Positions 1 through 64,000 of a DNA stretch of 64,000 bases are shown one piece after another. The translations under genes were made by a program, and so were the position numbers. Position 1 is the stretch's first letter; each line of letters begins with the position of its first letter. This stretch comes from Mortierella sp. BCC40632. Taxonomy: Eukaryota > Mortierellomycota > Mortierellomycetes > Mortierellales > Mortierellaceae. The stretch is taken from the NCBI GenBank assembly GCA_011634665.1, contig WAEK01000026.1:248001-312000 (forward strand), read 5' to 3'. The notes beneath the pieces are model-generated. The model did not search any database, was not told the DNA's origin, and saw only the letters and a list, made by a program, of their open reading frames with translations.

Positions 1-344
1 GATTTCGATGTGACTAAGGAAGATCAAGAGCTGGAAGAGGCGCGATGGTTCACGCGACAGGAGGTTTTGAATGCGTTGTCAGGATCTCGAGGAGTGAACT
101 GGGGCAAGCCATCCGAAGATGGATCCCTTCGACTTCCTCCCAGAACAGGTAAAACACATACTCACGCATACATGCACACTTGAGGTCGCGCAAGGTCACA
201 GAGCTATCCATTCATTGGAAGCGGAAGCGAATAGAACTATTGACTAATCTTTTTCTATCACTCAACTCGACTTTAGCAATTGCTCACCATATTCTGAAAG
301 CGTGGGCTGCTCAAGAGGGCGAGGTACTTCAGCCTAGAATGTAG
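1..344 (+). CDS. NPY1: NADH pyrophosphatase (Nudix), C-terminal part
   Basis: This is the 3' end of a gene whose start lies left of the window. Exon 1-148 and exon 277-344 join through a GT-AG intron (149-276, branch-like tgactaat at 241). The translation contains ELEEARWFTRQEV and, after the intron, PPRTAIAHHILKAWAAQEG, ending at TAG 342-344. Both blocks are characteristic of the C-terminus of NUDT12/Npy1 enzymes, which hydrolyse NADH to NMNH and AMP in peroxisomes or cytosol. The Nudix box itself would lie upstream and cannot be seen. The last residues are PRM, which is not a typical PTS1 peroxisomal signal. The family call rests on about 70 residues. Confidence 0.8.
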
Positions 345-3310
345 TCATGGGGAGGGGGGGAAGGTTTGTCGCAAGTCGCGTTTCGTTCTTGCGGTCCAAT
401 GACAATGAAAACTGTCCGGAAAGCCATTTTCAATTCAATCAAGAGAAAAATATAAATGAGTAGTTGTTCAAACAGCTTGCACATTATTGGGGGGGAGGGA
501 GGGAGACCATTCAGACTGCCGGACAAAATGCAACGCAGACAGTTGCACAAAAGAGGAGCCAGGCAGATTCCCACGAGGAAATCAAAACCAGTAATGAATA
601 GTCGGTCACTCTTTTAAAGATTGTTGAAGCTGTTTGATGGCAGCTTGGCGGAGCCAGGTCTCCTACTTCTGACCTAAACCCTCAACGCACGAAATCTGAG
701 GCCTACAGTTCAATTTGCTATCCATGAAAGCACATTCGCGATCTCCCCTACCACTCAACTATGGCATTTTTAAAGCACTTTGGGATAGTATAGCATATCG
801 CTATAAGACTAAGAGATCCTTTACTCACACCGAACGAAGGCGGTAAAGACTACAAGGAGCTACTATGCCTTGTCAAGAATTTGACATCGATTTGAAGGAG
901 AAAATTGCCTATTAGGACAGGTTTCCTTATGGAAAGGTCCAATCAATCACAACTCTTTTGTCAAAGATTACGCTTTGATCTTAACACATAAAAAAAAAGG
1001 GGGTTCCGAAAAGAGGCGTTCCACACTAGCCAACGATATGCCTGTAGAATAAAGTAGCACCAAGTCTTACTCATTCAAGGTACTGTAGGAACCGAGATAA
1101 AGGATGTTCTAGAAGTACAACGCTTATCTGTGGTTGACTGTGAGCAATGCCTTTTGGAAATATGATAGGAATGTGGGCGAAGCTCTGCTTGCAGCAAGAG
1201 AACATATTGATACAACAAGAGTGGACCATCGAGAAGTGAGATGCGAATGATAGTCTCACCTGTGAGGATTGATCCGGGAGATCGGATCGAGAAGTGTGCG
1301 GCAGACAGAATTGCAAGCGAGGCTGTCAGTTAGCTGACAGCGTGTCGCCCCCCCCTTCCCTTTGGAATCGCTCTCCTTTCTCACCACTCGCAAGTTCCTG
1401 CTCCTCGCTCCAGCGCTGCTCAGTCTTGGCTCTTTTGACCTATCGGCCATTCTGATTACACTGCACAGCGAGTTGAAGGCCAAAAATTCTCTAACTGACA
1501 AAAGGTTAGTACAGCAGTATTTGTTTGTCGTTTTTTTTCTTTCTCCCTCTTTCTTTCTTCCCCATTTCCCCACACCAGCACACTCAACACGCTCAGTATA
1601 CTTTTATCATCGTTTTCTGTCTCTCTCTCTCTCCACCATCTACTCCCTTTCCAACCTTGCTCTTCCACTTGGCCTTTATCGACAGCAGGTTCTTTGCCTT
1701 GAAATGCTCGCGACAGCACTGACCGACTCTTTGAACAGCAAGTCCTTTCTCTCTCTCTCTCCTCAAATTTCTCTATGTCACAGTTGGAAGGATCTTTCCT
1801 ATTCTAGCTGTTGTTCTCATGAGGGGCTTCATCTATGAAGATATCCTTCAGGTCATTGCATTGACCAGGCTCACTGATAGCGAGTTCTGGGGATGCGAGT
1901 TCTCTTAGCGGCCATGCTGATATGTTTTTGTATTCAGACATTGGGAGTTGCGCTTTTTTAGGAAAGCAAGACAGTGAGGAGGTGGGGTTGCTGTGACCGA
2001 AACAGTCGACCTGATGAGTGGATGAGGGGTGACTCGTCATAGATATTATTGAATACTCTGGGTGTAGGAAAGAAAAGCTGGAGAGAGAAGAACTTATTAT
2101 CCCCCTTTTAGCGTCTCTCCCCTTTAAGTTGGAGTAGTGGCATCGATGGGTAAGACTTGGGTAGGTGAGTAAGGGGGGGGGGTCAACACTCATGTCTTAC
2201 AAGGCTATTTGCTTCCAACTCCATTCGAAGTACTCGACAGAGAGTCAAGTAGGAAGAAGAGTCTAGTCAATCATCATTGGATATCTGCTTTGCGGCTTGG
2301 GTCTAGATTGACTTTTTTTTTTTGGGATCACGGACTAGTTGGATCCAGGAACAGTGCCTTAGAAGTGAAGCTGCCTTATCCACTCTACCTCTCCACATTT
2401 TTTCTCTGTTTGTAATCGCTTTTACTTTTTCTAATTATCCAGGTTTTGCCAGGTCTGCCAATAAATGAATCAAAGATAGGAGCCATGGATTAGAGCCGAT
2501 GGTGGAGCCTTCGTGACCACATTCGGCCTGCATGCTTCGGCTCTAAGAAAAGCTTCATGGATTGGAATGCCACGCTTCGGCTTTAAGTGGGAGGTGATTC
2601 ATACTAAGGGTAAAAAAAATGCCATCGATTCCTATCTCCAAAAGCAGTAGATCGTTGGGGATGTAGGACAAGCTCATGGACAACGGCTCGATAAGGGTTT
2701 GTATAGCTGCTCGCGAGGATGTCGTCCAATCATCGAGCCCGATCTCCTTACGCGATAAGAGCATCATTGTCCATGGCTTCTCTTGTCGAGCCAACAGAGT
2801 CATGGAGGGTGGAGACTGGCTGCTGTGTATGTTTGTGTGTGTGTGTGGGCGGCGCTTGTGCCCAGGGGAATGGCCAATGGCGGATTGATTGTCAAGCGGA
2901 GAAAATGGTCCCGAAAGGGCACGGGTACACACGGTTTGGCCATGGTGCGTGTCCTTGTAGTCTTCATATCATGACTGCTTGGTCTACTCTGCATGACCTG
3001 TAACTCGGCATGCGTGAGGCTTGTCTTGATTTACTTCCCCAGACTCCTTCTCTCTTTCTTCTCGGTTTCTTTCTTTCTCTCCCCCTCTTCTTCTTTTTTC
3101 TCTAGCCTACTCCTTCCACCTGCCACTGCCTGCCACCGCCTGCCACCGCCTGTCGCCAACTGTCAAACTTTTCCACCCCTCTTACAACGCAGGAATACGC
3201 ATCAGCCGGCTTTCAGTCGTTCATCTTGATCAAGCCTCTTCCTATCCGGGGCATCGCTTCCATACTCGCTATCCATTTTTATATTTTATTTCTTTTCTTC
3301 TCTACACACC
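345..3310. other. intergenic region, no supported gene
   Basis: About 3 kb between the Nudix gene and the deaminase gene. It contains C/T-rich tracts (1520-1640, 3040-3130), a short GT run near 2835, and only short or low-complexity open frames. No frame shows a recognisable domain or a believable exon chain. The pyrimidine-rich stretch just before 3311 is typical of fungal promoters and 5' leaders. Confidence 0.55.
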
Positions 3311-4656
3311 ATGAGACTGGTCATTCGCAAGGATTACGACGCCGTATCATTCCATGTTGGTAAGATTACCAGGGTCTCTTCAATTTCTTACCCACTCTTT
3401 CCCGATTAGATCTTCTGTCGGGTAGATCCCAGCCGAATAACCAAAACACTCATAACCATTTCTCTCCCACACACTCACCCCCTCTCTAAATCTGAATAGC
3501 AAAATACGTGAAGGAACGCATCAAGGAGTTTGCACCGACAGCACAGAACCCATTCGTGCTTGGTCTTCCCACGGGTTCATCTCCCATCGGTGTTTACCGC
3601 AACTTGGTCAAGTTTTACAAGGCAGGAGAGCTTTCTTTTAGAAATGTTGTCACCTTTAACATGGACGAATATGTTGGATTGCCCAGGTAATTGCGGATGC
3701 GTGCATGTTTGAGAAACTGAGGGACCAAGGAAGAGAGAAGAGAGAAGATGGGCGTATGCGAGTTGTGTGTGTGTGTGTGTGTGTGTGAATGAGAGATCGA
3801 TTATTCACAAGGATAGGCCGAGACAGACAGCAAGTTACTTTTAGCTCTGTGGCCATAGGCGCTGACGGTGACCAAACAGGGGCACGCCATCGATTGTAAA
3901 GCCTATCAACATGAACAGAGATGGATGCCGGCTCTCCAAGGACAAAGAACCAGTCGAAATGCGTGGTCACAGCGATGGCGTGTGTGGGAAAATGACGTGG
4001 AGGAGAGAGAGGACAGAGAGAGAAAGCGAGAAAGTGAGAGGCCAGATTGGCGGTAACAATGGAGGATTGGGGGTTCATAGCCATCCACTCCACCCCCATC
4101 TTCAAAACTCATCTCCGCTTTACATACAAGTTTAACGTGACTCCTGCAGGTCAAACGATACTCACTCCACATATTTTTTTACTTTTCTTTTGGTCCATTT
4201 TTAGAGACCATCCAGAGTCATACCACTCCTTTATGTGGAATAACCTGTTCAAGCATGTCGACATCCCACCCGAGAACGTCAACATCCTCGACGGTAATGC
4301 CGTTGATCTCGATCTGGAATGCCAGCGCTATGAAGAGAAGATCGCCTCAGTGGGTGGAGTTGAGCTCTTCCTTGGAGGCATTGGACCCGATGGCCATATT
4401 GCCTTCAATGAGCCAGGCTCTTCTCTGAACTCGAGAACCCGAGTCAAGACATTGGCATATGATACAATTGTAGCCAATGCACGGTTCTTTGACAATGACA
4501 TTACCAAGGTTCCCAACCTTGCTCTGACTGTCGGTGTAGCGTAAGTGGTTTTCTCGTATTGATCTTCTTTTTATTGTTGTTGTTTTTTTCAGCGTATTTT
4601 TGGTGCGGGATTGTTTGTACAAAATGGTCACTGTGTCCATTGGAGCCGTATATATT

Positions 4657-4690
<34 letters not shown>

Positions 4691-5097
4691 GAAGATACCA
4701 CAAGGAGGGGGAGGACAAAATGCACCATCGGCCATTCGAGGTCTAGATTGTTCATGGATTGAGAATTGGGAGCAAAAGGAGAAAAAAAAAAAAAAAAAAA
4801 AAAAAAAGGGTAGAGTTGTCTGGATAATCGAGTGGCTAAAAGGGGAGCATGGCCACAAACACCAAAAAGGACACCCCGGCACGATCATTTTGTGTGATAT
4901 TCCAGACAAGGAGTCAAAATAGGGAGGACACGACAGGCGCGTGTAATTCACTTTTAGAATGGTTTTTGCGCTCGAACCAGGGAATGGCTGTGGTCAAAGT
5001 GGAGAGGAGATCGAGAGGAACAGAAACTTGCTTGGCGGCGAGAAGAGAGAGAAACATTTTACAAAGAATTATCTCCGGCCTTTCCGCCTTGTCCCCA

Positions 5098-5137
<40 letters not shown>

Positions 5138-5537
5138 GAGGACAGACTGATACAGCCCTCTTAGCTGGAGCACTCTTGTGACCTTAACCTTGTCTGTTTT
5201 CAATTCATGCTAACTACCGCGGTGTTCGACCTTTAGTACGGTCATAGATGCCCGTGAGGTCTGTATCATCATTACAGGCGCGCACAAGGCTCTGGCTCTG
5301 GCAAAGTGCATTGAGGAGGGCGTCAACCACATGTGGACAGTCTCGGCGATCCAGCTGCATCCACGGGGCATGGTTGTTTGCGACGAAGATGCGACACTGG
5401 AACTTCATGTGAAGACCGTTAACTACTTCAAGTCGATCGAGAAGGTCCACGAACAACTAATCGGATCTGACAACGTAGGTCTCCAGGGAGGCGTCAAATC
5501 ATGGCGCGGGGGCGTGGAGCCAACCTACAATCAGTAA
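3311..5537 (+). CDS. NAG1: glucosamine-6-phosphate deaminase
   Basis: Converts glucosamine-6-phosphate to fructose-6-phosphate and ammonia, the step that returns chitin-derived amino sugar to glycolysis in the cytosol. Four exons: 3311-3359, 3500-3686, 4205-4540, 5237-5537, giving 290 aa against 289 in the human enzyme. Active-site residues fall at the same numbers as in the bacterial enzyme: Asp72 in NMDEYVGL, and Asp141, His143, Glu148 in [15 protein letters not shown]. The sugar-loop sequence [10 protein letters not shown] and [14 protein letters not shown] are also present. The start at 3311 follows a short leader and gives MRLVI, the usual N-terminus. The last 20 residues diverge from the family, and a cryptic donor at 5475 leaves the exact C-terminus slightly open. 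Introns 2 and 3 (518 and 696 nt) are unusually long. Confidence 0.95.
4664..5136. repeat. homopolymer cluster inside deaminase intron 3
   Basis: Three near-perfect homopolymers sit in one intron: A26 at 4664-4689, A26 at 4782-4807 and T37 at 5100-5136. They are the densest group in the window. On the transcript, the A runs precede the T run by 300-400 nt, so the intron RNA could fold on itself. This last point is inference. Confidence 0.85.
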
Positions 5538-7547
5538 TTTGTGCGTGTCTCTGTGCGTGCCAGAGGAAGAAAGCAAGTTTTGAGGACCACTTTTTTTTCT
5601 TCTTCTATAATCCTTGCAACACTTGGCGTATGTTCACGCCTCTGGGAGCAGCCTTCTCTTTTGGGGCAGAGCAGAAGAAATACTACTATTATTGCATTAT
5701 TGAGTGGGGGAAAGAGAGAGAGAGAGAGAAAAAAAAAATCCCCCAATAAAGGCTGAACATGAATGAACCTCTCTTTCCTCCTCCAACTTAGATCCTCCGA
5801 TATCAAAGATTAGAATAGAAGAAAGCAGGACAATAGATGTAACCGAAGTGATGAACTGTGGCTCTTGCCTGACTCCTACGCTATATAGCATAAAAATCTA
5901 TGGATAGCTCCTTGATGGGTCGTGCTCGCGCCACAGGTGTCGTTTGTGTCTCATCAGTGATTGACTATATCTCTGGCTACTTTGCTTTTGACTACCAAAA
6001 TCGATGCTGGTCTTGCACATTGACTGGCGTGGGCGGTTGTGACTTGACTGACTTGGCAGGAGGGGCAGTAGATTTCTTGTTTCTCTCCTTCTTGGTGTCC
6101 GCCTCAGCATTGGCAGATGGATGGCATTTGTTCGTTGCCGATGAAGTTGCTGGACTATTACTCCCCACAGTCCCTGCATTGCTGTTGTCGCCGCCACCAC
6201 TTCCACCATCCTCCTATGGGAACACTCTATCACCCCACACGGCTGTAGGCACTTTGGCCGTCCATTCGTTTCGAGATTGCCGCGGGCAGCATTACATATG
6301 TTGACAGCGGCGGTGATACCTTTGCAAGCAGCAAAAGGTAATGTGGTTGATGGAATCCTGGCCCACGTATGTGTTTGGTATAGTACCTTGTTGATAAGAT
6401 CACCTCACCACCCAGACGCGACAGCTGATTATCTAGCTGTTCATGGACCTTGCCGACCTCCAATCCCTACAAGCCTATCGTGTTGTCAGGAATGGGCTGC
6501 CCTGCAAATCAAATCTTTGTATGAGATGACCAATAATCACGTGGGTAGAAAGAAAGTGAGGCGGGGCAAGAATATTAATTTTTGCCTAACGAGGGCTTTT
6601 CTTGTTCTTTCTCTTTCTCACAACCCATTTCGAAGGTGTGTTTCTCTCGCTGTGCCAGGATCGTCGACATGGCGTCAATCGACCTATCCATCCATCGGCG
6701 CCTGATATCGCTCCAGCATAGGGTGATTCTTGGTTGATCGACATCTGTTAATGAGCTGTTTGACCCTGGATACCAGCTTCTTTGGGTAGAAAGGTTGTTG
6801 TTCTTTTTTATGGAAGCTGGAGCTGGAGCCGCTTTGATCGTTGTGAGTGGATCGAACCTTTGAACATCATCGGATGGAAAGAAGATCGATCCGCTTCTAC
6901 CGACTTGAATCTTTCAGCGTCCTCTCCCTTTTTTATATTTTTGCTCTTCCTTGGCACATATGTTGCAGATGACTTGGTTGTTTTCTTTGAAGACTGCCGA
7001 GATTGTCTTGTCATCTTGGTGGACACAACATATTTTGCCAAATGTATTAGTGCTCTCCCCTATTTTTGTTATGATCCGACCAACAAAAAAGATCGTCGAC
7101 ACTCCATGCCATCATTGCAACACCAGAACTTGTGGAATTTTTTTTTCTTTCTGTTTTCTTTGCCCAACGTTTGCAATGGTTGGAACTGCTCTCATCAGCC
7201 TGTCTGGGGTCTGTTTGATAGACACTTTGTCCGCTTTCGTGTGCGCTGTCTTTTTTTTTTGGAGGTCCAGTAGAATTCATTTCTCTGGGTCCAAATAAAG
7301 CAGAGTACTGAAGGAGGGAACAATTGTCGCTCAGTCAGGACCCAGCGAAAGGGCTGATGACAAGTCGCAGGCCGATCTTTGGGCTGAACCGACTTCTTTA
7401 TGAATCCCATCCATACCTTGGATTGGTGACACTCATATGAGAACTCTGTTATTCATACCTGTTTTTCTCTCTCTCTTTCTCTCTGTCTTTGGTGCTCCCA
7501 ACCAATCTCTTCATCATTGCAGGAAACAGCAGCCTCAATCTGTCAAC
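5538..7547. other. spacer between deaminase and RPS22, with an unresolved gene
   Basis: Two kilobases without a confidently modelled gene. The segment 5992-6466 has coding-like minus-strand blocks, listed separately. The segment 6600-7440 has short frames on both strands but no recognisable domain. Just before the RPS22 start, an acceptor-like ttgcag ends at 7522, which suggests that RPS22 has an intron in its 5' leader, as many ribosomal protein genes do. Confidence 0.45.
5992..6466 (-). CDS. possible gene of unknown function (3' exons only)
   Basis: Three minus-strand blocks look coding and have splice-like borders: 6466-6409 (amphipathic, VGKVHEQLDNQLSRLG), 6319 to about 6250 (ITAAVNICNAARGNLETNG) and 6213-5992 (Ser/Asn/Lys-rich, ending QDQHRFW and TAG). 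The first two join in phase through an 89-nt GT-AG intron. The junction between the second and third is not resolved, and no start exon was found upstream. The composition suggests a small coiled-coil protein with a disordered basic tail. I do not recognise the family. A plus-strand open frame covers part of the same stretch, but its product is hydrophobic and its codon use is unlike the neighbours. Confidence 0.3.
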
Positions 7548-8384
7548 ATGGTTCGCATCTCTGTTTTGAACGACTGCCTCAACAACATCAACAATGCCGA
7601 GAAGCGCGGCAAGCGTCAGGTCTTGATTCGCCCTTCTTCCAAGGTCATTGTCAAGTTCTTGTCCTTGATGCAGAAGCATGGTATGTTACTCTCCTTTCCT
7701 TCTCCAATACTTCTTCAACCAGAGCCAGGATCATTTCTCTTTTTTTTCTCTCTCTCCCCTACCCTCGGCATTCGCCTCACCGGAGTTATAACTGGACACA
7801 TGTCGCGCTTGTTATTCTACTGTTCAAAAGCGAGTGGCACCGGAGATTTTTCTCTGGTTCACTCCATTGTTCAGAAGGAATAGCAGTTTATAGCCATTTT
7901 CAACGGCATTTGTCTTTTAAGACTTCGGAAGAACAGACTTATCACTACCTTACAAGCTTTTGGCGCATCTTCCGTAGCCCTTAGCCTTTAAGTAGCTGGA
8001 ACATTCCTTATCATTTTTCTTTTCCTCTCCCTTTCCTCATCGAGATGGCCTCTGCCTCTTGTTCACTGTTCTTTGTCAAGAGAAAGTCAACATTGCTAAC
8101 CAAAAAGGAATCTATTGATTCTAGGCTACATCGGTGAATTCGAGGAGATTGATGACCACCGCTCAGGCAAGATTGTGATCCAGCTCATTGGACGTATCAA
8201 CAAGACCGGTGTCATCTCGCCTCGTTTCAACATCAAGTTGAACGAGATTGAGAAGTGGATTGCTCGTCTCTTGCCCTCGCGTCAGTTCGGTTACATTGTC
8301 TTGACGACCTCGAGCGGTATCATGGATCATGAGGAGGCTCGTCGTCGCCACACGGGAGGAAAGGTCTTGGGTTACTTTTACTAA
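7548..8384 (+). CDS. RPS22: 40S ribosomal protein uS8 (S15a / Rps22)
   Basis: Structural protein of the small ribosomal subunit that contacts 18S rRNA helices. Two exons, 7548-7680 and 8125-8384, give 130 aa, the standard length. The sequence starts [20 protein letters not shown], includes [18 protein letters not shown] across the splice site, and ends [11 protein letters not shown], all family hallmarks. The intron is 444 nt with a good branch site (gctaac near 8095). I searched it by eye for C/D and H/ACA snoRNA boxes, because ribosomal protein introns often host them, and saw none. A 5' leader intron ending at 7522 is likely. Confidence 0.97.
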
Positions 8385-8548
8385 ATCACTTCTCCATCCA
8401 AAAAAGAAATCTTAAAAAAACACATCTCGCACCTCCTTGAGGTTGGAATGTGAGGACTGGGATATGGACTTGTGTATACCCCTTCACCAGATTGCTTTCC
8501 TTATTTTTTTTCTTCTTTTACCTTCATCGGTTTTATGAACCCTCCTTC

Positions 8549-8554
8549 AATAAA
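8549..8554 (+). terminator. polyadenylation signal AATAAA of RPS22
   Basis: AATAAA lies 165 nt after the RPS22 stop codon and is followed by A-rich sequence. It is the canonical cleavage signal and nothing else in this spacer (8385-8785) looks functional. Confidence 0.5.
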
Positions 8555-8785
8555 ACAAAAAAGGTGGTAAATCAAGTACCTGTACATTATTCAAAATTAC
8601 TATTTTATAAAAAATAAGAAGAAAAAACGTATATCTCTTGAAGGCTCTCCTTTCAGTATCGTTGAGTCGCCATGGGCAATATGAGTTTTGTTTTTGTTTT
8701 TGTTTTTTTTTTTTTTTTTTCATTCATTCTTCTTTGGAATACAGGGGGTGAGGGGGTAGGGTGAGAGGAAATATATAAATTAATT

Positions 8786-10761
8786 CTAATCAGTGCTGGG
8801 CTTCTGGTTAATGTCAAAGAGGCGGACCTGGTGCATCGAAGGAAGCTTGGCAATCAAATTAATAATGGTCGCAGTCAAGTTGACTGAAAACGCGAATGGT
8901 GCATAGTGCGTGTAGTGAGTGCTCAACAAGAATCTAGAAATAGTCGCCGGAAAAAAAAAGTAGATAAACATGCTTTAGTAAAAAAAAAAAAAAAAAAAAA
9001 AAGCTAATACCATGAGTCCTGATCTGCTGATTATGGAGGTTTCTCTTATTTTGCCTTGGCAATACGAGTCCAAACTCTTCCTTGTAAGCTCCACTGTGCA
9101 CCCTTTTCATGGTCCTGATAGTCTGCATTGACTCCATTGGCCCTCGATTCATCCAAGCCCACATAGGCGACACTTCGAAAAAAAGACCATCTCTTATTCT
9201 AGTTGCACCTTTTTTTTTTTTTTTTTTTTTTTTTTGGCACCATGATTGCGCAGACGCTCTTTGCGCAAGATTATTAAAGATAAATCATCACTTACAAGAC
9301 TACAGGCACGGCAGTAAGATACTTTCTTGTTGCCGTGAACTGGACACCTCCATCGATCTGTTCCCAAAGGGTGATGCCGTCATAGGCGCCTTGAGTAAAC
9401 TCGAAAGGCACTCCTGTTACTGCGTGGAACATAATATAGCTTCCCTATTAATGGAGAGAAGTTGTTTACTCAGTCTGGTTAACGGCCCGGCTTTTGATGC
9501 ACGTCGATCACTTTTTGTTGTCAGCTGTTAGTCTGGAAAGAGAAAGAGCGCAGCGAGAGAAAGGCGGTAGAGAAGGAAAAGAAGGAGTGGCCTGATCTTC
9601 CTGTGTCTCCCCACTGTCGCCTTCCGGAATAGTAATAATCACCGTTCAGGGAAAGGATGACGGCACCAAAAATAAAGGTCCCGGGTAAATCCATATCCCG
9701 CTGTGTTGTTCCTTGACTAGAGCTCTTGCAGTCACCAGTCCATGGGTCCAAACCACGCCTGGTCCACCAGCAACTCGACTCTACAGAGGTGCGGTGTTGC
9801 TGACTGAACTCCTTGCAGCCGCAGAGAGATGAGAAAAAAAAAGGGGAGAGAGAGGAGAGAGATGGCGAACCGAGGCTGACAGTGCACACTTGTCTACAAA
9901 AGAGTCTGTGATAGGTTTGCTGTGAATCCCGTTCCTTGTGGTCCTGATCCCGGTCCTGTCCCTCTGTCCCAGCTGTGGTTCCAATTGCTGTCTCAAATGA
10001 GCAAAGGTCGTGTGCCTCTGCAGACCTCTCTGTCTTTCTATCTATGGGTTGGTAGAAGACGTCGTCCAGACTTGTGTCGCCATCGAGAAGAGCGTCGAGC
10101 TGCCGCCCTGGGCTAGTGTGGAGGAGCCCTTGTTCAGAGCGGACAGCTCGTCTTCCCAGCAAAGAATACCCAAAAAAAAGAGAGCACATGACCCGCAGGG
10201 TAATCTCCAGACAACACAGTGTACACCTCGTCTCGGTACCTCTCGCTCTCGCTCTCCCCCTCCTCCAGCTGAGCAAGGCCAGAAGACCCAAGCTCTTTGA
10301 TCATATCGGATGTCGCAATATTCCTGTGTGTGGGAAATCAAAAGAGCCAAATAAAAAAAGAGAAAAAACTTACGATATTGTAGACAAGTGTGGTCAAGGT
10401 CCAGCTCAACTCGGGCGAAATGCCAGGGATGATGTCAAAGACCAGCTTGAGGAAAAAAATAAGAATGACATTAGTCAACCAGGCGCCTAATGGATTAATA
10501 GAACCGACCAGTGTTATCATTAGTATATTCGAGCAAATGTCAAAAGACAGAGAAGGAGTTCCAGTTCCCAATGTTAAATTCAGCACAGACATAATGGAGC
10601 TGGTACTGTTAAAAAAAAGTAACCTGAAAGCGAGTTGTGAGAATGAGAGAGTGAGAGAGAATATTACCTTTATCGTTGACCCAAGACGAGTTGCGATTGG
10701 TCTGGGAGTGCTGATCGAGCGATTGGACATAGTCCGTCTTGTATTTGGACGCGAGGGTCAT
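8786..10761 (-). CDS. ORM1: ORMDL family sphingolipid regulator
   Basis: ER membrane protein that binds and inhibits serine palmitoyltransferase, the first enzyme of sphingolipid synthesis. Four exons on the minus strand: 10761-10668, 10486-10374, 9444-9296, 8933-8786, giving 167 aa (human 153, yeast about 216-222). Visible hallmarks are NRNSSWVNDKGAWLTN, the membrane segment NVILIFFLKLVFDIIPGI, PFEFTQGAYDGITLWEQIDG, FLLSTHYTHYAPFAF and LPSMHQVRLFDINQ. All splice phases agree. The short N-terminus with DQHSQTN is compatible with a regulatory Ser/Thr region, but the yeast phospho-serine cluster is not obvious. Intron 2 is 929 nt, very long for this window. The gene is transcribed divergently from the hydratase-like gene. 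Confidence 0.95.
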
Positions 10762-11855
10762 ATTGTAGGCAGATGCGCGGCAAAGGCCAATGAAAGGATA
10801 GGACGTGTGCGACCGAGAGCGAGATTAAGCTACAGCGAGACGAGATGCAGGGCACTGGGTGGCGAAGGGGAGGGGCCGGGCTGTGGGTTGCTGAGCGATG
10901 CGTCTTGGTGGTCAGATGCGGATGGTACAGGAGATGATGCGGCAGAGAAGCGGCAGTAGAAGATGTGAGTGGCAGAGATGCGATGAAGAAAAAATGAGGA
11001 AGAAAGAAATGATGATGATGGTGATGATGATGATGATAACGATGGTGGTGATCACGATGAAGAAGAGAAAGAGAAAAAGGAAAGAGTGTGAGAGTGTGTG
11101 TCAGTCAAAAATAGTGGCGGTCAGTGAGCGATCGGACTACGGTCTGTCTGTTCAAAGACGAAAAAACCCTTTCGGGCGGTCCTTCGCCCGCATGCCGTGA
11201 TTGCCTCTTCTGTTCTGCCGCGCGGCGCCAGCGTTCGATGCCAAGGCGAGTCATGTGCCACGTTAGGTGTTGCTGCAGAGAGAGGATCACAGCGCTGTAG
11301 TGAGGCGATGTCTTGTCCGTCTACAGTAGCCCATTGTGCACCAGTATAAGGAAGAGGGGCCCAGCTTCACATGGGTCACCTACTCCGTTTCTTCTGAACG
11401 AGCAGCACTCGATAGGGCACGGTCCGGGCGCCGATCCGCGCTCGTGTATGTGCACGCGTCTTCCGGGTGTGGATCGCACGCAGGACGTTGTTCTGGGAGA
11501 AGAGCAGAAAGACCAAGGTACTGGCACGCGTGCGGTGTGGGTCTGCGTCGTTGATCTTCACTCCAGTCTGTTGGGCAGAGAAGGGTATATTGTTCCCCGC
11601 GCTTGCGCTTGTCTGTCTCCGATCCACAATAGCCCCACAGGGAGTAAGCTCGGAGCGAGCGAGACACGAGGAAGAAGAGCTCGGATGGAAAAAAAAAAAA
11701 AAAAAAATTATCATTTCATTTCGTCCCATTTTTCTTCTTTTTTCTTTTTTTCTTTTTCTTCTTCTTCTTCTTCTCTTCTGATCCGTCATCGACACATTCG
11801 CACGCACACCAAGTCGCATACTCTGAACTCCTCTCTGAACGTCCACAGTCTCACC
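10762..11855. other. divergent promoter region ORM1 / hydratase-like gene
   Basis: A 1.1-kb spacer between two head-to-head genes. It contains a GAT/GATGGT-rich low-complexity stretch (11010-11060), an A run at 11690-11707 and a C/T-rich leader (11728-11775) before the right-hand gene. No TATA box or gene was seen. Confidence 0.5.
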
Positions 11856-14667
11856 ATGTCAGCTGTAGCCACTGCCACCCTGAACGACCACGCTACGGAC
11901 ACGGTTGCTGCGCTTTCGGAAAAGTACCAAGGCGAGAGCACCCTACCATTCACACCCGCCGAACTGGGTACGTTCCATCAATTTCACGCCTACGACTGGG
12001 ATGGCGATGACCAGTTCCAGGCGGGCCTCCAGGCGATCACTCGGTCGCAGGCAATGGAGCCCTCATTCTCGGAATTGCTTAAAATGAAGCAATACTACTT
12101 TTCGACAAGGTATATTAGAGTGAGCGAGAGCGGGGAGTATGAGCAGTCAGTCGGAAGAAGCAATGCCCCTGAAGAGGGATAAGGATTTAAAAAAGATTCT
12201 TTCTCCTCCACTGAATGGATAGGAAAGGTACACGGATCGACCTGGACAACTACCTAGCTTGGCGGAAGCATCTTGAGAAGCCAACCGACGACCCACGCGT
12301 GCCCCTCTTCAAACGTTTTGACGAATACAACTTTGACACGGATCAGCGGTTCCAACAAGGTCTTCCAAGCTTCATATCCCAACTGATAAAGGATGGAAAG
12401 GGCTCTCTCGACAAAGCTGCGCTGCAGAAGGAGCTTACCAAAGCCAAGGCCTTTTACTATGCCAGGTAACCTGCGCGTCTTGTTGCTTGTGTCTCCAGCA
12501 AATACTGTGCGCAATACGAGTCTTGCTAACGACCGACCTCTGTTTACTCTGACGCGATAACAGGTATATCGAGCTCTTTGACTTTCCCGAATATTTGAAC
12601 TGGAAGGACATGGAAAAGTCGCAAGCTGCACCCGCATGTCCTTTTGCTCATCTCTGGCAGAACAAGGGCAAAGAATCTAGTGACGAGCATGTTGAAGATC
12701 CACAGAGGTTTCTCGTCACCACACCCCCTGTGTCAACAGGAGCATCCAAGCTTTATATCAACTCTCCTTCGACAAAGAATATCTTTACTAGCCATCGCCT
12801 CGCCAAAGTCAGCCAGGCCATCACGGATGCTTCGGACAAAGCAACAGTCACCTCCATCTACTGGACGAGCAACGCAGGAAAGTCAAGTCAGGATGCACGA
12901 GATCCCGAGTCTCTGATCGTCACTAAAGATGAAAAGTGGTTCGCTGGCGGTGTCGTTTCCAAGAACACCGAGACTGCGCAAGACGAGATGGTGACCAAGG
13001 ATTTGCTCCGCCAATATTATTCGCTTGTCGCAAAGGTAACTGACATCACCGCAGAAAAGCAAAAGCCAGTCGTGGTAGTTGTCGATGGAGTCGTGTCCCT
13101 CTCGGCCGCCTATCTTGCCTTTAGCCCAGGGCTGCAGCGTGTCATCACCGAAAATGCCACTCTATCCTTTACGCCATCCGAGTCCATTGAGGAGAGTGCC
13201 CATCAAGTCAACAATCCCTTTGCTGGTCTCTACTTGCTCTCGCGCATGCAAGCCAAGGCTGCAGCTGATACGAGTGCACGGCCGCTTCCTAAGGGTGTTG
13301 GGCACTATTTGGCTTTTTGTCCAGGCTATCTTTTGAGAGGTCCAGATCTACGCAAGCTTGGACTTGCGGATTTTTTCATCTCCTCGTCCAAAAAGGGGGA
13401 TGTCGAGGAATCTGTCCTTTCCGTTGCAGGCTGTCCTCCACCACACACGACACAGGCTATTCGTATGGCTCTGAATGCTGAGATTGTCTATCCCGGTCCG
13501 GCCAAAATCGACGTCTGGAGTCCAGAGGTCAAAGAGTGCTTTGGTGTAAGTAGTGTTTTTTGTGCTGTTTGGAGTCATTAGTCGAGGCTACGAACCATGA
13601 GCCTAGCTGAAAGTATGAAGAAAGATGGAGAAAAGAGACTTATTATCTGAACGAGCGGTCCTTCGCCTGGAATCATCTATTTAGGAGACATTGACTGTGG
13701 AGGAGATGCTCAAGAGTCTTGAAAAGTACACCAACGACTGGTCAAAGTCAATTAGGGAATATGTTTCTTTGCAGGATCCCGTACTTGTCAAGGTAAGACT
13801 CGTTTTTTTTTTTTTTTTTTCAGAGGACTCTCAAATAGTCAATGTGGATTGACGCTAACGGAATTCGAGAATTCTCTTTACTAGCTGCTGTATAGGGCTA
13901 TCAACGATGCATCAAAGATAGAGACGCTCCGAGAATGTATCCGTCTCGAATATCGACTTGCTCAACGCTACAGGGACTATCAGGACTCCAAGCCCAATGA
14001 GCAGAAGAAGCAAGAATTGATGGAAAACTTGGATCTGTTTTTTGAGCCACTTGAAGGTGAGGAGGAAGAACAGCTGTTCTCATTCCCCTTTTCCGAGTGG
14101 CTTCAGAGCCATAGCGAAGATCAGGATGTCGAGATGATGGCGAGCAAAGAAACTATGGCAGAAGGAGCAAGCAATGACAGTGTACAGTCGTGCCCTTATT
14201 TGTCAGGAGCGAACACCAACATTTCTTCAAACACGACAGGTGGTGCGGTTCCATCGGATCATCCTCAAATCCCTGGTGTTGACTTTTCTGATCCCGAGGC
14301 CATCAAGTCATGCCCTTTTATGGCATCAAAGCAAACAACAGTATCGTCCATAAAAGAGAGTCATCCAGTTCCTGTAGACCACCCCAATATTCCAGGAGTG
14401 GATTTCTCGAACCCAGAGGCCGTCAAAGCATGCCCTTTCCTCTCTTCCAAAGACAATATAAACAAACCAGAGCTGACCATCTCGGAGACAATGACTGAGG
14501 TAGCTGGAAAGATCAAGAGCGTCAGCTTGGGTGCATCCGAGGAAATGGCGACGGCTTCTGTTCCAAGCGACCACCCTCAAATCCCCGGTGTAGATTTTTC
14601 GGATCCAGAGGCGGTTAAATCCTGCCCATTTCTCTCGGCTCAAAAGGCTCGAGGAGCATCTTCCTGA
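11856..14667 (+). CDS. enoyl-CoA hydratase/3-hydroxyisobutyryl-CoA hydrolase-like protein with CP repeats
   Basis: Five exons (11856-12109, 12223-12465, 12564-13545, 13685-13792, 13885-14667) encode 789 aa. The N-terminus has two similar segments, residues 43-61 (FHAYDWDGDDQFQAGLQAI) and 117-136 (FDEYNFDTDQRFQQGLPSFI). Residues about 210-560 resemble the crotonase fold of 3-hydroxyisobutyryl-CoA hydrolases, with GVGHYLAFCPGYLLRGPDLRKLG and a C-terminal IRLEYRLAQRYRDY helix. The usual oxyanion-hole GxGG/E region is poorly kept (VVVVDGVVSLSAAYLAF), so catalysis is doubtful. The last 160 residues carry CP motifs at Cys632, 672, 712 and 776 (SCPY, SCPF, ACPF, SCPF), three preceded by DHPxIPGVDFSxPEA. 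Another CPF lies at Cys191. These resemble heme-regulatory motifs. The CACCATG start at 11856 was preferred over an upstream in-frame extension. Confidence 0.85.
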
Positions 14668-14861
14668 AGCGAGAACCTTCCTATGATCAAGTCTCACCTA
14701 CGAGAGAAATCTCCAAAAAAAATCACCATAAAGAAATTGTTCATCTTATTGCATTGAGGTGCGGCCGTTTATTTATTTTTTGTATGTGTACCATGGATTG
14801 TAGCTCTGTTCAAGTTAAGCTTTTTTGGGATATTTGATCCGCATTGTACTTGCTACTTGGA

Positions 14862-15302
14862 TCAACAGAATTGGCCAAAGCAGCAGTCATGGTCGTCAAA
14901 GTCGCAGTCCCATCGATGTCTTTGATCCACACTCCATCCATGGTCCCGTCCCCACTTGTTATCCCAGCGGTACAAAGGTTCGAAAGGAGAGACTGCCGGA
15001 ACCGGGACAGCAACAGGGTATCCAGCAGCGACCGGAATCGGATAGGAATATGGAGCGGGTATCGGAATAGGGATTGTGGGTGCTACATTCACCTTGGGTA
15101 CAATGTCAGTGTTAGTGATTATATTGGATTCGCTTGTTGCAGCTGTGTAAGAAGAGATGACATTGGGGAGAAGTTCTGTTGGCGGTGGAAATCCCGAGAC
15201 ATTCCCGGTGGAGAATGGACCTGGACCAACAGGCAATACAGCAGAAGCCGTAAAGGCGAGGAGCGCTGTAATCAAAAGAAGACGTTCGGTAAAGAACCTC
15301 AT
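14862..15302 (-). CDS. small secreted protein of unknown function
   Basis: The ATG at 15302 opens a 146-aa frame beginning MRFFTERLLLITALLAFTASA, a clear signal peptide. A Pro/Val/Ile-rich middle (PKVNVAPTIPIPIPAPYSYP) follows, then a Trp/Asp/His-rich end with two cysteines close to the stop. A TATA box lies about 85 nt upstream. An overlapping minus-strand frame (15013-14810) also looks coding near the 3' end, so an unrecognised splice or frameshift could change the C-terminus. I do not recognise a family. A secreted effector-like or wall protein is possible but unproven. Confidence 0.6.
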   Translation of the reverse strand: MRFFTERLLLITALLAFTASAVLPVGPGPFSTGNVSGFPPPTELLPNVISSYTAATSESNIITNTDIVPKVNVAPTIPIPIPAPYSYPIPVAAGYPVAVPVPAVSPFEPLYRWDNKWGRDHGWSVDQRHRWDCDFDDHDCCFGQFC

Positions 15303-15385
15303 TATGTGTGAAAGTTCAAAGGACGGTTTTCTTGGGGAGGAGGAGTATATGCATAGAGCGTAAAACAAGGCTCAAGGGTGTAAAG

Positions 15386-15393
15386 TATTTATA
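15386..15393 (-). promoter_or_regulatory. TATA box of the small secreted protein gene
   Basis: Read on the minus strand the sequence is TATAAATA, 84 nt before the ATG at 15302. The spacing fits a fungal core promoter. The rest of the spacer 15303-15628 shows nothing else. Confidence 0.55.
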
Positions 15394-15628
15394 GGACCCG
15401 TTATCGCTCCCATTACATACTGCTACCAAAGACCTAGAGAACCCATGTCAGCTGGAGCTTTTGAAGAGACGCCGAACAATCGTCTATTCTATCGCTGTTC
15501 TGGTGGTCTCCTGATAGCAGATCAATTGATAACCTCCATAGATATCATGTACATTATTTTCTCAATTAATTCGAGTATGAGATGATAAAGTGAGCAAAGG
15601 ACGAAAAATAGGCCAGTTGTCATAGTTT

Positions 15629-16743
15629 TTAGTCGTCATCATCATCAGGATCCCTCTTTGCCTGACTCTTCTTTTTCTTTTTCGCCATTCTTTCCGCTCT
15701 CTCATCCATATACATCGAGAAAAAGTCACCGGGTCGTTTCTTTGATGTCACTGTTTTTGGTGCTGATGTGTGTGAGAGAGTTGAAGTCAAAGGCAGGGCA
15801 AGTGTCGAAGATTCGGTTGCTGACCTCGTAGATGATGTAGGAATAGCGTGAGATTCTGATTGAGGAGTCTTGAGGGCGGCAGGATGGACAGCAGCCTGGT
15901 ACTTGACTGATGGTTTCGAATGATGGTGTTTTGGCTTTACATGATGGCCACTGTGCTCGCGCTCTTTATCATGGTGTTGATGGTGATGGGGTTGTTTTCC
16001 TGTTGATGTAGTCGCTCTGTCCTTTTGAGATTGAGATTCGATATCTTTTTCCTTTAGCACTGATCCTGTGATGGATCCTTTACCACCAACGTTTCGTGTT
16101 CGACTGTCCTCCTCCTCCTCCGCTAGAAGCTGCTGTTCTTTGCGCTTGGCAGCCATCATGAGCTTGTGTTCTCTGTACTTGTCTGGCATCGCATTTTTAT
16201 CCGCCTCTTCATAGCGCTTCAGATCAGCAGCCACCTTGCCACCAGTCAGCTGACGCTTCAGTTTCGACTCAAAGGCATTCAAAGGCACATGTCGCATTTG
16301 ATCCTTGTGAGAGATAAATTTTGCGCCGAGGCCCAGCCTATTACAGTCAGTAGATAAACGAGAGAAACTCGATACTATGAGTTTTATGAAGCAAGGTCAA
16401 TCCAAGCGATTGAACTATGATATTGATGTTTCCTTATCTTCTTATAAAACCAGCATTTTTGACATTACCCTGGCTGACGTGCCTTCATCTCATTTACAGA
16501 GGCAAAACTCCCTGACCGACCCTGGGGCCCGACCTTGTCATCTTCATCGTCCGAGAGACCGTCTGTGTTGAGCCACGAGGCAACTTTGCTCCGTGCAAGT
16601 GACACAGAGACATCGAGCTGAGTTTGTAGGGTGCTCAGAGAATCGAAATGCTCCTTTCGCTGCTTCTTTGTCATGGGCCCCGGTTTAGGTACCGAGGCTA
16701 CTGCCATTGTGGATGCTGTTTCTGCCGATGTTGTCCCGTTCAT
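15629..16743 (-). CDS. basic, probably nuclear protein (DUF3245-like)
   Basis: Two exons, 16743-16469 and 16337-15629, joined by a 131-nt GT-AG intron, give 327 aa. Around residue 60-75 it reads VSLARSKVASWL followed by an acidic DGLSDDEDDK. The splice then forms QPGLGLGAKFISHKDQ, and later comes FESKLKRQLTGGKVAADLKR. This order (SLARSxVxSWL, RPxRLGLGA) recalls the fungal DUF3245 family of uncharacterised small nuclear or nucleolar proteins. The rest is disordered, with a His/Lys-rich tract and a C-terminal cluster GDFFSMYMDERAERMAKKKK followed by acidic residues. The first in-frame ATG after the upstream non-ATG codons is at 16743. Function unknown. Confidence 0.75.
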
Positions 16744-18469
16744 TTCGCGAAATGGGCGAATGTGGTTTGCATGGTGTTTGCTTGTGGTCGCCTCCACCAA
16801 GGAAACGAGAGAAATGAGTGGCTTGTGTATTTGTAAATTTTCAGTTTAGGCCAAGCAACTTGGGGGTATCCTGGCAAGGGTGTCGAGTGTATCACTATGT
16901 TACCTCAAAGAAAGCAGAGTTGCGTTCATCAAACTATATTATCGGACTTTCCAAGAGCGTCATCCATGCTTTATCCACAAAGACATTGGTTGAGCAGTCA
17001 ACAGTTGCTCTAAGGAAAAGAGCTGCTTACGGACTTGACGGACGTAGTAAAAAAAATTCTTTGCCATTCCTCACTTTGAGTCTTCAACGGCTTAGGTAGA
17101 GGGATTGTGGTAACACAATGTGCGATACGATGCACAGGTTGGATCTTCCTTCCTTGTTTGCTAATCAGTTCTGGGGTTCTTTATAATGGATTACACTCAG
17201 TGTGGGTGGTTGTATCTCCATGTGCACGCATATAGGGAAAGTGTATGCGCTTCAAAAAGGGACTCAAAGGAGCCAGGTTACCCGGTCAAGGTACCAGTGT
17301 TGGGTAGGACGGAATAAAGACCGGTGGTTTTTTTTTTTTTTTTTTTTTTTTTTGCAAGGAACCTTAATTGATCTTCTTATGAAAGGCCTTCATATATACC
17401 TCCCATGTTGGCTCACTTTGGACCCGGGATAATCTTTGGTGTAAGTGCAGCTAAGCGGTAGTGTTCATACTCTCTGAGGCTCACAACCAGATGCATATGC
17501 AATTCACCAGAAGTGGAGGATTTTGGTGGAAAAGGCAGGTAGGAGGTAAGAGCGAGAAAGCATAAAAGTAAAAATAATGTCTCGTCCACTCTTCTTTGCT
17601 AGCGAGAGACAGGAGGGTTGCGGGAGGAGAAAAACAAAGAGGAGAACAAGCCAACGAAAGAGGAAGAAGATGGGGGCTCAGCAGCTGCTCTCTGTGTGTT
17701 TGCTGGCGTGACACCTGCCATTCCCTGGTAAAGTCAAAACTCATTTTGTGTCTTTACCAGGGAATTGACAACGATCATCGTCTCTCGTCTCTCCTGTCTT
17801 GTTGTCTTTATTTTGTCGTGCCTGAATCCCCCCAACGCATCTCTCCTTTACTTTTTTTTTTTTTTTTTTTTTCCTTTCTTCCCTCGGCTAATGTGCAGGT
17901 GAGGGAGGAACAGTCAACCAACTCGTTTCTAGTGGGAGGATGTGGTGATGCCAGTTCAGTAAAGGCAAGTGTTCGGAACACCCTCCTTTCAAATGGACAG
18001 AGTATGTAGCCGTGGTGAGAGCCCCTTTCCCTCAGACACTCAAGGCGAGAGGAGAGCGATGACCAGTTGTTCTCTCTTCTCTCTTCTCCGCTGACCACTG
18101 AAATAAACCCAGTTGGAGATGCGACGAGCAGAAAGTCGAGAAGCCCATGTGCCCCTCTCCCGAGCTACTGCGAACGATTACATTGCAGCTTAGGCAGGCG
18201 ACGAGATCCAGTGCTACTTGTTGCTCTCAATCCCCACCAAACTGTGTGGCTGGAGAGAGTGAGTGATTGAAGAAAGACCCGACTCGGGCAGCCATATAAA
18301 AGTCAGGCACCCCCAAGACCAGCTTTTTCTCCTTGAACACTCTTCTCTTACGTTTCCCACCCACATTCGTTTGCAGCCCTTTGCACGCCTCCCCCTCCCC
18401 TCCCCTCCATCTCTTCATTCATCACCCATTGCACTACCCTCCCCCCCCCTCTACTTTTTCGAACCAACC
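16744..18469. other. intergenic promoter region before the GPI protein gene
   Basis: About 1.7 kb with two T runs (17330-17353 and 17849-17872) and C/T-rich tracts, rising to near-pure C/T just before the start at 18470. No open frame here shows a domain. Confidence 0.5.
18295..18302 (+). promoter_or_regulatory. TATA box of the GPI-anchored protein gene
   Basis: TATAAAAG 168 nt before the ATG at 18470, followed by a pyrimidine-rich leader. This is typical of a strongly expressed fungal gene. Confidence 0.6.
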
Positions 18470-19054
18470 ATGAAGTCCATTGCTTTCGTCGCCACTCTGG
18501 CTCTCGCTGCTACCGTTGCTGCCCAGGATGGGCCTCGTCTCGCATGGTCGGAGCCTGTCGCTGCAACCGTTTGGACCGTTGGCCAGAATGTCACTCTCAG
18601 GTGGACTAACAAGTGCGACTTCGACACGAATGGCAATGACCAAAAGAATGGTGTAAAGGTCACTCTCTACAAGACAGTTGGAGAATATCAGGAACATGTC
18701 AAAGGTCTCCCAGACCTTGCTGTTATTGACTGCGTCAATAAGCAAGAGTTCAGCATCGTGGTCCCCGACGTTCCCAGCTTTGATAAGTACGTCATTCATG
18801 GCGAAACCCATAAGCTCAGGTCGTTTTCTGCCGAGTTCAAGATCATTAACGAGAAAGATCAGGCCTCGGCTACCGCAGCTACTGGTGCTACTAATGCTAC
18901 TGGTTCCGCTGTACCCAGCGGCTCCCCCACCACAACTCCCTCGGACGCTAATAAGGATGCCGCCAAGGGTGGTCAGAATGCTGCTGGAGTCGTCGGAGTC
19001 GTCAGTTCCTCTTTTGCTGTCGTCGCCGCTGCAGCTGCAGCCTTGTTCTTCTAA
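18470..19054 (+). CDS. Ser/Thr-rich GPI-anchored cell-wall protein (Kre9/KNH-like domain)
   Basis: A single-exon gene of 194 aa. A signal peptide (MKSIAFVATLALAATVAAQ) is followed by an Ig-like module, residues about 22-125, with AWSEPVAATVWTVGQNVTLRWTN. That is the usual opening of the Ser-Thr-rich GPI-anchored membrane family (Kre9/KNH-like). Then come an Ala/Thr/Ser-rich stalk and a terminal hydrophobic stretch rich in Val/Ala ending LFF, which is a GPI-attachment signal with the probable omega site in the Gly/Asn region about 22-27 residues earlier. Family members sit in the wall or plasma membrane and influence beta-glucan organisation. The exact role here is unknown. Codon use is strongly biased, suggesting high expression. 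Confidence 0.9.
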   Translation: MKSIAFVATLALAATVAAQDGPRLAWSEPVAATVWTVGQNVTLRWTNKCDFDTNGNDQKNGVKVTLYKTVGEYQEHVKGLPDLAVIDCVNKQEFSIVVPDVPSFDKYVIHGETHKLRSFSAEFKIINEKDQASATAATGATNATGSAVPSGSPTTTPSDANKDAAKGGQNAAGVVGVVSSSFAVVAAAAAALFF

Positions 19055-19212
19055 GTAGAGACAGCAAGTAGACAAAGAAGCAAAATAATACAACTTCTAG
19101 ACCCTTTTCACCTGTTAATCCGTTAATACCAAATGCATTTTAATTAAAACCAATGTTGTCCAAATGATTTTTGATTTGTGTTTGAAGTGGTTGTCCCATA
19201 TTTGGGGCTCTC

Positions 19213-20587
19213 TTATTGCTCGGTCCACAAGAATGTGCTCCAGAGACCACAAACAAAGTTAATCCATGGCTTTTCACCTGTGGCAGGGGGGATCCTTTGC
19301 ATCTGGTATTGATCGTCATGAACGATCATGATTCCCTTAGACCGCAAAAGCCCCTCCTCACACTTGATCTGGTCCCCATCGGCAACGTTGGTAGTTCCAA
19401 GTGCAAGCTGACCATACTTGCCCCATCCGCAACTCCAAGCGTTTCCTTTATCTAAATCGATTAAAATTCGCCGGACAGAGGATGAAGGTTACAAAAGTGT
19501 CAAAGGAAAGAAGGAAGCAGCCATCGGACGCTATACCGACTTGACTGTACAAAGAGCCCACGGTGCAACCACCATCCAGTTAGATCCAGACGAGCCTAGT
19601 TGAAGTAGAATGGCGGCATCTTACCGTCAAGTGCCACTAAATGTGCACTACCACAGCCAACCTGGACGACATTCACGTCCAATGTTTGTCCCGTTGTTGT
19701 ATCTAAAAAGTCGACCAGCTGCGGCTGGGCTGCTGTAGGACGTTGTTGTGACATTTCGCCTATACCCAACTGCCCATGGTCATCGAGACCAAAGGTGTAA
19801 ATGTCACCACTCTCTATGGACAGAGAGCTCATGTTAATAATAGAGATCGCTGCACGCAAGATGACGCGAGGAGTACTTGGTTCTATGCAACGAGAGACTT
19901 GCCTGACAAGGCTGCACTAAAGGCTGCACCACAGGTTGCATTGACAATCCGGATCCCTTGCAGTGATTCGATAGGCATAGGTAAAGGCTCTGGGCGGAGC
20001 TCGCCATGACCGAGTTGGCCAAACCGGGCAGAGCCCCAGGAATAGAGCGTTCCGTCTTTAGCCAAAGCTAGAAAATGGGATTCACCCGCCCAGACTTTCC
20101 CAAACCTCGGTTCCTGTTCAGGGTGACCAAGAGTGACAGCTGAGGAAGATTCTTGGGAAAAGTTAGGCTTTACTGCTATCGACGACGTGGATGGCTCCTT
20201 CGAGTGTGATGACGACAGAGCGGGTGAGAGTAGACGGAGCGTCGGATCGAGCAGTGTCCACGAGAAGAGCTGCTGCGTTTTATCGTCAAGGATGACAATC
20301 GTTTGGTTCAGTGGAGTTCCGCATGATGCAACATCCCTGGCACCCTTGAAGAGCGGCTGCCCATGCCCAATACCAATCACATTGCCACGAAAATCTAGAA
20401 AGCCCTGTAGTGTCCCCCAACCAAAGAACTTGGGCTGGGCAACCTGGTGGTTTTCTTGCAGAGCCTCGTCGCTGTTGTCCAGGGTAGTATTGAAAGCGGC
20501 GACGAGGTCCTGCTCATGTTGGCTGTGCTTGCCATAGATTATGGCCTTGCCTTGGCCGTCCTCTAGATTAATAGGAGAGGGATCCAT
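19213..20587 (-). CDS. RCC1-repeat protein
   Basis: Three minus-strand exons, 20587-19903, 19813-19625 and 19451-19213, encode 370 aa. RCC1-type blades are visible: FGWGTLQGF, LYSWGSARFGQLGHGE, IYTFGLDDHGQLGIGE, VGCGSAHLVALD and SCGWGKYGQLALG. This makes a beta-propeller related to RCCD1/ATS1-type proteins rather than the full seven-blade Ran exchange factor. Intron 1 uses a GC donor (TTGTCAG|GCAAGT), and no GT nearby keeps the frame. The ATG at 20587 is the first in-frame ATG. A coding-like segment just upstream (around 20640-20680, LYAGWASFVV) could be a missed first exon carrying the first blade strand. Confidence 0.85.
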
Positions 20588-21491
20588 GGGAGAAAAGTCA
20601 GGGGAAGGCAAGGGTGTGGGACATATGTAGACAGCCTAGAGACTGAACGGACCAACAACAAAACTGGCCCAGCCAGCATAGAGTACGCGTTTGGGGGAAA
20701 AGGGGGTCGGGGCTGTTAGTGGAGAAAGGTGATGGGATGAGGAACCAAAGCCAGCTCTGTAGAGAGTCATTGTGCGAGAAGAGAATGAGAGATGGAGACA
20801 GAGGGAGTGATGGCAGATCATTGACTAGGAAATGCAACCGTAACACAACAACACATATTCACACACCCTCTTTCTCTCACTCTCTCTCTTTTGTCGGAGT
20901 CGAACAATTGGCCTGGGTCGTGTGCCTTGTGCAGACTTGCTCCGCCATAGGCCCCTGCATGGCCGATGTGCGTGGCTCTTCCCCAGTCCTGGACTGAACT
21001 CGAAGGAAGGTGGCAAGCCAAGAGGAGCAGGAGGCCAGAGAAAAAAAAGAGGTCGGGCAGGAAAAGGAAAAGGAAAGGAAAAAAAAAAAAAAAAAAAAGC
21101 AGACAAGAGCAGCAGAGCAACAGCATCAACAGAGCAACAGAACAGAGAGCAGAAGGAGAAAAGTAGTAGAAGTAGTTGTCTGCTTTGATCACTCCTCGTA
21201 ATGAGTGATAAAATAGAATATTTTTATCTTGCTCCTTCCTCCCTCTCCCCCTTCCAGGGCCTGCAAGCAAGCAGCAGCCCTGTTGGATGTATCACTCGCT
21301 CCTTCCTTCCCTCCTTCCTTCCTTCCTTCCTTTTCTCTCTTTGGTTGGTTGGTTGACTCGTACGTCTTTGTTCGGCTCCTGCAGGTATGCATTCTGTCCT
21401 CCCCCCCCATCTCTCCCTTGTATAGCCCCCCTTCTTCTTCTTTTTCTTCTTTGCCTTCTTCTGCTTTGTCGTTTTCTTCCTCTTTCACCTG

Positions 21492-21542
<51 letters not shown>

Positions 21543-21767
21543 CTATCTATCTATATATATATATCTCTCTATCTCTCTCTCTCTCTCTCTCTCTTTCTCT
21601 TTCTCTCTCCTCTTTCTAAATATATCTCTCCAGCAATCTTGAAATCTCTTGTCCATCTTCTCATCTCACAAATCCGCACCATTTTTCTTCTTCTGCTGCG
21701 CCCGCCGACCCCATGTTCCTCCACAGCCCCACATCCGCACTTTCCACACTTTCCACACCACTGCATC
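20588..21767. other. divergent spacer RCC1-like gene / calcipressin gene
   Basis: About 1.2 kb with purine-rich low-complexity DNA on the left (21010-21180), short CCTT repeats (21300-21335) and a long CT/AT microsatellite (listed separately) in the presumed 5' leader of the calcipressin gene. No gene was recognised. Confidence 0.5.
21491..21617 (+). repeat. CT/TATC microsatellite in the calcipressin leader
   Basis: A (CT)n tract, interrupted by TATATATCTATCTATC and more (CT)n, extends about 127 nt and ends 151 nt before the calcipressin ATG. Pyrimidine-rich leaders are common in fungal promoters, and the length here suggests a variable locus. Confidence 0.8.
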
Positions 21768-22808
21768 ATGTCCGAACCTCAATCATCGACGGTGGCGACC
21801 AACACCCTGACCATCACCAATCTCGAGGCTCCTCACTTTGAAAAGGAGACGATGCTCAGACTCAAGGCTCTGGCCGAGACCTTTGGTGAGGTCTACTACT
21901 TTGCCCCGATCAAGTCTTTTTATCGAGTCTTTGTCGTCTACCTTTCCACGGGAGATGCCCAGCGTGCTAAGGACAGTCTCCATAACACAGACTTTGAAGG
22001 CACGGCTATCCGGGTCTATTTCGGACAGGTAGGATCGGCGAAACCCCCCATCCACTTTTCCAAACCACTGTCCACTCGTTTCGACTTGGCCCAGTACTCA
22101 TGCATTCATACGTCTTGATTTTCTGCTCCTCTTCTTCCGTGGTGTTTGTAGCACACAGAGATTTCGATAGATCCATCGAGACACTTTCTCCACCCACCAG
22201 AGCTCGAGAAAAACTGGCTCATCTCTCCACCTGGCTCCCCACCCGTGGGCTGGTCCCAGGTTCGTGAGGACCCTCCTAATACTGTGCATCTCGCTGATGA
22301 CCTTGTCAGGGCTCTGATCGAACTCGGTCAACCCGTTTACCAGCTCCCAAGACCAGATGGCTCCTTTGCAGATCGGTCCCATCTCTTCGAGTCCGTAGTC
22401 GACGACTTTTCGCTTGATGATCACCACTCTAGCGACAGTCAATCTGTCCCAGAGACATCCGGAACCAAAAACTCTTTAGGACAGGACCAGGGACAAGGGA
22501 GCCAGACACAGGATGACAATGGAATGGAATACGGGCGACTGCCCCACCAACTTCGAGGACTCAAGATCGATACTCGGGCGCGTTCGAATGACTCTCCTGT
22601 CGGAATCAGTTCTTGCCACTCGCCAGCCTCGTCTTTGTTCCCACCGCAAACGCCGACAGTCCAGGTGTTCTCGCCATCTAAGGAAGCTGAAGGGGATCAG
22701 CCATTCATTACGGTACAGGATTGGGGTATGGAGGAGGCACCACAGCCACTTCGACGTCGCGGCACTATCCCAAAGACAGCATTCCCAACAAGACCTGTTC
22801 ATGCGTAA
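21768..22808 (+). CDS. RCN1: calcipressin (regulator of calcineurin)
   Basis: Binds and modulates calcineurin, the calcium-dependent phosphatase of stress and wall signalling. Two exons, 21768-22028 and 22152-22808, give 305 aa. The N-terminal RRM-like fold (TLTITNLEAPHFEKE, SFYRVFVVYLSTGDAQRAK, IRVYFGQ) is followed by the signature WLISPPGSPPVGWSQVREDP, the conserved LxxPxxSPPxGW phospho-loop of Rcn1/RCAN, and then HLADDLVRALIEL. The C-terminal third is Ser/Asp/Gln-rich and contains TPTVQVFSPS and RRRGTIPKTAFPTRP, candidate calcineurin-docking or PxIxIT-like segments by position only. The protein is longer than yeast Rcn1 (211 aa) because of this tail. Confidence 0.93.
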
Positions 22809-23992
22809 GAGAGTTGGCAGACATTTCCAAGTCTCTAGAGTCATTTCGCGATTTGTATCTATGATTGACATAAGAGTGTGTTTGAATGAGAGAGAGAAGA
22901 AACAGAACAGATATGACGCTTCATCTGTTCACTTTCTCTCTTTTTTACTTTCTCTCTTTCTCGTTCTCTCTATGTATTTTAAAAGCATGAGCATTGACTA
23001 ATATACCGCTTCCAATGAAAGAAAAGAAAAGAAAAGAAAAGAAAAAAAGGAATAAAAAGAGAGAAAATGGCAATCGCCTCTAGCATCATTTGACAAACTT
23101 GACTTGAGGAGGCGTATTTTTTTTCCACTTCTTCTTTTCTGTAAAGGCCACTACTTTAGTTAACTTTGGTACAATACACACACTTGCCTATTTGCCTAAG
23201 AATCTCGTTTTACTGCAGCTTTATCTAATATATGATCCTTTTCTACCGCGTTATGACGAAAAGTCGGCAATACGCGTCATTTGAATTGGAAAAAAAAATA
23301 GCATCCAGGTGTTTGGGAGAGGGAGAGAAAGAAGTAAGATTGATCCCGGTTGTGTATGGAGCAAATGTCTCCTAAGAAAAATTTTTTTAAAAAAAAAAAA
23401 AAAAAAGAAAAAAAAGGTCGACCCACAAGATACTTTTTTTTTTTTTTTTTTGAACACTTCATCTCTCGTCTCCTATTCCTCTACTTCACAATGCATCTTC
23501 ATGGAAAGGGGACAATAAAAAAAAGGGGAGGAAATGGGTTCACACCACCGAAATTGAGATCAGAGAGGTAAAAACAAAAGCGAGTCTTTCCACGTTTTTC
23601 CGCGTTGGAAGTACGCTGACGACATACACATACGACAGACTTGTCAGGGGAGAGAAGAAAAAAAAATAAGATAAAGAGAGTGTGTGCAAAAAGGAACAAC
23701 GAGGCCCGTGAGCCATTTCTTAGGCAGTGTTGAGGTTGCTGTTGCTGTCTCCTGAGGATATTCCCTCTGCTATTGTTGTTGCCGCTGTTGACAGAATCGA
23801 TGGATCTCTTTGGCTGGTTCTGAGTCAATGAACAGCGCATTGACCTTTACGGGAATCTCTTCTTCTTCTCCAATCGGGCCAAATAGCATAAGCTTCCCAT
23901 TCGAGAGGCTGTAAAGCAAGGACAAAAGTCCAGTAGTAGGAAGGGGAGGGGTCAAGAAATCTAGGCCACTGCCTTTGGTGAGTGTTGCTTGT
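22809..23992. other. spacer between calcipressin and VanZ-like genes
   Basis: Convergent 3' region of two genes with GAAAA repeats (23018-23045), an A run at 23390-23406 and a T run at 23434-23451. A minus-strand block near 23905-23770 has coding-like codon use (LSNGKLMLFGPIGEEEEIP) and an acceptor-like ttacag before it. It cannot be joined in phase to the VanZ-like gene, so it is left unassigned. Confidence 0.4.
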
Positions 23993-24736
23993 TCAGACCA
24001 TCTCTAGCGACTGATAAGGATGTCCTTCGACTGGCCGAGGCCTACGGTATCGCTTCTTCACAAAATAATCCATGGTAGTCGCAAGGCCCATTCCTATGGT
24101 GACTCCAAAAACATTGGCTACGATATCGTGTCCATCGTATGCTCTTGACTGGCACAGCAGACAAATAGAATTAGAAAAAAGAAGCTCGGATGAGTATCAT
24201 GGCTCAGATAAGGAAGAAAGAAAAAATAAAACAAAACAAAAAAAGGACACAAAGCTATCCGTGCTTGCGAATCCAATAGGATCATTGCTGCACGATAAAA
24301 AAGAAAAGAAAAGAGAAGAAAATACCGTGTTTTGGCATTCACAACGGTAGTAGTAAAGAGATGAACCTGATGATATGAAAGAGCAAATGTGTCTTTTTCA
24401 ACGGTCCAGACCAGGTATTAGGAGTCAACAAAAAAAAAGGGAGTGTCACACGGTGGGGCGGAAAACGACCGTTACCGGAGAAAGAATCGGCTGCAGTAGC
24501 TCGGACGCAAAGGCAAGGGCGCCTACAGGAAGAATCGTCAGCAGGATGTTATGGAGGCGTCGAGGCTGGTCCCAGATGAAGAAGGTGAGGAAGGTGAGGA
24601 TGAGGAATCCAGAGAAATGAAGGATTTTGTCCTGCGGAAGGATCTCATGGTATGGAATCTGGTCTGTTGGAAGGAATCCTAGGCCTGCAAGAAGGAAGCA
24701 ATGCAGCACGGCTAGGAAGGCAAAGAAGAATCGCAT
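23993..24736 (-). CDS. VanZ-like small membrane protein
   Basis: Two exons, 24736-24476 and 24148-23993, joined in phase 0, give 138 aa. There are hydrophobic segments at residues 1-22 and about 40-55 and 60-85, and the conserved DKILHFSGFLILTFL, followed after the splice by the short motif SRAYDGHDIVANVFG and a final membrane segment. This is the arrangement of VanZ-like integral membrane proteins. VanZ was named from bacterial teicoplanin resistance, but fungal members have no established function. The C-terminus is basic (KKRYRRPRP). The start is the first ATG before the signal-like helix. Confidence 0.85.
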
Positions 24737-27163
24737 CTGTTCTAGAGCTCCTATTGATCCGTTTCAGATTGTTGCACGCCTAGTTGGAGGATAGCTCTTG
24801 TCCGCTGTCCTAGTACAGATGGATGTCCAGATGATAATCATTGGCAAATGATGTAATCTCATCGACCCATGCGCTCTTTCCCTCCTTGGAGAAAGTGAGT
24901 GAGACCGAGAAGAGGGAGAGATCACTAAAAACGGTCACGTAAGCGCAAATCAGGCACACACTGGGGGAAAGCCCAGCCCGCCGGGAACAGGCCTGAGCGG
25001 AGAAAACCCGCCCTAATGTTGTTGCAAAGGCATCCCGCTTCTTTTTTCCCGCCCAAGGATATGAGCGCGTTAGCTGGCGAAGCGCAGGTCTGCGGCACGC
25101 CAGAGATGAGCGATGCATGCACATAGTCGTTTCAGCTTCCTAGTGTCTGCTGCAACACACGGCCTCTGGTCTCCAAGTTTCCAGTCGTCCCTTTGCATTG
25201 CGCCTGTGTGTGCCTGTGTGCCTGTATGCCTGTGCCTGAGCTAATGTCCCCCCCCCCTTCATGCTCCTGTTCCTGCGCTCACGCACGTATGCCCTTCCTC
25301 ACCCCGTCTCCTTTATCCCGCGCATTCGATCCAAGCTTCGCTCCCATGGGGCTCGTTCGGGTGTCATAGTGGACCCTTGGTTGCAAGAGATGGTTGATGC
25401 TGCGACGGGTAGAACAAGACTAACAAAAGTCTCCTCTGGTGGGGGGGGGGAGGGAGGAAAGAGGAAAGACACTTGTGTTTGTGTGCATTTTGTGTGTCGT
25501 ATGCAAAGAGACGAGGACTGAAAAAAAGGGGCTGCCGTAGAGAGAGAAACGCAAAGAGCGCGAGTGGCCGCCAGGGCGAGGCGCGAGCGGGTCGAATGAC
25601 CATCCATCCGACCGTGTCGTTGCCCGGATGACCGCCCTGCCCCACTGGATGCAAAACTCAGGGCAGTGGTTGGGTCGAGGGGCTACGGCCGATGGGCGCG
25701 ACGCAGCGAGATGGCAGATATGGAATGGCGTGCAGCAGACCATGCGACTGTGGCGCGGTAGAGTAAACGAACAGGCGATAGCTTGCGCGAGGACCACCAA
25801 GGCAGCGGAAGGATGAAAAGGATGGGGTAATGGAGAAGATCGCTACAAAGGGCTATATCACCTGGATGCTCAGATCGGGAGCCATTGTTGGCTGCCTCGG
25901 TGTCGCATGGTCTGTCTTTGAGTGCCTGGCAGATATGTGAACAAGCCAGCAAACATTGAGACTGGTGAGCTGGCGAGCTGGCTTGGCAGTCTCCTTTTTA
26001 CACCGCATCCCCGCCTTTTGCAGCGGCCCTTTCCCTCGCTTTTTTTTTTTTTTCGCCGTTCGTCACCTCGTTAGTCGCATCCACTCACCCACATCTCCTT
26101 CCCCTTCCTTACACACGGCTTCCCTGTCCAGCCTAACTACCGCCTCATCCATCCACTCTGCAGAGTGACCCTCGACCACCACTTCAACCAACACCTGTTC
26201 CTGCCGCATCCCCCATCGAGCGCTGGACCTCTCCCTTTCTCTTCCACCTCCTTTGTTTCCCCGCGCGAACTCGTCTGTCGTTTGGCTATCACCGTCCGTG
26301 TCTCTGTTGGACATCTTCTCAGGCACATCGTCATTTGCTGGCGCTGACCCCTCTGCGAACACGAGTTCATCTCGACCAAGCATTTGACCCGCCCCATCCC
26401 TGCGGACTAGAAAAACAGCTCTTGCCTTGGCCTCGTCCCATCGTTTCTTTTCCTTTTCTTCCTTTTCTTCTTTTTCTTCCCGTCTTGCCAACATTTTTTC
26501 TTTTCATTGCCAGCCATCCTCGTCTCGCTCGGGAATTGGCTCTACGCTTCATCTCCTGCAGTCATACACGGCCTTATCTGTCAGGTCTCTGGCCTGGCTT
26601 CAATCAACGCCAGCTTTATTCATTATTCATTTCCCGTGCCGGCTCCCAGCTCTCGCGCACGTTCTCGAAAATTAGAGCCACTCCTGTGTGTTGCTTTAAC
26701 CTTTGCTACTCTTTGTTGAAAACGATACCTTCGGTCTCTTGCTCCCTCTCTGCCTTTCGCAAGTACTGTCTGGACAGGGCCCCTTCTCCCAACTGCCGTG
26801 TGCCCCACGCTCCTCTTTTACTTTATTTTACACCTTCTCTCTTTCTCCCTGTTCCCTGTCTGCGTGTGTACGTGTGTGTGTGTGTGTGTGTGCGTTTGTA
26901 TCAAAGTGAGAGCGTGTGCTCCAGCGTCCTTTTTCCGTGCAGACCGCACACAACACGCACCTCCCACGACGCGCTCTCCATCTCCACAGCGCTCCGCATA
27001 ACGCATCCCGCACCAAGGCCAGTCAAGAGACGGAGCGGACAGGCTCAGGTTGCCGTTCTCTGCTCTTCCAGACCCCTCTCCTCGCTTCACCTGCCGTACT
27101 ACCGGCCTTTTTGCTCCGCCCGTGTCTGCTCCCATCCCCACCGCGCAGACGCACAGGCTGTGG
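24737..27163. other. long intergenic region, no supported gene
   Basis: Between a minus-strand and a plus-strand gene. The right half is very C-rich, so several frames stay open by composition (for example 26335-27558), but none gives a domain or consistent coding bias. A short GT run lies at 26870-26892. It probably holds two promoters and a long pyrimidine-rich leader. Confidence 0.5.
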
Positions 27164-28380
27164 ATGGAGCAAGTGACTCCATCCGATTTTTACTTGACCC
27201 TTTGCCTGTATGTCTCTTTCTACTTTCTCTTCTTCACTTCCACCGCTGTTTCCCTCCCTACCACCCTTCCGACCGACGAGGAGTTGAGCAACAATCGCCG
27301 CGCAAAGACCTTTTCCGAACAACTCGATCCCTTCCTTGCCGCTACCCGTCGGGCCCACGCCGCGCGCCAGGCATCACATATCGCACGGGCGAGGGCAAAG
27401 TCCGTTGTCGGGACGCTTCGAGACATCCAAACGCACTCGCGCCAACACTCACGCCAACACTCGAGGCACCGATCCACCTCGCATTCCTCGCACCGTCACT
27501 CGAGCCGAGGCTTGTCCTCGCCGCGGCCGCACAACCACCTCGACCACAATCCCCATAGCCTTGATCGGAATCTTAGCCGCTCACACAACTACCGTCATTC
27601 TTCGCAGGAGCGGCCCCTGTCAGCTTCCCCGCGTCGACAACACACGCGCCTGCAGAGCCTGTTCAACGACCCGCCACTCTCGACGGTCGATCTGCCTCCT
27701 GTTTGCCTCAGTGCCAGTAACAGTAGCAGTAACAATACTCTGACAAACCTCGGTGGGATTAATCTGGACCTGACCCAGCCTACTCTTACTCAACTATCTT
27801 TCGATCGGACACACCAATACCTTCGTCAGCATCAACAACAGAACCACCTCAGTGGAGACGAGATCGACTTTGCGTCCCAGCAACATCCATCTCTGCAGCA
27901 CTGGCCACTCGACTCGTGGAAAACTCCGACCAGCAGGGCACCACCTCGCAGGTTTTCTCGACCTCCTCAGAAACGCTACTACCATTTTCAACCAGAGTCG
28001 CTCTTTCGCAAGATGCTCGCCGCAGCGTCCCCTCCGCCTGTGCAGCAGGCGAACAGCGGCACACAGCCGCGTCCTGCCATCCCATCCTCTGTACCATCTG
28101 CAGCGACCCTGGCAACACAGACGGGCACAGATATAACACGCGCAGCAATTGGAGTGTCCACCATGGAGAGTTCCAACTCAGAGTACACCGTGCAGCCTGT
28201 TCAGGGACAGGTCCAGTCCCCGACCCAGTTGACCGAGACAGCAGTTCCACGCTCACAGACGCTAGGAGGACCCGAGGCGTTCATGGCTGCCATGCCGGCA
28301 CATGCCAGGAGGACCGAGGGCCCGAATTCCAGTGTAGGTTTTGCTGCCTCCGGCACCAACGCCTCCGCTGGACGTGCTCG
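27164..28380 (+). CDS. Gln/His/Ser-rich protein, first exon(s) of an unresolved gene
   Basis: An open block of about 405 codons with high GC at third positions. From the ATG at 27164 it reads a hydrophobic N-terminal stretch (residues about 8-32, possible signal anchor). A basic helix AATRRAHAARQASHIARARA follows, then an Arg/His/Ser repeat region (SRQHSRQHSRHR), Gln-rich segments, PPRRFSRPPQKRYYHF, and a Ser/Thr/Gln/Pro-rich tail. A donor-like GTACGA at 28381 precedes A-rich DNA that would otherwise be read as poly-lysine, so an intron starts there. No known domain is seen. The gene may continue at 28631, or even be the 5' part of the GRDP gene 1.5 kb downstream, but no phase-consistent chain was found. 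Confidence 0.5.
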
Positions 28381-28630
28381 GTACGAAACGACGTGTCACC
28401 TTGAAAAAAAAAAAGAGAAGAGAAAGAAAAAGAAAAAGGAAAAAAAAAACAAGAAACTTTTTGGGATGCGAGAGAAGTCAATGCCAGCAAAAACTCATGC
28501 GCAATCTTGCATGGTCCCTTTCTACCCTTTTTTGGGTGGTCTTTTGTATGTGGAAGTGTGCGTGCGTGCGTTTGTTATGTGTGTTTCTGGCCTCAATCTC
28601 TCACTGTCTGCAACAATGCTATGCTCACAG

Positions 28631-28798
28631 TGCGTCCTTGAGGGCTGGAGATACATGCTGGACAAGCATTGGAAGATCTGGCAAAAAGACAAGAATCACA
28701 ATCGACACACGTCGTCCCGCATACGGCATGAGAGTCTTGCCTACTGCCAGAGGCGGACAATGCCCGACCGCACGACCCGGCCCCTCGACAATCTCGAT
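28631..28798 (+). CDS. coding-like block, possible exon of the Gln/His-rich gene
   Basis: After an acceptor-like gctcacag, 56 codons with very high third-position GC encode a Trp/Lys/Arg-rich segment starting CVLEGWRYMLDKHWKIWQK. The reading frame matches that of the upstream block, but the preceding donor at 28381 is in a different phase. An alternative donor at 28333 would fit. Function unknown. Confidence 0.3.
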
Positions 28799-29783
28799 GT
28801 GCACCTCCTCTCTATTTCACTTTCTTTCCTTCTTTCTTTGTGTCTCCCTCGCCTCTCACCTCCTCTGCTCTCATCCGCTCCTTGTCCCCGTCCCTCACGC
28901 TCTTCCCCTCCTCCGTACCGCACCACCCTTGCCTCCTTTGAACCTGGTTTTTTTTTGTTCGGTGTAGCCTTTGTTGATGCCCAGAACCCGAGGAGGGGCG
29001 CGTGTCCGCGCTTTCCCTTTTTGCTCGTCTTGCCCCGGAGCAATGGCCTGTGGCCTGGCAGCCCTTCCTGTTGGGCCCTCCTCATCATCCCCTTTTAATA
29101 CACTCTCCTACTCCTAACCCCCGCTCTCCTAACCCACGTCCGCCATCGTTACCTCCCTGCTACCCTTCTTCACTGTTGGTACGGAGGAGGAGGGAGAGGG
29201 AGGAAGACCTGTCGCTATTCAATTGGGTTCAAATGCACACCGAGCGTGACAAATGCCTAAATCCTTTTGGTCCTCTCCTTTCCTTGTTGTTGTTGTTATT
29301 GTTGTTTACTTTTTGGTGCGTGTTTGCGGGCGTTTATTTTTCTTCTTTTGCTTCGTTGCTGCCTTTCCCAATTCGTGGTAACTCTCCTGCTGTATTTGAC
29401 TCCCCTTCTGCTGGACAGTGCTAGGCCTTGGGCCGACATAAACGAAAGGATGAAGGAACCCCGAGATTTTCTTGCTGCATAGCCCTCACTCGGTCTGTGC
29501 GAAGAGATGACCATGAGCGTTCACAACCACATTGGGCTAGGTGTTATGCATCCATCATTTCTCTTTCTTTATTTTGCATTGCCATTTTCTTTTCTTCTTG
29601 TTGAGTCCCTTTATCCCTTTCCTCCTTTTTATGCCTATCCCTTGCTCTCTCTCTCTCTCTCTTTTTTTTTTTTTTTTCCTTCTTTCCCCCCGCGTTCTCC
29701 CCCCATCCGTCCTCCTTTACCCACGCCCACGTTTGAATACTGTCAGCCAACACACAAGTCGCAGCTTTTTCTAACGCGTCTTT

Positions 29784-29840
<57 letters not shown>

Positions 29841-29881
29841 GTGTATTGTGTTGTTTCTTAAAAAAAATAACTGGAATCCAG
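28799..29881. other. non-coding stretch (intron or intergenic)
   Basis: C/T-rich DNA with T runs (29661-29677, 29781-29805), a (GT)n microsatellite of about 33 nt (29806-29839) and no recognisable exon. It separates the Gln/His-rich block from the first identified GRDP exon. Confidence 0.45.
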
Positions 29882-32800
29882 ATTCTGTCACACCAGCCGC
29901 GTTATTGGCCCATCTTCGGTTCCTACGACTGGTGCAACGCCTTGTAATATTTGACGATGAAGACTTAGATTTCTTGTACCTGATCCGGTCTGAGGAACGT
30001 TATCTCCTGTATCTCGATCTCCTGCAGAGAATACAACCTCCAGCGAACCAGCTCCCGCTTCCTCCGCTAGGTAAGTGCCATATTGCCGACTGTACTAATA
30101 AAACAAGAAAAGAAAAATGACTGTGGGTTTGAAAAAAGGGCGAGCAAGAATCGGCGGTCGGGCTCTCTCTCTCTCTCTCTCTCTACTTCTCTACTTCTCT
30201 CTTTCTTCTCTCTCCTCCCTCCCTCTCTCTCCTGGACGATCCTTACCCGTTGCTCAACCCGAGGAACACTCCACTCTCCCTAGCAGGCGTTGGGATTTGG
30301 TGTCTATTTGACACAGCATCAAGCCCCGATTGTGTCTAGAACTTGGCTTTCTCCCCCACCCCCATTACTCAATCCACTCTATCCCTTTTGCAGCCAGTCG
30401 CTGGTGGGATAGGAGGAAAAGAAAGAGGAAAGAGGGACAAGGAGAAAGAGGAAAGGCAGGAGGAAGAGGAAAGAGGAGGTGACGGAGGAAGAAGAAGAGG
30501 GGAAGGAGGTAAAAAAAAAATATATGTTTGCTAAAACGGACAAGTCTAGAGTGGATCCTTGGTCCCTTGAATGGAGAGAGAGGCATTCCATGGACGATTA
30601 CTGCTTTGGAGCAATTAAGAAAGGGGGAAGAAAAGGGTGCGAGCTCGGAGATTGCAACAGATCCGTGGAGGATGGATTCTTTCTCTCTCTCTCTCTCCTC
30701 GTTCTCCGAGATAACTAACTAGGCTGTGCGCGTCCTATTTTTCTCTTACCCACTCTTTCCGTCTGGCAGATGTCGCGTTGATGTGGACAGTGCATATGCT
30801 GTCTCCCTTTCGATACCACGAGGACTTGATCCGAAATTACAGCCCGCAATTACTCAAGTACTCCTTTCCACTTGAGCTCTATGTAAGTAGAAATGATATT
30901 TAATTTTCTCTATCTCTGTCTAGCTTTGTTATGTCATCCTAGATCATTCCTAAACCCAATGGTGTGGAATCGGGGTTGATGATTGTTCTCTATAGGTGGC
31001 CTCTGTCGATATTGAAGACCCAAACACAAACCATGAGGCGTTTACAGCATCCAAGCAACTATGGCAACAAATCTATCCTCATGAAAATTTTGATCTAGAC
31101 AAAAACAGTACCGGTCATATGTTTGGGATCCAATGTCTATGGTGTGGTGGAGACAATATCATGGACAGGTAAAAAAAAAAAAAAAAAAAAAAAAAAAGCA
31201 TTATTGGATTTCCTCCTTCGAAGTAGGAGAGATTTATTCTTTTTCGTCATCCTGACTAATGGTTTGAACGACCCATGATGTGCTGGTGGTTTATTCCTTC
31301 TTTTCTTCACTTAGCCCAACCTTTATCAAGTTTAGGATCGATAGCATGCCTATCGAGTGCAAAGGATGTGGATCACCATGTAGCCTCGAGAGCCTCTCCT
31401 CCAAACGCTTCTGGGATGCGATTGGAGCCTACCGTGTCGAACCCTCCTACCTCCTTGTGTAAGACCTGAACACTTTTAAAAAAGCAAGAAGAAAGAGAAC
31501 AGGCGGCAACAAAGGATGAGGGATTAACAAACGTCAATCTAATTTTTTTGAAAACTAATCTTGCGCCGATAGGGGGTCGCTTCTCTCACCATGGACAGGG
31601 ACTCCAGATGCTCTGACTGCACAGCGAGAACACCACCACCTCTTCTTTCATCCTCAAATCCAACTCGGCCTCGACCAAGCCTCCGTTGCTCTCAACTGCT
31701 CATGGCCCAGGGTCATTGAGGCATTTCAGGGAATGGGTCCTGACCAGTACTACGGAATTCGACCTACCACAATTCCTCGGATTATTTCTTCTTACCGTGG
31801 ACTGATCGATGACAGGCTCTCCATGGACCTGGTCGCCGGTGCATTGCGGCAACGCGACTTTCAAAGAGCCATGATGGTCACTGGTGGACAAGCATGGTGT
31901 CAAACTGAGGTTCTGCAGCGGATGCTGGAACGATACAAGATGTTTATGCTTCTTTCGCGCACAGAGAGCAAGAATGGAGGCGGGGTCCCAGGACAACATG
32001 CATTGGTGCCTACTTTAGATATTGACCTTGCCTGGCACACGCACATGCTCTCGCCAGCTCATTATCGACAGTACCAGTTGGTTCACTACGGTCGAGTGTT
32101 GAACCATGATGACTCGGTCCAGGTCACGTCTGCAATGACAAAGCAGGACTTTGTCCGGACAGCAAAACTTTGGAGTGGGCTCTTCGATGAACACTACAGC
32201 AATCAACTCGAATGGAATAGTCGATTTATGTGGACACCAGCCAAAATGTGTGCAGGTGTTTGCTGTCCACCTTATGGAGCCTACCTCGTCTGGAAGTCCT
32301 GGTGGTCCAAGAGAAAGTTGAAAAAGATAGCTAGGAGGCAACAAAAAAAGCAAGAGCAATCCCAGCAACGGTCTCAACGTGAGAGTGTGGGTGAATCGAA
32401 TCTGGAGACTGGTATTCAAGGAGGTGGTGACCATGATCACAGTAACGGCAATACCGTTGTTGTTCTGGAGACGGGCCCTCAGGGTAGCCAAGAAACGGAA
32501 GAGCGACAAGAGTCGATTGAAATGAAGGAAACGATTGGAGATATCAAAGGAAAGGGGAAGCGTGTAGAATCTCCAACTATTGCTGGAGTGACTGCGTTTG
32601 ATGCTGAGAGCAGTAATAATGGGGTCAACCGCACGATCACAACAACGAAGGATACTCGTGAAGGTCCGACCCCTCGACACATGACCCCAACACTAGGTCT
32701 GGACGGTCGCCTGAGCAACTGGAATGGTGTTCCAAATAGTCTTGATAGGTAAGTACGCATGACCATGAACTGTTTATTTTCTTTCTCTCTTTTTTTTGAA

Positions 32801-33105
32801 CTAGAGCTAACCAGAAGAGCATCTCTATCATCTCTCTTTTTCAATCATAGCCAAGCCTTATGTTCCTCAGGAGCTTGTATCATGTCACCATGGAATGATC
32901 AACAAGGTATGCTGAACATCTCTAGGCTGAACTACGTGCCGAAATAGAGAGACAATGATGACGACTGTCTGGATTACGAGTACTTACATCTCTCTCTCTC
33001 TCTCTCTCTCCCTTTTTTTTAACCCTAATTTTGATTTCTTCAGACCTAGCATCATATTTTGAGTTACAGCCACATCAACGAGAACTCAGGACGCAGCGGA
33101 CATAA
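29882..33105 (+). CDS. GRDP-like (DUF1399) glycine-rich-domain-family protein, 5' end unresolved
   Basis: Seven exons are visible: 29882-30070, 30770-30882, 30996-31168, 31315-31458, 31573-32748, 32851-32906 and 33044-33105, all with matching phases. The family signature appears twice: DVALMWTVHMLSPFRYHEDL, and LDIDLAWHTHMLSPAHYRQYQ. Leading into the first copy is TPAALLAHLRFLRLVQRLV with YLIRSEERYLLYLDLLQ. CLWCGGDN and CKGCGSPCS form a possible zinc-binding pair. A Cys-rich WTPAKMCAGVCCPPYGAYL precedes a low-complexity basic/acidic region. Plant GRDP proteins act in stress and development, and the fungal role is unknown. The first exon must lie upstream, because 29882 starts inside a codon. 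A truncated copy occurs at 59511-60063. Confidence 0.85.
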
Positions 33106-34213
33106 TTTGTAATTTAACTACCCTAATATCCCTGAAATCTAGTGCGTGTTTTTATTATATATTATATATTATTTTATATTTAAAAAAAAAAAAAAAAAAA
33201 AAACGAAGGAAAGAAGGAAAGGTTGAACAGAGCCTTGTGCAAAGCAGAAAAAAAAAAAACTCTCCTTCTCCCTTTTCCCTCTTAGGCAAAAACAAACACA
33301 TATACTATAAAAAATACTCGCCTGAAAAGCTGGCTTAATACATTAGCGAATAATCTCTCTTGATCCTTGTAAATCTTTTTTTTTTTTTTTTTTTTGCAGC
33401 GACCAGGTTGTTCTTGGTACCCAATTCTCCAAACTTTGACACGAATCAAAATGCTCCGTAGCTCAAGTGGCTTTTGCCCAGCACTTTGGCAATCTCCTGT
33501 CTGCTCAACGTGCGCAATAAGTCCTGGGATCCTTTTGGTACCAGCAATGGAGTGTAAAGCTTGCCAACAAAAAGGGGGGACTCGATGAAATTATTTTACT
33601 CTCAATTGTTTTAAGTATACAACAGCAAATATAAACATTCATGCGTAATCGTTTATCGTCACATACCTGCCTCCATTATCCTTGGCATGGCCTGTGAGAG
33701 CTAGAGCCAAGATACGTTTACCATGGATTCTTGCGTTTTAATCAGAAACCTCAAGCGGGGGCACACTGAAGCTGAGAAAAATAACTGATTTGCCATTGGA
33801 TCTTCAGGCACAGGCACAGGGGGTGTCCTTAAAAGATATAAGGTTACTCTAGCTACTAACAGTTAATGACTAGTAGGATTTGACAGTTTGTGCTGACACC
33901 GCAGATACTGGCAATTGTCGAGAACGCGCCTGAGCTACGGGTCGTCACGTGCGATATCCGTGACTGCAGACACGTAATGCCTGGCGTGCGCGTCCTGCAG
34001 GGCCTCTCCAAAGAAGAAAAAGGGCCTCGTCTCCAGGTCGTAGTTTTTCTGTTCTACATTCCACCACGCCAATCCAACACAACATCATGGTAACAGGCCA
34101 AAGGATCACTCAACATTGGACAAGTCGGATGATTTTGTTCCGCAACCAGAACCTCGTCTTCTAATTAATTCGCATCCATTTCCATGCTTCTCATTCCATA
34201 GGATATCGATTCT
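33106..34213. other. spacer before PAC1, with a short coding-like island
   Basis: Contains A and T runs (33181-33203, 33377-33397). The segment 33890-34093 has high third-position GC on the plus strand and encodes ILAIVENAPELRVVTCDIRD-type sequence ending at TGA or TAG, but without a start or neighbouring exons. An acceptor-like ccatag at 34201 suggests a leader intron in the next gene. Confidence 0.4.
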
Positions 34214-35556
34214 ATGGACGACCATCACCGCTACCAATCCAGCGATGAGGAAGACTTTGAAGAGTCCCTTTTCAAACCTGTCACACTACCTAAACCGATT
34301 GTCTTATGGCTTGATAATCGGGCAGGAGGAGAACCCAGGAGATACAACACCTTGATTGTCGGCACAGCCTTTGGTGGAAGCTCAGTCCTGCACAGTATTC
34401 CTGACAAGACTCTCCAAGGATCATTGATCTTGCCCGGCATTGACCTTGTAAGGGGACGGAGTTTTTAATAGGGTGTGCCTGTGCCTTTGTGTATCCTTTG
34501 TTCGGGTGATCTACAAAGGGTGGCATCTGATTCTCCATTAACTTTGTGTAATGGATCCGTATTTTGGATTACTTGCAACCCTCTATAGAAAGACAACACT
34601 GCTGAGATTGATTCACCCGCCAACGCCAACTGCAATATTTACGAGGCAAAGAGTGATCCCTCCATTGTTTTGATCCCATGCAACTACGAGATCAAAGACA
34701 AGGACTGTCTGAATTTCGCCAAAGCTATCATGTCTCATATCCAAGTTGAGAGGTGGGGAAAAAACGTTGCCCAAGTCAAAGAACGCGGCGGAAGAAAAAT
34801 TGTGTAGCTCCCAAAGCTAGCCTCAGGCAATTGGACTCCCTCCCTCTCACCCTTTCTTTTCTTTTCTTTTTACAACTCATTGGTTCGATTTAGGGTCATC
34901 ATCCTGGACACATTTTCGCCATCAACATACTTTTCAGGATCTCCTGACATTGAATACAATTACCCATGGCTTCGAGTCTTACAAACAACACATTCTACCA
35001 CGGTACTGCCCACATTAATCCAGTAGAATCCTTCGATCTCGAATTGTTCTTTGAAAAAATAATAATAATACCGGATTTGCCTCTCACTCACATGTCAACG
35101 CAACCCGTCTCGCTTTTACTTTTCCTTCTCTTTAATTTTAGGCGGTCAAGGTCCCGACCCTCGAGGTTCCTAATCTGGTCCAGAACTTGGGTGCTGCTCT
35201 TATTGGATATGTAAGTAGGAGCTTTGTTGCCACTCATTCAGGCTTTTTTTTTTTTTTTTTTTTTTTATGCAAAAAGAGCCCTTTCTCCCTTACTCAACAA
35301 CAATGGGACCTCTTTTATCCTTTTATAGTGTGAGGCAAGAGGCATGAAGGATAGCTGTCTGCTTCTCAGTTTACAAGAACACGTCTATGGCAAGGCTCTG
35401 ACGACAGCAGCGACGCTGCGGGGGCTTAAGGAAGGTTTGATCAGTCTGGGATACACTAGTATTGCCAATACGATTCAGATTGACAAGGCCGTTCAACAGA
35501 TCCAGGATAAACGTGTCGGATCCAATCGGTCACGAGAGGACCGGCTTTATGCCTAA
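34214..35556 (+). CDS. PBA1: proteasome assembly chaperone 1 (PAC1/Pba1)
   Basis: Five exons (34214-34447, 34589-34752, 34894-35002, 35142-35210, 35329-35556) with consistent phases give 267 aa. The pattern matches PSMG1. There is an acidic start, then PIVLWLDNRAGGEPRRYNTL, IYEAKSDPSIVLIPCNYEI, VIILDTFSPSTYF, a short linker with VPTLEVPNLVQNLGAALIGY, and a final segment CLLLSLQEHVYGKALT. PAC1 pairs with PAC2 to scaffold the alpha ring during 20S proteasome assembly. The usual C-terminal HbYX-like motif is not evident (ends DRLYA), which may be a lineage difference. A T41 run follows the stop at 35620-35660. Confidence 0.85.
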
Positions 35557-35616
35557 AGCAATTCAATTTATAATAGTGAACAAAATGATCATTAAAGCAT
35601 ATGGCCCTCCTCCCTC

Positions 35617-35661
<45 letters not shown>

Positions 35662-36224
35662 GAAATCATCTATTATATTATCTTCTACCATTACTCAATA
35701 TCCTGAACCGCATGCAAACCAACCCAAGTCTCTATCACAACGTGTTATCCCTTTCAATGCCATGCCACTTTAGGCTGTGACCGACTTTGCCAAGAATTGT
35801 GACCTGTCGTCTTTTGTAACGATGCTCTGGAAAGGAAAAGGGGGGGGGGGTGTATGGCAACATAGATTGGATTCGGCGAGTAATCTACGATAGAACCCTT
35901 CGTTTTTTATATTCTCAAGTACATCAATATCATGTCTAGCTATGCCAACAGATTGCCTATTCAGCCAAACAAAAGAGTTAGCAGCAAATGGAGAAGAGGG
36001 GGGAAATGTCTTTTTTTTCTTATTCTCAACAGCAAATGCGTTTTTGAAAGACAGTGCATGTGTTTTTATTCCTTCTCAACGGTTCTCATAATCTTGCCAC
36101 TTGCTGGAGAGCATGAGGTCCTGATAGTTGTTACAAAAAAAAAAAAAGACTATTGATACAAATAAATGGAAAGGAGAGAAGGAACAAAGGGGACCAGCCT
36201 AGAAGAAGAGGTTTTGAGTCTCTC
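35557..36224. other. convergent spacer PAC1 / GTPBP1
   Basis: The 3' regions of two convergent genes. It holds T41 at 35620-35660 and short A and G runs (35841-35850, 36134-36147). No gene was seen. Confidence 0.55.
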
Positions 36225-39200
36225 TTATGCAATGATCTTGGAGACCTTTCCGATTCCTTTTGTCCTTCCTTCTCGGAAGATCTATTCGCAAACATAAATG
36301 ATTTGTTCAGTAAATCAAAGCTCAAGCAGGTAGGATGCAAGACCGTCAATGGACTAAAAAAGGAAATGAGAAAGAGATCACTCACCAGCCGTGCTCCCAC
36401 TTTGAGATAAGCAGGGTGGAGGAACTGGAACCGGACGGTTGCTCGGTCCCCGGTGCGCAGGATTTGGTCCGGCTTGTCCATAGCCAACACCCTTGCTGTT
36501 TGCCGGACAGCTCCACAATGCAACATAGCCTGGTACTTGTGGCCAATGGTAGTCGAATGGTAGAGAACTAAAATCTCGGCTTCAAACTCTCGGCATCCTC
36601 GCGGTGGAGGTGTAGTCTCCTTGTCAAGCATGACCATGCCCTTTCGAATAGTCGACCGACGAATCTTTTTGAGGCCAAAGGAAGCACTCTGACCAGCACA
36701 GGCGAGAGGAACGTTGAGGCGCTTCCGCTGAATACTCTTGACGGTCACCATCTGGAAGGCACCATTCCCATCGGGTCCGAGATACAACTGATCGCCAGCG
36801 TGGACAATTCCACTCATAACCACTCCGCTTACAACGGTGCCGACGAATGGAACCGAAAAAGTGTCGGTGATCTGGTATTCAACTAGATCAGAAGCATGCA
36901 TCATAACAGATCGTAAGTGTCGGCGCTGAATAGCTGTCTCAAGAGTACAACTGATGATTCATCCATGATGGCCTACCAGGTTCTTCCTTGTTGTACTTTT
37001 GGCTGATTGGCAAAATATTCAAAAAGTTCTTGAGAAGGTCAAGACCATCACCTGTGACGTTGCTGACTTGGAAGATGGGGCAAATGCGCTCGCTGACAAA
37101 ATTTCCGGCAGTGACCACGACATCCTCATGGTTCTGTGACATTACAGCGATACAGAAGAGAGGAGTCAGAATCAGATTTTTTTCCCTACAAGAGAGGCCC
37201 TTTTACCCATCCTTTTCTCTTACCTTGACAAACATGGGGATTTTTCGGCAGCCAGGTGACTTTAGGATCTTTGTTAGCTGTTTCACGGTGCTTTCTAATA
37301 CGTTGGGTGGGCACATATCAATCTTGGTAATCACCACTAGAACAGGCACACCTAAGGCTAATGAAAGGCCGAGATGCTCTTTGGTCATTCCAACGATTCC
37401 AGCGTTCGAGCCAACCATGAGCATAACAAAGTCAGGGGCACATCCAGTCATGCCAAAGACGGTCGTCTAAAAATTTGGCAGTCAGATATGTTGAAAGCTG
37501 TTAATTAGTGGCGGGTCATCTTAGGAGGAGATATTTCCTTAGTGGAAAGAAATCATCGACTTTACCTTCAAATAGCGTTCATGTCCAGCAAGATCGATAA
37601 ACGAGAGGACCTGTTTCAAATGGTTGATAGAGCAGTTAGGATTTAGAGCAAGAGGCTTTTAGCCAGGCTAGCCCTACAGGAGCAGTTAAAGAAGCATTCG
37701 CTACCTTGGCAGATTTTCCACAGATTTCCTCCCAAGGCGCCATCCTTCCATGATTCATCGTAGGGACGGGCTCCGACTTGGCATCAAAACCAAGAATTTC
37801 CATGCCTACAGAAGAGGTTCGTCCCGAGTCGATCTCATGCTTATGCCTGAAGGGAAAGAAAAGTAGATCGTGTCAGAAAATAAAAAAAAAAATCACGATT
37901 GTATATAAGAAGGTAAAGGCGGGTGCCTAACACTGGAAGAATCGTTCAAGCTCACCTAAAGAGATTCACTCGAGCCTTTCCACGACCGTCATCGAGTACG
38001 CCTTTGGTCAAGACACCCAGTAACGTCGACTAATAGCAAGATGCCAATGCCAATTAGAATTCGTATACAAAATTTACATTTGCACAGCAAAGCATCTGGA
38101 AACATATCGCACAAGCTCACCTTTCCAGCATCCTTGAAATAATCGATGACATGATTAAGTAGTGAATGACACGTTAGAAACGCAATGGGTCAAGTAAAGA
38201 GAGAACTAAAAGCAACCAAACGGAAACCTGAAAACGATTAACATACGACGTTTCCGACGACGGCGACACGGAGTTCCAGGAGCTCCTCTGGCGACTTGGG
38301 AATTTTCCTGATCATGACATAGGCCGACTTGAATAATGTCCGGACTCCATCTTCTGTAGAGCCCATGTCCACAACCACTGTTGCTGTGTCTTCCATTGTA
38401 CTAGTTGGAGCGTCCTCCTCCAAAATGGGAGTAGCATCCGCCTCCTCCTCCTTGATCTGCTGCTCGGCTGATGCCGAGGCTACTCCAGCGGAAAGCCCAA
38501 GGGCTTTCTCATACATGATGGCGACCTCGGCGCCGACGGCTGTTGCAGCAGTCTTGACTGTCGAGAGTGCAGTCTGAAACTCAGACTCAGTTAGGTCCAT
38601 GGGCGCGCCGTCCTCTGTGGAGCGAGATCGAGATCGAGATTGAAAGTAGCGGAGGATCATTTAGTTGTCTACGAATCAGCTTATTGTATCACACTAGAGT
38701 GATCTTTCCTTCCAGACAAACAGCAACGCGCGTCCACCTTACCTTCGATTCCAATCTCGAAGAGTGTCTCGCCAGAGCCTTCTCGTAACCGAGCCTCGAA
38801 GAGAGTCTGCAAGGCCTCAATATTGGATTCGGTCGGGTCCAGGAATTGCTCCTAGTTAACCCCCAGAAAAAAAGAAGTATCAAGAGTTAGCCCCGGGTCA
38901 TGCGGTCTGCAATGAAAGCTTATCAAAGAAGGTTTCTTGGAGAGGGTGTTCAGGACAGACTAAGGGTGCAGCGCTGTATTGGGGGAGAGGTTTTAGGTGT
39001 AACAAGTTGCGAGTAACCCATTAACCAAGCAAACCAACAAGATGTCCATCTTTTGGATAGGTGTTATCGCGACAGGGTGCAACCTCTTCAGTAGAAAGAC
39101 GGTCTATCCTACCTTTAATGAGATGTCCTTGATACCACTCCGCTGAGCCTCGAATCCTGCAAGGGGATCGTCTATGTCATTAAGGTCAAATTCATCCTCA

Positions 39201-39370
39201 AGGGAGCCCTGAGACACAGTCGGGGCTGTGGCAGCGACGGACATAGCACTAAGCTTGTCCGTCATGACGTCTGTCGCGTCGGAGGAGGCCATTTTGGCAG
39301 AAGTTGGTTCAGGTGGTAATGAGCTCTCGGCAGATCGCTTGCTGTCCTTGAGCTGGTCCTTTTTAAGCAT
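36225..39370 (-). CDS. GTPBP1: GTP-binding protein GTPBP1/2 (translational GTPase family)
   Basis: Eleven minus-strand exons: 39370-39113, 38851-38743, 38614-38247, 38132-38121, 38029-37956, 37846-37705, 37610-37566, 37466-37224, 37133-36977, 36933-36386 and 36281-36225. All are in phase and total 670 aa, the same size as the human protein. G motifs: P-loop GNVDAGKS at 243-250, DLAGHE with DxxG at 327-330, TKID at 383-386. Domain II includes [13 protein letters not shown] and domain III ends [18 protein letters not shown]. These are eEF1A-like GTPases linked to ribosome quality control and RNA decay. The N-terminal 240 residues are acidic and disordered. Exon 4 is only 12 nt and encodes DAGK of the P-loop. 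The gene is divergent from the cupin gene. Confidence 0.95.
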
Positions 39371-40578
39371 TGGGGAGGCAGAGGAAAAAGAGATGTAAAC
39401 GAGCTTTGGTTATACACTTGTGAGGGGTGGTGAGAGTGGTAGTGATGCTGGGTGGTCGGATGGCTGAATTAACCGATCGATGACTGTCTGTTGAAGAGGA
39501 GGTTGCTCGAGGCTAAAGAGAGATGCAGTCCTTTGAGTGAACGAGAGAGTGAATGAGCGAGAGACGTGAGAGTGACTGGGGGTTGGTCGGTTGGTTGGTT
39601 GGTGGTGAAGCTCGTCTCACCCTGCCTGCTCTTATACGAACAGTAGCGTGGGGCTGCGCCGCATCTCGCTCATTGCCTAGGCAGTAGGCGAGGCACGTTG
39701 CGGTTTGGGCCAGCAGAAACTCACAGAGAGAGTCGTGCAGATCTGGCCCGGCAATCCCTTTTTTTTTTTTTTTACTGCCCATGGTCTCTCTCACACACAT
39801 TCTCTCTATCTTTCCCTTTATCTCTGTCTCTCGCGTGGGCCGTGTTTGCATGGGCGGTAACCGTAGAGTCAGACCCCGTGCGCAGGGGCTGAGCGTTTAG
39901 CCCAGGATGCCTGGTGAATTGGGCCAAGTCCGGTGGCGCATGGCACCCCCCTACTCTGACTCATTTTTGCTGGAATTGCTCCTTTGGTCCAGGATCATTG
40001 GAGGTTCATAGAAGGTCCATGGGTCCGTCAGGGGGGGGGCACAGCTTCTCTACCGCCTCTCCTTGGTTGCGTTCGTGCTGAATACCTGTCCAAGCCAAAG
40101 GTCCAGGTGGGCCTGACGCTCAGAATCAAGACACCCAGTATTTTTTTTGCCTTTTGCCTTCCCCTCACTTCCTCCCCTCTCTCCCTCCCCACATCTCCGA
40201 GGCATCCAGGCGAGAGAGACAAGTGGATATGTGTTGCCACGTTCCAATGTATTCTGACGCAGTGTTGGCTCAGGCTGGCTCACCCAAAGGCAGGCAGCGA
40301 TTGGTTTTTGATGCGATGAATGAACGACACATGACCCATCGCTAGCATCGGACAGACATTGAGGCCGTCATTCAGCGAAATGGGCAAGTGCAAGCTACGG
40401 CGAGTGAGCTGCGCTCTCTGTGATTGAAAATCCGAGTGGCCAAGGCAAAGCCGAGAGAGTTATCTCCCTTGGCTTTTCTTTCTTTCTTTCTTTTCTTGCG
40501 AGCGATCGCTCTTTCTTTCTATCTATTCTCGCTACAATCCTCACTCTGCTCCACATCAAGGATACCACCACATCCACC
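39371..40578. other. divergent promoter region GTPBP1 / cupin
   Basis: 1.2 kb between head-to-head genes, with GGTTGGTT repeats near 39585-39605, a T run (39758-39774) and C/T-rich leaders. No open frame here has coding features. Confidence 0.5.
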
Positions 40579-41199
40579 ATGAAGATTACAAGACTAAACG
40601 ATCTCCCAGGCGCCTTTGTTTCCCATGACTCCAACGTTGAGAAGAAGGTGCTTCTCAAGTCGGGAGATGTGCCCCATGTTACCCAACTGGCTGTTGCCAC
40701 CCTCAAGCCTGGCGAGCAAGCTACGGAGCATTTCCACAAAGATATGACCGAGAGTAAGCCTCGTCGTTTGGTCTAGTCTTTGGTCTTCTGGAGCTGAACA
40801 AAAAAAAAAGAAAAAAAGAAAGAAAGTGTTAGTGCTTGCTGGTTCTGATCTCGGATAATGCTGAATTCTTATTATTTCTCTTCCATTTGGTGTCTGTGAC
40901 CAATGATCTAGCATTCCACTTTCAATCTGGATGCGGAGAAATGGAGATTGACGGTCGAGTCTTTGAGGTCAAGGCTGGGACTACCGTGACAGTTTATCCG
41001 ATGGAAGCCCACGAGATCCGGTGAGTGACAAAGACTACATTCGCTGAATGCTGGCATCCGATCATGAATGTTGTATTGTTGTGGTCATTCGCCTCCTTGA
41101 GTACCTTTCCAACTGACAGACAAGGCCACTTGCTCTCCTTTCGCTACTAGGAACACTGGCAACAACAACCTGGTGGTCATTTACTTCGGCGTCGTCTAA
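40579..41199 (+). CDS. small cupin-domain protein
   Basis: Three exons, 40579-40753, 40912-41020 and 41151-41199, encode 110 aa, a single conserved beta-barrel. Cupin motif 1 is seen as LKPGEQATEHFHKDMTETFHF, with the last residues formed across the splice, and motif 2 as GTTVTVYPMEAHEIRNTG. Metal ligands expected in motif 1 are only partly kept: one HxH is present (HFH) with Glu nearby. Motif 2 has a histidine in EAHEI. Single-domain cupins of this size include sugar-binding and dioxygenase-like proteins, so the substrate cannot be named. The CACCATG start context is good. Confidence 0.85.
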
Positions 41200-41401
41200 A
41201 AGGACTCAACAATTGAGACCCGGCCAGGACGAGCAGCTCCCAACTAGAAAAACGCACCGGGGTTTGACCATGGACTCCAATGGTCAAAGTTAATGGCTGC
41301 AATATTTACCGTTATACACCATACAAACTCTTTCCAGGACAACGGAAGACAATATAGAGAAAAAGTAACCTATTTTCGTTTAACCCAACGCGTCGATATT
41401 G

Positions 41402-41440
<39 letters not shown>

Positions 41441-41988
41441 CACTCGACCAGACAACACTCTCGGCGAGCTGTTCGGTACATTCGGACAAGGATCAAAAGG
41501 TCCGAAGCCTGACCAGAGCAATATCTGGGACTGGGACTGGGACTGGGCTGGGATTAGAGAAGGAGCATGCGAGAGGCCCCACTGTGAGCAGCCTGGATGA
41601 GAGAGCGAGTGAAAGAGAGAAAGAAAAAGAGCCAGAGAGAGAAGCTAGGTAGCAGACCTGTCTCTGGATGAATCAGTGCTCTCAAGGGCGAGGGGCCGCG
41701 GAGAGACACAGGAGCATATCGATGTAGGATTCGGAATCTCTTCTTCCATGGGTCTCTCATCTGTCCATTCCTTCAGACTTGCCACGGAGAAGATCCCTTT
41801 ATGACCTTTTGACGAACACACCTACTACACCCTTTATTTCCGCACGCTGTTTTGTACACACGCACAACCCTGCACTTTCTCCCATCTCACCCTCTCCTTT
41901 TTGCCGCTTCACTTTTTTTTCTCTTTGCTCCACAGATTGAAGCAGTGCAAACGGCACGAGACTCGCAGCAGCCATCATCATCGGATCT

Positions 41989-42041
<53 letters not shown>

Positions 42042-42111
42042 TCCTCGACTTTCTCTCGGCTGTCCTTCTTGATTCGCCTCAGGAACACGTTCACGACTCT
42101 CTATCATTGCC
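41200..42111. other. spacer and leader before ALG9
   Basis: Contains T32 at 41409-41440, a short GGGACT repeat (41527-41548) and a hexanucleotide microsatellite in the ALG9 leader (separate entry). No gene was recognised. Confidence 0.5.
41989..42042 (+). repeat. (CTCACT)n microsatellite in the ALG9 leader
   Basis: About nine tandem copies of CTCACT end 70 nt before the ALG9 start. In frame the DNA would read Ser-His or Leu-Thr repeats, but no start codon supports translation, so it is treated as leader or promoter DNA. Confidence 0.85.
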
Positions 42112-45100
42112 ATGTCACCCAGCTCAGTCTCTGGGTCTAATCAGCGCAAGATAGCTACCCAAGCTAGCGCGACCTCACACTCGGCCAGCACGGCCGACTC
42201 AATACATAATTCGGCCACAACTACCTCGGCATCATCCACCTCTACCAGCGTGACAACCACGTCTAAGCATTCTCTAAAGCATCGCAATGGAGCCGCTCAG
42301 AATGGGCATGGCAATGACCATCCTATCAGCAGTACGCTCTCTTCGAAAAAATCTACCCTTAGCGATGACCATGCGGAAAGCACAGACAATAGTGATAGCA
42401 GCAGTGAACGAATCGATGTTCAGGATGAGCTGGACAGGAGGTAATCATTATCAGCCTCGTTTCCACAAAAGAAGACACATTAAAGCGTAAGCTCCGATTA
42501 CTAATTGGAGAGTTCCACATGTGATTATATATAAAAAAAACAGGACCAAGGAATCACCATACTGTCCATCGTACTCAGTTGCGTTCAAGGTGTTCTTCTT
42601 AGTTCGAGCATTAGCAGCGACTTACTCCAACATCTCGGATTGTGATGAAGTCTTTAATTTCTGGGAACCAATGCACTACCTCCAGTACGGGACAGGACTG
42701 GAAACATGGGAATATTCGCCGGCGTATGCGATCAGAAGCTGGGCTTATATCCTGGCGCATGCTCTTCCTTCAGAGATTGCTCGCCTCGCCATGAGCGCTA
42801 ATCGCGTGAGTGTTCCCAGATTATTTTTTTTTTGCAATGTCTTTCTTGTGTTCCTTGACAAACAGGACTAGTGAGAGCACATAATTCAGGGCCTAGTTGC
42901 CCTCCCTGACATGTGCGTGTGGTATGTTGCATTCGATCCTAATATGAACCCTCTTATATTCTCTCTCACTCTCTCTCTCTTTATCGAATTAGCTGCAAGT
43001 CTTTTTCATCCTTCGGATCATCCTTGGTGCAGTATCGGCACACTGTGAGGCTACTCTTTATCGGGCAGTTGTTGAGGAGGTGGACCCAAGGATAGGACGC
43101 TACATACTCCTCGCACTTTTAAGCAGTGCTGGCACCTGGATCGCAGCAAACGGTAATCATAATCAGAGTGACTATGGAATCTGTATTTTTTGCTCTCCAT
43201 TTCTTATCTGCTCCAAGAGCACGAAGCAATAATAATGCGCCAACACACAGCTCACACCTACATATTCTTTGGGATGTGGGTACCCATAGCGTTCTTGCCG
43301 TCAACATTTGCCATGTATACAACCATGCTCTTCTTCAGTCAAATGCTTCAGCCCCCTCGACAACATACTGGGAAGCGAACCTTCTGGGCAATTTTCTGGG
43401 TTGGACTGGGCGCACTGTTAGGCTGGCCATTTTCTGCCGCCGTGGGACTCCCGTTTGCACTGGAAGAGCTCTTGATTCACAGTCGGAACCAGAGCAAGAA
43501 GAAGACTGTCCGTTTCCGTGATTGGAGACGGATGCGCTTTCTTCGATTGCTCTCGGCTGCGATCTTAGTCCTTGGCATCGTGCTGGTATGTCAAAGTGCC
43601 AATCGCCCCTCTCCTCCTTCTCCTCTCCCCTTTCACAACTCTCTCCCTCCTCCCCGTCGGTAGCATGCCAGGACGGTGTGAAATACCGCGGGAAGAAAGA
43701 AAAGAGGCCTTATTATTATCCCTCCTGCATGTGACAGCTTGGACCTCGTCTTTGCGACCAATGGCAACTGGGAGATAGACTCTACTCGATCGCTTTAAAG
43801 AACACGTCTGGGCTAACGTTGCTGTTTTCTCCTTCACTCACTCTCTTTAACTGGACTAGTTCCCGATCATCCTCATCGACCACTATTACTATAAGCGACT
43901 CGTTGTCGTCCCTCTGAACATTGTTCTCTACAATGTCTTTGGTGGAGATGTGGGTCCTGATATCTTTGGCACAGAGCCCTGGTGGTTTTACTTTGTGAAC
44001 GGACTATTGAACTTTAACGTTCTCTTCCTGGCAGCACTGCTCTCGTTCCCAGTCCTTGTAAGTTGTGTCAGGGATATTCGACAGGTCATAGCCCTATGCG
44101 AAGCTTGTGCATAAACTTATACTATGATCATTTCTCTCTTTTTTTATCCGTTGCTGGTTTTAGGCGTTGACTTACTTGATCATCCCTGATGCTCTCCCCA
44201 ACTCGCCCAATGCCCCAGGACAGATCAAAAGTCCCATGCTTTTGTTCTCGCTCAAGTTATCGCCTTTTTATCTTTGGTTTGCGATCTTTACGGCGCAACC
44301 CCACAAGGAAGAGCGGTTCCTCTTTGTTGTATATCCATTGATCTGCTTCAATGCTGTAATGACTTTGTTCATGGTACAAAAGATTATCCAGCGTGGCCTG
44401 GACAACTTTGTTCCTCGATCAAAGGTGAGATCAAGTGTAACCAAAGAAGATTGAACATGCAATGTTATGTTGTGTAACCCAGACAGTGCACTTGACCATT
44501 TTTTTTTCTGAATCTAACGCGGACGATCCTATTGATGAAATAGACGGCGGCAATTCACAAGTATTCTGGAGGATTGGTCTGGATGATTTTGGTAGCTGCC
44601 GCTGCAGTGTCGGTATCAAGAATCCTCGCTCTCCATGAACATTACTCGGCGCCTCTCGATGTTTACAGGAATGCATTTGATCTCGTCAAGGTCCCTGAAC
44701 CGATCGCTGTTGAGACTTCTGACTCGGGTATTTTGCCCTTGACAGTACCCTCTGAATCTGACATCCCATCTGTCTCGGGAACCACCAAATCTCTCCAACC
44801 AGAGATTGTTCGAGTTTGTGTTGGCAAGGAATGGTACCGGTTCCCTAGTCACTATTTCCTGCCTGAGGGGTCTCGATTGGGATTCCTCAAGAGTAACTTT
44901 GACGGATTGCTTCCAGGAGAATTTATGGAAAGGACAAGGGAAGGACTTGAGAAGGACTCGGATTTGCCACCTTTGCCCAATCAACCATCGGCCGCCAAAG
45001 GAAAAGAGCATCGACCCATGCGATTTGACTGGAGATGGAGTGCAGACAGGAGACCGGGTACATCACATGTACCACTGCTTATGAACAACGAGAACAATGA

Positions 45101-45543
45101 AGTTTTTGAGTACTATGTAAGTGACCTCTGCGTTTCTTTGTCTAGCAGCATGTTGCTCAGTCGCGAAAAAAAAAAAGGGCGTGTATATGATCTTGACCCC
45201 CCTCCTTCCCACTTGTGTTCGTTTATTCCATTGTCTATAGACCCCTCTGGATCAATGCCAGTACATTGTGGATGTGGATTTCCCAGGTCGTCCAGAGACT
45301 AAGGATGAAGGCAATGACTCAACTCTCGAGTCCTCAGGACCAAATTACGAGCCTCGGTACCTTCAGGACAAGAGTACCTGGGAAAAGATGTACTGTAAAA
45401 AATTCTTGGACACGACAGTTGGAGCAGGACGGAATCGATGGGTGCGAGCGTTCTGGATGCCAAGCAAGATCAGTATTGCATTGACAAGGGGTCAACACAA
45501 GGTTTGGGGAGACTATTGTCTTGCTCGGAGAAAACCCAGCTGA
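42112..45543 (+). CDS. ALG9: alpha-1,2-mannosyltransferase ALG9
   Basis: ER-lumen enzyme that adds the seventh and ninth mannose to the dolichol-linked N-glycan precursor (family GT22). Eight exons: 42112-42440, 42544-42805, 42993-43152, 43290-43585, 43860-44057, 44164-44424, 44544-45116 and 45241-45543. All are in phase and give 793 aa. The GT22 opening CDEVFNFWEPMHYLQYGTG and the HKEERFLFVVYPLI motif are present, with many membrane helices between. The C-terminal lumenal part has VCVGKEWYRFPSHYFLPEG and ends with the conserved RGQHKVWGDYCLARRKP. Compared with yeast (555 aa) there is a 110-residue Ser/Thr-rich cytosolic N-terminus encoded by exon 1 and a longer insert near residues 560-680. 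Confidence 0.96.
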
Positions 45544-45594
45544 AAAGGGGAGGGAGGGTTTAAAAAAAAAAAAAAAAAAAAAAAAAATCCAAGC

Positions 45595-45600
45595 AATAAA
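45595..45600 (+). terminator. polyadenylation signal of ALG9
   Basis: AATAAA 52 nt after the ALG9 stop, just past an A27 run. It lies in the short convergent spacer (45544-45768) before the PB1-SAM gene. Confidence 0.4.
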
Positions 45601-45768
45601 TAAAGAGGGAGCCAATGGTCAATCTTTTTTTTTTGTCCGATTGTAGAAGGCCAAAGGAATGATAATAATAATAATAAAAAAAATCTCTTTAATATACTCT
45701 ATGGGTGTTCAGATTCTTATATCAAATAGCTTGTGTGTGGAGGAGGAGGGGGGATGCGAAGAATCATC

Positions 45769-47916
45769 TCATGTCGTTATTCTGTTAGGCGATATTTCTT
45801 TCGGATAGAATAGAAGAAGAAAAAGTACATGTTGAAAGCAAGAAAGAAGGAACAAAAACAAGCGGGCACTGGAGGTTAGAGGAAAAAAAAAAAAAACGAA
45901 ACGAAACGAAACGAAAAAGAACGAGAGAAAAAAGAATCGAAAAAGAAAGAGAGAGTGCAACTCCACTTTTTTTTTTTTTTTTAATGAATTGCGAGCGAGT
46001 CCAAGGAAAGGTCTTGCTCGTTCGCAGAACAGCCATTTGTTTTTCTCGGTTGCCTCTTGGATTGTCAGATCAGCCACATGAAGTCGAAGTTCTGCAATCA
46101 GCTTGAGAAGTCGCATCCGACGACCTGTTGAGGTCATCCCCATATCCTTGAGCGTATCGTGTGAGAGATCAAGGAGAACGTCTCCTGTAATGTCGTGCTC
46201 TAAATTGAAAAAGAAACAAAATGCGGAAGAAATGATAATTAAAAAAAAAAAAAGGTTGATTGTCAATACCCTTTTTCTAAAAAAAGAAAAAGGGGGGAAG
46301 GGAAAGGGAGGGGATGCAAAGTGCGTGGTTGGCATGGTGTTATAACTTCCTTTTCCTACCTTTGAACACCTGTACAGTATCCTCATACCCATTCTTGGTG
46401 AGCCATTGACCCGTCACTTCCACATTCCAAAGGTAAACATGACCATCCAGACCATGGAGGACTATTTCAGTTTCGCAATTAAAAAAAGAGAGAGAGAGAG
46501 AGAGAGAAATACGCAAAGAGCAAGGAAGAAACGATGGAGATGACATCTTGTTAGCTTGGCATGTCCTTTCCATTTTTTTTTTTTTTTCTATGTTTCTTTC
46601 TTTTTTTTTTTTTTTTTTTTTTTTTTTTGAGTGGGCGTGAGAGAGGAGAGTAATAGGAGTAATAGAGGGGGGGAGCCCGTATAGACTCGAGCATAGCGTA
46701 GAGAGAGAATGACAGTGAGAGGAAGGGAGGAGGGGGAGGGGGAGGTCATGGTAGAGTTCAAGGGCTTAGATCATCTAGATCCTTACTTGTGTCAGCACTG
46801 CTTGAGACTGGGAACCGTGCGCGGACTGCTCGAGCATAATTGAGTCGTTGAAAGTTTTGAGCTGTCGTCGGCGCTACAAAAGAAAATTATAAGAGTGATG
46901 GGATCATGTTTGTAAAATAATTAGTCAGTGCGAGAGCAAGTAAAGACATGATGATGTTGCGGCGCTCATCAGAGGGCACATGGCCGTTTTGTTTTGTTTT
47001 GTTTTGTTTTTTCTTTTAAACATACTAATGAGGTTCTTGCCAGCAGAGACCCACGATGACGCGCCTGGCGGCAGATCGGCCAAAGCGCTCTCTAGAGAAT
47101 GAGAGTTGTAGATATGTGTGAAAGAGCGAGTTGGTCAGCTTCTTGAGTGAGCATTTCACTGTGGCACGTATCGGGTCTTGACAGGAGCTTTCCCCTTGAA
47201 CTACTGAATGAGTCCCTACCTCGAGCGCAAATAAAGAGGCTGATGTCGCGGATGATTTCTAACATATCACGATCTGTATAATCGTTTTCAAAATTGCCTC
47301 TACCGGTCTTGCTGTCGCCTGGAGGTGATGAAACAGTAGTTAGGTTATCAGGTTAGAGAAAAGAAGCACTGACAATCCAGTCTCGTTATCTGACTAGAGA
47401 AGAGAGGGAGGAAGCTTCCCTCTCCTTCAACAACGGGATGGATGAATTTACCAGAATGGTCTGAAGGACTCCGACGATGAAAGAGGCTCTGAAGCCCATT
47501 GGCGCCCATTGAGTTTGGATGCGGTGATCCCCCTGCAGGAATCACTTGAAGTCGAATAGTTCCCTTTCGGTTCTTGACGAGTTCTGAGTTAACCAGGTCC
47601 TCTAATTCCTCCTTGCCGCTGATCGTGCATAAGTCGCCATCCACGTCTGTGTATTTGACCGTGATTTCATCATCGAGATTGAATGTATTCTGGAGCTACA
47701 AAAAAAAGCACGTTGGTCAGAGGAAGATGGCCGGTCAATAAAAAAAAAAATTGAAGGAATGGAGAGGGGCGTATCTCGATGGTAAAAAAAAAATAAAAAA
47801 AATTGAAAGATGTCTAATACCTTTTTCTTGAGGTCTTGGTATTGGATTTGCTCAATGTCAATTGAAAGTCTTCGGCAGTCATCCATATGCCATGCTTTGA
47901 CAGTTGCAGCCATCAT
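45769..47916 (-). CDS. PB1-SAM domain adaptor protein
   Basis: Seven minus-strand exons: 47916-47821, 47695-47452, 47318-47220, 47091-47026, 46873-46787, 46461-46360 and from 46199. The N-terminus is a PB1 domain: KAWHMDDCRRLSIDIEQIQY, then FNLDDEITVKYTDVDGDLCT with the acidic OPCA-type cluster and a basic patch. The C-terminus is a SAM domain: VEVTGQWLTKNGYEDTVQVFK then HDITGDVLLDLSHDTLKDMGM and GRRMRLLKLIAELR. PB1 and SAM domains mediate polarity and MAP-kinase scaffold contacts. Here no kinase follows, so a scaffold role is inferred. After about 46015 the frame runs into A-rich DNA, and the true stop or a further intron is uncertain. The annotated end is the last in-frame stop. Confidence 0.8.
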
Positions 47917-48185
47917 GAATTGAGATCCCTTTTTGGGCTGAGTTGGGTTGAGGAGGTTGACTGGGGCCAGGAAAACAGATGGTATTTGTTGTTCAGATTC
48001 TTGTTTTCGCCTGAAGAGTAGGAGCAGAAGAGTAAACTGTTATAGATGCGGAGCGAAAGAAAAAGGAAAAGCAGAGTGCTCAAGGTCTATGGTATATTGG
48101 GTGTTGCGGGTTGGTATAGGTCGTAAAAGAACGAGGAAGTGAAAATGGTAGAGAAGTGTCGTTATTTGAGCTGGGGGGCAATTGC

Positions 48186-48222
<37 letters not shown>

Positions 48223-48746
48223 CGGCGAAACTCAGGAGAGGAGGTATGGAGGAGAAGGTGGCAAAGAGGAGAGGATGTAGAAACGGGGGGGAGATTGTTT
48301 AAGGGAGTAAGAGTGAAAAAAAAACCGAGAAAGAGAAAAAGAAAAGAGAGAAAGAGAGAAAGAGAGAAGAGAAAGAGAGAAGAGAAAGAGAGAAGAGAAA
48401 GAGAGAAGAGAAAAAGAAAAGATGTCTGGGTGGATGGGGGGAGCAAAGGACAAAGGACTGGACAAGCTGAGTGGAGGAGCAAGTCGAGTTTTTATGGGAT
48501 GGATGAACGGATGGTGGTGGTAGTGGTGGGAGTGGGAGTGAAGGAGCCAACAGGGCGAGCCGACATTAACTCTATGGCCCAAAGGTTGGCACGCCCCTCT
48601 GCTCTGTGGACAGAAGGGGGAAATCCTGTGATCTCAGGAACATCATCTTATTTTTACGGGCTTAATCGACTCCTTGCCGTGGCGGGTGATCATCCTGGTG
48701 TTGAGCGTGAGTGTGTGCGTGGTGCATGTGCGTGCGTGCGTGTGTG

Positions 48747-48779
<33 letters not shown>

Positions 48780-50000
48780 TGAAGTGTCGCCCTGTGCACA
48801 CGCAATATTCGTGTTTAGGTGTTTGGAGGGAAGAGGCTGGATGCCATCAGCAAAGACAGGGCAGTGCGCACCACCAGATCAGATGTCACTTTCGCAGCAG
48901 GCCAGGAGGATGCGGGAAAGTGAAGAGAGAGAATAAAGGGAGCGTCAAGAGAAAAAGTTGTCCACATCTTGCTGGGTCTTTGAAGGACTTCATAGCCCGA
49001 CTGTCAAGCATTCATTCACGCTGTGGCCAATGCATGCACTCCGCACCTTTGGTTTGGCTGTTTCTCCACCCCTTCTTGCATGGCCTGGCAGTAACCAAAG
49101 CGGGATGACAGAACCAAAGAGGAGTCTTGACTATTCTGCATATCAAAGACTGTCCATAAAAAAAAAAGCATGTGTCGATGGTATTCACTGCGGCCCTTAC
49201 TCTTGCCTTACTCTCCCATAAGCCCATTGTCGCATTTCAATTGTCAATGCACTCTCTGGCTTGTCGGCACATTTGCTCGCTCGGTGCTCACAGACCTCTG
49301 GATACCTGCTGGTTTGGTCACTGGATAGGATAGGGGGAAAGGAGAGGGTTTGTAGATGGTTTGACCGCAACAGCCATCGTGACCAGAATGCTCTTTCTCC
49401 CCATCGGTCTGCACAACCCATTTCTCCACCAACTCTTTTTCTCGTTTTCTCCCCTACTTCTTCCCTTCCCTGTTTGGGCCACTTGTCCAGCCTGCGGTCG
49501 GTGTGTATTCACCTGTGCTCTGGCCAACGTGGTCATTGACGGGGCACATCTTGTTGAGTGTCAGAATGAACGTTCCGGAAAGGAGAGTGTTTTTTCACTA
49601 GTGGGGTGGTGCTTTGTCATCTGCAATGTGTTTTAAAGAGATGAAGTGAGCACAGGTCTGGCCCAAGCAAGAGATGCTTGGACCACAACGGGCTTTGCAC
49701 ACCCCATTCCACGCTACAATCGAACGAGTAACACAGTTGATAGGCCATGGGACCTCATCTTACTTTGTTGGCTCAAGCTTCCAGTTGCTGTCGTTAGTGG
49801 ATGTCCACCCGCCCTTTGTTCGTGTTACGCGAACAGGCCACATTGTTAGGTCCAAAACACCAGATGACCAGCCTCGGTGATGTGAGGTCACAGCCATCGT
49901 CTACACATCCATAAAAAAGGCGAGCTGTCCATGGTCAAAACGCCCGAGTTGGTTATATTGCTAATATCTGTTCGCTTCCGTTGTTACTGCTTGCCGTTTG

Positions 50001-50036
<36 letters not shown>

Positions 50037-50405
50037 GCTGCTTGTTGTTGTTATTGTTTTTTATTGTTGTTTAGATGTCCAACTCTAGTATCCCGCTCGT
50101 TTCATCTTTGACTTCGAAGCCGCACACCTAATGCTGTAACATATGGGCTACTCTTGCTTTTACTACCTGCATTCTTGCTCCGAACAGATGAACATGTCAG
50201 CATGACTATCTCGAGAGCCTTTCCACGTAAGAAAGCTCCTTCTTTTCAGAAGTAATTTCGTCGGTGTATTAGTTGTTATTGTTGTTGTTGTTTTTAATTC
50301 TACATCCAAGTTAGAACAGAGTCTATACCGACACGAGCATCAAATTATCCTTGCTCAAGATAGTCAAGTCGCAAATTCTCTACAAAGCTCTTTGTCTCGG
50401 TCTCT
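47917..50405. other. long intergenic region with purine-rich repeats
   Basis: 2.5 kb between two minus-strand genes. The left part, promoter side of the PB1-SAM gene, is purine-rich: (GA)n at 48189-48219 and a (GAGAAA)-type stretch 48318-48422. A (GT)n tract lies at 48743-48778 and T34 at 50002-50035. The open frames in these repeats are compositional. No gene was recognised. Confidence 0.5.
48189..48422 (-). repeat. GA / GAGAAA repeat tracts upstream of the PB1-SAM gene
   Basis: Two purine tracts, a pure GA dinucleotide of about 31 nt and a degenerate AGAGAAAGAGAGA array of about 100 nt. On the coding strand of the PB1-SAM gene they are CT-rich, like the leaders of RCN1 and ALG9, so this may be the same kind of promoter element. 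Confidence 0.7.
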
Positions 50406-51031
50406 TCATGTCCGCTGGTGGTACCTGACTCTGTTCAAGGCAATAAGGTACTCTCTGTTTGCTCCAGGTGCGATCACAGTCTCATGGTATCCGAGGGGGC
50501 CGATGTCGCAGTCGGCGCAACTCAGAAGTTGGATACCATTGGGCAGCTTTTTGCTAAAGCCGATATTCTCAAACGCCATCATGTCAGAGACTCTCCAGAA
50601 AGCCTGCATATCCTCACTATTGATTGCTCCCTCGCCATCCGAAGTAGAGGGCGCCTCTGTTTCCGTGGCAGCATGCGTGGTGTTATCTTCGATGGATGAA
50701 ACTGCTGCTCCTTCGAGAGGCAGGTTTGCAAGCGACAACTACAAGTTATCGAAGTAAAAGACAAGAGAGGAGAATTAGTAAATATGAGATCCGCCAGCTC
50801 TAGCACTTTGCCATCTAGTAAATAATATCTCAGGCTCCATACCTTACTCTTGCTCCGCTGTACAAGAGTTGCTGTGGAGGCGAGGAGGATTTTGCAGCGG
50901 CAGTCGCTCTGAGGACAGTAAATCTCGAATCGATTCACACTTGTGTCAGCAATGGAAGGATGAGGAGCAATGAGATCCTGTTCTTCAAAGTCACTGTAGC
51001 TTTGTCCTGGATTCCGAGAAGCGTTGGCCAT
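50406..51031 (-). CDS. DSS4: MSS4/DSS4-type Rab guanine nucleotide release factor
   Basis: Two exons, 51031-50843 and 50738-50406, give 173 aa. The fold's zinc cysteines appear as YCPQSDCRCKIL near the N-terminus and SCADCDIGPLGYHE near the C-terminus, with the following IALNRVRYHQ, matching MSS4 (ADxCEIGPIGxH, xALxRV). MSS4/Dss4 binds nucleotide-free Sec4/Rab8-type GTPases and helps exocytosis in the cytosol. A Thr/Glu/Ser-rich insert separates the two zinc halves. In animals that insert is shorter. A compact start (MANASRNPGQSYSDFEEQDL) follows the gene's own 5' end, and the divergent neighbour begins 504 bp away. Confidence 0.9.
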
Positions 51032-51534
51032 GGCTAATAGTGTTGTTCAATGTGATGATGGGGCCAGGCCAGACGAAGCGAAGAGAGGACATCACAAAGG
51101 AACGAGAGTAGCCACTCCGTCCTCTTTGCTGTGGCTTTGGTGCAACCATTGGCACATTGGGACGACGTCGACGACTTGTGGTCAAGGGAAAGGATGGGAA
51201 AAAGAGAGAAGTGAACACATGCACCTCCGCCCTCCCGCTCACAATTGTCTGATTGCTCCCTTTTGTTCATTCAGTGCTTCGCCAACCAACTGTTACTGGA
51301 ATTGTTCGTCGGTGGTTCCTTCTTGCTCGTATGTTCCTCCATCCTTTCTTTTCTTTTTCCCACACACTCGCGTTCCTGTCTTTGTTCGCGTCTGCCCTCT
51401 CCCTCTCGCTCTCACTCACACCTCTCTTCAAACTATCAACTCTATCAGAGTTTCTTCACTCAACACCAAAATAGCCCAAGAGCACTCCTACACCTACCTG
51501 GGGTGTCCATCTCCTTATCACCTCGACACCAGGC
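51032..51534. other. divergent promoter DSS4 / J-domain gene
   Basis: About 500 bp with a C/T-rich right half leading to the J-domain start. No TATA box was recognised. Confidence 0.45.
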
Positions 51535-51683
51535 ATGGATCGCAACACTGTTCGCCTTTATGGAGTTCTAGGCGTGCCTAAGTCCAGCACTCAGGATGAG
51601 ATCAAGAGGGCCTATAGGTGCGCATCAAGCGTGTCGCGGGGCTCATATTTGCTGACCTTAATCCGCCAACAATAGCTTAACCC

Positions 51684-51720
<37 letters not shown>

Positions 51721-52201
51721 GACATGACATGACATGGTCAATAGACGTCTTGCATTACGCTATCATCCTGATAGAGTCAATGTTGCCGAGGTTCCTGACC
51801 ATGAAACACGAGTAAGAAATCAGAGCTGACTGTCTCAAGTCGTTTCTGGTGGTCTTCATGGCGAGACTAAAGGCTCTATTCAAATGGTGCTGGAGAGTTG
51901 GAAAGACAGTCGTGAGAGTAGCTGTGGTTGATCAATAGGACCTCCGCATCACTTCTGTTGAGCTTTGCCACCCTATTGTCTTGGGAGGGGAATCAGCTAA
52001 TTGAGGCTGGGTGTCCGAAGAATACACTCTTCTTGGACGGACTCGAGAAGATTTACTAGCGAACGCCACTTGTCCAACGGTGAACGAGACTCAGACTGGA
52101 GCTCAATCGGAGCTGCAGCATGCCATCGTTGTTGGTTAGATAAAAAAAACTGTGGCGTTTTTGTGAGGAGATGAAAAACTGGCCATGTGAATGCTGCACC
52201 G

Positions 52202-52242
<41 letters not shown>

Positions 52243-53697
52243 AGACGGTCCAACATACCAATGAAGGAATAATAGGAATAGGTGGTTTAGTACTTGCGAG
52301 AACATTTCACTCACTATTGGTCATATTATACGCTCATCTTTGCCATCAATAGTTCCGGGATATTGCGGCTGCATACGAGATTCTTGGTAACGACACACTT
52401 CAACCACCCTGTGGCTGCCTGCTCTGGGACTTGCATTCTCTACCACTCTACACTTGACACTTCGGCTAGGGATTTGTCTACTGATGGACTAACTTTGTGA
52501 AATGGTCCCTTTTATCTAGGCGATCCAAACAAGCGGCACATTTACGACAGATTCGGAATGATGGGCGTCAAAGGGTCAGAGCATGAGCTCGGTGCCCAGC
52601 TCTTGAAAATGGAAAGCATGATCAAATGGGCGTTTCTATTCATCTCGGCTTCTATTCTCCTTTTGATCCTATTCTTCGTTTTTCTTGCCTTGAGAGTGGA
52701 TGGCAAAATCGGCTGGAACTACTTTGTCGTATTCAGCCCCCTCTGGGTTCTCGACGGCGGTATTTTGATCTTAATTTTGGGGTCGATTTCCTCTCTTTGT
52801 ACTAGAACTGACACTGTGGATGACGATGACTACGATTACGAGGAAGACAGAGAAATACGAGACCAACAAAGGAAAGAGCGAGCGGCTAAGAAGAGAACGA
52901 TAAGGATAGTTCAGATAATTATTCTTTGTGGACTTTTCATCTTTATGGCTCCTATTATTCTCTTTGAGGAGCTCATTGCCAGGAAGCTGAATGATCCATC
53001 ACGTCTCACAAGTCGTCAAGTCTTTCTACCGTACCTTATACTGGAATCGTTTCTACTTCTCGTTAACATCATCGTGGCGTTAACAAAAATCGGTGGCGCA
53101 TCTGAATCAACATCACTATGGAAGAAATTATCGATCCTTTTCGGAGAGACTTGGTGGTCCATTACTCGGATAATTCAAGCGGTGTTCATTATGCTCCGCG
53201 TGGACAATGAAATTACATGGTCTTGGTTTGTGATCTTCACCCCTCTCTATGTGGCTGGACTCAAGATCTTTTTTGACATCGTCCTCACCTATCAATCGTC
53301 CAAAAAGATTGAAAACCAAGAAACTAGAAAACAGGCCAAGGCTGCGGGAACCCTCCTGTTCACCATCTTTGCTGTCATTGCATCAACAGTGTATTCCTTC
53401 ATCGGTTTGCTTGCAGCAAGGCTGGAGGGCCACCCATACTCGGCCATCACATTGATGATCCCAGCATTCGTCGTCTTGTCACTATTCCTTTGTTGCTGTG
53501 GATGTTGCCTTCCATGCCTACTCATTACAGCCAACGTAATGAGTGATAGGGAGGGGGCTGCAACAGAGAGCGAACCTCCCCAGGTTCGGGCCGTGTCGCC
53601 GACCTTTATGCGCATCACTGAGAATGCCGAGACCTCCTCCGTCTCTTCAACATCATCAACGAGAAATCTTCTCCCGCAAACTCGGCCTCGGTCATGA
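51535..53697 (+). CDS. J-domain protein fused to a TMEM185-like membrane region
   Basis: Four exons, 51535-51617, 51745-51811, 52353-52386 and 52520-53697, encode 453 aa. Residues 6-72 are a J domain: LYGVLGVPKSSTQDEIKRAY, then RRLALRYHPDR with the HPD tripeptide that stimulates Hsp70, and FRDIAAAYEILGDPNKRHIYDRFG. The rest has about seven or eight membrane segments resembling TMEM185/transmembrane fragile-X-F-associated proteins (FFVFLALRVDGKIGWNYFVVFSPLW, partly repeated later as MLRVDNEITWSWFVIFTPLY). The two halves of the membrane part are related. Such a protein would place Hsp70 recruitment at a membrane, probably the ER. The third exon is 34 nt and intron 2 (541 nt) contains A39. Confidence 0.88.
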
Positions 53698-54722
53698 TAA
53701 GTTGAAGGGCGAGGCAGAAAGAAGCGACAGCTTGACAGTCTCAAATAGTTGGGGACATAGTTCTGATATGAGAGAGCGAGTAAAAAAGAGAGTACCCCTT
53801 GAGGAGTGTACATGTACTTTTCGATCCTGGCTAGGTCTATTGTGATTAGGTGCGATTGTCCTACGAGGTTCCCCGTCAACAGAGATGCGTGACGATAATA
53901 GATAATGCATGGGTTTTGAAGGATAAAATGCATGGTCATCGATCGTTTTTTTGGTAACGGCTGGGCAAACGACCTCTGGGTCGACCCTTTTTCTGGAGCC
54001 TTCCCACCAGGGAAGGTGTCCGTGTCGATTTGTTTCTCAGGGGACACAAACCAGGGGGGAGAGGGAGAACAGGGACTGATTCTGCACGATTGCCCTGGAC
54101 CGTGTTGCCGTGGTACATTTCTGCCATACACACGATATCGATGAGAACTATTGTTGGAGGTAAGGACACGATGTAAGTGGACCAACGGTTGAATCCTGGT
54201 GAACTTGTCTTGATATGAATGCTCTACATGCACCAACCTAATTTTCTCTTTTCTTTACGCCCGGGGAGTACCCCACCCACTCAGTTCTCCTGGACACAAT
54301 CTCAAAAACAAATGATGGCAAACTTCCCGTGGAGAAGAGGGATAAAGAGTGGGCTGAAGTTTAGAGTGGTGTTAGGTAATAGAACTCTGCTATTAGACCG
54401 TTATTAAGCGATCAAATGCTCGGGATCAAACATTCCTGATGTAGAATCCGGGAACACAGATTGTCTCCAGGGGAAGATTACGGATGCATAGAACATCCAA
54501 TCGCTATCGATGGCACATCTCTTTACCACAAATGTGTTCACTGATGACCCAAGCCCGATAGGTATGGGGTAGTTGAAGCCCCTAGTTCTATCCCGGAGCC
54601 GCTCGAGAACCAAGTATAAAAGAGTCATATATAGCTCTGCCGGTTTTCTCTTCACCCCACCTTCCTCTTTCTCTCCTCTTCCCTCCTTTCCTCCCTTCCT
54701 CCCTCACAAGGGCAACCACAAA
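53698..54722. other. chitinase promoter region
   Basis: About 1 kb between two plus-strand genes. No gene is supported. The antisense frame across 53292-54236 is the mirror of the J-domain gene's end plus spacer. A TATA box and a C/T-rich leader precede the chitinase. Confidence 0.5.
54615..54622 (+). promoter_or_regulatory. TATA box of the chitinase gene
   Basis: TATAAAAG 108 nt before the ATG at 54723, followed by a leader of almost pure C/T. Confidence 0.6.
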
Positions 54723-56596
54723 ATGAGGATCCTTACCATTACCTTTGCCGCAGTCTCGATTGCCATCGCTTTTGCTGCTCCAACGCAAAAGCGTGCCGCT
54801 AATGACAAGTATGTCATCGGATACTATGTCCCATGGGGCAATCTTCCCGTCTCGGCCCTCGATATGAGCAAGTACACTCATATCAACTAGTAAGTTCCTT
54901 TCATACCTTCAAACATTTCTTTCGTACCTATTGTACAGCCTTTTTGGATGTCGCTTTTAACGCCTTGCTTATTTCATGTCTTTGCATGGCATGACCAATC
55001 CAATAGCGGATTTGGAACGATGTTGAAGCAGGCACCCAACCCTACCGACATCGTCATCGACATCAACTACGATGGTCCCCCACTCAAGGAGCTTGTCAAG
55101 CGCGGCAACCAGCACAATGTCCCAATTCTCTTGTCTATCGGAGGCTGGAGTGGCTCGCAGACCTTCTCGACTGTCGTTGCTAGTCCAATCCTTCGCAAGG
55201 TCTGGATCGAGAACGCAATGGTCTTCTTGCGCAAGAACACGCTCGGAGAGACGGCTCCCACTCCTAACGGCTGGGGTCTGGATGTAAGTGAGAGCCTTTC
55301 CTCTTGTAAAAAGTCATTTCTTTGCGCTTTCTTCTCGCGTGGGACGTTACTACTAACACGGCGTGTGCTTCTTCATCGGTTGATCACCTCCTAGGGTATT
55401 GATATTGACTGGGAATACCCCGGACGTCAGGGGGCAGTCTGCAACATTGTCTCTCCTTTGGACTCTGCCAACTATCTCCTTCTCCTCAAGGAACTGCGTG
55501 CTCAAATGGACCTCGAGTTCCCAACCCAGCGCAAACTCTTAACTGCCGCTGTCCGTATCCTGCCCTTCGACGGCCCCAACGGCTCTCCTCTGAATGATGT
55601 CTCTGCCTTTGCCCAGTACTTTGACTTTATCTGTAAGTCCACTTGATCTTCAACTAGCTCACTGCGATCTCTTTGTCATATTAAGTCGTCCATTTCCCCT
55701 AATGAAATTTCCTTCACCTTGTTTGTCTGCATTTGTGAAACATAGCCATCATGGCCTATGATATTATGGGTCGATGGAGCGCTGTTACCGGACCCAGATC
55801 CGCGCTCTACAACCCTCCTTCGCCTGCCGATCCATTCTCTGCCAACTCTGCTGTCACTGCCTGGAGAAATGCTGGCTGGCCTGCTGAAAAGCTTGTCCTT
55901 GGTGTTCCATTCTACGGACATGCGCTTACCTCGACCGTCAACATGAACACCCAAAACCCCATTACTCAGTATAAGCCCCACACTGGCGTTGCCCCACGTG
56001 GTGGACCCTCGGATTCGAACCTTCCTAACCCCTGGTGCGATGAGGGTGCCGCTTACGGTGGTAGCTGGAGCTGGAAGGAGATCCGCAATGCTATTATCAA
56101 GGACAACGGCCTTTTGACCCCTGTCGCAGGCTGGACTCGCCACTGGGACGACATCACCAAGACCCCCTGGTTGTTCCGTGAGTCTGACAAGACTTTTATT
56201 TCTTATGAAGATGTTCAGTCGTTGAATCTCAAGATTGATTACATCAAGGCCAACAACTTGAAGGGTGTCATGTTCTGGGATTCCACGATGGACTTTAACA
56301 GTGAATTATTGAACGCCGTGAACAAGGTTCGTTGCACTGGCACTAGCTGCAACCCTACCTCGACCACCACCACCGTCATCACCACCACAACAGCAACGGT
56401 GACGCCTTCCCCTACCATCACACCCAACCCATCCATCTGTAATGGCATCGCTGGTTGGGCTAGCGCCACCGTCTATTCCCAGTCTGGTACCAAAGTCACC
56501 CACAATGGACGCCTCTGGAGCAACAAGTGGTGGACCCAGGGTGAGGCCCCTGCTGGATCCTCCTGGGGTGTCTGGTCAGATCTCGGTGCTTGCTAG
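54723..56596 (+). CDS. secreted GH18 chitinase with C-terminal chitin-binding module
   Basis: Hydrolyses chitin by substrate-assisted catalysis outside the cell or in the wall. Four exons, 54723-54889, 55007-55283, 55395-55632 and 55746-56596, give 510 aa. There is a signal peptide (residues 1-19, ending FAA) and a possible Lys-Arg processing site (QKR). The GH18 barrel has KYTHINYGFG, LLSIGGWSGSQTF and the catalytic DGIDIDWEYPG with Asp148, Asp151, Asp153 and acid Glu155. The rest of the barrel has MAYDIMGRW and the last-strand KGVMFWDSTMD. A Thr-rich linker follows, then a CBM5/12-type module of about 45 residues (WASATVYSQSGTKVTHNGRL) with the WW pair that stacks on chitin. All catalytic residues are intact. 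Confidence 0.96.
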
Positions 56597-57564
56597 ACAA
56601 GTAGAATCTGTCTCTATCCTCACTTCATAATATCCTCCCTTTCCCTCCCTCTTTGATTCAGAGGGATCATGGATCAGAGGCTGGCCTCTGCAATAGTCGT
56701 TTGTCTCTAATAAACTACTTTAAGCCGCGAGAAAAAAGTGTAGTAGCAAAGTAAATAGATGTAATTACAGTGAGGATGCAGAGGCCCCATGTCGAATTGC
56801 TCAGCTATGCGACATGCATACACAATGGTCAATTTCTCATGACCTTTTTTTTATATATTCTGTTGCTCCGCCTTTAGCGCGTTGTTCCATCGCTTCACTT
56901 CCCCTTTATTTCTTTTGGCCAATCAATGCCCCCTCTCTTCATACGCGTCTATTCCGCTCCGAGGCCTGTGTCGTGGCTTTACCACTCATCGCTCACTCCA
57001 GCCAAAGGATTCGGTGTCATCGTCTGGCTTCTCAACGGCTCAATGACTGTGGTAAATACAAAGCAGTAGAATGGATGCACTAACACAGACAATCGGCCTT
57101 TCAAGACAACAGAGTGGTAGAGAGTAGAGAGTCGGGATCGGGAGAACCTCAAGAGTCTGTTGCACATTATCAACACTGAAACTTGGTTTAGACTAAGAGA
57201 GAGAGAGAGAGAGAGCGGTGAGATATTTTTTGATGAGCCAGCACAGGGGAGACAACCACTGCACCATGGACTACATTTACATCCAGAGCCAGGTCCTTCC
57301 CTGTGCCATCCACCCTTCAGAACAGCCTCCGCTCCCACTCCGACCACCCAGCACTGACCACTCCAACTCTATTCATCGACAAGCAAGAGGATGCACAGGT
57401 TGTTTGCAGACGGTATGTGGTTATCTGGATGGTAGATGTACCCGAGCAGACAAACAGTCTTCTCCTTCTCCTTCTCTCTCTCCCTCTCTTTTTTTTTCAT
57501 TCTCCTTTTCCCTCATTCACCATCAACCACCCGTCATCACCCATCGCGTTGCTCCAACATAAAA
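56597..57564. other. spacer between chitinase and Fanzor remnant
   Basis: Contains AATAAA at 56709-56714 (chitinase 3' end), a short (GA)n run at 57197-57214 and C/T-rich DNA at 57455-57500. Coding-like fragments near 57250-57420 cannot be joined to the Fanzor gene. The left end of any mobile element would lie here, but no terminal inverted repeat was identified by eye. Confidence 0.4.
56709..56714 (+). terminator. polyadenylation signal of the chitinase gene
   Basis: AATAAA 113 nt after the chitinase stop codon. Confidence 0.45.
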
Positions 57565-59329
57565 ATGACGAAAACTGGGGCCCGGAACAAGGAGCTGGTA
57601 CCCATTGAAGATGATACTCCATATTATATATATAATATAATTGTCTGTGGAATACCAGCGCTTCTTCCATGGTCATACTCGAGGCAAGCCGTCCAAGCCA
57701 CCACTTTCACCCATTGCCAACAGGTTTATCTCTATGTCTGAGCGAGAGCTGTTCTACATACTTTGCGAGAACAGCGAGACTATGGACGCATATCTCGGTG
57801 GCCTTATCCAAGAGCATTTTCCAGAGACTGAGAAAATGTCAGTCGTGCCGACCTTGGATACGCTCCCCCCTGGCTGGCTGATCAATCAAGTCATCTCGCC
57901 TGTGGGTTCCACCTCATCATGCCGAAAAGGGCTAGCGAAAATCACTACGGTTACCACGAAGGACGAGATGGCCGCTATTCTGGATGAAATGAGTAACAGT
58001 TCAAGCAGCGCTACACTCCAAGATGTGCGGAGAGAGTCGGCTGTATCCACGGATGAGACCATGATGGAAGATATTCAGTCCACGGACAACCAACCTCGTT
58101 TCAAGTATGCTCTCTATGGCTCTTTCCAAACCAACGGAGTCGAACTGCATCTAAGGGCTATCAATTTATCCATTCGACGAAGTAAACGCTTCGCCCTGGC
58201 CGAGGAGCGACATGTGCCTTGCTCTGATCAACTTTATGATCCTGAGGAAGGTCACGGCCAATCCCTGAAAGAGATCCGGAACGTCCTGGACTCGAAAGAG
58301 CGCGTGGAACAAATATTTGGCCAAGGACCAGGTCCACCGACACATGATGTAGGAGAAGATGTGGATATTCTTTGCCTGGATCCAGGCCAAGCGTGCACGG
58401 TTGCAGCCTATGCCGTTCGAGCCGATCACCCAGGGGTTGGTCTTTCTCTTGTAGTCAAGAACAAGGCTATTTATCAGCCAACGTTCAAGTTTCGTCAAGA
58501 GCTTCAACAGCGAAAAGACAATGAAGAGAACGGAGCTGGTGTGTCCATCGCCGACATCGAGTCAAGTATCCCATCACTTGACCAAGACCCAAAAGGAAGG
58601 ATCAAGGCAGAGATGGAGCATGGCAAGGACCTCTGGAAGTTCTACAATGGCCACAATGCAAAGTTCCTTCGTGCTCGATGGGATGCTAACAAGGCTCGAG
58701 AAGGCGAGTATGGGATTGTCACTGACAGGCTGCTGTCAATGTTGGGAGGTAGCATTGGCGCGCGTCGAACCCCTGAGAAAAAGCCTTGATTGTTGTAGGA
58801 CTTGGATCGTTTGATAGTCCTAGAGGTCTGATGTCCCTTCATGGATCATTCCTCAGTTGCTTTATTGCCAAAGTAAGTGTACAGTATGTTTCGCAGGTTT
58901 GGATAGCAAAAAAAAAAAAAAAATTGACATACTAGTCTTCACTGCATTCCCAACTTCTAGGCGAGATCGCTCGATTACCTGGTGGTCGGAATCAACGAGT
59001 ACTACACCCCGAAGCGATGCCCAAAATGCCAACGCAGTGGGAGGGACCCATTAGACTTTGTCTCGTCTGCATCGATTCGCAGGCTATTTTGTGAGTCCTG
59101 CAAGACGCCATTCCACTGCGACGTTCTGGCAGCAAGCAATATGACAATGGCAGTAAGGGAGCACTTACAGAGCCAGCAACGGTCTCGATATCTTTTGCCT
59201 GTACACGGAGACGGCTCGTATGGATGGCGATCATCTTTGGCAGAGTCTCCGAGGCATATACAAGATACAGAGTCCATAGCTGGACCATCAACTAAGAGTC
59301 TTATGCGTGTCAACAAACACGAGAATTAG
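57565..59329 (+). pseudogene. Fanzor-type (TnpB-like) RNA-guided nuclease, probably frameshifted
   Basis: The catalytic core of an OrfB/TnpB-like nuclease is recognisable. RuvC-I is seen as ILCLDPGQACTVAA. GLGSFDSPRGLMSLHGSF and ARSLDYLVVGINEYYTPKRC carry the RuvC-II glutamate. A zinc ribbon has CPKC then CESC spaced by about 27 residues, and RuvC-III is FHCDVLAASNM. Together Asp, Glu and Asp are kept. This order is that of eukaryotic Fanzor proteins, programmable endonucleases carried by transposons. The last intron is 58873-58960. Two breaks are seen. Near 57640 an AT-rich stretch shifts the frame between an ATG-led N-terminus (57565) and the main body, whose first ATG is 57734. At 58787 a TGA follows PEKKP, while the homologous continuation (LIVVGLGSF) is one frame off. 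A cryptic 50-nt intron (58749-58798) could bypass the second break. Confidence 0.82.
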
Positions 59330-59510
59330 TTTAGAGGTAAGTGCTACTGGCCTATTCTACACCTATGGGTACACATCATGATCGGGTGCTCACATTAAAT
59401 CATTATTTCCTTTCAATTCCTTCATGAGCTCCTTGTGGTCAGTGCATAAGGACACTCACACAGCACAACAAAAAAAAAGAAAATGAAAAAAAAAAGAAGT
59501 TACGCCAACT
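59330..59510 (+). other. 3' flank of the Fanzor remnant, possible guide-RNA region
   Basis: 181 bp between the Fanzor stop and the GRDP fragment. In Fanzor and TnpB systems the guide (omega) RNA overlaps or follows the 3' end of the nuclease gene and reaches to the element's right end, so this is where one would look. By eye there is no obvious strong hairpin. The segment ends in A-rich DNA (59469-59496). Confidence 0.25.
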
Positions 59511-60063
59511 GGGGTCGCTTCTCTCGGTATGGACAGGGACTCTAGATGCTCTGACTGCACAGCGAGAACTTCACCACCTCTTCTTTCATCCTCAAATCCA
59601 ACTCGGCCTCGACCAAGCCTCAGTTGCTCTCAACTACTCATGGCCCAGGGTCATTGAGGAATTTCAGGGGATGGGTCCTGACCAGTACTACGGGATCCGA
59701 CCTATCACAATCCCTCGGACCATTTCTTCTTACCGCGAACTGGTCGATGACAGGCTCTCTATGGACCTGGTCGCCGGTGCATTGCGGCAACGCGACTTTC
59801 AAAGAGCCATGATGGTCACTGGTGGCCAAGCATGGTGTCAAACTGAGGTTCTGCAGCGGCTGCTGGAACGATACAAGGTGTTTATACTTCTTTCGCGTAC
59901 AGAGAGCAAGAATGGAGGCGGGGTCCCAGGACAACATGCATTGGTGCCTACTTTAGATATTGACCTTGCCTGGCACCGCACCTGCTCTCGCCAGCTCATT
60001 ATCGACAGTACCAGTTGGTTCACTACGGTCGAGTGTTGAATCATGTCACGTCTGCAATGACAA
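59511..60063 (+). pseudogene. truncated duplicate of the GRDP/DUF1399 gene
   Basis: This block is nearly identical to the large exon of the GRDP gene, from its first base (31573) to about 32141, with scattered single-base differences, many silent. Two lesions disable it. One base is lost inside TGGCACACGCACATG, where the parent encodes the signature AWHTHMLSP, so the frame shifts exactly there. A 14-nt deletion follows at 60045 after GTGTTGAATCATG. Homology then stops at about 60063. No upstream or downstream exons accompany it. The copy begins at an exon boundary, with only a few bases of intron-like similarity before it. It was probably derived by segmental duplication or transposon-associated capture. 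Confidence 0.92.
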
Positions 60064-60570
60064 CTATCAATTAGTTACACATTCGGGGTGGGGACAAAGC
60101 TGCTTTTGTAGAGAAGTTGATGATGCCATGCAACTCTCATAAAGATGAGCCTCGCACAAACATCCACCTAGTGTACTTACAACAATCTGGCATTTCCGGA
60201 GCTCAGTCTGAATAATTCACCGTGGTGACACCAATGTTGTGAGCCTTTTTTTTTTTTTTAAACAGCGAGGAGGGGGTGGTGGTGATGGTGAGATTGCTTT
60301 TGTTCGCCTCGATTCACTTTTATCTTCTTCATTCTTTTCTAATCATTCCTCATCCATCTCCATCTCATCTTCTATGATCTATCCCCATTTACTACTTTTC
60401 CCCCTTTTTTACATACCTCACTCAAAAGCACAACTCTGCTAGTTCGTCAGCCTATGGCAGTTCTTTTTTTTTTTTTTTTTTCCTCTCGACACACCAATCC
60501 TATCCATCATCCGCACGCTCTTCCTTGTAGTTCACTCAGGCGCATCTCGCTGTAGCGGGGCTTTCAGGCA
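60064..60570. other. spacer before the kelch protein gene
   Basis: Contains T runs (60247-60259, 60463-60481) and a C/T-rich stretch (60330-60420). No gene was recognised. The right boundary of a Fanzor-bearing element, if there is one, would lie here or in the preceding fragment. Confidence 0.45.
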
Positions 60571-63036
60571 ATGATGGATCAAGTCTTTCGGTTCCTTGGG
60601 GTCATGTCGATTGTGATCGCCACACTCTCAAAGTTCTTCCTGTTCGTTGAGGCACAAGCGGACATGGTTTTTCCTTGGAAAAAATCATATAAGGATATGG
60701 CATTTGCCTCCTCGAAAACCCATCTTATTATCCAAGGTGGCGAAGATTCCACGTCGATTAGACCTCTCTGCTACCAACTTGACCTCAGCAAAAACTGGAC
60801 AGTGGACAACCCCCCATGGACTAACTTGGTGTCAGGCGAAGATTACCCAAATGTACTTGGGGGCACAGGAGCCTTATTACCCGATGGACGGTTTCTTGTG
60901 TTCGGCTTACAACCGGGTCACCTCATCGCCGGCAAAGCGGTCGTAATAAAGAGTGACGGTAGCTGGACTGAGTTTCCTGAACTGACCCCGAAACTTGGAT
61001 CATATACTGAACTCGACGTAGCAGTTGCGTCGCCAAGTGGAGAAGTCTACTATTTTAGCTACAAAAATAGTATGATTGTGTCATCCATCGATTCTCCCAG
61101 TTTTAAACCCCTCCCAGCTCCCATCGGAATTTACCCCAATGCTGCCTGGTGTTCACTTGATGGGGGCACGGTCTTTTTAACAAGCTCAAAACACGATAGC
61201 TCCAAGATGGATTTCTATAAACTAGGATCGGACTCATGGGTACCTCTGGTGAGTTCAAAGATTTCTCCTTTCGCTTTGCTCGCCAGATACTTCGGCAACT
61301 AACCTGGAAATGCTCAAAAAAAATTAGACTATTCAAGGCGATATCCCACCACTTGCCCTCTCTTGCATGGCCAAAGGTTGGTGTTTTACTTTCACATAGC
61401 ATAAGTCTGGATCAGGTCCTTGTTCATGCAACCTCTTACTAGATGAACGCTCTCGTTTACAACAGATGCATTGGACGAAAACAAGTTCTACATTTTTGGC
61501 GGAGAAATTTTTAGAAAGGAGTCTTATCTTAGTCCAATTCTCTATGTCCTGGATCTGAAGTCTATGACCGTGAAGCAACTAGCGCAAATACCTCAGCGCG
61601 ATCGAAGACTTGACATGGCGTGTGCAGCCACGAAAGACTCGCTCATAATCTGGGGTGGTAAGTACAGATCTAAGAGATGCTGAAGATCGATTCGTGTGTT
61701 ATTTGGAAGCGCCATTAAACTTGGTTAATAATGCGAATGTACTTTAATAGGGGTTATTATCGATATATCTCCTGGTAATCGCACTTTTCCTGACCCTATC
61801 CCTCTCATATTCAACTTTGCTGCAGGAGACTGGGTCAGTAAACATGTCGTTACTCCTCTACCTCCTCCATCGCTAAAACCACCCCCTCCTCCTCCAGAGA
61901 CTCCTCTAAATCCTGATGGTAATCCTAATAATGGAACAGGAAACGGAAATGGCAATGGAATCGACAACACCAAAGGCGGTAGCAAGAATGGAAATAATGG
62001 CGGTGGCGGTGGTGGCGGCGATGGCGGTGGCGATGGCGATGGTATAGAAACTGAGAGTAGTCAGATGAATATTGCGGCAATTGCAGGAGGGGTTGGAGGA
62101 GGATTGGCCTTAATCGCGCTTGTAGCATTTCTCTTCTTTGTCGGACAAAAGCACCGCAAGTCTTCAGAGAACGACGACTCAAGCGATTCAGCCGAGAGAC
62201 CATCGTCCATATCCAATTATTATAAGAAAAATCGCTGTGGATCTCAATCCAGCTATAGTAACAGTGAATATAACACTCGTCGCTTTGCACCACTCACAGC
62301 AATGAGTAGAGAGTCCGATCGGGATCTCCAATATCAGGAACAGGCTGAACCACTGCGACACAACTCAAGAAGACACATGGACAGGAGCCGACACGACAGC
62401 CTCGAGCTTCCTCCTTTACCCAGGACCTCTTCTCCAGCAAGTAATTCCAATGACTCGTCATTTGGCCGAGGTCATAGTCGGAATAAGGGTAGATCTCAGC
62501 CTAAGTATTCGCCTGTCGACGACCAAACATTCAGAGAACCACGCCATCAAGGGTATAATGACGAACGAGATCAGTGGTCGTCGAGTCAACCACCTAACCG
62601 CATGTCCCCAGAACACCAGCAGACATATTCATCCCACCGATTCTACGGCCAGCAATCGAGCAATCAAGAAGCGAGAGCGCCTCAACAATACTTACCACAG
62701 TCCATCAATTACCAGGGTGATGACTACATTCGACCAAATAGTCATCGTTCTCCTTCGCGGCCAGGAGACCCGCAGTACGATCCTCCGCGCCTTATTGATC
62801 CTCAATATGGAACTCCCCGTCCTCGCAATTACAACTATGACACTCCACATCACGGATACCCACAGTATAATACTCCACGCCATACTAAGCCTCAGCACTG
62901 TACCCCGCGCATTACTGATCCTCAACATGGCGCTCCCCGCCCTCTCAATTATAGCTATGACACCCCATACCATGGAGACCCACATGGGACTCCACAGCTG
63001 TTTGCGCCTCGGGATGGCAATGTAGAACCAAGATGA
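60571..63036 (+). CDS. kelch-repeat ectodomain, single-pass membrane protein with repetitive tail
   Basis: Four exons, 60571-61248, 61328-61376, 61466-61657 and 61751-63036, all in phase, give 734 aa. An N-terminal signal or anchor helix (FLGVMSIVIATLSKFFLFVEA) precedes kelch-like blades (THLIIQGGEDS, GTGALLPDGRFLVFG, NKFYIFGGE, DMACAATKDSLIIWGG) forming a beta-propeller that should face outside. A Pro-rich then Gly/Asn-rich stalk leads to a membrane helix at about 413-438 (IAGGVGGGLALIALVAFLFF). The 296-residue cytoplasmic tail is Ser/Arg/Gln-rich and ends with short repeats (DPQYGTPRPRNYNYDTPHHG and variants). Exon 2 is only 49 nt but is needed to keep the frame and forms PPLALSCMAK. Ligand and partner unknown. 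Confidence 0.85.
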
Positions 63037-64000
63037 CATCGCTGGGGCTTCATTTAATCAATATTCAAGAGTCGTCTTTACACCTACTGGCATTCACCGC
63101 TCTTGCACATACACTCGGTAATACCGAGTCGGGACACCAAGTTGCCTAAATTGTGATGATGTGATAGTCTTAGAATATTTTTACAAAGTCTTCTCTCCCC
63201 TCCCACCCATCAAACACAGTAGAATCTATAAACTATGTCTCCATTTAATAAACCAACAGCAGCTCTTTCATGTGATAGCAGCCATCCAAGTAACTTATTT
63301 AGGTCCGCATATTCAAAAACATTAAAGTCTAATGAGACTTCCCGATACATATTTCGAATCTCTCTCCTCTTCAAGCCATTCTTCAATTGATTCTAATTCT
63401 TTGCTTATTTTTCCTCCACCAGTCATCGAGATTTTTTGTTGAAAGGTGGCCTGTGACCGAGAGTCTGGATTAAACAATGTCCCTTTGCTCTCATCTATCG
63501 AAAACTATGCTGCCCAAAACATGTGTCTCATAATACCCTTTCCAAGACTTTACACCATCTCCAAAAAGGCATCTCGGCCATACGCAAGCCACGACTTTGC
63601 CTTTGGAGCATAAAAAAAAAGCGTGCCTCTCGTGCCATCTTGAATTGCCAGGGTAGGTGTTAGCTTTGTATTTTTTTTTTTGATGTAATATTCTCACCAG
63701 AAATTGTTCAAATCTGTTGCAGGATAGTTAATGTTCCGAACACTTGCTTCATTCATGCTTAGGGGGGGTATTTGCTTTGTTTAAGTCAAGACCTATCCTC
63801 CCGTCCTCGCCTTTTCCCTGACGCGTTCAATGGAAGGATCGATTGCCATCACGTGTGCCGAGAATATCCCCCCCGAGGAGACTTCCTGGGGGGTGTGGGA
63901 TATTCCAAAGCAGTTGCCCCTAACCCACTTTTTTTCTTCCTGCATTTTGGTTTTTTTTTTTGCTCCTGAAGGAACGACGCACTAAACCATGGTCCCTAGC
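63037..64000. other. right-end spacer, no gene recognised
   Basis: About 960 bp after the kelch gene. Short open frames on both strands show no domain, start context or splice chain. C and T runs occur near 63870 and 63950. Confidence 0.5.

Follow-up and report, generated by a model that had tools for sequence, protein, structure and literature searches.

A decayed Fanzor copy in Mortierella sp. BCC40632 and its better-kept relatives, which probably encode a FEN1/EXO1-type nuclease joined to Fanzor on a transposon

Fanzor1 proteins such as SpuFz1, GtFz1 and PpFz1 are transposon-borne and have a core of a RuvC domain and a zinc ribbon, with an alternative catalytic Glu located before the zinc finger. 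Most of them are 600-700 aa long, the RuvC insertion of PpFz1, which comprises ~100 aa within RuvC and binds cyclophilin, being a notable exception (PMC11423790, in the part of the text covered). MuDr-type Fanzor1 elements, named ROr-4, PBl-3 and MCi-4, have been described in Rhizopus, Phycomyces and Mucor; according to the covered part of that report, they lack a MuDR transposase and their duplications are 9 bp long (Bao and Jurka 2013, PMC3627910). For the related TnpB, cutting at the sister chromosome lets an insertion sequence copy itself via homologous recombination, which is regarded as possible for Fanzors, too (PMC10432273, covered part). The family of Mortierellaceae described here shares with Fanzor1 the core, the place of the alternative Glu, the location on transposons and a matching predicted fold over 483 residues, but it adds a putative N-terminal nuclease of the FEN/EXO1 type of ~300 aa, many of its annotated members are 1,100-1,350 aa long, and its RuvC-I motif is mostly DLG, DGG or DAG instead of DPG. 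Similar to PpFz1 it is a fungal Fanzor with an added domain, which however is an N-terminal nuclease and no insertion within RuvC. With ROr-4, PBl-3 and MCi-4 it has in common that a Fanzor1 is found in early-branching fungi on an element which, for the family described here, is probably of the Mutator type, and it differs from them by a FAR1/MULE/SWIM-type gene beside some copies, by 8-bp duplications and by the probably fused FEN domain. In contrast to other 5'-nucleases of the XPG/FEN1/EXO1/RAD2 group, the nuclease would here belong to a mobile element and make up the N-terminal half of its Fanzor protein. No report of a FEN-Fanzor fusion was found in the portion of the openly licensed PMC Fanzor literature that was covered: a natural fusion is not mentioned in the covered parts of PMC10432273 and PMC3627910, the main text of the latter has neither "fused" nor "flap" nor "XPG", the covered part of PMC10711439 speaks of tag constructs only, and the word "fusion" is absent from that of PMC11423790. 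As far as this literature goes, the FEN-Fanzor family is new, the Fanzor kind itself being already known. Jiang and colleagues are said to have published a second Fanzor survey in Science Advances in 2023.

The stretch of DNA analysed here, which we call the window, comprises 64,000 nucleotides (positions 248001-312000 of contig C26) of a genome of 49.9 Mb in 62 contigs. In the following, C-numbers designate contigs, L-numbers Fanzor loci of this same genome and P-numbers database proteins. The features of the Fanzor copy in the window are listed in Table 1.

Table 1. Features of the Fanzor copy and its borders, in window positions; FZ, Fanzor profile built from relatives.
Feature	Coordinates	Strand	Evidence
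Sequence preceding the copy, with the ATG noted in the preliminary description	57565..57641	+	no BLAST match in 20 wide loci; outside the Fanzor gene
Fanzor coding remnant, first part, through RuvC-I and beyond	57642..58783	+	profile FZ 36-250 and 287-404
Frame break in A-run	58774..58787	+	length of the A-run varies here in relatives
Penultimate exon, 3' end read in the shifted frame (RuvC before RuvC-II)	58784..58872	+	profile FZ 403-435 at 58777-58875
GT-AG intron, 88 nt (GTAAGT...CTTCTAG)	58873..58960	+	L045 and L038 have an intron in the same position; aligned in L031-L033
Last exon with alternative RuvC-II E, C4 zinc ribbon and RuvC-III D	58961..59329	+	PF07282 6.8e-8; profile FZ 435-495
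3' region to the precise right end (...GTGGTCAGTGCATAAGGACACTCA)	59330..59458	+	common end in L031-L034 and L036; flanks differ

A preliminary description of this DNA, made from the letters alone, had proposed a Fanzor-like nuclease, and this identity is supported by the profile searches. The open reading frame 58961-59329 scores 33 bits against the Pfam family PF07282 (cut-off 26.3), which is also found above cut-off in L045 (1.9e-11), and for the open reading frame 57641-58789 taken alone Pfam gives nothing up to E = 1, but our Fanzor profile, built from relatives, detects it with 9.2e-23 and 2.5e-28. In NCBIfam, guided_TnpB reaches only 19.9 bits (cut-off 100). With phmmer against solved structures, one window piece gave nothing and the other a single chance-level match. 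All motifs that had been read from the sequence were found: LDPGQ with the RuvC-I Asp (codon 58379-58381) in the first reading frame, and NEYYTPKRC with the RuvC-II Glu (codon 58997-58999), the zinc ribbon CPKC...CESC and HCDVLAASNM with the RuvC-III Asp (codon 59120-59122) in the second. The three residues are conserved in 74/74, 50/55 and 50/51 relatives, respectively, and the alternative Glu sits just before the zinc finger, as is characteristic of Fanzor1. DPG in RuvC-I has been named a Fanzor fingerprint (PMC10711439, covered part), yet apart from its presence in the window copy it occurs in just 3 of 74 relatives. The catalytic triad, which had been called conserved, is so with regard to the D-E-D positions themselves, but beside them the conserved RD is changed to CD, the R being kept in 49 of 51 relatives, and a second conserved pair is changed from TS to TP.

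Over its whole length the window copy is 96.6-96.7% identical to L031 and L032 at the DNA level, and this BLAST homology starts at 57,642 and stops at 59,457-59,458; in L033, L034 and L036 the right end lies within one base of that of the window. The left boundary falls inside an ATG codon that is present in both L031 and L032, and in L032 this ATG is internal to a longer frame. Since the homology begins at 57,642 but the stretch common to L031 and L032 runs kilobases further upstream in them, what had been taken for a frame shift near 57,640 marks the place of truncation, and the start at the ATG at 57,565 was rejected because the region up to 57,641 has no BLAST homology and lies outside the gene. 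The shift near 58787, however, was borne out, as near 58,780 the profile match passes from one frame to another at positions 404 and 403, and the A-run at this place also differs in length among relatives. An alignment with L031-L033 contains several small indels between these nearest relatives and the window copy, as well as a TAA of L033 in the frame of the window copy's exon. As the intron is also present in relatives, part of the apparent breakage is normal, and what had been described as broken frames comes down to a single true frame break beside an intron and a boundary of homology. The decay that had been considered is supported by the 5' truncation and the changed conserved residues. 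An error of assembly in a homopolymer is unlikely as the main cause and was rejected, because the N-terminal half with the FEN and middle parts is missing, conserved residues are altered and the relatives differ by indels; unusual splicing was discarded as well. Although the frame break does sit in an A-run, it is thus hardly credible that the copy is a functional gene disguised by odd splicing or by such an error, since it starts in mid-protein and carries the RD to CD and TS to TP changes. The window copy is 5'-truncated and decayed, and is itself an ordinary dead fragment of the FEN-Fanzor family.

A search for paralogues in the same genome had been recommended. With the second window piece as query, 52 Fanzor matches were obtained, five of which have 86-100% identity, including the window, and better-kept relatives such as L045, with 1,346 aa in one frame, are among them. 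Upstream of the Fanzor part, relatives have an open reading frame on the same strand that starts with MG[VI]x or similar and contains XPG/FEN1-like motifs. A FEN match lies 0.8-4.1 kb upstream in 21 of the 52 Fanzor matches, and none is found within 8 kb upstream for the other 31, the window copy included. By chance, ~0.3 of 52 Fanzors would be expected to have a same-strand FEN within 8 kb upstream, a figure that results from crude arithmetic with 66 pooled FEN-like places in 49.9 Mb and ignores the kinship of the copies. Among 20 wide loci, chosen by hand from the 52 matches, 17 have FEN followed by Fanzor, 13 of these with a middle domain between both; the order is absent in L035, L036 and L048, and in the window just the Fanzor part is present. 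Judged from their sequences, relatives of the window copy carry, ahead of the Fanzor part, a putative FEN1/EXO1-type nuclease. In L032, a second, different Fanzor-like C-terminus (L032:666-1157; VVGLTDEFRTSQTC) lies upstream of the FEN-Fanzor gene, and PF07282 stays below cut-off for it (0.0047).

Annotated proteins with this architecture were sought in a database of 5.8 billion proteins, the candidates being relatives that share short exact words with the query. The FEN part of L045 gave 4 matches among 2,310 candidates, residues 380-1166 of P0001 gave 73 among the best 7,994 candidates scored, and the FEN part of P0034 gave 16 among 1,930; proteins below ~0.55 of the query length are outside the candidate set, by which short, separately annotated FEN-only proteins would be missed. 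The 82 distinct proteins comprise 63 in which FEN is followed by the middle and then the Fanzor part, 16 with middle and Fanzor parts, two with FEN and middle parts and one with the Fanzor part, whereby up to fifteen of them were used in building the profiles and match by construction. They come from Mortierella, Linnemannia, Podila, Dissophora, Actinomortierella, Entomortierella, Benniella, Haplosporangium, Gryganskiella and Gamsiella, and all seven of these ten genera whose taxonomy was checked are Mortierellaceae. Thus, the named members among the 82 proteins all appear to belong to Mortierellaceae, within a search that reaches relatives with shared short exact words. A conserved linker motif, written as a regular expression, matches only 3 of the 82 and was set aside. 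A fusion would explain this group of fungal proteins, which are mostly named "hypothetical". P0015 of Podila clonocystis (1465 aa) is named "Elongation of fatty acids protein 2", but has FEN and Fanzor parts and is likely a misannotation or a read-through model. The 50 matches listed for viral models, given without aligned ranges, are named as being of the Fanzor/transposase type or of the flap-endonuclease type, or are unnamed or unrelated, so that a fusion in viruses is conceivable.

The FEN half has seven metal-binding acids, which we take to be at the positions assigned by human FEN1 numbering, and these are kept in 32/34, 42/42, 51/52, 52/52, 46/51, 50/52 and 54/58 relatives, respectively; the fourth is Asp in the relatives and Glu in FEN1. 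XPG_N and XPG_I remain below the Pfam cut-offs in L045, L041, L032 and the other own-genome reading frames scanned, and XPG_I is precomputed for 6 of the 82 database proteins (P0023, P0027, P0031, P0070, P0079, P0080). In predicted models the 5'-nuclease fold of the FEN half was found as well as the Fanzor fold including its N-terminal part, and the middle domain aligns with the N-terminal part of SpuFz. Both active sites are strongly conserved across genera.

A divergent gene at the FEN end has a SWIM match above cut-off (7.9e-7), and MULE (3.8e-4) and FAR1 (0.0023) matches that are both below cut-off. Among 28 FEN-like places, merged from two genome searches, 11 have an opposite-strand SWIM match at 2.2-2.7 kb, and for the remaining 17 no divergent SWIM match was found within 6 kb. 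Copies of the element are 98.5-99.1% identical over > 5 kb and have different flanks. One subfamily has exact ends and an 8-bp target-site duplication at C1, C3, C15 and C2, that of C2 being A-rich and weak; its fifth copy, on C25, lacks a matching one, and for the copies of another subfamily, A, on C7, C11 and C4 the small left-side pieces searched revealed no duplication. For C15, a 9-bp duplication was predicted from the left end, and since 8 of the 9 predicted bases were then found at the right end, the length was settled at 8 bp. MULE target-site duplications are ~8-11 bp long. As terminal inverted repeats, only a short imperfect match, GAAAtgtCAC / GAAAgcCAC, was seen by eye. At L041:5700-5740 (C2) and L040:5570-5620 (C15) two elements adjoin, the second starting directly after the right end of the first. 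The 8-bp duplications at the two loci are not the same, and insertion exactly beside the right end of another element apparently occurred twice. Moreover, C1:545378-559441 and C7:2774864-2790193 are apparent composites, in which the transposase and one FEN match lie ~10 kb from a Fanzor of another subfamily, and this Fanzor has its own divergent FEN part (L046:200-956).

Of 26 loci scanned, 14 have a further motif, GGTGACGTAAT, no more than 300 bases beyond the Fanzor stop, several of these loci being near-identical copies, and two others have it with one or more changes; it is missing in the other 10, including the window family, and the end of the window copy itself (GTGGTCAGTGCATAAGGACACTCA) differs from it. 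Where the end of the element is known, the motif starts 33-35 nt before it. The eight aligned right ends were chosen for this motif (seven exact, L012 with one change) and are therefore invariant by construction. The right-end pattern occurs genome-wide at 9 places with <=3 mismatches and at 1 place in the reversed-pattern control. Five of nine right ends fold better than shuffles (z -6.8, -4.4, -3.4, -2.8, -2.5), and those of L012, L018, L022 and L023 do not, due to which the hairpin was downgraded as proof of an omega-RNA. The right end, in the window copy the 3' region up to 59458, can be suggested as a candidate scaffold end of such a guide RNA, which the guide itself would follow. Rfam gave a single match on 59,200-59,600, mir-1282 with 21.3 bits versus 107, which was taken as chance.

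Taken together, it is probable (roughly 0.78) that the remnant in the window derives from a transposon by 5' truncation and decay, and that better-kept relatives of this copy encode one bifunctional protein, composed of an XPG/FEN1/EXO1-type 5'-nuclease, a middle domain and a Fanzor-type RNA-guided RuvC nuclease, beside a divergent FAR1/MULE/SWIM-type transposase. The basis for this is the domain order on one strand, which 63 of 82 proteins share, the conservation of both active sites and the two modelled folds, and furthermore the neighbouring transposase in a subset of copies, the exact right ends with different flanks and the duplications in one subfamily. The locus whose DNA speaks most clearly for the fusion is L045: it has six exons and five GT-AG introns of 84-97 nt, and its FEN and middle parts are joined in frame by a 90-nt intron, at which shuffled gaps succeed at a rate of 0.05. 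In L039 one unspliced reading frame runs from the C-terminus of FEN into the start of the middle domain; shuffling leaves its gap of 90 bp open in 50% of cases, and open in the right frame in ~17%, and its shuffle rate in the junction test is 0.58. Besides L039, a single GT-AG intron with a good donor makes the join in 7 of 13 loci (L037, L038, L040, L042-L045), shuffled gaps succeeding at 0.2-0.32 in the six other than L045, and for five of the 13 (L031, L032, L033, L041, L050) there is no in-frame GT-AG solution. Loci other than L045 therefore give modest support, and the main support for one gene is the agreement of the annotated proteins. It is rather improbable that the element has separate, neighbouring genes for a FEN-like nuclease and for Fanzor, which only gene prediction has joined. 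A stop codon overlaps the proposed post-FEN splice donor in L038, L045 and L032, 16 of the 82 proteins have middle and Fanzor parts without FEN, short FEN-only proteins are beyond the reach of the search, and the junction tests are weak at most loci, all of which two genes would explain; they would explain less well the in-frame join of L045, the continuity of L039, the agreement of the 63 models and the lack of a Met between the C-terminus of FEN and the first conserved motif of the middle domain in P0002 and L039. Domestication of the family by the host for a role apart from transposition, to which the conservation of both active sites across genera could point, is very improbable with regard to near-identical copies in different flanks, exact ends and target-site duplications.

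For the transposon with a bifunctional protein, the following sequence of events can be proposed. FEN, middle and Fanzor parts would form one polypeptide in the cell, and the MULE-type transposase would move the element. An RNA from the right end and its flank may then direct the Fanzor half towards the vacated donor site or the sister copy, where the FEN/EXO1 half may trim or resect the 5' ends at the break and in this way favour a repair that copies the element back. That Mortierellaceae carry natural two-nuclease RNA-guided enzymes, which combine a programmed cut with 5' end processing and bias repair to homology-directed copying of the transposon, is tentative, and we would give it slightly less than even odds. 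The main rival for the end-processing step is that the fusion is real, but that the substrates of the FEN/EXO1 half are RNA or R-loop flaps, in guide maturation or strand trimming, and that it takes no part in chromosome repair. FEN-family enzymes cut 5' flaps and some right ends of the element have strong hairpins, which is in line with such a role, whereas TnpB-family proteins mature their own guide RNA. The observations made here fit this role and the repair model alike, and altogether we regard it as a doubtful, though serious, alternative. As to how Fanzors serve the transposons that carry them, the second nuclease gives a direct, testable hint of end processing, based on the FEN active site kept across many species and the MULE-type transposase beside some copies. 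If end processing is true, the family would represent Fanzors equipped with an end-resection module of their own, and it would offer a natural design in which an RNA-guided cutter is combined with a 5'-nuclease.

Some further observations were made around the remnant. Short AT-repeat stretches are present at the 5' homology limits of two copies of different subfamilies, at 57618-57641 in the window and at L040:1690-1711. Upstream of the remnant the window contains part of a GH18 chitinase with a CBM5/12 domain (55739-56596; PF00704, 4.6e-32), and directly 3' of it lies a GRDP-like reading frame (59428-60039; PF07173, 1e-7), which is perhaps a gene fragment.
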